Of a stretch of 27,276 bases of DNA, positions 1-27,276 are shown one piece after another. The notes under the pieces were generated by a model. It made no database searches, was not told where the DNA came from, and was given only the letters and a program-made list of their open reading frames with translations. Each line of letters begins with the position of its first letter. Position 1 is the first letter of the stretch. Source of the stretch: a virus; IMG/VR virus record IMGVR_UViG_3300043436_003924, positions 1-27,276 of that record. One strand, written 5' to 3'. The position numbers and the translations under genes were made by a program.

Positions 1-3
1 TTG

Positions 4-32
4 TTGACAAAGCAAACACAATGCGTTAAGTT
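4..32 (+). promoter_or_regulatory. sigma70-like promoter of the first structured RNA / tRNA array
   Basis: TTGACA lies at 4-9 and a weak -10 hexamer TAAGTT at 27-32, with a 17-bp spacer. The same arrangement precedes the second RNA locus (6681-6708). The near-identical transcribed sequence begins just where the start site would fall (about 38-40), which supports the assignment. The -10 is a poor match to TATAAT, so strength or factor dependence is uncertain. Confidence 0.6.
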
Positions 33-37
33 AACAC

Positions 38-69
38 AGTAAGCAAGAAGTTGTTTACACGCTCTTTGA
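38..69 (+). repeat. boxA-type transcribed leader, copy 1
   Basis: These 32 bases are identical to 6714-6745. The 3' part, GCTCTTTGAAAATT (61-74), matches the boxA antitermination signal of bacterial rRNA leaders (known function: NusB/NusE loading to keep RNA polymerase processive through untranslated RNA). The first base of the repeat coincides with the predicted transcription start, so the whole element should be in the RNA. A role in antitermination of the tRNA array is inferred from motif and position. Confidence 0.65.
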
Positions 70-82
70 AAATTTAGAATCA

Positions 83-486
83 GTTGTTTTGTTTCGCTTA
101 GAAACTTCAAACAACACCTGCATAGATGAAAGTCGATAATTGTGGGGTAAGTAGAGAATGACTCTACTTACACATACACAAACGCTAACAGAAGGCTAGT
201 CCGGAGGCCGTTATGCTAAGTTTTTGTGTAGCTGTAAGTAGAGTCTTGCTACTTGGTTATTCGATGCTGTGAATAATTTGCAACAGCATTTGATGATTGT
301 GCCAAGTAGTAACGAGATTGCTAATAGCCAGTGCGAAACTGGCTATTATTATACACGGTAATAGAATGCTCCAGAGTTTTTTTATCATCGTGTATTTATA
401 CTAGCGCAGGAGGACAACTCCGTAAGCCGCAAGAACATCGGTGCCGCAAGACCTTACAGCGGTTAAATTATCGGAGTGGTATCCGA
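83..486 (+). ncRNA. candidate structured RNA upstream of the tRNA array, with alternative helices
   Basis: No credible ORF occupies this stretch. Helices visible by eye: 83-89/109-115 with 91-95/101-105; a perfect 10-bp hairpin 147-156/162-171 (loop AATGA); a competing helix 162-171/234-243 continued by 176-182/223-229; 249-256/302-309 enclosing 264-270/283-289; a perfect 10-bp hairpin 323-332/338-347 (loop GCGAA); 351-357/389-395; and 471-475/482-486. The segment 234-243 repeats 147-156, so 162-171 can pair with only one of them at a time. I do not recognise the family. It ends about 20 nt before tRNA-Asn and is preceded by the promoter and boxA leader, so it is likely the 5' domain of the array transcript or a separate RNA processed from it. 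The boundaries are approximate. Confidence 0.55.
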
Positions 487-506
487 CAGATCCAAACTCA
501 TAGTGT

Positions 507-582
507 TCCTCGTTAGCTCAGTTGGTAGAGTATCTGACTGTTAATCAGAGTGTCGCTGGTTCGAGCCCAGCACGAGGAGCCA
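507..582 (+). tRNA. tRNA-Asn(GUU)
   Basis: Acceptor TCCTCGT/ACGAGGA pairs perfectly, with discriminator G579 and encoded CCA 580-582. The anticodon arm TCTGA-CTGTTAA-TCAGA gives GUU. The D-loop has GG and the T-loop is TTCGAGC. It is the first gene of the array. Confidence 0.96.
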
Positions 583-589
583 AAAATAC

Positions 590-677
590 GGAGCGTGGGC
601 AGGATGGTAATGCAGCAGATTGCTAATCTGTACTACCCGCAAGGGTAGACTGGGTTCGATTCCCAGACGCTCCGCCA
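590..677 (+). tRNA. tRNA-Ser(GCU)
   Basis: Acceptor GGAGCGT/ACGCTCC, discriminator G and encoded CCA. The anticodon loop TTGCTAA gives GCU. The long variable arm CTACCC-GCAA-GGGTAG is typical of class II tRNA-Ser. The same arm sequence recurs in the truncated tRNA at 1438-1512. Confidence 0.95.
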
Positions 678-686
678 TGATAGTTT

Positions 687-763
687 GGGGATTTAGCTCA
701 CCTGGGTAGAGCGATTGCTTTGCAAGCAATAGGTAATCGGTTCGAGTCCGATAATCTCCACCA
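687..763 (+). tRNA. tRNA-Ala(UGC)
   Basis: Acceptor GGGGATT/AATCTCC includes a G3-U70 wobble, the alanine identity element. Anticodon arm ATTGC-TTTGCAA-GCAAT gives UGC. T-loop TTCGAGT, discriminator A and encoded CCA. Confidence 0.96.
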
Positions 764-776
764 AAATTGAAAGGAA

Positions 777-905
777 GACTCATAGTTTGCGTTTAGCCCG
801 TTAATTCGGATTGGGCGGAAAATGGATGAGTCACGCCACGAGCGGGTTGGGGGCTGCGTGACGAAGTTGAATTGTGAAGCAGTTGTCGGTCTGCGTCAAA
901 AAACA
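777..905 (+). ncRNA. ORF-free foldable spacer between tRNA-Ala and tRNA-Gly
   Basis: Helix GACTCAT (777-783) pairs with ATGAGTC (826-832) and encloses GCCC/GGGC (796-799/813-816). A second, partly competing hairpin pairs GTCACGC (830-836) with GCGTGAC (856-862). A third small hairpin, GCAG/CTGC, follows. The two large helices share bases 830-832, so they may alternate. No ORF with a ribosome site is present. It could be an independent small RNA or a processing spacer, and its function is unknown. Confidence 0.35.
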
Positions 906-916
906 CCGTCAAAATT

Positions 917-990
917 GCGGGTATTGTGTAATGGTAAGACCTTAGCCTTCCAAGCTAATGACACGAGTTCGATTCTCGTTACCCGCTCCA
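917..990 (+). tRNA. tRNA-Gly(UCC)
   Basis: Acceptor GCGGGTA/TACCCGC, discriminator U and encoded CCA. The anticodon arm TTAGC-CTTCCAA-GCTAA gives UCC. The D-loop carries the GG dinucleotide and the T-loop is TTCGATT. Confidence 0.95.
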
Positions 991-999
991 ACTGTACTC

Positions 1000-1092
1000 C
1001 TGTAGCTATGCTGCATCATAGTAGCCACAGGGAAGGAGAGCAATGCAGGCTCTCCGAGAGATAGGTTTTCGGTAAAGCCCAAACCGAGATAT
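1000..1092 (+). ncRNA. hairpin-rich spacer between tRNA-Gly and the next CDS
   Basis: Hairpins seen: CCTGT/ACAGG enclosing CTATG-ctgcat-CATAG; GGAGAGC-aatgcag-GCTCTCC; and GGTTT/AAACC closing a short loop. No coding potential is seen. It may be a processing spacer or part of the leader of the 1110 CDS. Function unknown. Confidence 0.3.
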
Positions 1093-1109
1093 GTGTGAAA
1101 GAGGATAAT

Positions 1110-1364
1110 ATGAAAACACTAGAAGAAAAAAGAGAATTTTACGAACGCTGCGGTGAAATACTAGGAATAGCACATGTTTACAACAAACCTGTGCCGCGGC
1201 GCAATAGGTGGAACAACAGGAGACTGGGTAACGGACGTTATCCAGGATTTGGACTAGTACAGTGCTATGGTAACAGTGCTAGAGTTATGAGTAAACACGG
1301 AACAAAAATGTTTGACTCATATGAAGCAGTATATAATTACTTAACAAAAGTTTTGCCCTTATAG
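1110..1364 (+). CDS. small basic hypothetical protein (84 aa) overlapping tRNA-Thr
   Basis: ATG 1110 is chosen over the upstream in-frame GTG 1095 because GAAAGAGG sits 5 nt before it. The product (MKTLEEKREF...) is basic in the middle (PRRNRWNNRR), with no membrane segment and no family I recognise. The last codons and TAG stop overlap the first 10 nt of tRNA-Thr(UGU), so RNase P cleavage of that tRNA would remove the stop and leave a non-stop message. The Gly/Arg/Trp-rich core could bind nucleic acid, but that is a guess from composition. Confidence 0.7.
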   Translation: MKTLEEKREFYERCGEILGIAHVYNKPVPRRNRWNNRRLGNGRYPGFGLVQCYGNSARVMSKHGTKMFDSYEAVYNYLTKVLPL

Positions 1365-1430
1365 CTCAGCTGGTAGAGCATCTGATTTGTAATCAGAGGG
1401 TCGGCGGTTCAAGTCCGTCTGGGGGCACCA
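1355..1430 (+). tRNA. tRNA-Thr(UGU)
   Basis: Acceptor GCCCTTA/TGGGGGC includes two G-U pairs. Anticodon arm TCTGA-TTTGTAA-TCAGA gives UGU. T-loop TTCAAGT, discriminator A and encoded CCA. Its 5' end lies inside the upstream CDS. Confidence 0.94.
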
Positions 1431-1437
1431 AAATATG

Positions 1438-1512
1438 TCGCGTTAGCAAAACGTTAATGCGCTACCCGTGCAAGGGTAGAGGCCGGTGGTTAAATTCCCC
1501 GACGCGACTCCA
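1438..1512 (+). pseudogene. truncated class II tRNA (Ser-like), D arm and anticodon arm damaged
   Basis: A perfect acceptor GTCGCGT/ACGCGAC, discriminator U and encoded CCA flank only 57 nt. A long variable arm CTACCC/GGGTAG is present, almost the same as that of tRNA-Ser(GCU). Between acceptor and variable arm there is room for only one weak hairpin (GCAAAACGTTAATGC), so a D arm plus normal anticodon arm cannot both be formed. The T-loop reads TTAAATT and lacks the invariant C56. It is either a decayed tRNA-Ser or a D-armless tRNA-like RNA kept for another purpose. Confidence 0.6.
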
Positions 1513-1516
1513 AAAT

Positions 1517-1524
1517 AATAAATA
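1517..1524 (+). promoter_or_regulatory. T4-like late promoter, 4 nt before the ATG
   Basis: AATAAATA matches 7 of 8 positions of the T4 late -10 element TATAAATA. It is followed by CTGT and then ATG 1529. In T4 the start site is about 5-7 nt past this element, which would place it at the ATG. Confidence 0.6.
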
Positions 1525-1528
1525 CTGT

Positions 1529-1924
1529 ATGAAAATACTTGAAGTAGTAGCAAAATTAACCAAAGACGTTGATCCTGAAACTGGTGACCGTACTGTCGGT
1601 GCCAATGTAACTGATTTTAAAAACGAGTACAACCGAGTCGTTGTATTACCAATGAATCAGATACGGTCTAGGTTTGAAGGTGACGGTAAAGGTGATCCTA
1701 ACGATGTTGATGCTAGAGCAAATATAAACAGTATTAAAAAACAAATAAAACAAGATATCAGCAAGATACCTCCAATATTGGTAAGAAGACTTCCACGAGA
1801 AAATACTTACCAAGTAATAGATGGACATCACAGATACTTTGCGTTTGATGAAATGAACATAAAACGTATACCAGTAATAATAATGTCAGCTGGACAATTT
1901 ACTGGTGACAAATACAAAAAATAA
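1529..1924 (+). CDS. ParB/sulfiredoxin-fold nuclease-like domain protein (131 aa)
   Basis: ATG 1529 follows a late promoter. A longer upstream reading (from 1457) would run through the truncated tRNA and is rejected. The C-terminal half reads ISKIPPILVRRL, then VIDGHHRYFAFDE, then IPVIIM. The D-G-H-H-R signature with flanking beta strands is the ParB-like nuclease (ParB/Srx) fold core. There is no HTH DNA-binding domain, so it is not a partition ParB. Phages carry many such orphan domains, whose roles vary (nuclease, ATPase, phosphotransfer). It resembles the 8221 protein only in fold. The stop lies 1 nt before tRNA-Leu. Confidence 0.7.
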   Translation: MKILEVVAKLTKDVDPETGDRTVGANVTDFKNEYNRVVVLPMNQIRSRFEGDGKGDPNDVDARANINSIKKQIKQDISKIPPILVRRLPRENTYQVIDGHHRYFAFDEMNIKRIPVIIMSAGQFTGDKYKK

Positions 1925-1925
1925 T

Positions 1926-2007
1926 GCGGATATGGTGTAATGGTAGCCACGCTAGTCTTAGGAACTAGTGCGTAAGCGTGGGGGTTCGAGTCCCTCTATC
2001 CGCACCA
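1926..2007 (+). tRNA. tRNA-Leu(UAG)
   Basis: Acceptor GCGGATA/TATCCGC, discriminator A and encoded CCA. Anticodon arm CTAGT-CTTAGGA-ACTAG gives UAG with G37. A medium-long variable arm is present, as in tRNA-Leu. It starts 1 nt after the upstream stop codon. Confidence 0.93.
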
Positions 2008-2025
2008 AAATTATAAAGGAATATA

Positions 2026-2472
2026 ATGATATATTATAAGATAGTTGATTTTATACCCAAGATACCAGATAATCTTTTAAAAAGCTTGGATGAAATTGAA
2101 ACTTATGAAAATGCATTTCCTTATAAGGATTATGCAGATACGTATGCAAGTTATATAGTTAATGATGATTTAACCGAATGGATACAAAACTATTTTGATA
2201 AAAAAATGGTAGTTAGATATCAAGTTATAAAAAAGATTTTGCCTATTCATGTTGATATTGGTATTAAAGGAATTAAATATAATTATCTTCTAGAAACTGG
2301 TGGCGAAGCTGTGAAAACTAGATTTTGGGATAGTGTAGAAAATCCTACTAAAATTTTGTTTGAAACAATAAGCAAAAAAAACGAATGGCACTATCTTAAT
2401 ATAGAAGTACCACACGACATATCAGAAGTTTCATCACCGAGAATAAGTGTGATAGTTAGAGAATCGTTGTAA
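2026..2472 (+). CDS. 2-oxoglutarate/Fe(II) oxygenase-like protein (148 aa)
   Basis: The start is ATG 2026 after the site AAAGGA. A candidate jelly-roll oxygenase metal triad is visible: H75-x-D77 in PIHVDIG, H130 in IEVPH, and R139 (PRISVIV), which would bind the 2-oxoglutarate carboxylate nine residues after the distal His, as in prolyl-hydroxylase-type enzymes. The strand KYNYLLETGGE after HxD also fits the fold. At 148 residues it is a minimal domain and its substrate is unknown. T4-like marine phages often carry such small oxygenases (family knowledge). It lies between tRNA-Leu and tRNA-Gln, 11 nt from the latter. Confidence 0.55.
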   Translation: MIYYKIVDFIPKIPDNLLKSLDEIETYENAFPYKDYADTYASYIVNDDLTEWIQNYFDKKMVVRYQVIKKILPIHVDIGIKGIKYNYLLETGGEAVKTRFWDSVENPTKILFETISKKNEWHYLNIEVPHDISEVSSPRISVIVRESL

Positions 2473-2483
2473 ATAAAAATTAT

Positions 2484-2559
2484 TGGGAAGTAGCTCAATT
2501 GGTAGAGTACCGGACTTTGAATCCGTTGGTTGGTGGTTCGAATCCACCCTTCCCAGCCA
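2484..2559 (+). tRNA. tRNA-Gln(UUG)
   Basis: Acceptor TGGGAAG/CTTCCCA, discriminator G and encoded CCA. The anticodon loop CTTTGAA gives UUG. The anticodon stem has four good pairs and one terminal C-U mismatch. T-loop TTCGAAT. Confidence 0.93.
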
Positions 2560-2580
2560 ACTTTAACAAAAGGAAAAAGT

Positions 2581-2775
2581 ATGAAACTTGACTTAACTGA
2601 ACTTCTTTATAAACTGTCAACTAGCAAAAGTAGCCTAGGTGAGATTCTTGAAAAAGAGTTTGCAATACAAGTATCGAATGAAATACGTCGTTACGAAAAC
2701 GAAAAAAGAAATCTTGCACTAGATGACTTTGTAAAAGCAGTAATAGAATCTCAAAATCCGCCAACGATTCATTAA
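2581..2775 (+). CDS. small charged hypothetical protein (64 aa)
   Basis: ATG 2581 is preceded by AAAGGA at proper spacing, and longer readings would start inside tRNA-Gln. The protein (MKLDLTELLYKL...) looks all-helical and charged, with an EIRRYENEKRN segment. There is no membrane segment or known motif. Its stop is 8 nt before tRNA-Pro. Function unknown. Confidence 0.7.
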   Translation: MKLDLTELLYKLSTSKSSLGEILEKEFAIQVSNEIRRYENEKRNLALDDFVKAVIESQNPPTIH

Positions 2776-2783
2776 TGCATTAT

Positions 2784-2860
2784 CGGAGTGTAGCTCAGCT
2801 TGGTAGAGCGCTTGGTTTGGGACCAAGATGTCGTGGGTTCGAATCCTGTCACTCCGACCA
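2784..2860 (+). tRNA. tRNA-Pro(UGG)
   Basis: Acceptor CGGAGTG/CACTCCG, with the proline elements C1-G72 and A73, and encoded CCA. Anticodon arm CTTGG-TTTGGGA-CCAAG gives UGG with the expected G37. Confidence 0.95.
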
Positions 2861-2876
2861 ATTTTAAACTGTTGAT

Positions 2877-3042
2877 CTAACCTCGTACTGAAACAAATAG
2901 CCATAGGCTCAGGCAGGAAGTACGGCGTATATAGTGTTAGACAACATTCGGACCGAGTCATACGTGAGGTCCAGCAAAGCGGTGCGGGAACGAACAAGCG
3001 GTAGAAGTACTATCGTGAGGCGAACGGGCTGACATAGTTGGT
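2877..3042 (+). ncRNA. structured spacer RNA between the two tRNA-Pro genes
   Basis: About 210 nt without an ORF. CTAAC (2877-2881) pairs with GTTAG (2936-2940), enclosing CGTACT (2884-2889) with AGTACG (2919-2924) and an inner GCC/GGC hairpin. GGACC (2950-2954) pairs with GGTCC (2968-2972), and GGTAG/CTATC forms a further hairpin near 3000. Nested closure by two helices argues for a folded domain. The family is unknown. Confidence 0.4.
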
Positions 3043-3072
3043 TGCAGTTTGGGTCTTGTTCAAGTAATTTGC

Positions 3073-3150
3073 CTGGGTGTAGCTCAGTCTGTGTAGAGTG
3101 CTTGCCTTGGAAGCAAGAAGTCGCAGGTTCAAATCCTGTCACCCAGACCA
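3073..3150 (+). tRNA. second tRNA-Pro-like gene (UGG) with A37 and odd D-loop
   Basis: Acceptor CTGGGTG/CACCCAG keeps C1-G72 and A73, with encoded CCA. Anticodon arm CTTGC-CTTGGAA-GCAAG reads UGG, but position 37 is A instead of the G37 found in bacterial proline tRNAs. The D-loop (AGTCTGTGTAG) lacks the normal GG pair. The T arm is normal (TTCAAAT). It may be a functional variant or a decaying paralogue. Confidence 0.75.
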
Positions 3151-3161
3151 GACAAAACAAT

Positions 3162-3235
3162 AGGGGTGTGGTGAAATGGTATCACAGAAGTCTCCAAAAC
3201 TTTTAGCGGGGGTTCGATTCCCTCCACCCTTGCCA
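3162..3235 (+). tRNA. tRNA-Trp(CCA)
   Basis: Acceptor AGGGGTG/CACCCTT (one G-U), discriminator G and encoded CCA. Anticodon loop CTCCAAA gives CCA on an AAGT/ACTT stem. T-loop TTCGATT. Confidence 0.92.
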
Positions 3236-3243
3236 ACTACAAT

Positions 3244-3320
3244 GCGCTCTTGGTGCCAGATGGATGGTCACAGGGATTCTAACCCCTAGGAGGCAGGCTC
3301 GATACCTGTAGGGCGCACCA
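3244..3320 (+). tRNA. tRNA-Arg(UCU) with an irregular anticodon stem-loop
   Basis: Acceptor GCGCTCT/AGGGCGC, discriminator A and encoded CCA closely resemble bacterial tRNA-Arg(UCU). The anticodon arm does not form a normal 5+7 structure. Either a 7-nt loop ATTCTAA sits on three G-C pairs plus two mismatches, or an 8-nt loop ATTCTAAC sits on AGGG/CCCT. The T-loop begins C (CTCGATA) instead of T. UCU is the natural reading, and the loop also contains CUA one base over. Confidence 0.8.
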
Positions 3321-3338
3321 TTTCGAAGGAGAGTAAAC

Positions 3339-3515
3339 ATGCACATGACCAAAAAAGAAATAGAAACTGCTGTTCGAGTTTGGCCAGCTAATGCAGAGGC
3401 TCCGCTGACTAGAGATCAGCAAATAGAACTAATGACTACTGCAAAGGTTAGACACCTTGCTAGAATTGAAAAAACGATCAGACTAATCAAAGGAGAAAAC
3501 GATGTCGTAGATTGA
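3339..3515 (+). CDS. small hypothetical protein (58 aa)
   Basis: ATG 3339 is preceded by GAAGGAGAG, a strong ribosome site 18 nt after tRNA-Arg. The product (MHMTKKEIET...) is helical and basic at the C-terminal end (RHLARIEKTIRLIKG). The stop TGA 3513-3515 lies across the start region of the next gene, so the two are probably translationally coupled. No family recognised. Confidence 0.65.
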   Translation: MHMTKKEIETAVRVWPANAEAPLTRDQQIELMTTAKVRHLARIEKTIRLIKGENDVVD

Positions 3516-3516
3516 A

Positions 3517-4071
3517 TTGCTTTGTAAAGATGTGGTGTTCCACTTCAATAAGAAACACTTAGAAGATACTAGTATTCCTATGTGGGTGCTTAAAACACGA
3601 GGAGAAACCTACTACGTAAATCACGTAAGTTGTAGTGTTCCGTGGAGTACTAAAGAAACGCCGGATAACAGTCATACCAAAGGTGCAATTAAAGTTAAAG
3701 ATTGTGTTGTAACAATTGACGACGATAACTGTGCTGACATTCGTGTGATAACTCCAGCAGATCGGGTAAACTTTCAAAAAAAGCAAACCGTTAGAGTTAT
3801 AACTGAATATGGTAAGAAGTTAAAAGATGCACTTGTAAACATGAGCCACAGTCCTGTAAAGTTAGCTGGCGGCGGATGTGGGACTACTTGGTATATTACA
3901 GATATTCCAAGTATGAAACATTTTTTATTGTTACAGTTGCAAATTCCTAGCATAAGAGTTCTTAAAGAAAACGAAGACTACTATAAAAAGTACGATTCAA
4001 GTCCGGACGAATGGCTAGATGAAGATAATTATATCGACGACGATGATTACGAGTCACTTTATGAAAATTGA
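3517..4071 (+). CDS. hypothetical protein with acidic tail (184 aa); in-frame amber just upstream
   Basis: The open frame starts at TTG 3517. In the same frame, 15 nt upstream, ATG TCG TAG (3502-3510) sits behind a good AAAGGAG, so the ancestral start is probably ATG 3502 with an amber at codon 3. Translation may now reinitiate at TTG 3517 or a later ATG (3580), or read through. The protein has a mixed alpha/beta body (WVLKTRGETYYV, DCVVTIDDDN, GGGCGTTWYITDIPS) and a very acidic C-terminus (DEWLDEDNYIDDDDYESLYEN). No known domain recognised. TAG ends other genes here (1364, 8661), so general amber reassignment is unlikely. Confidence 0.65.
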   Translation: MLCKDVVFHFNKKHLEDTSIPMWVLKTRGETYYVNHVSCSVPWSTKETPDNSHTKGAIKVKDCVVTIDDDNCADIRVITPADRVNFQKKQTVRVITEYGKKLKDALVNMSHSPVKLAGGGCGTTWYITDIPSMKHFLLLQLQIPSIRVLKENEDYYKKYDSSPDEWLDEDNYIDDDDYESLYEN

Positions 4072-4243
4072 AGTCAGCAAAGATCATCTCGGATCGGTAA
4101 CTCGTGCTATAAAGCAATATCGTTTACGACATAGACCATTTAACAAACTTATAAATAGCTACAGCATATATTTGTATCCTAGCAAAAAATTAAGTTTGTT
4201 TTTGATCCAAATTTCTAATGCTAATGTAACAGTGTTAGAATAA
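4061..4243 (+). CDS. small basic hypothetical protein (60 aa)
   Basis: ATG 4061 overlaps the end of the preceding gene by 11 nt in another frame, consistent with coupled translation. The product (MKIEVSKDHLGSVTRAIKQYRLRHRPFNKL...) is basic, with a hydrophobic C-terminal part (SLFLIQISNANVTVLE). The stop is 1 nt before tRNA-Gly(GCC). Function unknown. Confidence 0.55.
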   Translation: MKIEVSKDHLGSVTRAIKQYRLRHRPFNKLINSYSIYLYPSKKLSLFLIQISNANVTVLE

Positions 4244-4244
4244 T

Positions 4245-4319
4245 GCGGGCGTAGCTCAGGGGTAGAGCGCAACCTTGCCAAGGTTGATGTCGTGGGTTCG
4301 AATCCCATCGCCCGCTCCA
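4245..4319 (+). tRNA. tRNA-Gly(GCC)
   Basis: Acceptor GCGGGCG/CGCCCGC, discriminator U and encoded CCA. Anticodon arm CAACC-TTGCCAA-GGTTG gives GCC. It complements tRNA-Gly(UCC) at 917. Confidence 0.96.
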
Positions 4320-4336
4320 TAATAGAAAGTAGTCGA

Positions 4337-4912
4337 ATGAATAATTTTGAACATTTTTATCAGTCTCCCAAGTTTGGTGAAGAGTGGTTTACCTATCCTA
4401 CTCTCTACACAGAGATGGTACAACAATTTCCATCAGGAAGTAAGTTTGTCGAAGTTGGTTGCTGGAAGGGTAGATCTGCTGCATATATGTGCGTCGAAAT
4501 TGCTAACTCAAATAAAGATATTGATTTTTACTGTGTTGATTTTTGGGAAGTTGGTAAAGAACATGCAGAACAAAACCCTCACTTGAAATATCTGTATGAT
4601 ATATTTTTAGAAAATTTAAAACCTGTTGAAGCGTATTATAAACCGATGAAAATACCATCTGTTGATGCTGCAAAAAAGTTTAAAGACGAAAGTTTAGATT
4701 TTGTTTTTATCGATGCAGGACACGAATATGATCCAGTAAAAGAAGATATTCTTGCATGGTTTCCAAAAATTAAACCGGGTGGTATATTAGCAGGACACGA
4801 TTTATATCCAACTGAACCAACCTGGGGAGATGTTCATAAAGTAGTGGAAGAACTTTTTCCAAATAAGTATGAAGCTCGTATAAAAGAAAGTTGTTTTCTT
4901 GTACGTAAATAA
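4337..4912 (+). CDS. class I SAM-dependent methyltransferase (Methyltransf_24-like, 191 aa)
   Basis: ATG 4337 is used. An upstream in-frame extension would enter tRNA-Gly. Motif I is VEVGCWKGRSAA (about residues 38-49), the glycine-rich SAM loop. The acidic strand end is YCVDFW. Motif IV/post-IV is LDFVFIDAGHEYDPVKEDILAWFPKIKPGGILAGHD, matching the cephalosporin-hydroxylase/Methyltransf_24 type in which the D-G/A-x-H-xY block precedes K-P-G-G. Such proteins commonly modify sugars or small molecules. The substrate here is unknown, though a role in glycan or DNA-base decoration is possible. No strong ribosome site is visible. It lies between tRNA-Gly and tRNA-Thr(AGU). Confidence 0.8.
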   Translation: MNNFEHFYQSPKFGEEWFTYPTLYTEMVQQFPSGSKFVEVGCWKGRSAAYMCVEIANSNKDIDFYCVDFWEVGKEHAEQNPHLKYLYDIFLENLKPVEAYYKPMKIPSVDAAKKFKDESLDFVFIDAGHEYDPVKEDILAWFPKIKPGGILAGHDLYPTEPTWGDVHKVVEELFPNKYEARIKESCFLVRK

Positions 4913-4915
4913 TTT

Positions 4916-4989
4916 GCCGGTATAGCTGAGTGGTTTAGCAGCTGATTAGTAATCAGCTGACGGGAGTTCGATTCTCTCTACCGGCACCA
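4916..4989 (+). tRNA. tRNA-Thr with anticodon AGU
   Basis: Acceptor GCCGGTA/TACCGGC, discriminator A and encoded CCA. Anticodon arm GCTGA-TTAGTAA-TCAGC (extendable to 6 bp) gives AGU. G35/U36 and G1-C72/C2-G71 fit threonine identity. A34 is unusual for bacterial tRNAs other than Arg(ACG). Confidence 0.88.
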
Positions 4990-5037
4990 TTTATATTGAT
5001 ATAAAATTGTAATTCATAATTTTATAAATTGTTAAAT

Positions 5038-5045
5038 AATAAATA
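5038..5045 (+). promoter_or_regulatory. possible late promoter of the desaturase gene
   Basis: AATAAATA (7/8 match to TATAAATA) lies 21 nt before ATG 5067. The surrounding AT-rich sequence lowers the specificity of the match. Confidence 0.35.
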
Positions 5046-5066
5046 GTAAAAATTATAAAAAGTGAA

Positions 5067-5837
5067 ATGTATAACATGAATTATCATATAAAAAACTTTA
5101 TTGCACCCATACACGTCTTATTTTTAATATCACTGGTTGGTATATATTTTAATGTAGTTGAGTTTTATCTTTGGCTTTTTTTATTAGGTTGGACATTAAT
5201 TTATGGTTTAGGACTTGTAGTTGGATTTCATAAATTATTATCTCACAAATCTTTTACAACAAACAAATATGTATCTTATTTCTTAGCTTACTTAGGATGT
5301 TTGGGAATTAGTGGATCACCTATTTGGTGGGCTGCTATACATAGAGGTCATCACCATGCTCACACAGAAACAGAAAAAGATCTCCAAACTCCTCGTCGAG
5401 GATGGTTTAATTCTTACATTGGATGGCAGTTTGGCGATGATACAAGTAAAATAAGTTTAAAATATGCTGCTGATTTAATAAAAGATCCAGTTCTTTTGTT
5501 TTTACATAAGAATTATCGTGCTGTTGTTTGGGGAACAGTGATGCTTGTTGGCGTGTTATCACCGAGTGTTGCCGTTTCATTGTTGATATTTCCAATGATT
5601 GCAGCACATCATGGTGAAAATATTACTAATTTATTTGGGCATAGTAGATTTGCTGGTTATAGAAATTTTGATACCAAAGACGATACTGTAAATAATCCAG
5701 TATTGGCTTTTATAACTTGGGGTCAACTACTGCACAACAATCATCATGCTAAACCAAATAATGACAGTTTTGCTATTAAGTGGTTCGAGATTGATCCAAC
5801 CTTTCCCTTTGTTTGGTTTTTAAAAAAATTAAAATAA
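5067..5837 (+). CDS. membrane fatty-acid (acyl-CoA/acyl-lipid) desaturase, 256 aa
   Basis: This is an integral-membrane di-iron desaturase that would insert a cis double bond into acyl chains. All three histidine boxes are present: HKLLSH (55-60), HRGHHH (92-97) and HNNHH (223-227). Hydrophobic spans flank them (about 11-30, 33-54, 68-90 and 150-180). The W-W-A-A-I-H-R-G-H-H-H context is characteristic of the delta-9 stearoyl-CoA desaturase family. It is shorter than many bacterial members (about 300-380 aa) and lacks a fused cytochrome b5, so it must use host electron donors. ATG 5067 is chosen, and ATG 5076 is also possible. A phage desaturase would plausibly remodel host membrane fluidity during infection (inference). 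Composition is as AT-rich as its neighbours, so it is not a very recent acquisition. Confidence 0.88.
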   Translation: MYNMNYHIKNFIAPIHVLFLISLVGIYFNVVEFYLWLFLLGWTLIYGLGLVVGFHKLLSHKSFTTNKYVSYFLAYLGCLGISGSPIWWAAIHRGHHHAHTETEKDLQTPRRGWFNSYIGWQFGDDTSKISLKYAADLIKDPVLLFLHKNYRAVVWGTVMLVGVLSPSVAVSLLIFPMIAAHHGENITNLFGHSRFAGYRNFDTKDDTVNNPVLAFITWGQLLHNNHHAKPNNDSFAIKWFEIDPTFPFVWFLKKLK

Positions 5838-5892
5838 TCAAGTTTTTATAAAAAAATTAAAAAAACTACTTAATAAGTAGAACAACATACAC

Positions 5893-5945
5893 TATATTAA
5901 ACAAGTAAGCAGCAAAGGTGTTGTTTATACGCTTCAAAATATACA
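5893..5945 (+). promoter_or_regulatory. divergent third copy of the RNA-locus leader, upstream of the SGNH gene
   Basis: ATTAAACAAGTAAGCA (5896-5911) is identical to 6706-6721. After a short insertion, GTTGTTTA-t-ACGCT (5920-5934) also matches. A good -10 (TATATT, 5893-5898) is present at the homologous place, but no TTGACA is seen 17 bp upstream. The boxA core is degraded (ACGCTTCAAAATAT). Confidence 0.5.
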
Positions 5946-5951
5946 TAGGTA

Positions 5952-5959
5952 GATAAATA
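5952..5959 (+). promoter_or_regulatory. T4-like late promoter, 5 nt before the ATG
   Basis: GATAAATA (7/8 match to TATAAATA), then TTTTT, then ATG 5965. The spacing is as at 1517, 8209, 13450 and 16447. Confidence 0.55.
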
Positions 5960-5964
5960 TTTTT

Positions 5965-6648
5965 ATGAAAAATGTTTGGATTTTCGGTGACAGTTATGCA
6001 GATAAAAATTATAACAACGCCTGTATCGAAAATTGGCCAATGTTATTAGAAAAAAAATATAATGTAAAAAACTTTGCAGTTGCAGGTTCTGGTCCAGAAT
6101 ACAGTATTAACACTTTGTATAACGAATTTAGAAAAACTAATGCAACTGACGTAAAAAAAACTACAGTTATATTTTTCATAAGTGCAGTATCTAGATACAA
6201 CTTTTCTTTTTTACCACCACAATATCAGTGTTTAATAAAATTTGTAAATTATAATAAATCTGACATAAATCGCAAGCTTATTAATGCTCATGGAGACAAA
6301 AAGAAAATTTTATTTTTACAAGAATTTTTTAGAGAATATCATCTAAATCAACCCGATGAAATACAATATTTAAAAATATTAGGAACACTACAGATTTTAA
6401 GCAACAGATTTGAAAAAGTGTTGTGTATACCTTGTTTTAATCACATACCCGACTATGTTTCAACAAATACAGACAATTTTTATCTCTTTTCTCATATACC
6501 GTTTTATGTTAAAATGGACAAACAAAACTTTAAGTTTGGTCAAGATCCAAGATCAAATCATCTAGATAACGATAAACATCTAGAATTTTATGAACAATTA
6601 AAAAATTGGATTGATTTTAATCTTCTTGTTGACATTGAAAAAAAATAA
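5965..6648 (+). CDS. SGNH/GDSL-hydrolase-like protein (227 aa)
   Basis: The N-terminus VWIFGDSYAD carries the block I Gly-Asp-Ser (8-10) with the nucleophile candidate S10. A block III-like GSGPEYSIN follows near residue 41. The C-terminal block has D194PRSNHLDNDKH205, which could supply the catalytic Asp/His (H199 or H205). SGNH enzymes hydrolyse esters on lipids or acetylated glycans. In phages they are often virion or cell-surface-modifying proteins, but no fibre domain is fused here. No signal peptide. A late promoter and the divergent RNA-locus leader both lie upstream. The substrate is unknown. Confidence 0.65.
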   Translation: MKNVWIFGDSYADKNYNNACIENWPMLLEKKYNVKNFAVAGSGPEYSINTLYNEFRKTNATDVKKTTVIFFISAVSRYNFSFLPPQYQCLIKFVNYNKSDINRKLINAHGDKKKILFLQEFFREYHLNQPDEIQYLKILGTLQILSNRFEKVLCIPCFNHIPDYVSTNTDNFYLFSHIPFYVKMDKQNFKFGQDPRSNHLDNDKHLEFYEQLKNWIDFNLLVDIEKK

Positions 6649-6680
6649 TAGTTAAATAACAGAAAAATTTTAAAAAGAGG

Positions 6681-6708
6681 TTGACATTGTGCGTAACGAT
6701 GTTAAATT
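6681..6708 (+). promoter_or_regulatory. sigma70-like promoter of the large RNA locus
   Basis: TTGACA lies at 6681-6686 and TAAATT at 6703-6708, with a 16-bp spacer. It is homologous in layout to 4-32. The predicted start at about 6715 coincides with the start of the shared leader. Confidence 0.65.
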
Positions 6709-6713
6709 AAACA

Positions 6714-6745
6714 AGTAAGCAAGAAGTTGTTTACACGCTCTTTGA
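6714..6745 (+). repeat. boxA-type transcribed leader, copy 2
   Basis: The 32 bases are identical to 38-69. They end in ACGCTCTTTGA and are followed by TAATTT, an rRNA-type boxA. The flanking promoter and downstream sequences differ, so conservation is focused on the leader itself, as expected of a functional RNA signal. Confidence 0.7.
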
Positions 6746-7795
6746 TAATTTGGTAAACACTGTGTTTACACAGGTATATTGGGTAGTAGCACTGTCAAGT
6801 AACTAGGGTGGTTCCTAGCGAAACAACAGGGCCACACGCTACTGACAATAGGTTGAAATGGCAATGCTAACCACTATGTCTATCGACTGACGATAAGATA
6901 AACAATATATCGTTGTAAACACAGTAAGATGGGCGGCTTAGCGTCCACATAAGGGTAAGTGCAGTAATGCACCCAAAGCAAGGTTTCCTATAAACTTGCG
7001 CCAGCAATGGTCCATCTAAGCAAGCCTGGGTTAACATTACTCGTCTTGAGCGTAAGTAATGTCCGTCCGTAGAAAGGCGGTATCCAGTAAGTTAGAAGAA
7101 CTGTCCGTAAGGATAGTCGCAGAGCCGGTCGGTGAGCGATAAGAGGGTTGGCGCCCGAACAGTTTTTAGCCAAACTAACGAATGGAAAATACCAACAGGT
7201 AGTTAACTAGTCTGAGCCTGCAAGCAAAGGCAAGTTAGCATCTTGAGCGTTGAAGGGAATTAATAAACCGGAGACGTGAAAAGACGTTGAGTAGTCCGCA
7301 AGACAAAAGACAGTCGGTGTGTTGTATTTTGCGTCTAACAAGGCGTGAAGCAACTGGGACAGCACATCGAAGTAGGTTCGCAATATTGCTTAACGGTAAA
7401 GCAATCGTCTTGATAACGATCGAATGCGGGTTCAACTCCTGCTATTGAAACAAAAGCGAAAGACTGTCCCGGTACGTTGTGAAAGGTGGTTAATGCCACA
7501 CTCGCAAGAGAATGTGGTCTACGGATGCTCGCAAGGCTGATGTAGTTGTTCGGAAAGATAGCGTAACGGTTTAGCGACTGTGAACTGCTCGCAAGGCAGA
7601 CGAAAGATAGAAGGACGAGTAGCAACGTGCGACGAGAGAAACGCCACTCTCCAAAAAAGGCACCACTGGGAGATACAGGATGACCGTAAAAGGCTCCTGT
7701 GGATAACGAGAGAACGTGGCTCGCAAGGCTAACGGTAATGCTCAAAGGCTCCTACAGCAAGGCATAATCTCAGCCTATGCAAAAATTAAGTTTAA
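6746..7795 (+). ncRNA. candidate giant ornate structured RNA (GOLLD/ROOL-like), about 1.05 kb
   Basis: This stretch has no plausible gene on either strand, is dense in hairpins, and follows a promoter plus boxA. Visible helices: GTAAACA/TGTTTAC (6753-6759/6763-6769); GTGC/GCAC near 6958-6972; ACATTAC/GTAATGT (about 7033-7061); TCC-GTAA-GGA (about 7104); AGTTT/AAACT (about 7161-7175); and GGGACAG (7356-7362) with CTGTCCC (7464-7470), which closes around a tRNA-like domain. At least four loops read TCGCAAG (about 7502, 7529, 7588, 7720), several closed by GC pairs. Known biology: GOLLD and ROOL RNAs are phage-encoded, 500-900 nt, beside tRNAs, and some GOLLD RNAs contain a tRNA. I cannot confirm homology, so the ends and family are uncertain. 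RNase P RNA and tmRNA signatures were not seen. Confidence 0.6.
7379..7449 (+). tRNA. tRNA-like domain inside the large RNA; no CCA
   Basis: The D arm GCTT-AACGGTA-AAGC, anticodon arm ATCGT-CTTGATA-ACGAT and T arm GCGGG-TTCAACT-CCTGC are all well formed. The acceptor has only CAATA/TATTG (7381-7385/7443-7447), with the two terminal pairs broken, and no CCA follows. By geometry the anticodon would be UGA with T37, which is not a functional serine tRNA (no long arm, pyrimidine 37). GAU is one base over. It is enclosed by the 7-bp helix 7356-7362/7464-7470. It reads as a tRNA mimic or degenerate tRNA built into the RNA. Confidence 0.6.
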
Positions 7796-7873
7796 CGACA
7801 TGTTAGTTCAAAAACCGGTACCGTTTGTGGAAAGTGATAAGAGGATTGACATATCTTTTAACTTAACTTGTTG

Positions 7874-8033
7874 AACAGTTTTCGAGTTCCGACCCATTTG
7901 GAAGTAGGCGACTACTCCATTTCCGAGACTGTTCTACCAGTTAAGTCTGTTTTCACATACATCCCGTAAACGAGGGTCGGCCACCCAAACTTTACTGAAA
8001 CACGCAATGCGCTGGGGTGTATGTGTAAACAGA
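7874..8033 (+). ncRNA. 3' hairpin domain of the large RNA locus, with a 20-bp helix before tRNA-Met
   Basis: AACAGT (7874-7879) pairs with ACTGTT (7928-7933) around a GTAG-GCGA-CTAC tetraloop hairpin. Next, 7946-7965 pairs with 8014-8033 over 20 bp with one mismatch and one G-U, enclosing GGGT/ACCC and the segment TGCGCTGG (8008-8015). That segment is perfectly complementary to the 3' acceptor strand of the following tRNA. It may be the 3' end of the giant RNA or a separate processing element. Confidence 0.5.
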
Positions 8034-8037
8034 ATAT

Positions 8038-8113
8038 TGCGGGGTAGAGAAGCGGCATCTCGTTTGGCTCATAACCAAAAGATCGTGGGTTCGAGTCCCA
8101 CCCAGCGCAACCA
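8038..8113 (+). tRNA. tRNA-Met(CAU) with imperfect acceptor stem
   Basis: D arm GAGA/TCTC, anticodon arm TTTGG-CTCATAA-CCAAA (CAU), T arm GTGGG-TTCGAGT-CCCAC and encoded CCA are good. The adjacent 5' strand TGCGGGG pairs with CAGCGCA only with a two-base mismatch or bulge. A distant 5' sequence TGCGCTGG (8008-8015) pairs perfectly with CCAGCGCA (8102-8109). The anticodon stem lacks the three G-C pairs of initiator tRNA. A CAU tRNA could also be Ile(k2C), which I cannot exclude. Confidence 0.75.
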
Positions 8114-8119
8114 AACACT

Positions 8120-8210
8120 GGAAGTTTGGCAGAGATGGATTATTGCACCGGTCTTGAAAACCGACGGCGCTGAAAGGCGTCCCAGGGTTCGAATCCCTGA
8201 ACTTCCGCCA
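8120..8210 (+). tRNA. tRNA-Ser(UGA)
   Basis: Acceptor GGAAGTT/AACTTCC, discriminator G and encoded CCA. Anticodon loop CTTGAAA gives UGA. The long variable arm is GGCGC-TGAAA-GGCGTC-like, as expected for serine. Confidence 0.95.
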
Positions 8211-8216
8211 TAAATA
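8209..8216 (+). promoter_or_regulatory. T4-like late promoter overlapping the CCA end of tRNA-Ser
   Basis: CATAAATA (7/8 match) begins inside the tRNA CCA and is followed by ATGT and ATG 8221. The spacing of 4 nt to the start codon predicts a leaderless transcript. Confidence 0.55.
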
Positions 8217-8220
8217 ATGT

Positions 8221-8661
8221 ATGAAATATAAAGAACTTTTTGAGTTAAGAAATACTGCGATGGATTACTTTAAACAAAAGTTTCCACGTACACCAGATTA
8301 TGTCATACAAGACTTTATATACAAGCATTATAAAAACAATCCCGATCAAATCGATTCTGACACAGTAGATTGGTTGAACGAGTTAACTTGGGATAAAAAA
8401 ACAATACTTGTAACACTTGATATTTTTGACGACTGGACACAAGATCGTTTACGTCAGCTAATAGGCGATGCTGCACAAACAGCAGATCCTAGATACAAGA
8501 CACAACAAGATATAGTAAATAAAACTGGCATAAGCAACGAACCAATTATAGTTACAGTAGAAGATGGTAAGTATGTTTTGCAAGAAGGATGGCACAGAAC
8601 TGTTGCAGCATTAAAAAAGTATCCTAAGGGATACAAACAGGTTGCATATATAGGTAGTTAG
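8221..8661 (+). CDS. ParB/Srx-fold-like hypothetical protein (146 aa)
   Basis: The C-terminal part reads EPIIVTVEDGKYVLQEGWHRTVAALKKY. A beta strand, then a G-x-H-R-x-x-A-A helix start, resembles the ParB-like nuclease core seen in the 1529 protein (DGHHR). The helical N-terminal half (MKYKELFELRNTAMDYFKQKFPRTPDYVIQDFIY) has no family I recognise. It is a single-domain orphan beside tRNAs, driven by its own late-type promoter. Function unknown, and nuclease activity is not implied. Confidence 0.6.
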   Translation: MKYKELFELRNTAMDYFKQKFPRTPDYVIQDFIYKHYKNNPDQIDSDTVDWLNELTWDKKTILVTLDIFDDWTQDRLRQLIGDAAQTADPRYKTQQDIVNKTGISNEPIIVTVEDGKYVLQEGWHRTVAALKKYPKGYKQVAYIGS

Positions 8662-8679
8662 TGCTATATTACAAATAAG

Positions 8680-8754
8680 GCGGAATTAGCTCAGTGGTAG
8701 AGCCCCTCGTTTACACCGAGGTTGTCGGGAGTTCGACCCTCTCATTCCGCACCA
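8680..8754 (+). tRNA. tRNA-Val(UAC)
   Basis: Acceptor GCGGAAT/ATTCCGC, discriminator A and encoded CCA. Anticodon loop TTTACAC gives UAC on a CCTCG/CGAGG stem. T-loop TTCGACC. Confidence 0.94.
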
Positions 8755-8759
8755 ATTAA

Positions 8760-8806
8760 GACCGAATGTCACTGTACTGGTCTAGTCACCTTTATACACT
8801 TCGGTC
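8760..8806 (+). ncRNA. hairpin between tRNA-Val and tRNA-Asp
   Basis: GACCGAA (8760-8766) pairs with TTCGGTC (8800-8806), extendable through GT/AC, closing a 33-nt loop. It is not followed by a T run, so it is not a terminator. Probably a processing spacer. Confidence 0.3.
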
Positions 8807-8815
8807 GTCTAATAC

Positions 8816-8892
8816 GGCCTGTTAGTCGAGTGGTTTAAGACGTCGGCCTGTCACGCCGAAGATCACGGGTTCAATCCCCGTACAGGTCGCCA
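8816..8892 (+). tRNA. tRNA-Asp(GUC)
   Basis: Acceptor GGCCTGT/ACAGGTC (one G-U), discriminator G and encoded CCA. Anticodon arm TCGGC-CTGTCAC-GCCGA gives GUC. Confidence 0.94.
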
Positions 8893-8895
8893 ACA

Positions 8896-9058
8896 TTTTT
8901 TTCGAAGTGAAACAAGGTAGTTACAGTAATCAATTATGTAGCGTTCACATTCTAGTCCTTGTTTAAATGGTGTAAAAAGAGACATATAGATGTTCTTAAG
9001 GCAGCTGGGCCCGTTAAAATTCTACTAGAGAATGAGCTGATGCCAGCTTCGAAAAAAA
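8896..9058 (+). ncRNA. compact structured RNA closed by a perfect 12-bp helix
   Basis: TTTTTTTCGAAG (8896-8907) is exactly complementary to CTTCGAAAAAAA (9047-9058). Inside, AAACAAGG (8910-8917) pairs with CCTTGTTT (8957-8964), ACAT/ATGT forms a small hairpin near 8982, and AGCTGG (9003-9008) pairs with CCAGCT (9043-9048, overlapping the closing helix by two bases). No ORF or ribosome site. It lies 3 nt after tRNA-Asp and 2 nt before tRNA-Leu, so tRNA end processing would release it as an RNA of about 165 nt. The family is not recognised. Confidence 0.55.
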
Positions 9059-9060
9059 TT

Positions 9061-9144
9061 GCCCCTATGGTGAAATGGTAGCCGCGGAAGATTCAAAATC
9101 TTTTGCCGAAAGGCGTGCTGGTTCAAGTCCGGCTAGGGGTACCA
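9061..9144 (+). tRNA. tRNA-Leu(CAA)
   Basis: Acceptor GCCCCTA/TAGGGGT (terminal G-U), discriminator A and encoded CCA. Anticodon loop TTCAAAA gives CAA. Variable arm TGCCGAAAGGCGT as in class II. Confidence 0.93.
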
Positions 9145-9154
9145 AATACTAAAT

Positions 9155-9238
9155 GCCCGCTTGGTGAAATTGGTAGCCGCGGCAGACTTAAAATTTGCTT
9201 CCTCAGGAGTGCCGGTTCGAGTCCGGCAGTGGGCACCA
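9155..9238 (+). tRNA. tRNA-Leu(UAA)
   Basis: Acceptor GCCCGCT/AGTGGGC (one G-U), discriminator A and encoded CCA. Anticodon loop CTTAAAA gives UAA. Variable arm CTTCCTCAGGAGT. It is the last gene of the array. Confidence 0.94.
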
Positions 9239-9252
9239 ATACAAAAGATACA

Positions 9253-9275
9253 AAAGGCACCCTAGGGTGCCTTTT
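9253..9275 (+). terminator. Rho-independent terminator ending the tRNA array
   Basis: A perfect 10-bp stem AAAGGCACCC (9253-9262) and GGGTGCCTTT (9265-9274) with a 2-nt TA centre is followed by T-rich TCTCTT. It lies 15 nt after tRNA-Leu(UAA) and immediately before the ligase promoter, so it separates the two transcription units. Confidence 0.9.
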
Positions 9276-9278
9276 CTC

Positions 9279-9307
9279 TTGACTACTCTTTGCTTGTTTG
9301 TTACTAT
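9279..9307 (+). promoter_or_regulatory. sigma70 promoter of the DNA ligase operon
   Basis: TTGACT (9279-9284), 17-bp spacer, TACTAT (9302-9307). The predicted start near 9314 leaves a short leader containing ATAGGAGA before ATG 9326. This is a typical host-polymerase (early) phage promoter. Confidence 0.85.
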
Positions 9308-9325
9308 GCACTATAGGAGATTAAC

Positions 9326-10651
9326 ATGCGCACACAACCCGACTCGATTATTCGTGACCTTGAAAATCACAACAGCCGACTGGACAAAGAAGCAATCATC
9401 GAATCTGCTGTTAAAGAAAACCTCAACGAATTCTTTGACGGTGTTCGTATGGCGCTGGATCCGTTGGTTACATTTGGCGTTAAGCAAGTGCCATTTAAAG
9501 ATACCGACGACGGGCAAGGACTACCATGGTCTGTTTTTGTACAATTGGCCGACGATCTTCGTTATCGTAATCTAACTGGACATGCTGCACGTGATGCAAT
9601 TGAACTAACAATGCAAGTTGCAACACGATCGCAATGGAATGATTGGTATCGTAGAATTCTAATCAAAGATCTACGTTGCGGGGTAAGTGAAAAAACTGTG
9701 AACAAAGTTGCTAAAAATCATCCTGAATATCAAGTGCCTATTTTTGAATGTATGCTTGCTCACGACAGTGCCAATCACGAAAAAAAGATGACTGGACGCA
9801 AACAGATTGAAGTTAAACTTGACGGTGTTCGTGTATTGGTTGTAATTTACGACTGCGAAGGCAAGAATATTGCACTGTTTAGTCGAAACGGAAAACAGTT
9901 TCATAACTTTGATCATATCATTAAAGAAATTCGCACAGTTCTTAAAGACCGCCCTGCTCCTTATCCGCTAGTGTTAGATGGCGAAGTTATGAGTGCTAGT
10001 TTTCAAGATCTTATGAAGCAGGTACACCGTAAAGACAATGTATCGGCCAATGATGCAGTTCTGCATTTGTTTGATATTGTTCCTCTTGGATGTTTTCTAA
10101 ACGGTGTGTGGGACAAGCCTCAGCATCTGCGCAGTGAAATGGTTCGTGCCTGGACAGAAGAACACAAGGACGTCTTAACGCACGTTACAGCACTGAGTTG
10201 GGAAACAGTGGATCTTGACACCGACACTGGATATCAACGCTTTGTAGAGCTTAATAAGCGGGCTGTAGCAGGTGGTTACGAAGGTGTTATGATCAAGGAT
10301 GTTGATGCACCTTATGAGTGCAAACGTAGCCACAGCTGGCTCAAAGCAAAGCCGTTTATTGAAGTTACATTGGAGATTGTCGATCTTGAAGCAGGGACGG
10401 GAAAAAACACAGGAAAGCTCGGGGCTTTGGTATGCACTGGGCAGGATGACGGGAAAGATATTAGGGTCAATGTTGGTAGCGGGCTCACAGACGAGCAACG
10501 TGATACTTTTTGGCGTGACCGTGATCGTCTTGTTGGATCTCTTGTGGAAATTAGGGCTGATGCAGTAACGCAGAATCAAGACGGCACTTACAGTCTGCGT
10601 TTTCCGCGATTTAAAACATTCCGCGGATTTGCATCTGGAGAAAAACTGTGA
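9326..10651 (+). CDS. ATP-dependent DNA ligase (441 aa)
   Basis: Seals 3'-OH/5'-phosphate nicks during phage replication and repair. The nucleotidyl-transferase motifs appear in order: motif I EVKLDGVR with adenylated K164; FSRNGK (185-190) motif III; LDGEV (217-221) motif IIIa; EGVMIKD (319-325) motif IV; WLKAKP (338-343) motif V. An OB-fold domain with EIRADAVTQNQDGTYSLRFPRF at the end follows. The N-terminal helical region (1-150) includes DLRCGVSEKTVNK, as in T4 gp30-type ligases. The start is supported by AGGAGA 6 nt upstream and the promoter. The stop overlaps the next gene's GTG by 4 nt, so this is the first gene of an operon. Confidence 0.95.
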   Translation: MRTQPDSIIRDLENHNSRLDKEAIIESAVKENLNEFFDGVRMALDPLVTFGVKQVPFKDTDDGQGLPWSVFVQLADDLRYRNLTGHAARDAIELTMQVATRSQWNDWYRRILIKDLRCGVSEKTVNKVAKNHPEYQVPIFECMLAHDSANHEKKMTGRKQIEVKLDGVRVLVVIYDCEGKNIALFSRNGKQFHNFDHIIKEIRTVLKDRPAPYPLVLDGEVMSASFQDLMKQVHRKDNVSANDAVLHLFDIVPLGCFLNGVWDKPQHLRSEMVRAWTEEHKDVLTHVTALSWETVDLDTDTGYQRFVELNKRAVAGGYEGVMIKDVDAPYECKRSHSWLKAKPFIEVTLEIVDLEAGTGKNTGKLGALVCTGQDDGKDIRVNVGSGLTDEQRDTFWRDRDRLVGSLVEIRADAVTQNQDGTYSLRFPRFKTFRGFASGEKL

Positions 10652-10920
10652 TCTACAAAATTGGTAGAATTATGGGACATATTGGGCACCCTCCGCCGGA
10701 GTCTAGTCCGTTTGCTGCCATTGCAGTATTGGGTATTGACACTACTCTTGCTCGTAAAGCAGTACAAAAACTTTACTTTGAAGAAGTGCCAGTAGTGAAT
10801 AAATTTGGCCTCGCAGTTGATTCTTACGAAACCTACCACAATGTTTTCTTTGTGCCTAACGAAACCAAACACGGTAGCATATTTGCTATGAAATACGGAA
10901 CATTAATTGATGACAGATGA
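10648..10920 (+). CDS. hypothetical protein (90 aa)
   Basis: The GTG start overlaps the ligase stop (GTGA), with GGAG 8 nt upstream, the classical coupling arrangement. ATG 10672 is the alternative. The product (MIYKIGRIMGHIGHPPPESS...) is a small mixed alpha/beta protein with no membrane segment or recognised motif. Confidence 0.75.
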   Translation: MIYKIGRIMGHIGHPPPESSPFAAIAVLGIDTTLARKAVQKLYFEEVPVVNKFGLAVDSYETYHNVFFVPNETKHGSIFAMKYGTLIDDR

Positions 10921-11287
10921 ACTAGAAAACTTTAAAAAAAAGTATCGTGCTCACGTACAACCCGGGCATAGACGCTATGCTGTGCCTAAGCGTATGAGCA
11001 TGGACTCGCTAACTCCTAATTACGAACCGTTTGATCGTGACTTCGAATACGAACCCAGTGTTCAGATTGATATGCCCGAGCGTGACTTTAAAACACTAAT
11101 TGGCATGGAAGCATATTTTGAATCACAACTAAAAGACCGAGACTGGGAAAACTTTAGTGGGTATGCCAAATCAATTGTAAGTCATTACGAGAGAGAACTT
11201 CGTATTCGCAACACTAATCCCGCAGCAAAAATTGCGTATGAAAAGTATCAAGTACTGTTAGCAATGATAGACAGCCACTATGATTAA
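10910..11287 (+). CDS. hypothetical protein (125 aa)
   Basis: ATG 10910 overlaps the previous gene's end by 11 nt. The product (MTDELENFKKKYRAHVQPGHRRYA...) is charged. Its C-terminal half looks helical (FKTLIGMEAYFESQLKDRDWENF...IAYEKYQVLLAMIDSHYD). It continues the ligase operon. Function unknown. Confidence 0.75.
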   Translation: MTDELENFKKKYRAHVQPGHRRYAVPKRMSMDSLTPNYEPFDRDFEYEPSVQIDMPERDFKTLIGMEAYFESQLKDRDWENFSGYAKSIVSHYERELRIRNTNPAAKIAYEKYQVLLAMIDSHYD

Positions 11288-11540
11288 AGTGCCGTTTGAT
11301 ATAGAAGGATATCACGGCTCAAGTATGCGTGGACAAATATTAAACAGTGCTGAACTCGACAAAACACTAGACAACGCATACAGAACCATGGAATGGTTCA
11401 AGTATCTGGCAGATCACGCAACGGAAATAAAAGTGTTAGAAAATTATGCCAATGCTGCAACAGTCATGACTACATATGTAGTAGGATTTGAACTCGAAGA
11501 CAAATACGAGACATTCTACAGATTGAAGTATGGCGGTTGA
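11280..11540 (+). CDS. hypothetical protein (86 aa)
   Basis: ATG 11280 overlaps the preceding stop by 8 nt, so translation is coupled. The sequence (MIKVPFDIEGYHGSSMRGQILNS...) has an aromatic-rich helix YRTMEWFKYLADHATEIKVLENYANAATV and no known motif. Its TGA stop lies within the TTGACA of the next promoter, marking the end of the operon. Confidence 0.7.
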   Translation: MIKVPFDIEGYHGSSMRGQILNSAELDKTLDNAYRTMEWFKYLADHATEIKVLENYANAATVMTTYVVGFELEDKYETFYRLKYGG

Positions 11541-11565
11541 CATCTGCTATATATTGTTGTACATT
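11537..11565 (+). promoter_or_regulatory. sigma70 promoter of the 11590 gene
   Basis: TTGACA (11537-11542), 17-bp spacer, TACATT (11560-11565), with an AGAGGA ribosome site before ATG 11590. Confidence 0.8.
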
Positions 11566-11589
11566 TAGACTTAAACACAGAGGATCGAC

Positions 11590-12780
11590 ATGGCTCGCAG
11601 TGCAGTAATTAAAACCAAGAAAAAAACAACCGTTCGTGCAACTCGACGTCTTAGTGGTTTTGCTCTTGCTCCAACTGATGATTTTTGGAAGGCAAAACAT
11701 TTTGTTCATTATGAGATCGAAAGCCGAGAATGGGGCAACAAGGTTAAGGAGTATGTAAAGCGGTTTCTTCCTAAACCCGACGCTGCACACATCAATCGTC
11801 TTCCTGAATGGAAAACTTCTAACTATAGTCATTGGGCAATTACTGCACACTGGCTTTTAAATAATCTCAATCCGCCCGGCGATTACGTTAATGGCTTTAA
11901 GCGGTACCTTGCTGGTCTTGTTGAAGAAGGCAAAGAAATTGCTAAAAAAGACAAGGTAGCGGAAAAAACTGTAAAGTCTACAGCACCAGTTCTCACCATT
12001 CAAGACAGAATCAATGAACAAGTTGGCGAAGCTCTAGAAGGTATTGAAGAATGGCTAGATGGATTTATCACTGATAAATCCGCATTTGATCCTAAGGGGT
12101 TTGACTTTACAGCACATTTTCTAAACTATAAAGTAAGTCAAGCACATGCTCGAAAGATAATGAACAAGTATCAGGGAGAACTCGGAGAAGCAAGGCTCAT
12201 GGTGAATTTACCAACTCCACAAAGTATTGCTAAGATCAAAGACGAAAGAGAAAAAGATTTTGCACTGCAACTTCGCGAAGGCTATAGTCATCTAACAAAA
12301 AAAGATGCACAGGCATATTTGTCTGCATTGGAAACATTAACTGGTGCTTGCATGTTGGTAATTGATTCCAGCAAAGCTACTCGCAAACCAAGAGCTAAAA
12401 AAGCACCGAGCAAAGAGAAGATTGTAGCAGGGCTTAAGTATAAGCAAGTCGACGATAAGTATCAAATTGCAAGTGTCAATCCTCTCGACTTGTTGCAAAG
12501 TACCGAAATTTGGGTATTTAATACCAAAACTCGAAAGCTTGGAAAGTATGTTGCAGCAGAAGATGCATCGATAATGACTGTAAAAGGCAGTACCATTATC
12601 GGATACGACGAAGTAAAGTCTCTGCAAAAAACTCTTAGAAAACCTGAGGAGACTTTGAAAGAATTTAAAGCAGCAGGAAAAATTAAACTAAGAAAGTTTT
12701 TAGAAGAGATTAACACTACAGAAACTGTGCTCAGCGGAAGAATCAGTGCAGACGTAGTTATTCTTAAAGCCTCTCATTAA
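11590..12780 (+). CDS. large basic hypothetical protein (396 aa)
   Basis: The start has a clear AGAGGA site and its own promoter. The N-terminus is Lys/Arg-rich (ARSAVIKTKKKTTVRATRRL). A second basic patch, KATRKPRAKKAPSKEK, at about residues 263-278 separates a helical N-terminal domain from a C-terminal alpha/beta segment (KYKQVDDKYQIASVNPLDLLQSTEIWVFNTKTRKLGKYV...). The two positively charged linkers suggest nucleic-acid association, but no enzyme motif is seen. The early-type promoter and placement between ligase and ClpP suggest a role in takeover or replication. Identity unknown. Confidence 0.8.
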   Translation: MARSAVIKTKKKTTVRATRRLSGFALAPTDDFWKAKHFVHYEIESREWGNKVKEYVKRFLPKPDAAHINRLPEWKTSNYSHWAITAHWLLNNLNPPGDYVNGFKRYLAGLVEEGKEIAKKDKVAEKTVKSTAPVLTIQDRINEQVGEALEGIEEWLDGFITDKSAFDPKGFDFTAHFLNYKVSQAHARKIMNKYQGELGEARLMVNLPTPQSIAKIKDEREKDFALQLREGYSHLTKKDAQAYLSALETLTGACMLVIDSSKATRKPRAKKAPSKEKIVAGLKYKQVDDKYQIASVNPLDLLQSTEIWVFNTKTRKLGKYVAAEDASIMTVKGSTIIGYDEVKSLQKTLRKPEETLKEFKAAGKIKLRKFLEEINTTETVLSGRISADVVILKASH

Positions 12781-12782
12781 GA

Positions 12783-12810
12783 TTGACAAAATAAAAAAAT
12801 ATTATATAGT
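12783..12810 (+). promoter_or_regulatory. sigma70 promoter of clpP
   Basis: TTGACA (12783-12788), 16-bp spacer, TATAGT (12805-12810). It is followed by the ribosome site AAGAAGGA and ATG 12834. Confidence 0.85.
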
Positions 12811-12833
12811 GTGTTTATAAAGAAGGAAAAAAC

Positions 12834-13421
12834 ATGCCCTTAGTACCTATGGTAATTGAACAAGAATCTCGAGGCGAGCGTTCTTACGATATTTACAGTA
12901 GACTTTTAAAAGACCGTATTGTTATGCTAAACGGTCCTGTCGAAGATAACGGAGCAAACTTAATTGTTGCTCAGATGCTTTTCTTAGAATCTCAAGATTC
13001 TGAAAAGCCAATCAAGTTTTACATTAATAGTCCAGGAGGTGTAATTACTTCCGGAATGAGCATTTACGATACTATGCAATTTATCAAGCCAGAAGTGCAT
13101 ACTATTGTTATGGGTCAAGCTTGTAGTATGGGATCATTCTTGGCACAAGCTGGTGCAAAAGGACACAGATATCTATTGCCAAATGCTAGACACATGATAC
13201 ACCAACCTAGCGGCGGAGCAAGAGGCATGGCTAGCGATATTGAAATCCAATATAAAGAAATTATGTATTGGAAGAAACAGTTAACTGAGTTGTACGTACA
13301 CCACAACAGTGTTGGCAAGACATATGAAGATTTTGAGCGTGATATGGATCGTGATACTTTTCTAAGTGCTAAAGAAGCAGTTGAGTACGGGCTTGCTGAT
13401 TCTATTATTAGTGCTCGTTAA
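12834..13421 (+). CDS. clpP: ATP-dependent Clp protease proteolytic subunit (195 aa)
   Basis: This is the barrel-forming serine protease subunit that works with a host ClpX/ClpA unfoldase. The catalytic triad is intact: S98 in [10 protein letters not shown]123 in HMIHQPSGG, and D174 in MDRDTFLSA. The oxyanion region NSPGG (65-69) and the YDTMQFIKP hydrophobic-cleft helix are present. The protein begins [10 protein letters not shown], exactly at the mature N-terminus of bacterial ClpP, so the usual propeptide of about 14 residues is absent. It has its own sigma70 promoter. Marine T4-like phages are known to carry clpP. Here it could redirect host proteolysis or mature phage proteins (inference). 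Confidence 0.95.
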
Positions 13422-13449
13422 GTAGGATTTTTAATAGAATTAACCCTCA

Positions 13450-13457
13450 TATAAATA
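13450..13457 (+). promoter_or_regulatory. perfect T4-type late promoter TATAAATA, 4 nt before the ATG
   Basis: An exact TATAAATA is followed by TTGT and ATG 13462. No ribosome site lies between. This is the clearest member of the late-promoter/ATG fusion set. Confidence 0.75.
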
Positions 13458-13461
13458 TTGT

Positions 13462-13752
13462 ATGAAAGATAATACGGACAATATTAAAAAACAAATAACA
13501 GCATGGATAAAATGGATGTATTTCATGCCAATCTCAACCGTGCTGTTTGCTTTAACAATTTATGTGTTAGAGCTATCGGGCCTGGATACATTTGTTAATG
13601 TTGCAACATTTACATGGGTTCTTGCTATATCAGTTTGGTGGGTATGGGCATTAATGTGCATTGTAAATTTAACTAAGTTAATAAATGTTGCAGTAGAAGA
13701 ACTAGACATTGTTAAAGATGAAGTTAAACAAATTAGAAAAGACATTATTTAA
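13462..13752 (+). CDS. small two-helix membrane protein (96 aa)
   Basis: Two hydrophobic spans (about residues 18-37, YFMPISTVLFALTIYVLEL, and 46-70, NVATFTWVLAISVWWVWALMCIV) are flanked by a charged N-terminus and a C-terminal amphipathic helix (VAVEELDIVKDEVKQIRKDII). Size and topology resemble class II holins or other small phage membrane proteins. Without a lysis neighbour that remains a guess. It has a perfect late promoter and no ribosome site. Confidence 0.7.
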   Translation: MKDNTDNIKKQITAWIKWMYFMPISTVLFALTIYVLELSGLDTFVNVATFTWVLAISVWWVWALMCIVNLTKLINVAVEELDIVKDEVKQIRKDII

Positions 13753-13795
13753 GTTTTTATAAGTAATGTTAGAGGACTATACGGGATCGCCCCTC

Positions 13796-13803
13796 TTTAA
13801 ATA
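13796..13803 (+). promoter_or_regulatory. late promoter of the queD-like operon
   Basis: TTTAAATA (7/8 match), 28 nt before ATG 13832. The expected leader contains the ribosome site GCGAGGA, so this unit has a conventional leader. Confidence 0.5.
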
Positions 13804-13831
13804 TTCCGCACCCTCATAAAGCGAGGATGTA

Positions 13832-14305
13832 ATGGTTAAAAAGTATGTTAGTACAAAAGAATACAAAGAAATAGGGCCTGTAGCTTACAGACAATGGAGA
13901 GCAAGCTCTCACTGTAATCTTATACACGGGTATGCACTGTCATTCAAGTTTGAGTTCGAAACGGATTATCTTGATGCAAGAAATTGGGCAATGGATTATG
14001 GCGGATTAAAACCTCTTAAATCCTTGCTTGAAGATTGGTTTGATCACACGCTATTAGTTGCAGTAGATGATCCACAACGAGACGAGTTGTTAAAGCTTGG
14101 TGAACTTAAATTAGCAAAGATTACCGAAGTAGAAAAAACTGGATGCGAAGGGCTTGCAGATTTTCTATACGAATACGTGAACACAGTATTCTTAAAAGAC
14201 TATGGCGAACAAGAGCGTCTCTGGTGCAGTCGAGTTGAAGTAAGAGAAACTGGTGCAAACATGGCTTATAGACAAGGGCATAGAGAAGACGGTGAATTTC
14301 TATAA
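13832..14305 (+). CDS. QueD-like 6-carboxytetrahydropterin / 6-pyruvoyl-tetrahydropterin synthase homologue (157 aa)
   Basis: Tunnelling-fold signatures: WRASSHCNLIHGYALSFKFEFE (22-43) holding H27, C28 and H32; NWAMDYGGLKPLKSLLEDWFDHTLL (51-75) with the D71-H72 pair; TGCEGLADFLYEYV; and VEVRETGANMA with the pterin-anchoring Glu. In classical QueD the zinc motif is HGH. Here the third ligand position is Y34 (HGY), and the first His and catalytic Cys are adjacent. Known QueD makes the queuosine/7-deazaguanine precursor used in tRNA or, in some phages, for DNA modification. No other que/dpd gene is in this window. The stop overlaps the next ATG by 1 nt. GAGGA ribosome site. Confidence 0.75.
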   Translation: MVKKYVSTKEYKEIGPVAYRQWRASSHCNLIHGYALSFKFEFETDYLDARNWAMDYGGLKPLKSLLEDWFDHTLLVAVDDPQRDELLKLGELKLAKITEVEKTGCEGLADFLYEYVNTVFLKDYGEQERLWCSRVEVRETGANMAYRQGHREDGEFL

Positions 14306-15132
14306 TGAAGACATACCTGCCTACTGAAACTAAAGAAGGCAGGAAAGCGAGAAAGGCCCTTGAAAGACAGGGCCTTTCTCCTGTTATAATTCCTGTGGTA
14401 GAAACCGTTCCCGAAGCTGCTCCTGTCACAGGAAATAAAAATTATGTAGTTTGTTTAAAATGGGGTACAAAGTATGGTCCTGAATATGTAAACAAACTAA
14501 AAGCCATGACTGCTCGCAACTTAACTGTAGATCACGAATTTATTTGCTTTACAGATAACCGTGCAGGCATTGACAAATCTATACGAGTAGAGCCATTACC
14601 CGATATACCTGTTTCTGGTTGGTGGTACAAAGTATGGTTTTTAAGTAATGAACTTCCAATACAAGGAACTTTACTTTTCTTAGACCTCGATCTTATTGTA
14701 TTTAGAAATATAGATAATTTGTTTACTTATAAGACTCAAAAAAACTTTTGCATAATAAGAGATTTTAATAGAAATATTAGACAAAGTTGGGATCGCATGA
14801 ACAGTAGTGTTTTTAGAGTAACAATAGGACATTATAACAACGAATATCAAATCTTCAAAAAAGATCCTCAACAATTTACTAGAAGAATGCACGGTGATCA
14901 AGACTGGATGTTTAAACACATAAAAGAATTTTCCTTCTGGCCCGACGAATGGATACAAAGTTATAAATGGGAAATGCGTAGCAGAAATGATTTAGGTGTT
15001 GTCAACGGAAAAAGAAACTTTAGGCATCCAGGAAATCCTAAGATATTAGATCAAACAAGTGTTGCAGTGTTTCACGGAGAACCTAATATACCCGACTGTA
15101 ATGATCGATGGCCCATAGAAAATTGGGGTTGA
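14305..15132 (+). CDS. glycosyltransferase-like protein (275 aa, GT-A type)
   Basis: The central sequence has the DxD metal/nucleotide-sugar motif in GTLLFLDLDLIVFRNIDNLF (D127-x-D129). It is preceded by the strand NYVVCLKWGTKYGPEYVNKLKAMT and FICFTDN, and followed by HGDQDWMF (an acceptor-site-like D-Q). This order matches GT8-like/GT-A glycosyltransferases. The first 44 residues are a basic, Pro-rich linker. It is translationally coupled to the queD-like gene (TAATG). Possible targets are phage DNA bases, virion proteins or host surface glycans; none can be chosen. Confidence 0.7.
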   Translation: MKTYLPTETKEGRKARKALERQGLSPVIIPVVETVPEAAPVTGNKNYVVCLKWGTKYGPEYVNKLKAMTARNLTVDHEFICFTDNRAGIDKSIRVEPLPDIPVSGWWYKVWFLSNELPIQGTLLFLDLDLIVFRNIDNLFTYKTQKNFCIIRDFNRNIRQSWDRMNSSVFRVTIGHYNNEYQIFKKDPQQFTRRMHGDQDWMFKHIKEFSFWPDEWIQSYKWEMRSRNDLGVVNGKRNFRHPGNPKILDQTSVAVFHGEPNIPDCNDRWPIENWG

Positions 15133-15157
15133 CTCGGGGGTACGTTCTATGTATAGT
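15129..15157 (+). promoter_or_regulatory. sigma70 promoter of the UV endonuclease gene, leaderless configuration
   Basis: TTGACT (15129-15134), 17-bp spacer, TATAGT (15152-15157). The expected start (about 15163-15165) falls on ATG 15164, with no ribosome site. Confidence 0.8.
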
Positions 15158-15163
15158 GTAAAC

Positions 15164-16195
15164 ATGACACACAACATCATCACAAAACGCATCGGCTTTG
15201 CTTGCAAATATCTTTATCGTGATCAATCGCTCAAGAAGCGTATTTTAGAAGATTACGAACGTCCTCTTAATACTAAAGCAACAACTGTTGCTTGGTTGAA
15301 CAGACAGAAAAAGTCTGAAGCCGAAGTTCGGCTTTGGGAAATTATGGTTCATAACATTAATTCTATGGAAAGGTTGATTACATATGTTGGAAGTTTACCT
15401 CCAGCACTCCGTATGGTACGTATTGGCAGCGATATCCTGCCTGTTTATACTGAGTCTAATTGGAGTTACTATTGGAAGCAACCAGATGTCATCCAATACT
15501 GCGAACGAGAATTTGCTCGAGTGGGTGATCTTGCACGTAGGCTTGATGTTCGCTTGTCTATGCACCCTGGCCAGTTTACCGTTTTGGCTTCCGATAATCC
15601 TGATGTAGTCGAACGCAGTATTGAGGAGTTTGAATATCATGCGAATCTCATCAGGTGGATGGGCTACGGTAAGCGTTGGCAAGACTTCAAGTGTAACGTC
15701 CACATCTCCGGTAGAAAAGGTCCAGCCGGTATCATCGACGTACTTCCAAGATTGTCTCCAGAGGCAAGAAACTGTATTACTATTGAAAACGACGAAAACA
15801 GCTGGGGACTCGACGCAAGCCTAGAACTTGCTGATCACGTAGCTCTAGTGTTGGACATTCATCACCATTGGGTCAAGACAGGTGAATACATCGAACCCAA
15901 CGACAGTCGTATTGGTCGCATTGTTGACAGTTGGCGCGGTGTACGTCCTGCTATGCATTACAGTGTTAGTCGTGAGGATGTTCTAACAACACATGACGTT
16001 AACACCAAGCCCGTGATGAGTGTTTTACTTGAAAATAATCATAAAAAACAACAACTCCGCGCACACAGCGACTATATGTGGAACAACGCTGTAAATGAAT
16101 GGGCGCTAAGTCATTGGGAATGGGCAGACATTATGGTAGAAGCAAAGTGCAAGAATCTTGCCAGCATCAAGTTGTATGAACATGCAATTCGATGA
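15164..16195 (+). CDS. uvsE: UV damage endonuclease, UvsE/UVDE family (343 aa)
   Basis: Cuts DNA 5' to UV photoproducts and other lesions, starting alternative excision repair. The TIM-barrel signatures are all visible: RIGFACKYL at the N-terminus, RIGSDILPVY, RLSMHPGQFTVL, CNVHISGRKG, TIENDENSWG, LVLDIHHHW and AMHYSVSR, with the metal-binding His/Glu/Asp residues in these blocks. ATG 15164 is chosen because the earlier in-frame ATG 15149 lies inside the promoter. There is no ribosome site, and the promoter position predicts a leaderless mRNA. Phage UvsE-type enzymes fit a sunlit habitat. Its end overlaps the next CDS. Confidence 0.92.
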   Translation: MTHNIITKRIGFACKYLYRDQSLKKRILEDYERPLNTKATTVAWLNRQKKSEAEVRLWEIMVHNINSMERLITYVGSLPPALRMVRIGSDILPVYTESNWSYYWKQPDVIQYCEREFARVGDLARRLDVRLSMHPGQFTVLASDNPDVVERSIEEFEYHANLIRWMGYGKRWQDFKCNVHISGRKGPAGIIDVLPRLSPEARNCITIENDENSWGLDASLELADHVALVLDIHHHWVKTGEYIEPNDSRIGRIVDSWRGVRPAMHYSVSREDVLTTHDVNTKPVMSVLLENNHKKQQLRAHSDYMWNNAVNEWALSHWEWADIMVEAKCKNLASIKLYEHAIR

Positions 16196-16451
16196 ACAAA
16201 CCTCAGAGGAAATATACGACGAAAGAGAAGATCCTCGCATATGGGGAGAACTTGACCTTGAACGCAGAATTGCACATACTAAGGAAACAAGGTGTTTAAT
16301 TCCGTGGAAACGTTGTTGGGATTCAGAAAAATCTTTGTTTCTAAAAAAATGCGTTAAAGTAACTTGCTCTCTTTCGGGTCCGGGCGACGATATTCGTACG
16401 TATTATTACTTTGAATCTAAAAGATGGACTATTAGGCTGTTAAAAAAATAA
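16176..16451 (+). CDS. acidic-to-basic hypothetical protein (91 aa)
   Basis: ATG 16176 (or 16182) lies within the end of uvsE, giving a 20-nt overlap in another frame. The product (MNMQFDEQTSEEIYDEREDPR...) starts acidic and ends basic (YYYFESKRWTIRLLKK). It contains three cysteines (CLIPWKRCWD, CVKVTC), but they form no clear zinc motif. Its stop lies inside the next late promoter. No family recognised. Confidence 0.6.
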   Translation: MNMQFDEQTSEEIYDEREDPRIWGELDLERRIAHTKETRCLIPWKRCWDSEKSLFLKKCVKVTCSLSGPGDDIRTYYYFESKRWTIRLLKK

Positions 16452-16454
16452 ATA
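16447..16454 (+). promoter_or_regulatory. T4-like late promoter overlapping the upstream stop codon
   Basis: AATAAATA (7/8 match), then CTGT, then ATG 16459. The 12-bp stretch AATAAATACTGT is identical to 1517-1528. Confidence 0.6.
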
Positions 16455-16458
16455 CTGT

Positions 16459-16737
16459 ATGAGTTATTTAAATCGCATGTACGGCGGCAACAGACCGTCA
16501 CAGGAAACAAAAAACACCAATCGTGTACTAGGTGGTTTGCGCGGGCAAGGCGCTGACCACTATTCTATCCTAGGAGAGGATGGAGTAGAAAGAAACGTAC
16601 CTACACAAAAATACGTTCAAAGTCTTGAGCAAAAACTAAGAGATCAAGATGCACGTATGTCTGTATTAGAAAAAAAGATTCGAAATATGTCAACTGATCA
16701 ACGCATGTTTGCACAAGCAGTTACAAAAAAGTTATAA
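16459..16737 (+). CDS. small coiled-coil protein (92 aa)
   Basis: The Gly/Asn-rich N-terminal half (MYGGNRPSQETKNTNRVLGGLRGQGADHYSILGEDGVERNVPT) precedes a heptad-patterned helix (YVQSLEQKLRDQDARMSVLEKKIRNMSTDQRMFAQAV). This is the layout of small phage structural or assembly proteins. It has a late promoter 4 nt before ATG. Its end overlaps the convergent gene by 6 nt. Function unknown. Confidence 0.7.
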   Translation: MSYLNRMYGGNRPSQETKNTNRVLGGLRGQGADHYSILGEDGVERNVPTQKYVQSLEQKLRDQDARMSVLEKKIRNMSTDQRMFAQAVTKKL

Positions 16738-17019
16738 CTTTCCTATACCCAAGTTAGAACTAGCACTTAAATTCCAAACTTTTTTACGCTCAACGCCCTT
16801 GCGTTGGGCGAATTTTTTTGAATTGCATTCTGGGCAAACATGAAAGTAATTGTTGCTCAATCTTTTAGGATCCATTGAGCCTCGTTCTCTAGAAAATTCT
16901 TTTGAACAATTGTCGCAACGAAAATGCACAATTGCTTTTCGCTTTGTATAGCTATGCTCTGTACCGAGCTTGCTTTTTCTCACATGTGGAGTTTCAATTA
17001 CTGTTTGTTTGATAAACAT
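16732..17019 (-). CDS. zinc-ribbon-like small protein on the minus strand (95 aa)
   Basis: Two Cys pairs, C35-D-N-C38 and C62-P-E-C65 (with H60 nearby), form a treble-clef/zinc-ribbon arrangement in a very basic protein (RKSKLGTEHSYTKRKAIVHFR..., FAQRKGVERKKVW). DNA or RNA binding is likely. The same scaffold occurs in orphan HNH-like and ribbon proteins of T4-like phages, but no HNH catalytic residues are evident. It is the only minus-strand gene I support here. Its late promoter (17025-17032) is back-to-back with that of the HesB gene. It converges on the 16459 gene. Confidence 0.7.
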   Translation of the reverse strand: MFIKQTVIETPHVRKSKLGTEHSYTKRKAIVHFRCDNCSKEFSRERGSMDPKRLSNNYFHVCPECNSKKFAQRKGVERKKVWNLSASSNLGIGKL

Positions 17020-17024
17020 AGTAG

Positions 17025-17032
17025 TATTTACA
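17025..17032 (-). promoter_or_regulatory. minus-strand late promoter, 5 nt before the ATG
   Basis: The complement reads TGTAAATA (7/8 match), then CTACT, then ATG at 17019. The same spacing rule as the plus-strand set, on the opposite strand. Confidence 0.55.
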
Positions 17033-17052
17033 TTAAGATTACAAAAAATACC

Positions 17053-17060
17053 TATAAATA
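17053..17060 (+). promoter_or_regulatory. perfect late promoter TATAAATA of the Fe-S carrier gene
   Basis: An exact TATAAATA, 16 nt before ATG 17077. The short leader contains AAAGGGAA as ribosome site. It is divergent from the minus-strand promoter 20 bp away. Confidence 0.75.
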
Positions 17061-17076
17061 ATAGAAAGGGAATGTT

Positions 17077-17442
17077 ATGGAAGTTTGCACACTTACAGAA
17101 TCAGCTAAAAAACAGATAGACATGCTATGTCAAGAAAACAATTGCTATGCAATTAGTTTAAACATTCGCGGCGGGGGATGTGCAGGGTTTGAATACGATT
17201 GGGGAACAATATCTCATCCTTCAGAACTACATCCTGGAGACATTGTTGTACACACAGACAATGCAGGACGCTTTGTTATAGGAGCACATAGTCTTATGTT
17301 TTTAATAGGAACCGAAGTAGACTACATTCGTAGCTTAGTAGGAAGTAACTTTGAAATTCGTAACCCAAATGCAAGAAGTAGTTGCGGATGCGGAGTAAGT
17401 GTAAATTTTGATTTAGAAGAGTTAGAATCGTCTAACATATAA
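17077..17442 (+). CDS. A-type iron-sulfur cluster carrier, IscA/HesB family (121 aa)
   Basis: Carries and delivers Fe-S clusters. The three invariant cysteines are present: C35 in RGGGCAGFEY and C103/C105 in SSCGCGVSV. Length (121) and order match the IscA/SufA/HesB fold. It has a perfect late promoter, ribosome site AAAGGG, and lies directly upstream of the fibre gene (13-nt gap). Marine T4-like phages are known to carry such homologues. Its target may be a phage virion protein with an Fe-S cluster or a host enzyme (inference). Confidence 0.92.
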   Translation: MEVCTLTESAKKQIDMLCQENNCYAISLNIRGGGCAGFEYDWGTISHPSELHPGDIVVHTDNAGRFVIGAHSLMFLIGTEVDYIRSLVGSNFEIRNPNARSSCGCGVSVNFDLEELESSNI

Positions 17443-17455
17443 TGGAGTTTAAATA

Positions 17456-20400
17456 ATGGCACAACAAATAGTTAATATTGGCGTTGAAGGAAATGACGGT
17501 ACCGGAGACAGTATTCGCGAATCCTTTCGTAAAGTTAACGAAAATCTAAACGAACTTTACGCAGTATTTGGTCTAGGCGGTCAAATTAGTTTTACAACTC
17601 TAGACGATGTGCCACAGGAATATGTTGTAGGTCAAGACGAAAACAAAGTTTTACTTGTTAATAATGATGCATCGGGCATAAGTTTTTATTCATTTGTTTC
17701 TGACGCAGGAACTAATGATCCACTAGATCCAGCCAACACCATTGCGTTTTCTGTTGCAGACGGAAAACTAATGATTAGATCTGTTAATACTAAATTAAGT
17801 CAAGATCCAGCACCATTTACCATACAACCTCTAAAACTAGGTGCAGCAATTGCATATGACAACTTAACTCAGGCAGAGCTGTTGGATACCGCAGGAGTTA
17901 ACACACTTATTAATGAGTGGAATACTGTACACGGCGCAGGAAGTCCAATTTCAGCAGATAACTTGCTTGTAAGCAAAGGCTATACCGACGCAAACTATTT
18001 ACAACCTAGCGGTCCTATACGTGTTAGAGAAGAACCTACTAGTTATGCAGAATACACAAAAACTATTAGCAGTTTTACCAGTGGAAATGCAGTAATAGCC
18101 GATCACGGATTTAATAGTGGTATTAATGGTGTTGGGTTTTTATATAACAGCACTGCATCAAACGCAACTCCGTTATTAGAAAGTGTCAATGCAGGAAGTT
18201 TTGTTTCTGGAAGAACTTATGAAATTACAACAGTAGGAAATACCAACTGGTCGGCTATTGGAGCAACTACTTTTGAAGTAGGCGATAGATTTGTTGCAAC
18301 AGGAGTTGGATCGGGTTCGGGTGTTGCTGCGGCAGTTTATTTTATGAGATACGTTAATTCGAATCAATTAAGTTTTCATTACACTATTGCAGATGCAAAA
18401 TCTGGATCGAATAAAATTTCTGTTAGCGGAGGCACCGGGACACAAACTATAACTGATACCGGTATTAACGAATTATTTGAAGGATATTGGTTAGAGAATG
18501 AAGCTGTTCCAAGAAAAGCAATTGTTCGCCGCCAAGGTGACACAATGCAGGGGCCTTTGTATCTTGCAGATCACCCATATCCATTTAACGGTGTTGGAAC
18601 ACCTAATACCGAATTCGACTTACAAGCTGCAACTAAGTTGTACGTTGATTCTTCTTCTTTTGCAAGCATTATTAACTTATTTGTTGCTACATCCGGTACA
18701 GACATACAACCAAACACTCCCCCAGGTAAAACAGGAAGATCGTTTAGCTATGCATATAGAACAATTTCAGCAGCTTGTCAGAAAGCAGAGCGTCTACAAC
18801 AAGGAAGTGCTCCTGAACTAGGACCTTATGTACAGACTATAACTTACGGAAACGGTGCTACAAATGCAGATGTTAATAGTGTACCTGGATACAATACTGA
18901 TGTTGATCAAGATCTAGTAGTTTCTACAATTGACGCCCAAAAATTATCAATTATAAACACTGCAATAGCAGCAATAGAATCTCAATATCCTACCTTTGTG
19001 TTTGACGAAACTCTTTGGAGAACAGATTTAGAATATATTCTTGATTCTGTTAAATTAGACGTGCAAGCAAGTATATCTGGTGGAATCAAACACAACTACT
19101 TGTCAAGATATGCCGGATTAAGATATTTTAGAAATCCAACTTCGGAAGTAGCAGTTGATGTAAACGGACAATACGTACAAACAACATATGCTATTACCCA
19201 AATTCGTACTGCAACTGTTGCTGCGTTAGTAGCTGCATCTATACTCGAAAGTACTGAATGGAATGATGCCGTTAAAGACTTGTTTGATGATGTATTAGAT
19301 GTTATTAATCCTGATGTTAACGACCCTGCACTGGTTGAAAGTACAAATTACTATACATTTAGAATCAACAGCGGCCCAAGCAGCTATGTTGATCAAGCTA
19401 TCTCAACAAATCCTGATATTTTTCCAGGAAAACTAATAAGAGGCAAGAGCTCTGGTGCAATAGGTAGAATTGTTACATATACTAGAGGAGAAGATATTGT
19501 AGGAACTCCTTCGTATGACGAAGTAACTATGCAATTACTTGAGCCAGTTGAATTTGATCTAAGTGAAGAATTAGAATATGGTAATTTATCTAACATTCAA
19601 CAGGTTACAATTAACGTCGAAACTGGTATTTACGATGAACATTTGCCAATACGTGTGCCTGCTAACACATCTATTATCGGAGACGATTTTAGAAGAACAA
19701 TAGTTCGACCAGCAGCTGGCCCAAGCCAATCGCCATGGGTTGATATTTGGTTTTATAGAGATGCTGTTATTGACGGAAATACAACAGCATCAGGCGGCCT
19801 TGAGGGGAAATACGGAAGCGATAGCACATTAGTTGGTTATTATGGTCATCATTATCTAACAGATCCAAGCAACCCTGACAGTTTACCTAAAAATAACAAC
19901 GAACTAGATATGTTTATGATGAACGACGGAACTATCTTACGTAGTATAACATTCCAAAGACACGGAGGATTTGCTGTAGTTTTAGATCCAGAAGGACAAA
20001 TACTTACACGTTCGCCATTTATACAATCATGTTCAAGTTTTTCTAGAAGTAAAAATGCTAAAACATTTTCGGGTGGTGCATACATCGACGGCTATAGCGG
20101 AAACATGGCTGTTAGAGTAGTTGGAAAAAATGGAAACTTTGAAATAGACGTTGAAACTCCGGTATACACCGGTCTCGGAATTCGTAAACCAACACTACCA
20201 ACTAGTTTCTTTATCGATGGCGTACGATATCAAGTTAACGCAATTAAAGACTACGAACCTTCTGCATTAAGTGTTGACGGCTCAACAACTGTTGCAAAAA
20301 CTACTCTTTTATTAGACGAAACCAGCAACGGTGCACTTGGACTAACTACTTCAGTTGTAACAAACAGTCAACATTTTGATATTACACTATTAACCGGTGG

Positions 20401-23400
20401 TAATAAATCTGTACTTGCAAACGACTTTACTAACCTAAATGATCTAGGATATGCGGTTGTTGCAAATAATAATGCAACTACAGAACTTGTATCAGTCTTT
20501 ACATACTATTGTCATATAGGTTACTATGCACTAAATGGATCTCAAATTAGATCGTTAACTGGTAATAACAGTTATGGTACATATGGCCTAGTCGCCGAAG
20601 GAAGCGACCCTGACGAAAAAGCTTCGGCTGTTGTTCTAACTCAAGATCTTGGTCAACCTGTAAAAATATACAACGTTGACCAAATTGTTGAATTAAGTGG
20701 AACAAGCCTCGGTATTTCCGAGGGCAATACATTAACTCAAATACAAACTGCTGTTACTGTTACCGGTATTGTTGCATACATTGAAGAAGTAGGCGGAAAT
20801 ACACTTGCACATATGCAGACACTGGTAAATGGTTCATTCAATACTGTTGATTCTGTTACAACATATGGTATTCCAGTGTCGATAGATAATCTAGGATACA
20901 CGTCAAATCAAGATGATTTAACCCTCTTTGTTTTTGACTTAACAAACTATCCAATGAACGGGGCTGAAGTTGAAATACTACACTCAACTGGACTTTACTA
21001 TCCTTACGGAATTTCAACTGCCTCAGAAACAGACATCGAAGTGCCAGTCGCTTATTGTGATTCGACAAATACTGCAATAAGACGAAAAGTTTGGAGATTA
21101 GACTTATCCAGTGGGGTTTCTACTGGAGCAACTGGAATACAAGTTAATACTACATTTGGTACTTTTGGTAACTATAGAGACAAGCAAAACTTCTTACTTG
21201 GCGGATTACCTGCATCTCTAGCAACCAGACCTAGTACTGCATTGGTATTTGATGAACAGCCCGCTCAAACTTATAGAACTATTTCGTTTGATAATACTAT
21301 TGTTTCTGCTATCGCAACTCCAGCAGGTGTTAAAAGAATCGGTATTGATGCAAATTACGATGCCATAGATTTAACTGTTAATAATGATTATGCAGGCGAT
21401 GCAAATCTTGATGCTGGCGCCGGAACTATGGGTGCTAATGTCGGCGACACTATGATTGCTATAGAATTACTCGATGCTGTAGATGTAACTAGAGTCAACG
21501 GCGGTAACATGATATTTACTTGGGCCGGTGTAACTCATAGAATTACAGAATACGAAGTAGACTCAAGTGGTGCATACGGTGTAGTTAAGTTTGTTGATTT
21601 ATATAGCATTAATGATGCACACACAAGTGGACTTGCACTTAGAGCAGACAACACTATTGGTAGTACAAATTCTCTCAAAGCGGTATTACAATCAGACGAA
21701 ACTGCAACTCTTACCGTAAATATCTCTACATGCCGTGCGACAGGACACGACTTCTTATATATCGGTACTGGTGGATATAACAGCAGTAACTATCCAAACA
21801 GAATATACGGTGATCCTGCTACTGACTGGGTTACAGACGAAGAAGCAGTGGACGAAAACGGTACTAGCAGTAAAGCACAGGTTCAAGAAAGATTGAGAGG
21901 TCGTTGTTTCTTCTCAAGTACTGACCAGGACGGATTCTTCCGAGTAGGACGTTTCTTTACTGTTGACCAAGGCACTGGATCTGTTACTTTTAACGCTTCT
22001 TTAGTGTTAACTAATATCGATGGGATTGGATTTAAAACTGGGGTTCGTGTTACTGAGTTTTCACCAGATGATAGCTTTACAGATGCAAAAGGCAATGCTG
22101 TTCCAACAGAAACTGCTACAGAAGGGTATATAAATAGACGTCTTGGGTGGAACCGTAACGGTACAAATCTATCGCCGGGAGATTTAATTGGACCCGGCGC
22201 CGTTCGACTTGACGGCGGAAACAGTTTAACTGGTGACTTAAACATGGGTTCCAACAAGATTACAAACGTTGCAACCCCAACAAACGGAACGGATGCAGTT
22301 AATAAAGACTATGTTGATGCAAATAACGAATTAAGTGAACTAGAGGATGTTGCAATTGCTACACCAGCAGAAGGCCAAGTGCTTGCATATGTAGCAGGTG
22401 CAACTAACAAGTGGGTTAACGTACCTTTTGACACTAGTTCTGCTACTACTGACATTACATTTAGTTACGCATCCGGCGAATTAAGAGCTGCTATTGCATC
22501 AGAAGTAATTATGGATGCAGATGTTAATCTAAATGCTGCTATTCAACAACGTAAACTAAGCATGAATGCTGCAACTACTAGAGCAAATGCTACAGGTATT
22601 ACACAAGCTGACCTAGGACTTGCAAGTTTTAACAGCAGTGTATTTACATCAACAAACGGATGGGTTACTGTCGGCACTAGTGGTATTACAAACACAATGC
22701 TAGCTGGCTCAATTGCTAATAACAAACTTTCTAACAGTTCTATAACGTTTGGAGATGGAACTACAACTAGTGCGATATCGTTAGGTGGAAGCTTAACAGT
22801 TCAAGGTACTGCAAACGAAGTAGAAGTTGCATATAGTGCAGGAACATTTACTGTAGGTTTACCAACTACTATTACAGCGACCTTAAGTGGTAATGCTTCA
22901 AGTGCTACAGTTGCAACTACAACCACTATCACAGCAAAAAACACTGACGCTGCACCTAACTTTATCACTTTTGTCGCTAGTCAATCGGGTAACTTGTCGG
23001 CATTTACTGATAGCGGTTTAACTTGGACACCTACTACTAATACCCTCGGATTTACATCCGGTTTAATTACCGGTCTGAACAAAGCTACATTTGCAGGCGC
23101 CACAACTGTAAACGAAATTATAGTACCTACAAACTTAGCCGATGCGCTAACTATACGAGATAACGCAGGCACACCGGTTGATATATTAGATATAACAACC
23201 ACAACTGGCGCACCGACGTTTAATGTTAAAACAAACATGACCATTACCGGTAATATTTTACCAAATGCAAACAGTCCAACTGATAGCGGACGTATGCTAG
23301 GAGGTAGTGGAAACCGTTGGAACACTGTTTATGCAACTACCTTTAACGGTACTGCTACCGAAGCATTATACGCCGACTTGGCAGAAAACTATTTGGGTGA

Positions 23401-23749
23401 CAGCAAGTATGAGCCAGGCACTGTGCTAATATTTGGTGGCGAGCAAGAAGTTACTATTACAAGTACAAAAGGCGACCGACGTGTTGCTGGTGTAGTAACT
23501 ACAAATCCAGCACACTTGATGAACAGTGCATTAGAAGGCGATCATGTTGTAGGAATTGCACTGCAAGGTAGAGTGCCTTGTAAAGTTCTCGGACGTGTAC
23601 AAAAAGGTGACTTGGTTGTAAGTAGTGCAATACCCGGTTATGGTATTGTCGACAACGATCCAAAAGTTGGAACTGTAATAGGTAAAGCAGTTTCTAATAA
23701 AACAGACGACGGTAAAGGCATCGTTGAAGTAGTAGTAGGAAGAGTATAA
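17456..23749 (+). CDS. giant tail fibre / adhesin (2097 aa)
   Basis: A very long virion fibre. The N-terminal module (1-40, NIGVEGNDGTGDSIRESFRK...NENLNELY) is shared with the next two genes and is probably a baseplate or capsid anchor. Residues about 405-780 look like a right-handed beta-helix (YRTISAACQKA, then VETGIYDEHLPIRVPANTSIIGDD). The middle is Ser/Thr/Gly-rich beta repeats. Near 1591 the typical fibre motif LTGDLNMGSNKITNVATPT...DAVNKDYVDA occurs. The C-terminal block (about 1970-2097, YADLAENYLGDSKYEPGTVLIFGG ... VVVGRV) matches the terminal domain common in T4-like marine phage fibres. GGAG ribosome site 8 nt before ATG. It overlaps the next gene by 1 nt. Confidence 0.85.
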   Translation: MAQQIVNIGVEGNDGTGDSIRESFRKVNENLNELYAVFGLGGQISFTTLDDVPQEYVVGQDENKVLLVNNDASGISFYSFVSDAGTNDPLDPANTIAFSVADGKLMIRSVNTKLSQDPAPFTIQPLKLGAAIAYDNLTQAELLDTAGVNTLINEWNTVHGAGSPISADNLLVSKGYTDANYLQPSGPIRVREEPTSYAEYTKTISSFTSGNAVIADHGFNSGINGVGFLYNSTASNATPLLESVNAGSFVSGRTYEITTVGNTNWSAIGATTFEVGDRFVATGVGSGSGVAAAVYFMRYVNSNQLSFHYTIADAKSGSNKISVSGGTGTQTITDTGINELFEGYWLENEAVPRKAIVRRQGDTMQGPLYLADHPYPFNGVGTPNTEFDLQAATKLYVDSSSFASIINLFVATSGTDIQPNTPPGKTGRSFSYAYRTISAACQKAERLQQGSAPELGPYVQTITYGNGATNADVNSVPGYNTDVDQDLVVSTIDAQKLSIINTAIAAIESQYPTFVFDETLWRTDLEYILDSVKLDVQASISGGIKHNYLSRYAGLRYFRNPTSEVAVDVNGQYVQTTYAITQIRTATVAALVAASILESTEWNDAVKDLFDDVLDVINPDVNDPALVESTNYYTFRINSGPSSYVDQAISTNPDIFPGKLIRGKSSGAIGRIVTYTRGEDIVGTPSYDEVTMQLLEPVEFDLSEELEYGNLSNIQQVTINVETGIYDEHLPIRVPANTSIIGDDFRRTIVRPAAGPSQSPWVDIWFYRDAVIDGNTTASGGLEGKYGSDSTLVGYYGHHYLTDPSNPDSLPKNNNELDMFMMNDGTILRSITFQRHGGFAVVLDPEGQILTRSPFIQSCSSFSRSKNAKTFSGGAYIDGYSGNMAVRVVGKNGNFEIDVETPVYTGLGIRKPTLPTSFFIDGVRYQVNAIKDYEPSALSVDGSTTVAKTTLLLDETSNGALGLTTSVVTNSQHFDITLLTGGNKSVLANDFTNLNDLGYAVVANNNATTELVSVFTYYCHIGYYALNGSQIRSLTGNNSYGTYGLVAEGSDPDEKASAVVLTQDLGQPVKIYNVDQIVELSGTSLGISEGNTLTQIQTAVTVTGIVAYIEEVGGNTLAHMQTLVNGSFNTVDSVTTYGIPVSIDNLGYTSNQDDLTLFVFDLTNYPMNGAEVEILHSTGLYYPYGISTASETDIEVPVAYCDSTNTAIRRKVWRLDLSSGVSTGATGIQVNTTFGTFGNYRDKQNFLLGGLPASLATRPSTALVFDEQPAQTYRTISFDNTIVSAIATPAGVKRIGIDANYDAIDLTVNNDYAGDANLDAGAGTMGANVGDTMIAIELLDAVDVTRVNGGNMIFTWAGVTHRITEYEVDSSGAYGVVKFVDLYSINDAHTSGLALRADNTIGSTNSLKAVLQSDETATLTVNISTCRATGHDFLYIGTGGYNSSNYPNRIYGDPATDWVTDEEAVDENGTSSKAQVQERLRGRCFFSSTDQDGFFRVGRFFTVDQGTGSVTFNASLVLTNIDGIGFKTGVRVTEFSPDDSFTDAKGNAVPTETATEGYINRRLGWNRNGTNLSPGDLIGPGAVRLDGGNSLTGDLNMGSNKITNVATPTNGTDAVNKDYVDANNELSELEDVAIATPAEGQVLAYVAGATNKWVNVPFDTSSATTDITFSYASGELRAAIASEVIMDADVNLNAAIQQRKLSMNAATTRANATGITQADLGLASFNSSVFTSTNGWVTVGTSGITNTMLAGSIANNKLSNSSITFGDGTTTSAISLGGSLTVQGTANEVEVAYSAGTFTVGLPTTITATLSGNASSATVATTTTITAKNTDAAPNFITFVASQSGNLSAFTDSGLTWTPTTNTLGFTSGLITGLNKATFAGATTVNEIIVPTNLADALTIRDNAGTPVDILDITTTTGAPTFNVKTNMTITGNILPNANSPTDSGRMLGGSGNRWNTVYATTFNGTATEALYADLAENYLGDSKYEPGTVLIFGGEQEVTITSTKGDRRVAGVVTTNPAHLMNSALEGDHVVGIALQGRVPCKVLGRVQKGDLVVSSAIPGYGIVDNDPKVGTVIGKAVSNKTDDGKGIVEVVVGRV

Positions 23750-24000
23750 TGGCAAAACAAACTATTAACATAGGAACTAGTGCAAACAAGGGCGACGGAG
23801 ATCCTTTACGTACTGCATTTACTAAAATAAATCAAAACTTTACCGAAGTTTACCTCGGTCCTGTGGTGTATACACAGACCCAAGTAGATAGTTTAACTCC
23901 TCAGTTTGGAATGTTGATTTATAACTCAACTACAGGAAAGTTTCAGGGCTATGCAGCAGATACTGGCGACAGTACAGCAGGCTGGGTTGATTTACACTAA
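23749..24000 (+). CDS. short fibre-module protein (83 aa)
   Basis: It starts within the stop of the giant fibre (TAATG). Residues 1-38 (QTINIGTSANKGDGDPLRTAF...INQNFTEVYLG) repeat the fibre N-terminal module. The rest (PQFGMLIYNSTTGKFQGYAADTGDSTAGWVDLH) resembles the short domain found at the ends of phage adhesins. It could be an accessory tip or adaptor that docks at the same site. Ribosome-site-like AGGAAGAG upstream. Confidence 0.75.
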   Translation: MAKQTINIGTSANKGDGDPLRTAFTKINQNFTEVYLGPVVYTQTQVDSLTPQFGMLIYNSTTGKFQGYAADTGDSTAGWVDLH

Positions 24001-24022
24001 ATATATAAAACGGAGATAATAA

Positions 24023-24718
24023 ATGGCAATCAACCCGATTAATGTAGGTAATGCAGCAAACGATGGTACTGGTGACGACCTTCGCGAAGCATTTATCAAA
24101 ATAAATCAGAATTTTCAACTACTAGATGGTATTGCAGAACAAGTTGGTAGCAACTTAGGATCGTCGGGCGCAGAAGTTTATTCGACTACAACCAATAATA
24201 CACTTTACTTTAGAAGACTTGTTGCAGGCACTAACATACAACTAACTCAGTTAGCCAATACCATTGTTGTTGATAATACTATGCCAGAGAGTCGTTTTAC
24301 AATAGTTACAAACTCTGGAAGCATGGTTTCAGGTGCCGGTATTAACTATAATATTTTAGGTGCCGATGCTATTACTGTATCAGCAAACGAAAATACAAAA
24401 ACTATTACAATTACAGGAAGTTTGTTACAAGATACTACTCCGGAGCTCGGTGGAAACTTAGTAGGCAATAATAGAAATATTACTGGTATTAACGCACTAA
24501 CTGCTACAACTGTTAATGCAACTAACTTACTAACAACTAATATCGGCGGAGTTAATTATCAAAACAGACTCGGAAGATATATTACTAGCTTTGATTTAGG
24601 TGAGCTAGATCAACCGGTTGAAAGTATATTAGATTGGGTAATATTGCAAACTGGAATAGATTTTGGTACAATTGCGACACCATCAGTCGGGGATGTTGAC
24701 TTTGGCAGCATTGTATAA
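24023..24718 (+). CDS. fibre-module virion protein (231 aa)
   Basis: CGGAG precedes ATG 24023. The N-terminal 36 residues (INPINVGNAANDGTGDDLREAF...INQNF) are the third copy of the shared module. The rest is beta-rich repeats (TTPELGGNLVGNNRNITGINALTATTVNATNL), typical of phage short tail fibres. It ends with an acidic Asp/Gly segment (DVDFGSIV). Part of the same late transcription unit. Confidence 0.8.
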   Translation: MAINPINVGNAANDGTGDDLREAFIKINQNFQLLDGIAEQVGSNLGSSGAEVYSTTTNNTLYFRRLVAGTNIQLTQLANTIVVDNTMPESRFTIVTNSGSMVSGAGINYNILGADAITVSANENTKTITITGSLLQDTTPELGGNLVGNNRNITGINALTATTVNATNLLTTNIGGVNYQNRLGRYITSFDLGELDQPVESILDWVILQTGIDFGTIATPSVGDVDFGSIV

Positions 24719-24727
24719 GGAGATAAT

Positions 24728-27276
24728 ATGTTACCACAATGGACTGCGCCAACTAATACAATACTTGCTAGAATTCCAGAAAATGCAATAGTTTATCTAC
24801 CCCTTCCATTAGACTCTACAGTAAGTGCAAATACTTCGATAATTTCAGGATCCTTGCCTCAAGGATTAACATTAGCGAATAACATAATTACAGGGTCTCC
24901 GTTTCCTGTAAACGAAGTAACAGTACGTACATTTGTTGTAAGAGCATCAAACGCCGCTGGCGTATTAGATAGAACTTTTTCTATATACATTGAAAATTAT
25001 CCTACATGGACTGCGGATAACAATTATAATTTTGGAACATTTGAAGAAAGAAATACAATTGATATACCGTTGCCTGTTTCTAATGTACAAAGTCTAAGTA
25101 CTTTGGTTATAAGTGGATCTTTGCCACCGGGCTTAAGACTATTTCAAAATAGAATCAAAGGTACTATTTTAGAAGTTGCTCGAGATACAACATTTACTTT
25201 TGTAATTAGAGCGGATCTCGGTGGTGCAGTGTTAGATAGAACTTTTACTATGACTGTACAAGGCCCCGACAATCCGCAATGGATTACCGATGAAGGAAGA
25301 CTGCCTGTAGGATCTAACGAATCATTTTTTATTCTTGATAACAGTTTAATAAATTATCAATTGTTAGCCAGCGATACCGACTTGCCAGCCGGAGATTCTT
25401 TACAATACTATATTGCTGAAGGCGAAGGCGAGTTGCCCCCTGGTATTAAGTTAACTACAGATGGCCGTATAACCGGTATAGTTGATCCTATATTAGCATT
25501 AGATATAAACGCTTCCACTGGCGGATACGATGTAGGACAATATGGATTGTTTCCTTTTGATTTTGGAATAGTTAGTGGAAGCGGTCTTGACACTTATTAT
25601 TATGATACTAAGGTTTATGACTATAGTGTTCCAACCAGAGCTCCTAAAAAATTAAATAGAACTTACGAATTTATAGTAACTGTAGCAGACAATGTTTCAT
25701 TTGCAAAAAGAAAGTTTTCTATATACGTAGTTAGCGATGACTTCTTAAGAGCAGATAATACTATAATGAAAGCAGCAGATGGAGTATTTACGTCTGATAA
25801 TACATATTCAAGAGTTCCATTATGGTTAACTCCGTCCGATTTAGGAATTAAACGTGCAAATAATTATATTACAATTTATTTAGATGTTTTAGATACCTAT
25901 ACGTTAGAAGGCGATATAATCTTTTTCCAAGAGCCAGTGAACCCCGGAGTTTACAAATTAAAATCTACAGGAGAAACAATAGAAAACGGTAACTATGAAA
26001 TTGGCGGCGTTCTTCCATACTTTCCTAAAGCTAACTATCAAACAACTAGCATATTAGATTTTGATGTTATATTTCCTGAGTCAGAAAGTAAGTTTCCGCC
26101 GGGTGTAACTTTAGATTCCGAAACTGGAGAAGTAGCCGGTATTGTTCCATACCAACCAGCAGTTACAAAAGATTATAGATTTACAATTAGAGCCGATCGC
26201 TTTGATATAGGCGAGGGTCTTGTAAAAGTTTATGGAACATATAACGCCGAAGTACTTAGTGGAAATACTAGAATTAGAATAGCAAAACTTCCAAGAGGCA
26301 CGCAGGACGGAATTGATGATTTACAATCATTAATTGGAAGAGAACTGCCTATTGAGCAACGTTATTACACAGTTAAAAACGTTTTTGGTGATAACGAATT
26401 TTGGGACGAAATAGAAATTTCTTCTCCGTTGGAACCAACACCTGTAGCTACGCCAATCACAGTTAAAAAATCTGCTACAACTAGTCAGGACTATATTTTT
26501 GTAAACACCATGCTAGATAGGGATAAAAAGTTTTATATAGGAAAACAACTAAGATATTCTGACTTGGAATATTATCCAATTACTTCGATATATCCTTATA
26601 TAGAATACAAAGTGTATCTCGACGACAGTACAGTTGGGATAGAATTGGTTACAAGTATAACCGGTCCAGTAATTGGAACTATAGACGAAACACTTGAATC
26701 CTTTTTAGGGTCCGCAGAACATCCGGCATATGTGTCAAGCGTTTCAAATATTCACGGAGTTGTTGAATTAACATTGGTATTACCTGCTACAGCAGAAAAT
26801 AGAAATACTAATTTTATTAAGAGCTTGTTCCATACCGCTGATAGTTCACCTATAATTCTTAGTGAAATAGATAATTATGACAGAATACAACTAGATATTG
26901 CTCTTGCTAGAACATATTCTACAAGCAGTCAAATAAGTTTTGGAACTTACACTGGCGGATTTTTTACTATTACATTTCCTAGAGCAGAAGTTGAAGTTGC
27001 TTCAAAGAAAAAAACATTTACTATTAAGTTACTAGGCGAAGTTGATAGTACTATTAATTGGATTACTGAACCTGATTTAGGAACACTTAACGCTAATAGA
27101 ATAAGTACCCTTTTTGTTAAAGCTGAAACTAGTGTACCCAACGCTGTATTAATATATAATTTAGTATCGGGTAAACTTCCGTATGGGTTAACATTGAAAA
27201 ACGATGGCGAAATTATAGGAAAAGTTCCAATAAATGGAACAGCAACATCGCCCGGATTAACTTTCTTTGACTCGGG
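24728..27276 (+). CDS. giant virion protein with putative-Ig (He_PIG-like) repeats; 5' part, runs off the window
   Basis: AAGGAG (24718-24723) precedes ATG 24728. The frame stays open to the last base (849 codons shown). Repeated LPPG-x-L/I-x-L...G-x-I-x-G signatures (GSLPQGLTL near residue 43, SGSLPPGLRL near 130, GELPPGIKLTTDGRITG near 235, KFPPGVTLDSETGEVAG near 456, KLPYGLTLKNDGEIIGK near 815) mark putative-Ig/He_PIG-like beta-sandwich domains, common in phage surface and baseplate proteins that bind carbohydrate. No signal peptide. It is probably a baseplate or fibre component. The C-terminus is not in the window. Confidence 0.85.
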   Translation, partial: MLPQWTAPTNTILARIPENAIVYLPLPLDSTVSANTSIISGSLPQGLTLANNIITGSPFPVNEVTVRTFVVRASNAAGVLDRTFSIYIENYPTWTADNNYNFGTFEERNTIDIPLPVSNVQSLSTLVISGSLPPGLRLFQNRIKGTILEVARDTTFTFVIRADLGGAVLDRTFTMTVQGPDNPQWITDEGRLPVGSNESFFILDNSLINYQLLASDTDLPAGDSLQYYIAEGEGELPPGIKLTTDGRITGIVDPILALDINASTGGYDVGQYGLFPFDFGIVSGSGLDTYYYDTKVYDYSVPTRAPKKLNRTYEFIVTVADNVSFAKRKFSIYVVSDDFLRADNTIMKAADGVFTSDNTYSRVPLWLTPSDLGIKRANNYITIYLDVLDTYTLEGDIIFFQEPVNPGVYKLKSTGETIENGNYEIGGVLPYFPKANYQTTSILDFDVIFPESESKFPPGVTLDSETGEVAGIVPYQPAVTKDYRFTIRADRFDIGEGLVKVYGTYNAEVLSGNTRIRIAKLPRGTQDGIDDLQSLIGRELPIEQRYYTVKNVFGDNEFWDEIEISSPLEPTPVATPITVKKSATTSQDYIFVNTMLDRDKKFYIGKQLRYSDLEYYPITSIYPYIEYKVYLDDSTVGIELVTSITGPVIGTIDETLESFLGSAEHPAYVSSVSNIHGVVELTLVLPATAENRNTNFIKSLFHTADSSPIILSEIDNYDRIQLDIALARTYSTSSQISFGTYTGGFFTITFPRAEVEVASKKKTFTIKLLGEVDSTINWITEPDLGTLNANRISTLFVKAETSVPNAVLIYNLVSGKLPYGLTLKNDGEIIGKVPINGTATSPGLTFFDS

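Follow-up and report, generated by a model that had tools for sequence, protein, structure and literature searches.

A likely rRNA-type antitermination leader before the tRNA array and the GOLLD RNA of a large alphaproteobacteria-type phage

The window, i.e. the whole stretch of 27,276 nt that was analysed (IMG/VR record IMGVR_UViG_3300043436_003924), contains on its + strand two non-coding units:

507-4989, + strand: tRNA array behind leader 1, with 13 tRNA loci (12 from ARAGORN and one from Rfam, at 1437-1509)
6754-7800, + strand: GOLLD RNA with a variable 5′ domain and a conserved 3′ domain (7314-7776); the outer ends are approximate
8037-9238, + strand: tRNA genes past GOLLD
9254-9277, + strand: intrinsic terminator ending the RNA region, AAAAGGCACC-CTAG-GGTGCCTTTT followed by CTCTT

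Small ORFs lie between the tRNAs of the array, and up to position 9254 the + strand shows no intrinsic terminator that is convincing. The record itself represents a 27 kb fragment. A preliminary description of this DNA had spoken of two unrelated structured RNAs, but the second is not an unknown RNA. Its 3′ domain at 7314-7776 is a GOLLD RNA (Rfam RF02032, positions 1-416 of 416, E 3.6e-53, 192.8 bits versus a gathering threshold of 150) with a tRNA-Ser(UGA) in a loop (7379-7451) and further tRNAs adjoining. GOLLD RNAs are large and form 14-mer cages (PMC12286853).

Each unit is preceded by one copy of an identical 32-mer, AGTAAGCAAGAAGTTGTTTACACGCTCTTTGA, at 38-69 before the tRNA array and at 6714-6745 before GOLLD. 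The claimed identity was borne out by direct comparison within the window, and an exact repeat of this length is expected by chance at an order of 1e-11 in 27 kb of random sequence. Without gaps the repeat reaches 25-75 and 6701-6751 at 90% identity. It forms part of a cassette in which a sigma70-type promoter is followed by a small hairpin and a boxA (CGCUCUUUGA-N-AAUUURG):

4-32, + strand: promoter 1, TTGACA (4-9), 17 nt, TAAGTT (27-32); predicted start at about 39
39-58, + strand: hairpin of leader 1, GUAAGCAA-GAAG-UUGUUUAC, 8 bp with a GAAG loop, z -3.3, boxB-like by position
60-77, + strand: boxA copy 1, CGCTCTTTGAAAATTTAG, of the 18-mer class common to rRNA leaders and phage tRNA-array leaders
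6681-6708, + strand: promoter 2, TTGACA, 16 nt, TAAATT; predicted start at about 6715
6715-6734, + strand: hairpin of leader 2, identical to that of leader 1
6736-6753, + strand: boxA copy 2, CGCTCTTTGATAATTTGG

While the repeat was correctly described as an identical leader, the two promoters are not unrelated as had been thought, with TTGACA in both and similar -10 regions (GTTAAGTTAACAC versus GTTAAATTAAACA). In both copies boxA lies 27 nt past the -10 element, and a single nucleotide separates the end of the hairpin from boxA in leader 1. The arrangement of promoter, hairpin and boxA is retained in related phages with varying hairpin sequences. A strict sigma70 promoter is present 8-41 nt ahead of boxA in 36 of 57 phage leaders compared with 2.3% of shuffles; a looser promoter score, passed by 23% of shuffles, was dropped. 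Despite the differing sequences, the pairing ends no more than 3 nt from boxA in 38 of the 57 leaders. Four phages (L003, L004, L022 and L028) possess two leaders each, whose hairpins differ while the boxA is the same.

A third, partial copy had been proposed upstream of the SGNH gene (about 5890-5945). The -10 region and the hairpin can indeed be recognized there; TTGACA and boxA are gone (cgcttcaaaata), and as judged from its sequence this copy is not a boxA leader.

5870-5945, + strand: decayed third leader, TTAATA-17-TATATT, variant hairpin, boxA lost

The same leader arrangement is seen in dozens of other phages. The boxA 18-mer occurs in 89 IMG/VR stretches versus 6 for the letter-reversed pattern, none of the latter with a tRNA. 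A tRNA on the same strand follows within 700 nt at 47 of 82 testable 18-mer sites, as against 14 with one upstream and none antisense. When near-identical sites are collapsed, 53 of 83 clusters, a set which also takes in the one-base variants GCTG and TGCT, lie ahead of tRNAs. Whole phage contigs (42-382 kb) hold only one or two boxA copies, counted with up to 2 mismatches. Some phage lineages have CGCTGTTTGA in the boxA position. As a one-base control this sequence is not clean, since 6 of 16 loci bear the same kind of leader (L098, L100, L101, L102, L104 and L112, with tRNAs in view at five; L102 equals L101 in sequence but is cut off by the contig end), and it was replaced by the reversed pattern.

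In the window's phage group the spacing between boxA and the GOLLD 3′ domain is 578 nt in the window and 529-603 nt across the window and six other phages; the eighth GOLLD of the group (L006) has CGTTCTTTGA at the place of boxA. The roseophages MD18, DSS3_MAL1 and vB_RpoS-V10, which are unrelated to the window's phage, carry one boxA before a tRNAs-GOLLD-tmRNA region. No boxA-like match was detected for the GOLLD of Sinorhizobium phage Phosso and Vibrio phage D69, and GOLLD thus does not require boxA. We found no description of a boxA leader on GOLLD in the literature searched.

The assignment of the motif to the rRNA type is supported. The identical 18-mer is located about 190-321 nt 5′ of 16S in leaders of Thalassovita, Roseovarius and other Rhodobacteraceae. 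The preliminary description would have been refuted by host rRNA leaders lacking any boxA-like match, and for a likely host class, the rhodobacterial one, this is not the case. For this comparison the 16S was located by its 5′-end pattern; the exact 18-mer occurs in 91 stretches of genome contigs, most of them probably by chance, and of these we used just the ones neighbouring 16S or lying at contig ends that appear rRNA-adjacent. A 17-mer with at most one mismatch is present in 15 of 198 sampled Rhodobacteraceae, some by chance, and most lack the exact 17-mer; six genomes that have it contain one or two copies each. Within the leaders seen, boxA itself is common and the AT tail variable.

Rhodobacteraceae rRNA leaders share a second element past boxA, composed of a stem, UA, a hairpin, GAUNAU and the closing stem, which is new here. 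It is found in 12 of 18 Rhodobacteraceae rRNA leaders and in none of 30 from other sampled Alphaproteobacteria, and 9 of its 11 pairs covary (0 of 500 shuffles). A structure scan detects it in 19 of 57 phage leaders versus 0.035% of shuffles; elsewhere, in 2.02 Mb, there are 6 matches, 4 of them also behind a variant boxA. With a covariance model trained on rRNA leaders only, 600 kb of phage DNA gave 15 matches, and 14 of them are behind a boxA or a near variant of it. Leader 1 of the window contains a candidate:

82-116, + strand: intervening stem-loop between boxA and the second element, fold GUUGUUU...AAACAAC
117-146, + strand: second rRNA-leader element by structure scan, CCUGCA / UA / GAU-GAAA-GUC / GAUAAU / UGUGGG

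The site at 117-146 is the only one in the window by structure scan; the covariance model is weak there (8.3 bits, ninth in the window) and scores higher in relatives. The stem-loop at 82-116 resembles the boxC-bearing hairpin of rRNA leaders in position only. Leader 2, before GOLLD, is without the second element, and when three of the phage leaders were used to search named phages, no isolate with this element turned up. Since the model trained on rRNA leaders finds the element in phage leaders, the phage leader may well be copied from an rRNA leader. It is conceivable, though we would put it at slightly below even chances, that alphaproteobacterial phages copy the whole rRNA leader and that the UA/GAUNAU element is an undescribed part acting in antitermination or co-transcriptional folding, because a role in 30S assembly is impossible in phages.

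We consider it likely that two non-coding units of a large alphaproteobacteria-type phage are transcribed with the repeat as their leader, and that this leader is of the rRNA antitermination type. On the sequence evidence the leader would recruit Nus factors and permit escape from Rho. Host NusB-S10 would bind the nascent boxA and then build the host rRNA antitermination complex (NusA, NusG, SuhB and S4) on RNA polymerase, and the polymerase modified in this way would ignore Rho over kilobases of untranslated RNA. The same complex may also aid the folding of tRNA precursors and of GOLLD RNA. Probably the host anti-termination machinery is thus recruited to complete the long untranslated phage transcripts. 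A phage N-like protein appears dispensable since the hairpin sequence is not conserved, even between two leaders in the same phage.

A possible but less favoured explanation is that the Nus complex is recruited mainly as an RNA chaperone or processing aid for GOLLD folding and tRNA precursor maturation, Rho resistance being secondary. The Nus/SuhB complex of rRNA operons aids rRNA folding and 30S assembly (PMC4807359, PMC5725501, PMC6614801), GOLLD is large and cage-forming (PMC12286853), and in the window's phage group it has a leader of its own directly before it. However, the same leader stands on the tRNA arrays of contigs without a GOLLD match (L048, L070, L085). It seems improbable that the leaders are decoys titrating NusB-S10 off host rRNA operons to shut off ribosome synthesis. 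This would fit a virus takeover and the position of boxA at the extreme 5′ end behind a good promoter, but the leaders precede long RNAs instead of standing alone and number only one or two per phage. Slightly less probable again is a promoter or operator shared at the DNA level for a phage or host regulator, with an incidental resemblance to boxA: the -10 region and the leader start are similar between both copies, but promoters and spacers differ, pairing is kept across leaders while the hairpin sequence changes and boxA stays fixed, and boxA together with the second RNA structure is common to phage and bacterial rRNA leaders. Finally, it is very improbable that the two copies go back to a segmental duplication of recent date, or are the scar of a recombination, and have no function in common. 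The identical hairpins in the window genome might speak for this, as might the decayed third copy, some 820 nt 5′ of copy 2; against it stand the four phages whose leaders differ in the hairpin and share the boxA. As diverged leader pairs retain boxA, selection and not recency preserves it.

The preferred reading, an antitermination leader of rRNA type, has its closest counterpart in the boxB-boxA-boxC leader of bacterial rRNA operons with its Nus/SuhB complex. Both have a hairpin before boxA, the boxA is letter-identical in rhodobacterial rRNA leaders, and both are promoter-proximal with untranslated stable RNAs behind them. The rRNA leader drives rRNA whereas the phage leader drives tRNAs and GOLLD; the second element is common to Rhodobacteraceae and phage leaders but absent from the window's leader 2.

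In a lambda-type nut site, boxA is followed by a conserved boxB which is bound by the phage N protein. The present leaders do not fit this pattern, as their hairpin precedes boxA and differs in sequence from one leader to another, even within one phage. Lambdoid nut sites resemble the present leaders in the phage-borne boxA and the expected host Nus factors; their order, boxA-boxB, is the reverse, and they serve early genes whereas the leaders of the window's phage serve untranslated RNA. For the CRISPR arrays of bacteria, too, leaders with boxA have been described (Stringer et al. 2020, doi 10.7554/eLife.58182, as reported in PMC7862264). According to that account they place boxA on a long array that is non-coding and not rRNA, as in the phage, but these are cellular immune arrays and not a tRNA/GOLLD operon.

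The leader suggests a route by which long tRNA and GOLLD transcripts, though untranslated, are completed in phages, and would link GOLLD to the host machinery for making ribosomes. It also offers a natural test of the parts of rRNA leaders: an element that persists in rRNA leaders as well as in those of phages likely has a general action on transcription or RNA folding. The presence of the second element may in addition indicate rhodobacterial hosts for uncultured phages. As for other boxA types in viruses, the Gram-positive GTTCTTTGAAAACTRRA has a tRNA downstream at 1 of 107 sites, the same as upstream, and gives no evidence of such leaders; the gamma-type TGCTCTTTAACAATTT has one at 5 of 104 sites with none upstream, which is no more than suggestive.

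The bases at 38-69 and 6714-6745 are identical, as the preliminary description held, and ungapped likeness between the two copies spans 25 to 75 in the coordinates of the first. A TTGACA hexamer and a TA-rich −10 stand in front of both copies, each of which begins near the predicted start site, where it had been placed from the sequence. In the predicted fold the repeat forms an 8-bp hairpin, GUAAGCAA-GAAG-UUGUUUAC, followed by CGCUCUUUGA and an A/U-rich tail. The partial third copy also proposed, near 5890, holds for the −10 and a variant hairpin, while TTGACA and the boxA letters are gone. The two complete leaders head the following RNA region:

from 507 (first tRNA), + strand: tRNA array, behind copy 1
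7314-7776, + strand: GOLLD RNA (RF02032; E 3.6e-53, 192.8 bits) with a tRNA-Ser within a loop, behind copy 2
up to 9238, + strand: further tRNAs after GOLLD
9254-9277, + strand: terminator closing the RNA region

The sole other + strand terminator candidate (5390-5402) is weak and lies within a coding gene. A tRNA-Thr predicted at 4916-4989 has the anticodon AGT, unusual in bacteria; between it and the GOLLD leader, at 5067-6648, are fatty-acid-desaturase-like and SGNH-like genes. Since the GOLLD leader of L003, one of the loci (L-numbers, mostly viral contigs) from our sequence searches, sits close behind tRNAs, these genes look inserted beside the decayed third leader. The nearest relatives of the ClpP encoded in this 27 kb virus record are in Phosso and Atu_ph07, jumbo phages of Rhizobiaceae, which makes an alphaproteobacterial host likely.

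The likeness of the boxA to bacterial rRNA leaders proved exact in several genomes: the same 18-mer, CGCTCTTTGANAATTTRG, precedes 16S in Thalassovita, Roseovarius and one further member of the Rhodobacteraceae, while in Celeribacter, Granulosicoccaceae and Alsobacter it sits at contig ends of rRNA-adjacent appearance. Across sampled Rhodobacteraceae rRNA leaders, YGCTCTTTGA is common and the tail variable. In IMG/VR the 18-mer occurs in 89 stretches versus 6 for the reversed pattern; whole phage contigs have the motif once or twice each. All such counts refer to contigs, and these do not sample nature independently. Among 82 sites with enough room, a same-strand tRNA lies within 700 nt downstream at 47, upstream at 14 and antisense at none, and no reversed-pattern site had a tRNA nearby. 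Once sites were grouped, taking in the one-base variants GCTG and TGCT, tRNAs followed boxA in 53 of 83 clusters. Of 57 leaders, 36 have a promoter by strict criteria at 8-41 nt before boxA (2.3% in shuffles), and the last pair of the predicted fold falls within 3 nt of boxA in 38 (mean z −1.9). Because two leaders within one phage often carry different hairpins (L003, L004), the predicted hairpin is conserved as a shape.

A second element follows boxA in 12 of 18 Rhodobacteraceae rRNA leaders, in the order stem, UA, hairpin, GAUNAU and closing strand, with both sides altered at 9 of 11 pairs; it was found in none of 30 rRNA leaders from other sampled Alphaproteobacteria. A structure scan, designed after both rRNA and phage leaders had been seen, placed it behind boxA in 19 of 57 phage leaders versus 0.035% of shuffles, and gave 6 matches in 2.02 Mb elsewhere, 4 of them behind a variant boxA. 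For that reason rRNA leaders alone were used to train a covariance model; run on 600 kb of phage DNA, the model gave 15 matches with E values of at most 5, and 14 of these follow boxA or a near variant. The reason lies in the scan having been written with knowledge of both sides. The scan finds the structure once in the window, at 117-146, where the model gives only 8.3 bits; this putative element rests on its position and on the relatives L022 and L028. Copy 2 is without it.

In rRNA transcription, NusB-S10 binds boxA and, with NusA, NusG, SuhB and S4, renders RNA polymerase Rho-resistant, and the bound Nus/SuhB/S4 complex also aids rRNA folding (PMC4807359, PMC5725501, PMC6614801, PMC10250234). 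We infer that an rRNA-like mechanism holds for these phage transcripts, in which NusB-S10 on the leader boxA, with the same partners, would provide Rho resistance and help in folding. The nearest known use outside rRNA is in bacterial CRISPR arrays (PMC7862264 and its reference 37), which like the phage tRNA arrays and GOLLD have boxA at the front. One survey by its own statement left non-coding RNAs out of consideration (PMC5725501), and the literature searched, mostly outside subscription journals, yielded no description of a phage tRNA array or GOLLD headed by a boxA leader.

The GOLLD 3′ domain begins 529-603 nt after boxA in the window and six other phages of the same kind; an eighth, L006, has CGTTCTTTGA at the boxA position. 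No recognisable boxA was found with the GOLLD of Phosso and Vibrio phage D69. The roseophages MD18, DSS3_MAL1 and vB_RpoS-V10, much smaller (146-150 kb) and different in gene order from the window's phage group, have a single boxA ahead of tRNAs, GOLLD and tmRNA. In three roseophage loci the boxA-headed cluster continues directly from GOLLD into an alpha-type (permuted) tmRNA:

L009, 6731-7146: tmRNA
L010, 6570-6986: tmRNA
L011, 6652-7043: tmRNA

The one-base control CGCTGTTTGA is present in leaders as well, with the same leader type at 6 of its 16 loci (L098, L100, L101, L102, L104, L112), where it takes the place of CGCTCTTTGA and may be a boxA variant. tRNAs are in view at five of the six; L102 is identical to L101 and its contig ends before any tRNA. 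Among the 83 clusters of 18-mer sites, many of those that do not precede tRNAs form a second class with boxA directly ahead of a protein gene (e.g. L013, L014, L025), possibly a boxA-controlled protein operon. These sites (L013, L014, L018, L019, L025 and about 20 alike) show a promoter, two hairpins, CGCTCTTTGACAATTTGG and the ATG of a small ORF some 10 nt on, the junction in L025 reading MTLKDLRARAASIGIRIEAERF... Several jumbo-phage leaders (L003, L038, L039, L041, L100) have a conserved stretch, GTAAGTAGA, about 60-100 nt after boxA, then a hairpin whose loop resembles GCACCAAC. Finally, a gamma-type boxA, TGCTCTTTAACAATTT, occurs 23-30 nt ahead of a tRNA gene in the viral contigs L238, L252, L293 and L345, with a hairpin immediately before it in L252 and L345.

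What the first reader, a model, noticed from the sequence alone, without database searches (positions are those of the whole stretch)
6681..8037. ORF-free 1.3-kb structured RNA locus with promoter, boxA and embedded tRNA mimic
Seen: no gene for about 1.35 kb between the SGNH gene and tRNA-Met in an otherwise dense phage genome; many helices; repeated TCGCAAG loops; GNRA-like loops; and a tRNA-shaped domain held by a 7-bp helix (7356-7362/7464-7470). Known: GOLLD and ROOL RNAs are giant phage-encoded RNAs near tRNAs, and GOLLD can contain a tRNA. Inference: this is a member or a new relative of that class, made in lytic growth under rRNA-like antitermination. Size, neighbourhood and tRNA insertion all agree, but I could not recall a diagnostic consensus.
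Basis: partly seen in the sequence, partly recalled or inferred. Interest (0 to 1): 0.88.

Follow-up and report, generated by a model that had tools for sequence, protein, structure and literature searches.

The report
GOLLD RNA with rRNA-style leader
This gene-free stretch of a phage genome encodes a GOLLD RNA, one of the giant phage RNAs whose studied relative folds into a hollow cage; it carries an imitation tRNA where the cage interior would be, and it starts with a ribosomal-RNA-like transcription signal that recurs in about half of the related phage loci examined.

Summary
The locus is a GOLLD RNA. Rfam RF02032 matches 7314-7776 over its whole length at 192.8 bits (cut-off 150); no ROOL match was listed. 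The tRNA-shaped domain (7379-7451) lies in the GOLLD linker, closed by a helix (7353-7362/7464-7473) found in 43 of 44 clusters examined. The 5' domain (6931-7313) is a real structured RNA: 56 of 108 pairs show double changes across 11 homologues.

Two points go beyond membership. (1) The promoter-hairpin-boxA leader is shared: a strict rRNA-type boxA lies upstream of GOLLD in 16 of 36 clusters (shuffles mean 0.34, maximum 2) and 12 of 19 clusters of a second set (random windows mean 0.57, maximum 5). No held paper contains both 'boxA' and 'GOLLD'. (2) The linker tRNA is mostly a mimic, found in 34 of 47 clusters: arms covary, but CCA is encoded in 2 of 30 copies (439 of 463 other tRNAs), the acceptor tip is frayed and the anticodon varies.

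A separate covarying hairpin with a near-invariant core (7786-7867), with no Rfam match, follows. Expression, cage assembly and function were not tested.

The parts
6681..6708 (+). sigma-70-type promoter: TTGACA, 16 nt, TAAATT, TG before the second hexamer
   Evidence: Consensus scan, 10 of 12 matches. A corresponding promoter-like stretch is aligned in L078, L119, L114, L112, L113, L055, L123 and L083, not in L034 and L068.
6715..6734 (+). leader hairpin GTAAGCAA-GAAG-TTGTTTAC, 2 nt before boxA (boxB-like position)
   Evidence: Fold of the 38 nt before boxA, z -3.0; z below -1 in 20 of 29 leaders that have boxA.
6737..6751 (+). rRNA-type boxA, GCTCTTTGATAATTT
   Evidence: Strict 9-mer upstream of GOLLD in 16 of 36 clusters and 12 of 19 clusters of a second set; in the window itself. 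Match to rRNA boxA recalled, not computed.
6760..6924 (+). variable leader domain closed by an 11-bp helix (6760-6770 with 6914-6924)
   Evidence: Read by eye from the alignment: helix kept with changed letters in L055 and L114 and in part in L113; content between the arms conserved only in L078 and L119. An overlapping hairpin at 6753-6769 could compete. Not counted statistically.
6931..7313 (+). GOLLD 5' domain
   Evidence: RNAalifold on 11 homologues over 6931-7324, 108 pairs, 56 with double changes; controls.
7314..7776 (+). GOLLD 3' domain, Rfam RF02032, model 1-416
   Evidence: 192.8 bits, E 3.6e-53, cut-off 150.
7353..7362 (+). 5' arm of the linker-closing helix
   Evidence: Score 6.5 or more in 43 of 44 clusters, 31 distinct arms; 9 of 44 with shuffled partner.
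7379..7451 (+). tRNA-like domain in the linker (ARAGORN: Ser-TGA; class I size, no CCA, U37, the two outermost acceptor pairs not formed)
7464..7473 (+). 3' arm of the linker-closing helix
7786..7867 (+). separate RNA hairpin with near-invariant core ACCGGTACCGTTTGTGGAAAGTGAT (7814-7838) in a covarying stem
   Evidence: 13 loci, 9 distinct sequences; 12 of 21 pairs with double changes. No Rfam match at E up to 5.
7869..8034 (+). further structured spacer ending in a long helix just before tRNA-Met
   Evidence: 7777-8036 as a whole folds with z -3.76. Of the loci printed, only L062, L078 and L081 share its letters.

Best explanation
The locus is a GOLLD RNA transcription unit. Shown here by sequence and covariation: a sigma-70-type promoter, a short hairpin and an rRNA-type boxA lead into an RNA made of a GOLLD 5' domain (6931-7313) and the GOLLD 3' domain (7314-7776), with a tRNA-like domain held in the linker by a 10-bp helix. 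Inferred from the cryo-EM structure of a homologue (PMC12286853): 14 copies assemble into a closed RNA cage and the linker points inside, so the cage would carry up to 14 tRNA mimics in its interior. Inferred from established rRNA biology: boxA loads NusB/NusE-type factors on the polymerase, so that a long untranslated, highly structured RNA is not cut short by Rho and can fold during transcription. My committed guess for function, about 30% likely: during lytic growth the cage takes up and holds a factor that recognises the tRNA elbow whatever the anticodon or 3' end (a tRNA-modifying or tRNA-cutting enzyme, or a ribosomal component).
For: Rfam hit to RF02032 over the full model, 192.8 bits. 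5' domain: 98.9% of cells paired, 56 pairs with double changes against 29.6 in shuffles (0 of 500 reach it) and 6-10 when slid. Linker helix in 43 of 44 clusters. boxA: 16 of 36 clusters against 0.34 in shuffles and 0.75 in random windows; 1.03 per kb against 0.054 antisense and 0.041 elsewhere; second set 12 of 19 against 0.57. Hairpin before boxA. Linker tRNA-like domain in 34 of 47 clusters; 98.6% of its cells paired against 67.6% in shuffles; CCA in 2 of 30 distinct copies against 439 of 463 other distinct tRNAs on the same loci. Cage, linker in the interior, ribosome pull-down and tRNAs in linkers: passages and section 7 of PMC12286853.
Against: 20 of 36 clusters of set 1 and 7 of 19 of set 2 show no strict boxA in the region searched, including relatives of the window such as L123, L068, L083 and L055 (the last has a one-letter variant). 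13 of 47 clusters show no linker tRNA-like domain (two of them cut off and not searched with the model), so neither part is essential to GOLLD. A few linker copies do encode CCA (2 of 30 in set 1, 2 of 6 in set 2). No transcript, cage or partner was tested. Single-sequence folding of 6931-7776 is unremarkable (z -1.32). ARAGORN favours domains with intact arms, so covariation of the tRNA-like set is partly selected for; the number of its pairs with any double change (15) is no higher than shuffles often give (13.2; 55 of 500 reach it). The bait function rests on no direct evidence; the L. brevis GOLLD was dispensable for phage production (as reported in a passage of PMC7567579).
Confidence: 0.75

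Rival explanations
1. The linker tRNA-like domain is only a passenger: tRNA genes from the neighbouring array recombine into a permissive linker and decay there, with no function inside GOLLD.
For: Other clusters have a linker without a tRNA. GOLLD sits in a tRNA array. Anticodons vary. A pseudo-tRNA inside a mycobacterial GOLLD gave no separate transcript (PMC6582537, passages).
Against: Relatives of the window appear to share one homologous domain whose anticodon changes (read by eye) while D, anticodon and T arms keep pairing. Decay should break arms as readily as the acceptor tip; instead acceptor positions 1-3 pair in 19, 11 and 16 of 30, and positions 4-7 in 29-30 of 30, though ARAGORN detection favours such copies. 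A model search also finds the domain in 13 loci where ARAGORN does not.
Confidence: 0.3
2. The linker domain is a working tRNA that is cut out of GOLLD and used in translation.
For: ARAGORN and Rfam score it as a tRNA. U33 and A37 are present in most copies (27 and 26 of 30). A few copies encode CCA (2 of 30 in set 1, 2 of 6 in set 2).
Against: In the window: two unpaired positions at the acceptor tip, no CCA, U37, and a regular tRNA-Ser(TGA) at 8120-8210 besides. Across copies: G33 in 3 of 30 and 6- or 8-nt anticodon loops in 4 of 30.
Confidence: 0.07
3. The boxA-like 9-mer has another role than Nus-factor loading, for example as part of a folded leader or as a site for a phage factor.
For: It is missing in 27 of the 55 clusters tested. 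In the window the leader could pair around it. No Nus factor was tested.
Against: It is strand-specific, tends to follow a promoter-like pair (24 of 37 sites score 9 or more, against 13.4% of control segments) and a hairpin, and its consensus GYTCTTTRAAAA resembles the rRNA boxA (recalled).
Confidence: 0.2
4. The RNA is a ROOL or an unrelated new class of giant RNA.
For: Size and tRNA neighbourhood alone would fit.
Against: Full-length GOLLD match above cut-off; no ROOL match in the window at gathering score or at E up to 5 in 6600-8240.
Confidence: 0.01

Closest known systems
GOLLD RNA (Rfam RF02032)
   Same: Conserved 3' domain over its full length, structured 5' domain, variable linker, place in a phage tRNA array, size.
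   Different: Documented in addition here: a promoter-hairpin-boxA leader shared by about half of the clusters, a CCA-less tRNA-like domain in the linker, and an extra variable leader domain (6760-6924).
ROOL RNA (Rfam RF03087)
   Same: Giant phage RNA near tRNAs that forms a cage (PMC12286853, passages).
   Different: No sequence match here. The one ROOL examined (L. salivarius pMP118, L354) has no strict boxA on its strand in the 3.5-kb stretch.
rRNA leader with boxB and boxA (Nus-factor antitermination)
   Same: Promoter, hairpin, boxA, then a long structured untranslated RNA.
   Different: Phage RNA; Nus binding untested; about half of the clusters lack a strict boxA.
pseudo-tRNA in a mycobacterial GOLLD (PMC6582537, passages)
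   Same: A pseudo-tRNA predicted inside the GOLLD gene.
   Different: One gene examined there; here a domain with paired arms in 34 of 47 clusters and with varying anticodon.

Membership tests
GOLLD (RF02032) | conserved 3' domain above Rfam's gathering score | tested here: met
   192.8 bits against 150, model 1-416
GOLLD (RF02032) | structured but less conserved 5' domain directly upstream | tested here: met
   56 of 108 pairs with double changes in 11 homologues
GOLLD (RF02032) | phage or prophage genome, near tRNA genes, roughly 800 nt | tested here: met
   Viral record, 19 ARAGORN tRNAs in the window including the embedded one, 6931-7776 is 846 nt
GOLLD (RF02032) | variable linker in the 3' region that may hold a tRNA | tested here: met
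   tRNA-like domain in the model's linker, closed by a covarying helix
GOLLD (RF02032) | 14-mer cage assembly through kissing loops | not testable with these tools
   Known for env-38 from PMC12286853, section 7; not examined for this sequence
GOLLD (RF02032) | accumulation in lytic growth | not testable with these tools
   No transcript data for this phage
ROOL (RF03087) | match to the Rfam ROOL model | tested here: not met
   No match at gathering score in the window or at E up to 5 in 6600-8240
functional elongator tRNA (embedded domain) | 7-bp acceptor stem and 3' CCA | tested here: not met
   Five acceptor pairs, no CCA; CCA in 2 of 30 copies
rRNA-type boxA antitermination leader | boxA sequence near a promoter, conserved in place across relatives | tested here: met
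   16 of 36 and 12 of 19 clusters, far above controls; absent in the other 27 of 55
rRNA-type boxA antitermination leader | binding of NusB/NusE and resistance to Rho termination | not testable with these tools
   needs an experiment

The most novel reading that the evidence does not exclude
GOLLD RNAs are phage-made RNA compartments expressed with the host's rRNA antitermination machinery, whose interior carries a ring of non-decoding tRNA mimics kept by selection as bait for a tRNA-elbow-binding factor. The conserved-core hairpin downstream (7786-7867) is a separate, so far undescribed RNA element of phage tRNA and tmRNA arrays, perhaps a processing or protein-binding element.
Probability: 0.25. 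Interest if true: 0.88.

Novelty: new member of a known kind. Interest (0 to 1): 0.58.

Why it matters
GOLLD has an atomic structure but no known function. A boxA leader suggests how such a long untranslated RNA could be made in quantity and gives a one-mutation test. A tRNA mimic kept mostly without CCA and without a fixed anticodon narrows the search for what the cage holds to things that bind the tRNA elbow. Both can be tested at once in a GOLLD-bearing laboratory phage.

Tried and rejected
Rejected: ROOL membership (no match). Antisense ORF of 136 aa (stops in several, not all, relatives). Functional tRNA reading of the linker domain.

Led nowhere or negative: GOLLD in 398 genomes of one bacterial phylum, no match, and the tool warns that this does not show absence. 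boxA at the ICP1 1-kb ORF-less RNA and at the L. salivarius ROOL: none. The four cellular matches to the downstream-element pattern differ from the core upstream of the searched word (three of the four reappear with 7-8 mismatches, one with more than 8) and look like chance. Terminator scan: no + strand terminator in 6600-8240. Protein searches did not place the phage.

Counting choices to tell: the boxA 9-mer was settled after looking at set 1, so set 1 is exploratory. One search had an indexing fault for loci with short upstream DNA; one search replaces it. Set 2 membership rests on nhmmer with a profile of mine, not on Rfam's cut-off, and 2 of its 19 tested clusters (L090, L107) came from the first word search. 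For set 2 my first filter left 11 testable clusters with 3 hits (random windows mean 0.26, maximum 3). I then relaxed the match-length filter, which had excluded loci with a shorter match, and widened the region to 600-1320 nt before the 3' end: 19 clusters, 12 hits. Clusters share no more than half of their 12-mers with another cluster's representative but are not phylogenetically independent. Set 1 is 70 of 73 loci (three matches under 50 bits dropped; two further matches lay partly outside the fetched DNA); 36 of its 47 clusters had enough upstream DNA. In one search, 24 of the 35 loci without an ARAGORN tRNA were searched, plus L006; L007 gave only E 0.034 there and is not counted. The other 11 of the 35 were not searched; I took them to be near-duplicates of searched loci or truncated. 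In one search, 44 of 47 clusters were examined (L007, L075, L096 dropped). The 28 sequences of A5 leave out the two with CCA.

Full report
What was checked. The stretch has no + strand ORF of 60 aa or more between the ORF that ends at 6648 and tRNA-Met at 8037, except one at 8007 that runs into the tRNAs. A 136-aa antisense ORF is interrupted by stops in several relatives (for example L051, L119, L078) but open over the aligned parts of others (L060, L112, L114, L117, L123, L034).

What it is. Infernal with Rfam 15 finds GOLLD (RF02032) at 7314-7776, 192.8 bits, whole model, E 3.6e-53. The window record is a 27-kb viral record, probably a fragment. Similar DNA lies in Phaeobacter phage MD18, phage DSS3_MAL1 and Sinorhizobium phage Phosso (the other hits listed there cover the tRNAs downstream), which score 169.6, 160.5 and 186.6 bits. 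In some searches, 73 of 100 records (these three and 97 viral contigs picked by two conserved GOLLD words) had a match at E up to 0.001, 57 above cut-off.

The 5' domain. In the more distant relatives, similarity to the window upstream of the Rfam match begins at about 6910-6932; in L078, L081 and L119 it runs on further upstream. RNAalifold on 11 homologues of 6931-7324 gives 108 pairs. Counted separately, 98.9% of cells pair, 56 pairs have double changes (shuffles 29.6, sd 3.0, 0 of 500 as high; slid partners 6 to 10), covariation score 0.447 against 0.178. Part of this is expected because the structure was derived from the same alignment, but the gap to both controls is large. The Rfam match starts only at 7314, so this adds the 5' half for this clade.

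The leader. The promoter scan gives TTGACA-16-TAAATT at 6681-6708. A hairpin at 6715-6734 and boxA at 6737 follow. In set 1 (47 clusters, 36 with at least 850 nt upstream) a strict G[CT]TCTTT[AG]A lies 330-850 nt before the 3' domain in 16 of 36 clusters; 200 dinucleotide shuffles give mean 0.34 and maximum 2, 200 draws of random windows from the same loci mean 0.75 and maximum 4. Density is 1.03 per kb there, 0.054 on the opposite strand and 0.041 elsewhere (the window's cluster is represented there by L112, the window's own boxA is). In a second set, drawn mostly by a different word search, 12 of 19 clusters have it, random windows mean 0.57 and maximum 5 of 500 draws (a first, narrower count gave 3 of 11). 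Among 37 sites (near-duplicate loci included) the best promoter-like pair in the 110 nt before boxA scores 9 or more in 24, against 13.4% of 500 control segments. The 38 nt before boxA fold with mean z -1.51, z below -1 in 20 of 29. [quoted passage not shown] That the 9-mer is an rRNA boxA is recalled, not computed. Of 21 held papers with the word GOLLD (several are plainly unrelated) none holds boxA. Weinberg 2009 (recalled as the paper that described GOLLD) and Morgado 2020 are not held, so a mention there cannot be excluded.

The linker domain. ARAGORN calls a tRNA inside the GOLLD match in 35 of 70 loci (30 distinct sequences). A covariance model built from 28 of them (the two with CCA left out) finds it in 13 of 24 further loci searched. 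By cluster it is 34 of 47. Against 463 other distinct tRNAs on the same loci: encoded CCA 2 of 30 against 439 of 463; seven acceptor pairs 4 of 30 against 393 of 463; U33 27 of 30 against 460 of 463; anticodon loops not of 7 nt 4 of 30 against 3 of 463. In set 2, 6 of 16 clusters of the first filter have a linker tRNA by ARAGORN, 2 of the 6 with CCA. Acceptor positions 1-3 pair in 19, 11 and 16 of 30; positions 4-7 and the D, anticodon and T arms in 27-30 of 30. In A5, 98.6% of cells pair against 67.6% in shuffles, with 160 double-change cells against 48.2; the number of pairs with any double change (15) does not stand out from shuffles (13.2, reached in 55 of 500). Detection by ARAGORN favours intact arms, so this is a lean towards structure, not proof. 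Among relatives of the window the anticodon letters change (TGA, TCT, GCT, 8-nt loops) in what looks by eye like one homologous domain. The helix that closes the linker is found in 43 of 44 clusters with 31 distinct arms; a shuffled partner gives 9 of 44.

How it most likely works. Shown: family, two-domain architecture, leader elements, linker mimic. Inferred: cage of 14 with the linker inside (homology to env-38; PMC12286853, section 7 and passages); polymerase modified at boxA; lytic expression (reported for the L. brevis prophage, where GOLLD was dispensable: passage of PMC7567579). Guessed: the mimic holds a factor that reads the tRNA elbow. PMC12286853 mentions ribosome binding in pull-downs and suggests that tRNAs in the linker may be enclosed; my data add that in most copies the linker domain does not look like a usable tRNA.

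Downstream element. From 7786 to 7867 a stem whose letters change from locus to locus holds a near-invariant core, ACCGGTACCGTYTGTGGAAAGTRAT. It was found in 13 loci: 37-38 nt after GOLLD in the window, L062, L078, L081 and L123; about 0.1-0.4 kb after it in L042, L055 and L070; between two tRNAs with no GOLLD detected in the fetched stretch in L121, L122, L191 and L207; and before the permuted tmRNA of Rhodobacter phage RcXuper (L120). 12 of 21 pairs show double changes against 6.6 in shuffles, 0 of 500 as high, and 2-6 when slid. Rfam has nothing for it at E up to 5 in the window stretch or at E up to 0.01 in L120-L123. Papers were not searched for it. Its function is open.

Verdict. An ordinary member of a remarkable family, with two regularities across the family (boxA leader, tRNA mimic) and one separate RNA element for which Rfam gave no match.

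Noticed in passing
window 7786-7867; L120 3108-3200; L121 4663-4755 (-); L191 4733-4825: Hairpin with near-invariant core ACCGGTACCGTYTGTGGAAAGTRAT in a covarying stem, in phage tRNA or tmRNA arrays, with or without GOLLD nearby; no Rfam match found.
   Followed up: partly
L002 4757-5165, L003 4596-5004, L120 3230-3652: Permuted tmRNA genes in phages MD18, DSS3_MAL1 and RcXuper, directly downstream of GOLLD in the first two; tag peptides ANTNAAPMEMAIAA (first two) and ANENFAPMEMRLAA (Rfam for L120).
   Followed up: partly
L120 2940-3200; L003 4530-4620: Nested hairpins with GAGCCTCACCA ... TTGGTGGTGCT arms before the tmRNA; only one of them holds the conserved core of the downstream element (by eye).
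   Followed up: no
leaders of L113, L114 and L123, between promoter and 5' domain: T-arm-like tRNA remnants (GGTTCGAnTCC) in the variable leader domain as well, seen by eye.
   Followed up: no
window 7945-8034: Long helix ending just before tRNA-Met, shared with L062, L078 and L081; role unknown.
   Followed up: no
window 1437-1509: tRNA scored by Rfam (44.6 bits) but not reported by ARAGORN.
   Followed up: no
window 5067-5837, 12834-13421, 15149-16195, 17077-17442: Phage-borne fatty acid desaturase, ClpP, UV endonuclease UvdE and an iron-sulphur assembly protein by Pfam.
   Followed up: no
L353 20098-21108 (Vibrio phage ICP1): The ORF-less space of the abundant ICP1 noncoding RNA has no strict boxA on either strand and the ICP1 record gave no ROOL match; GOLLD was not searched there.
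   Followed up: partly
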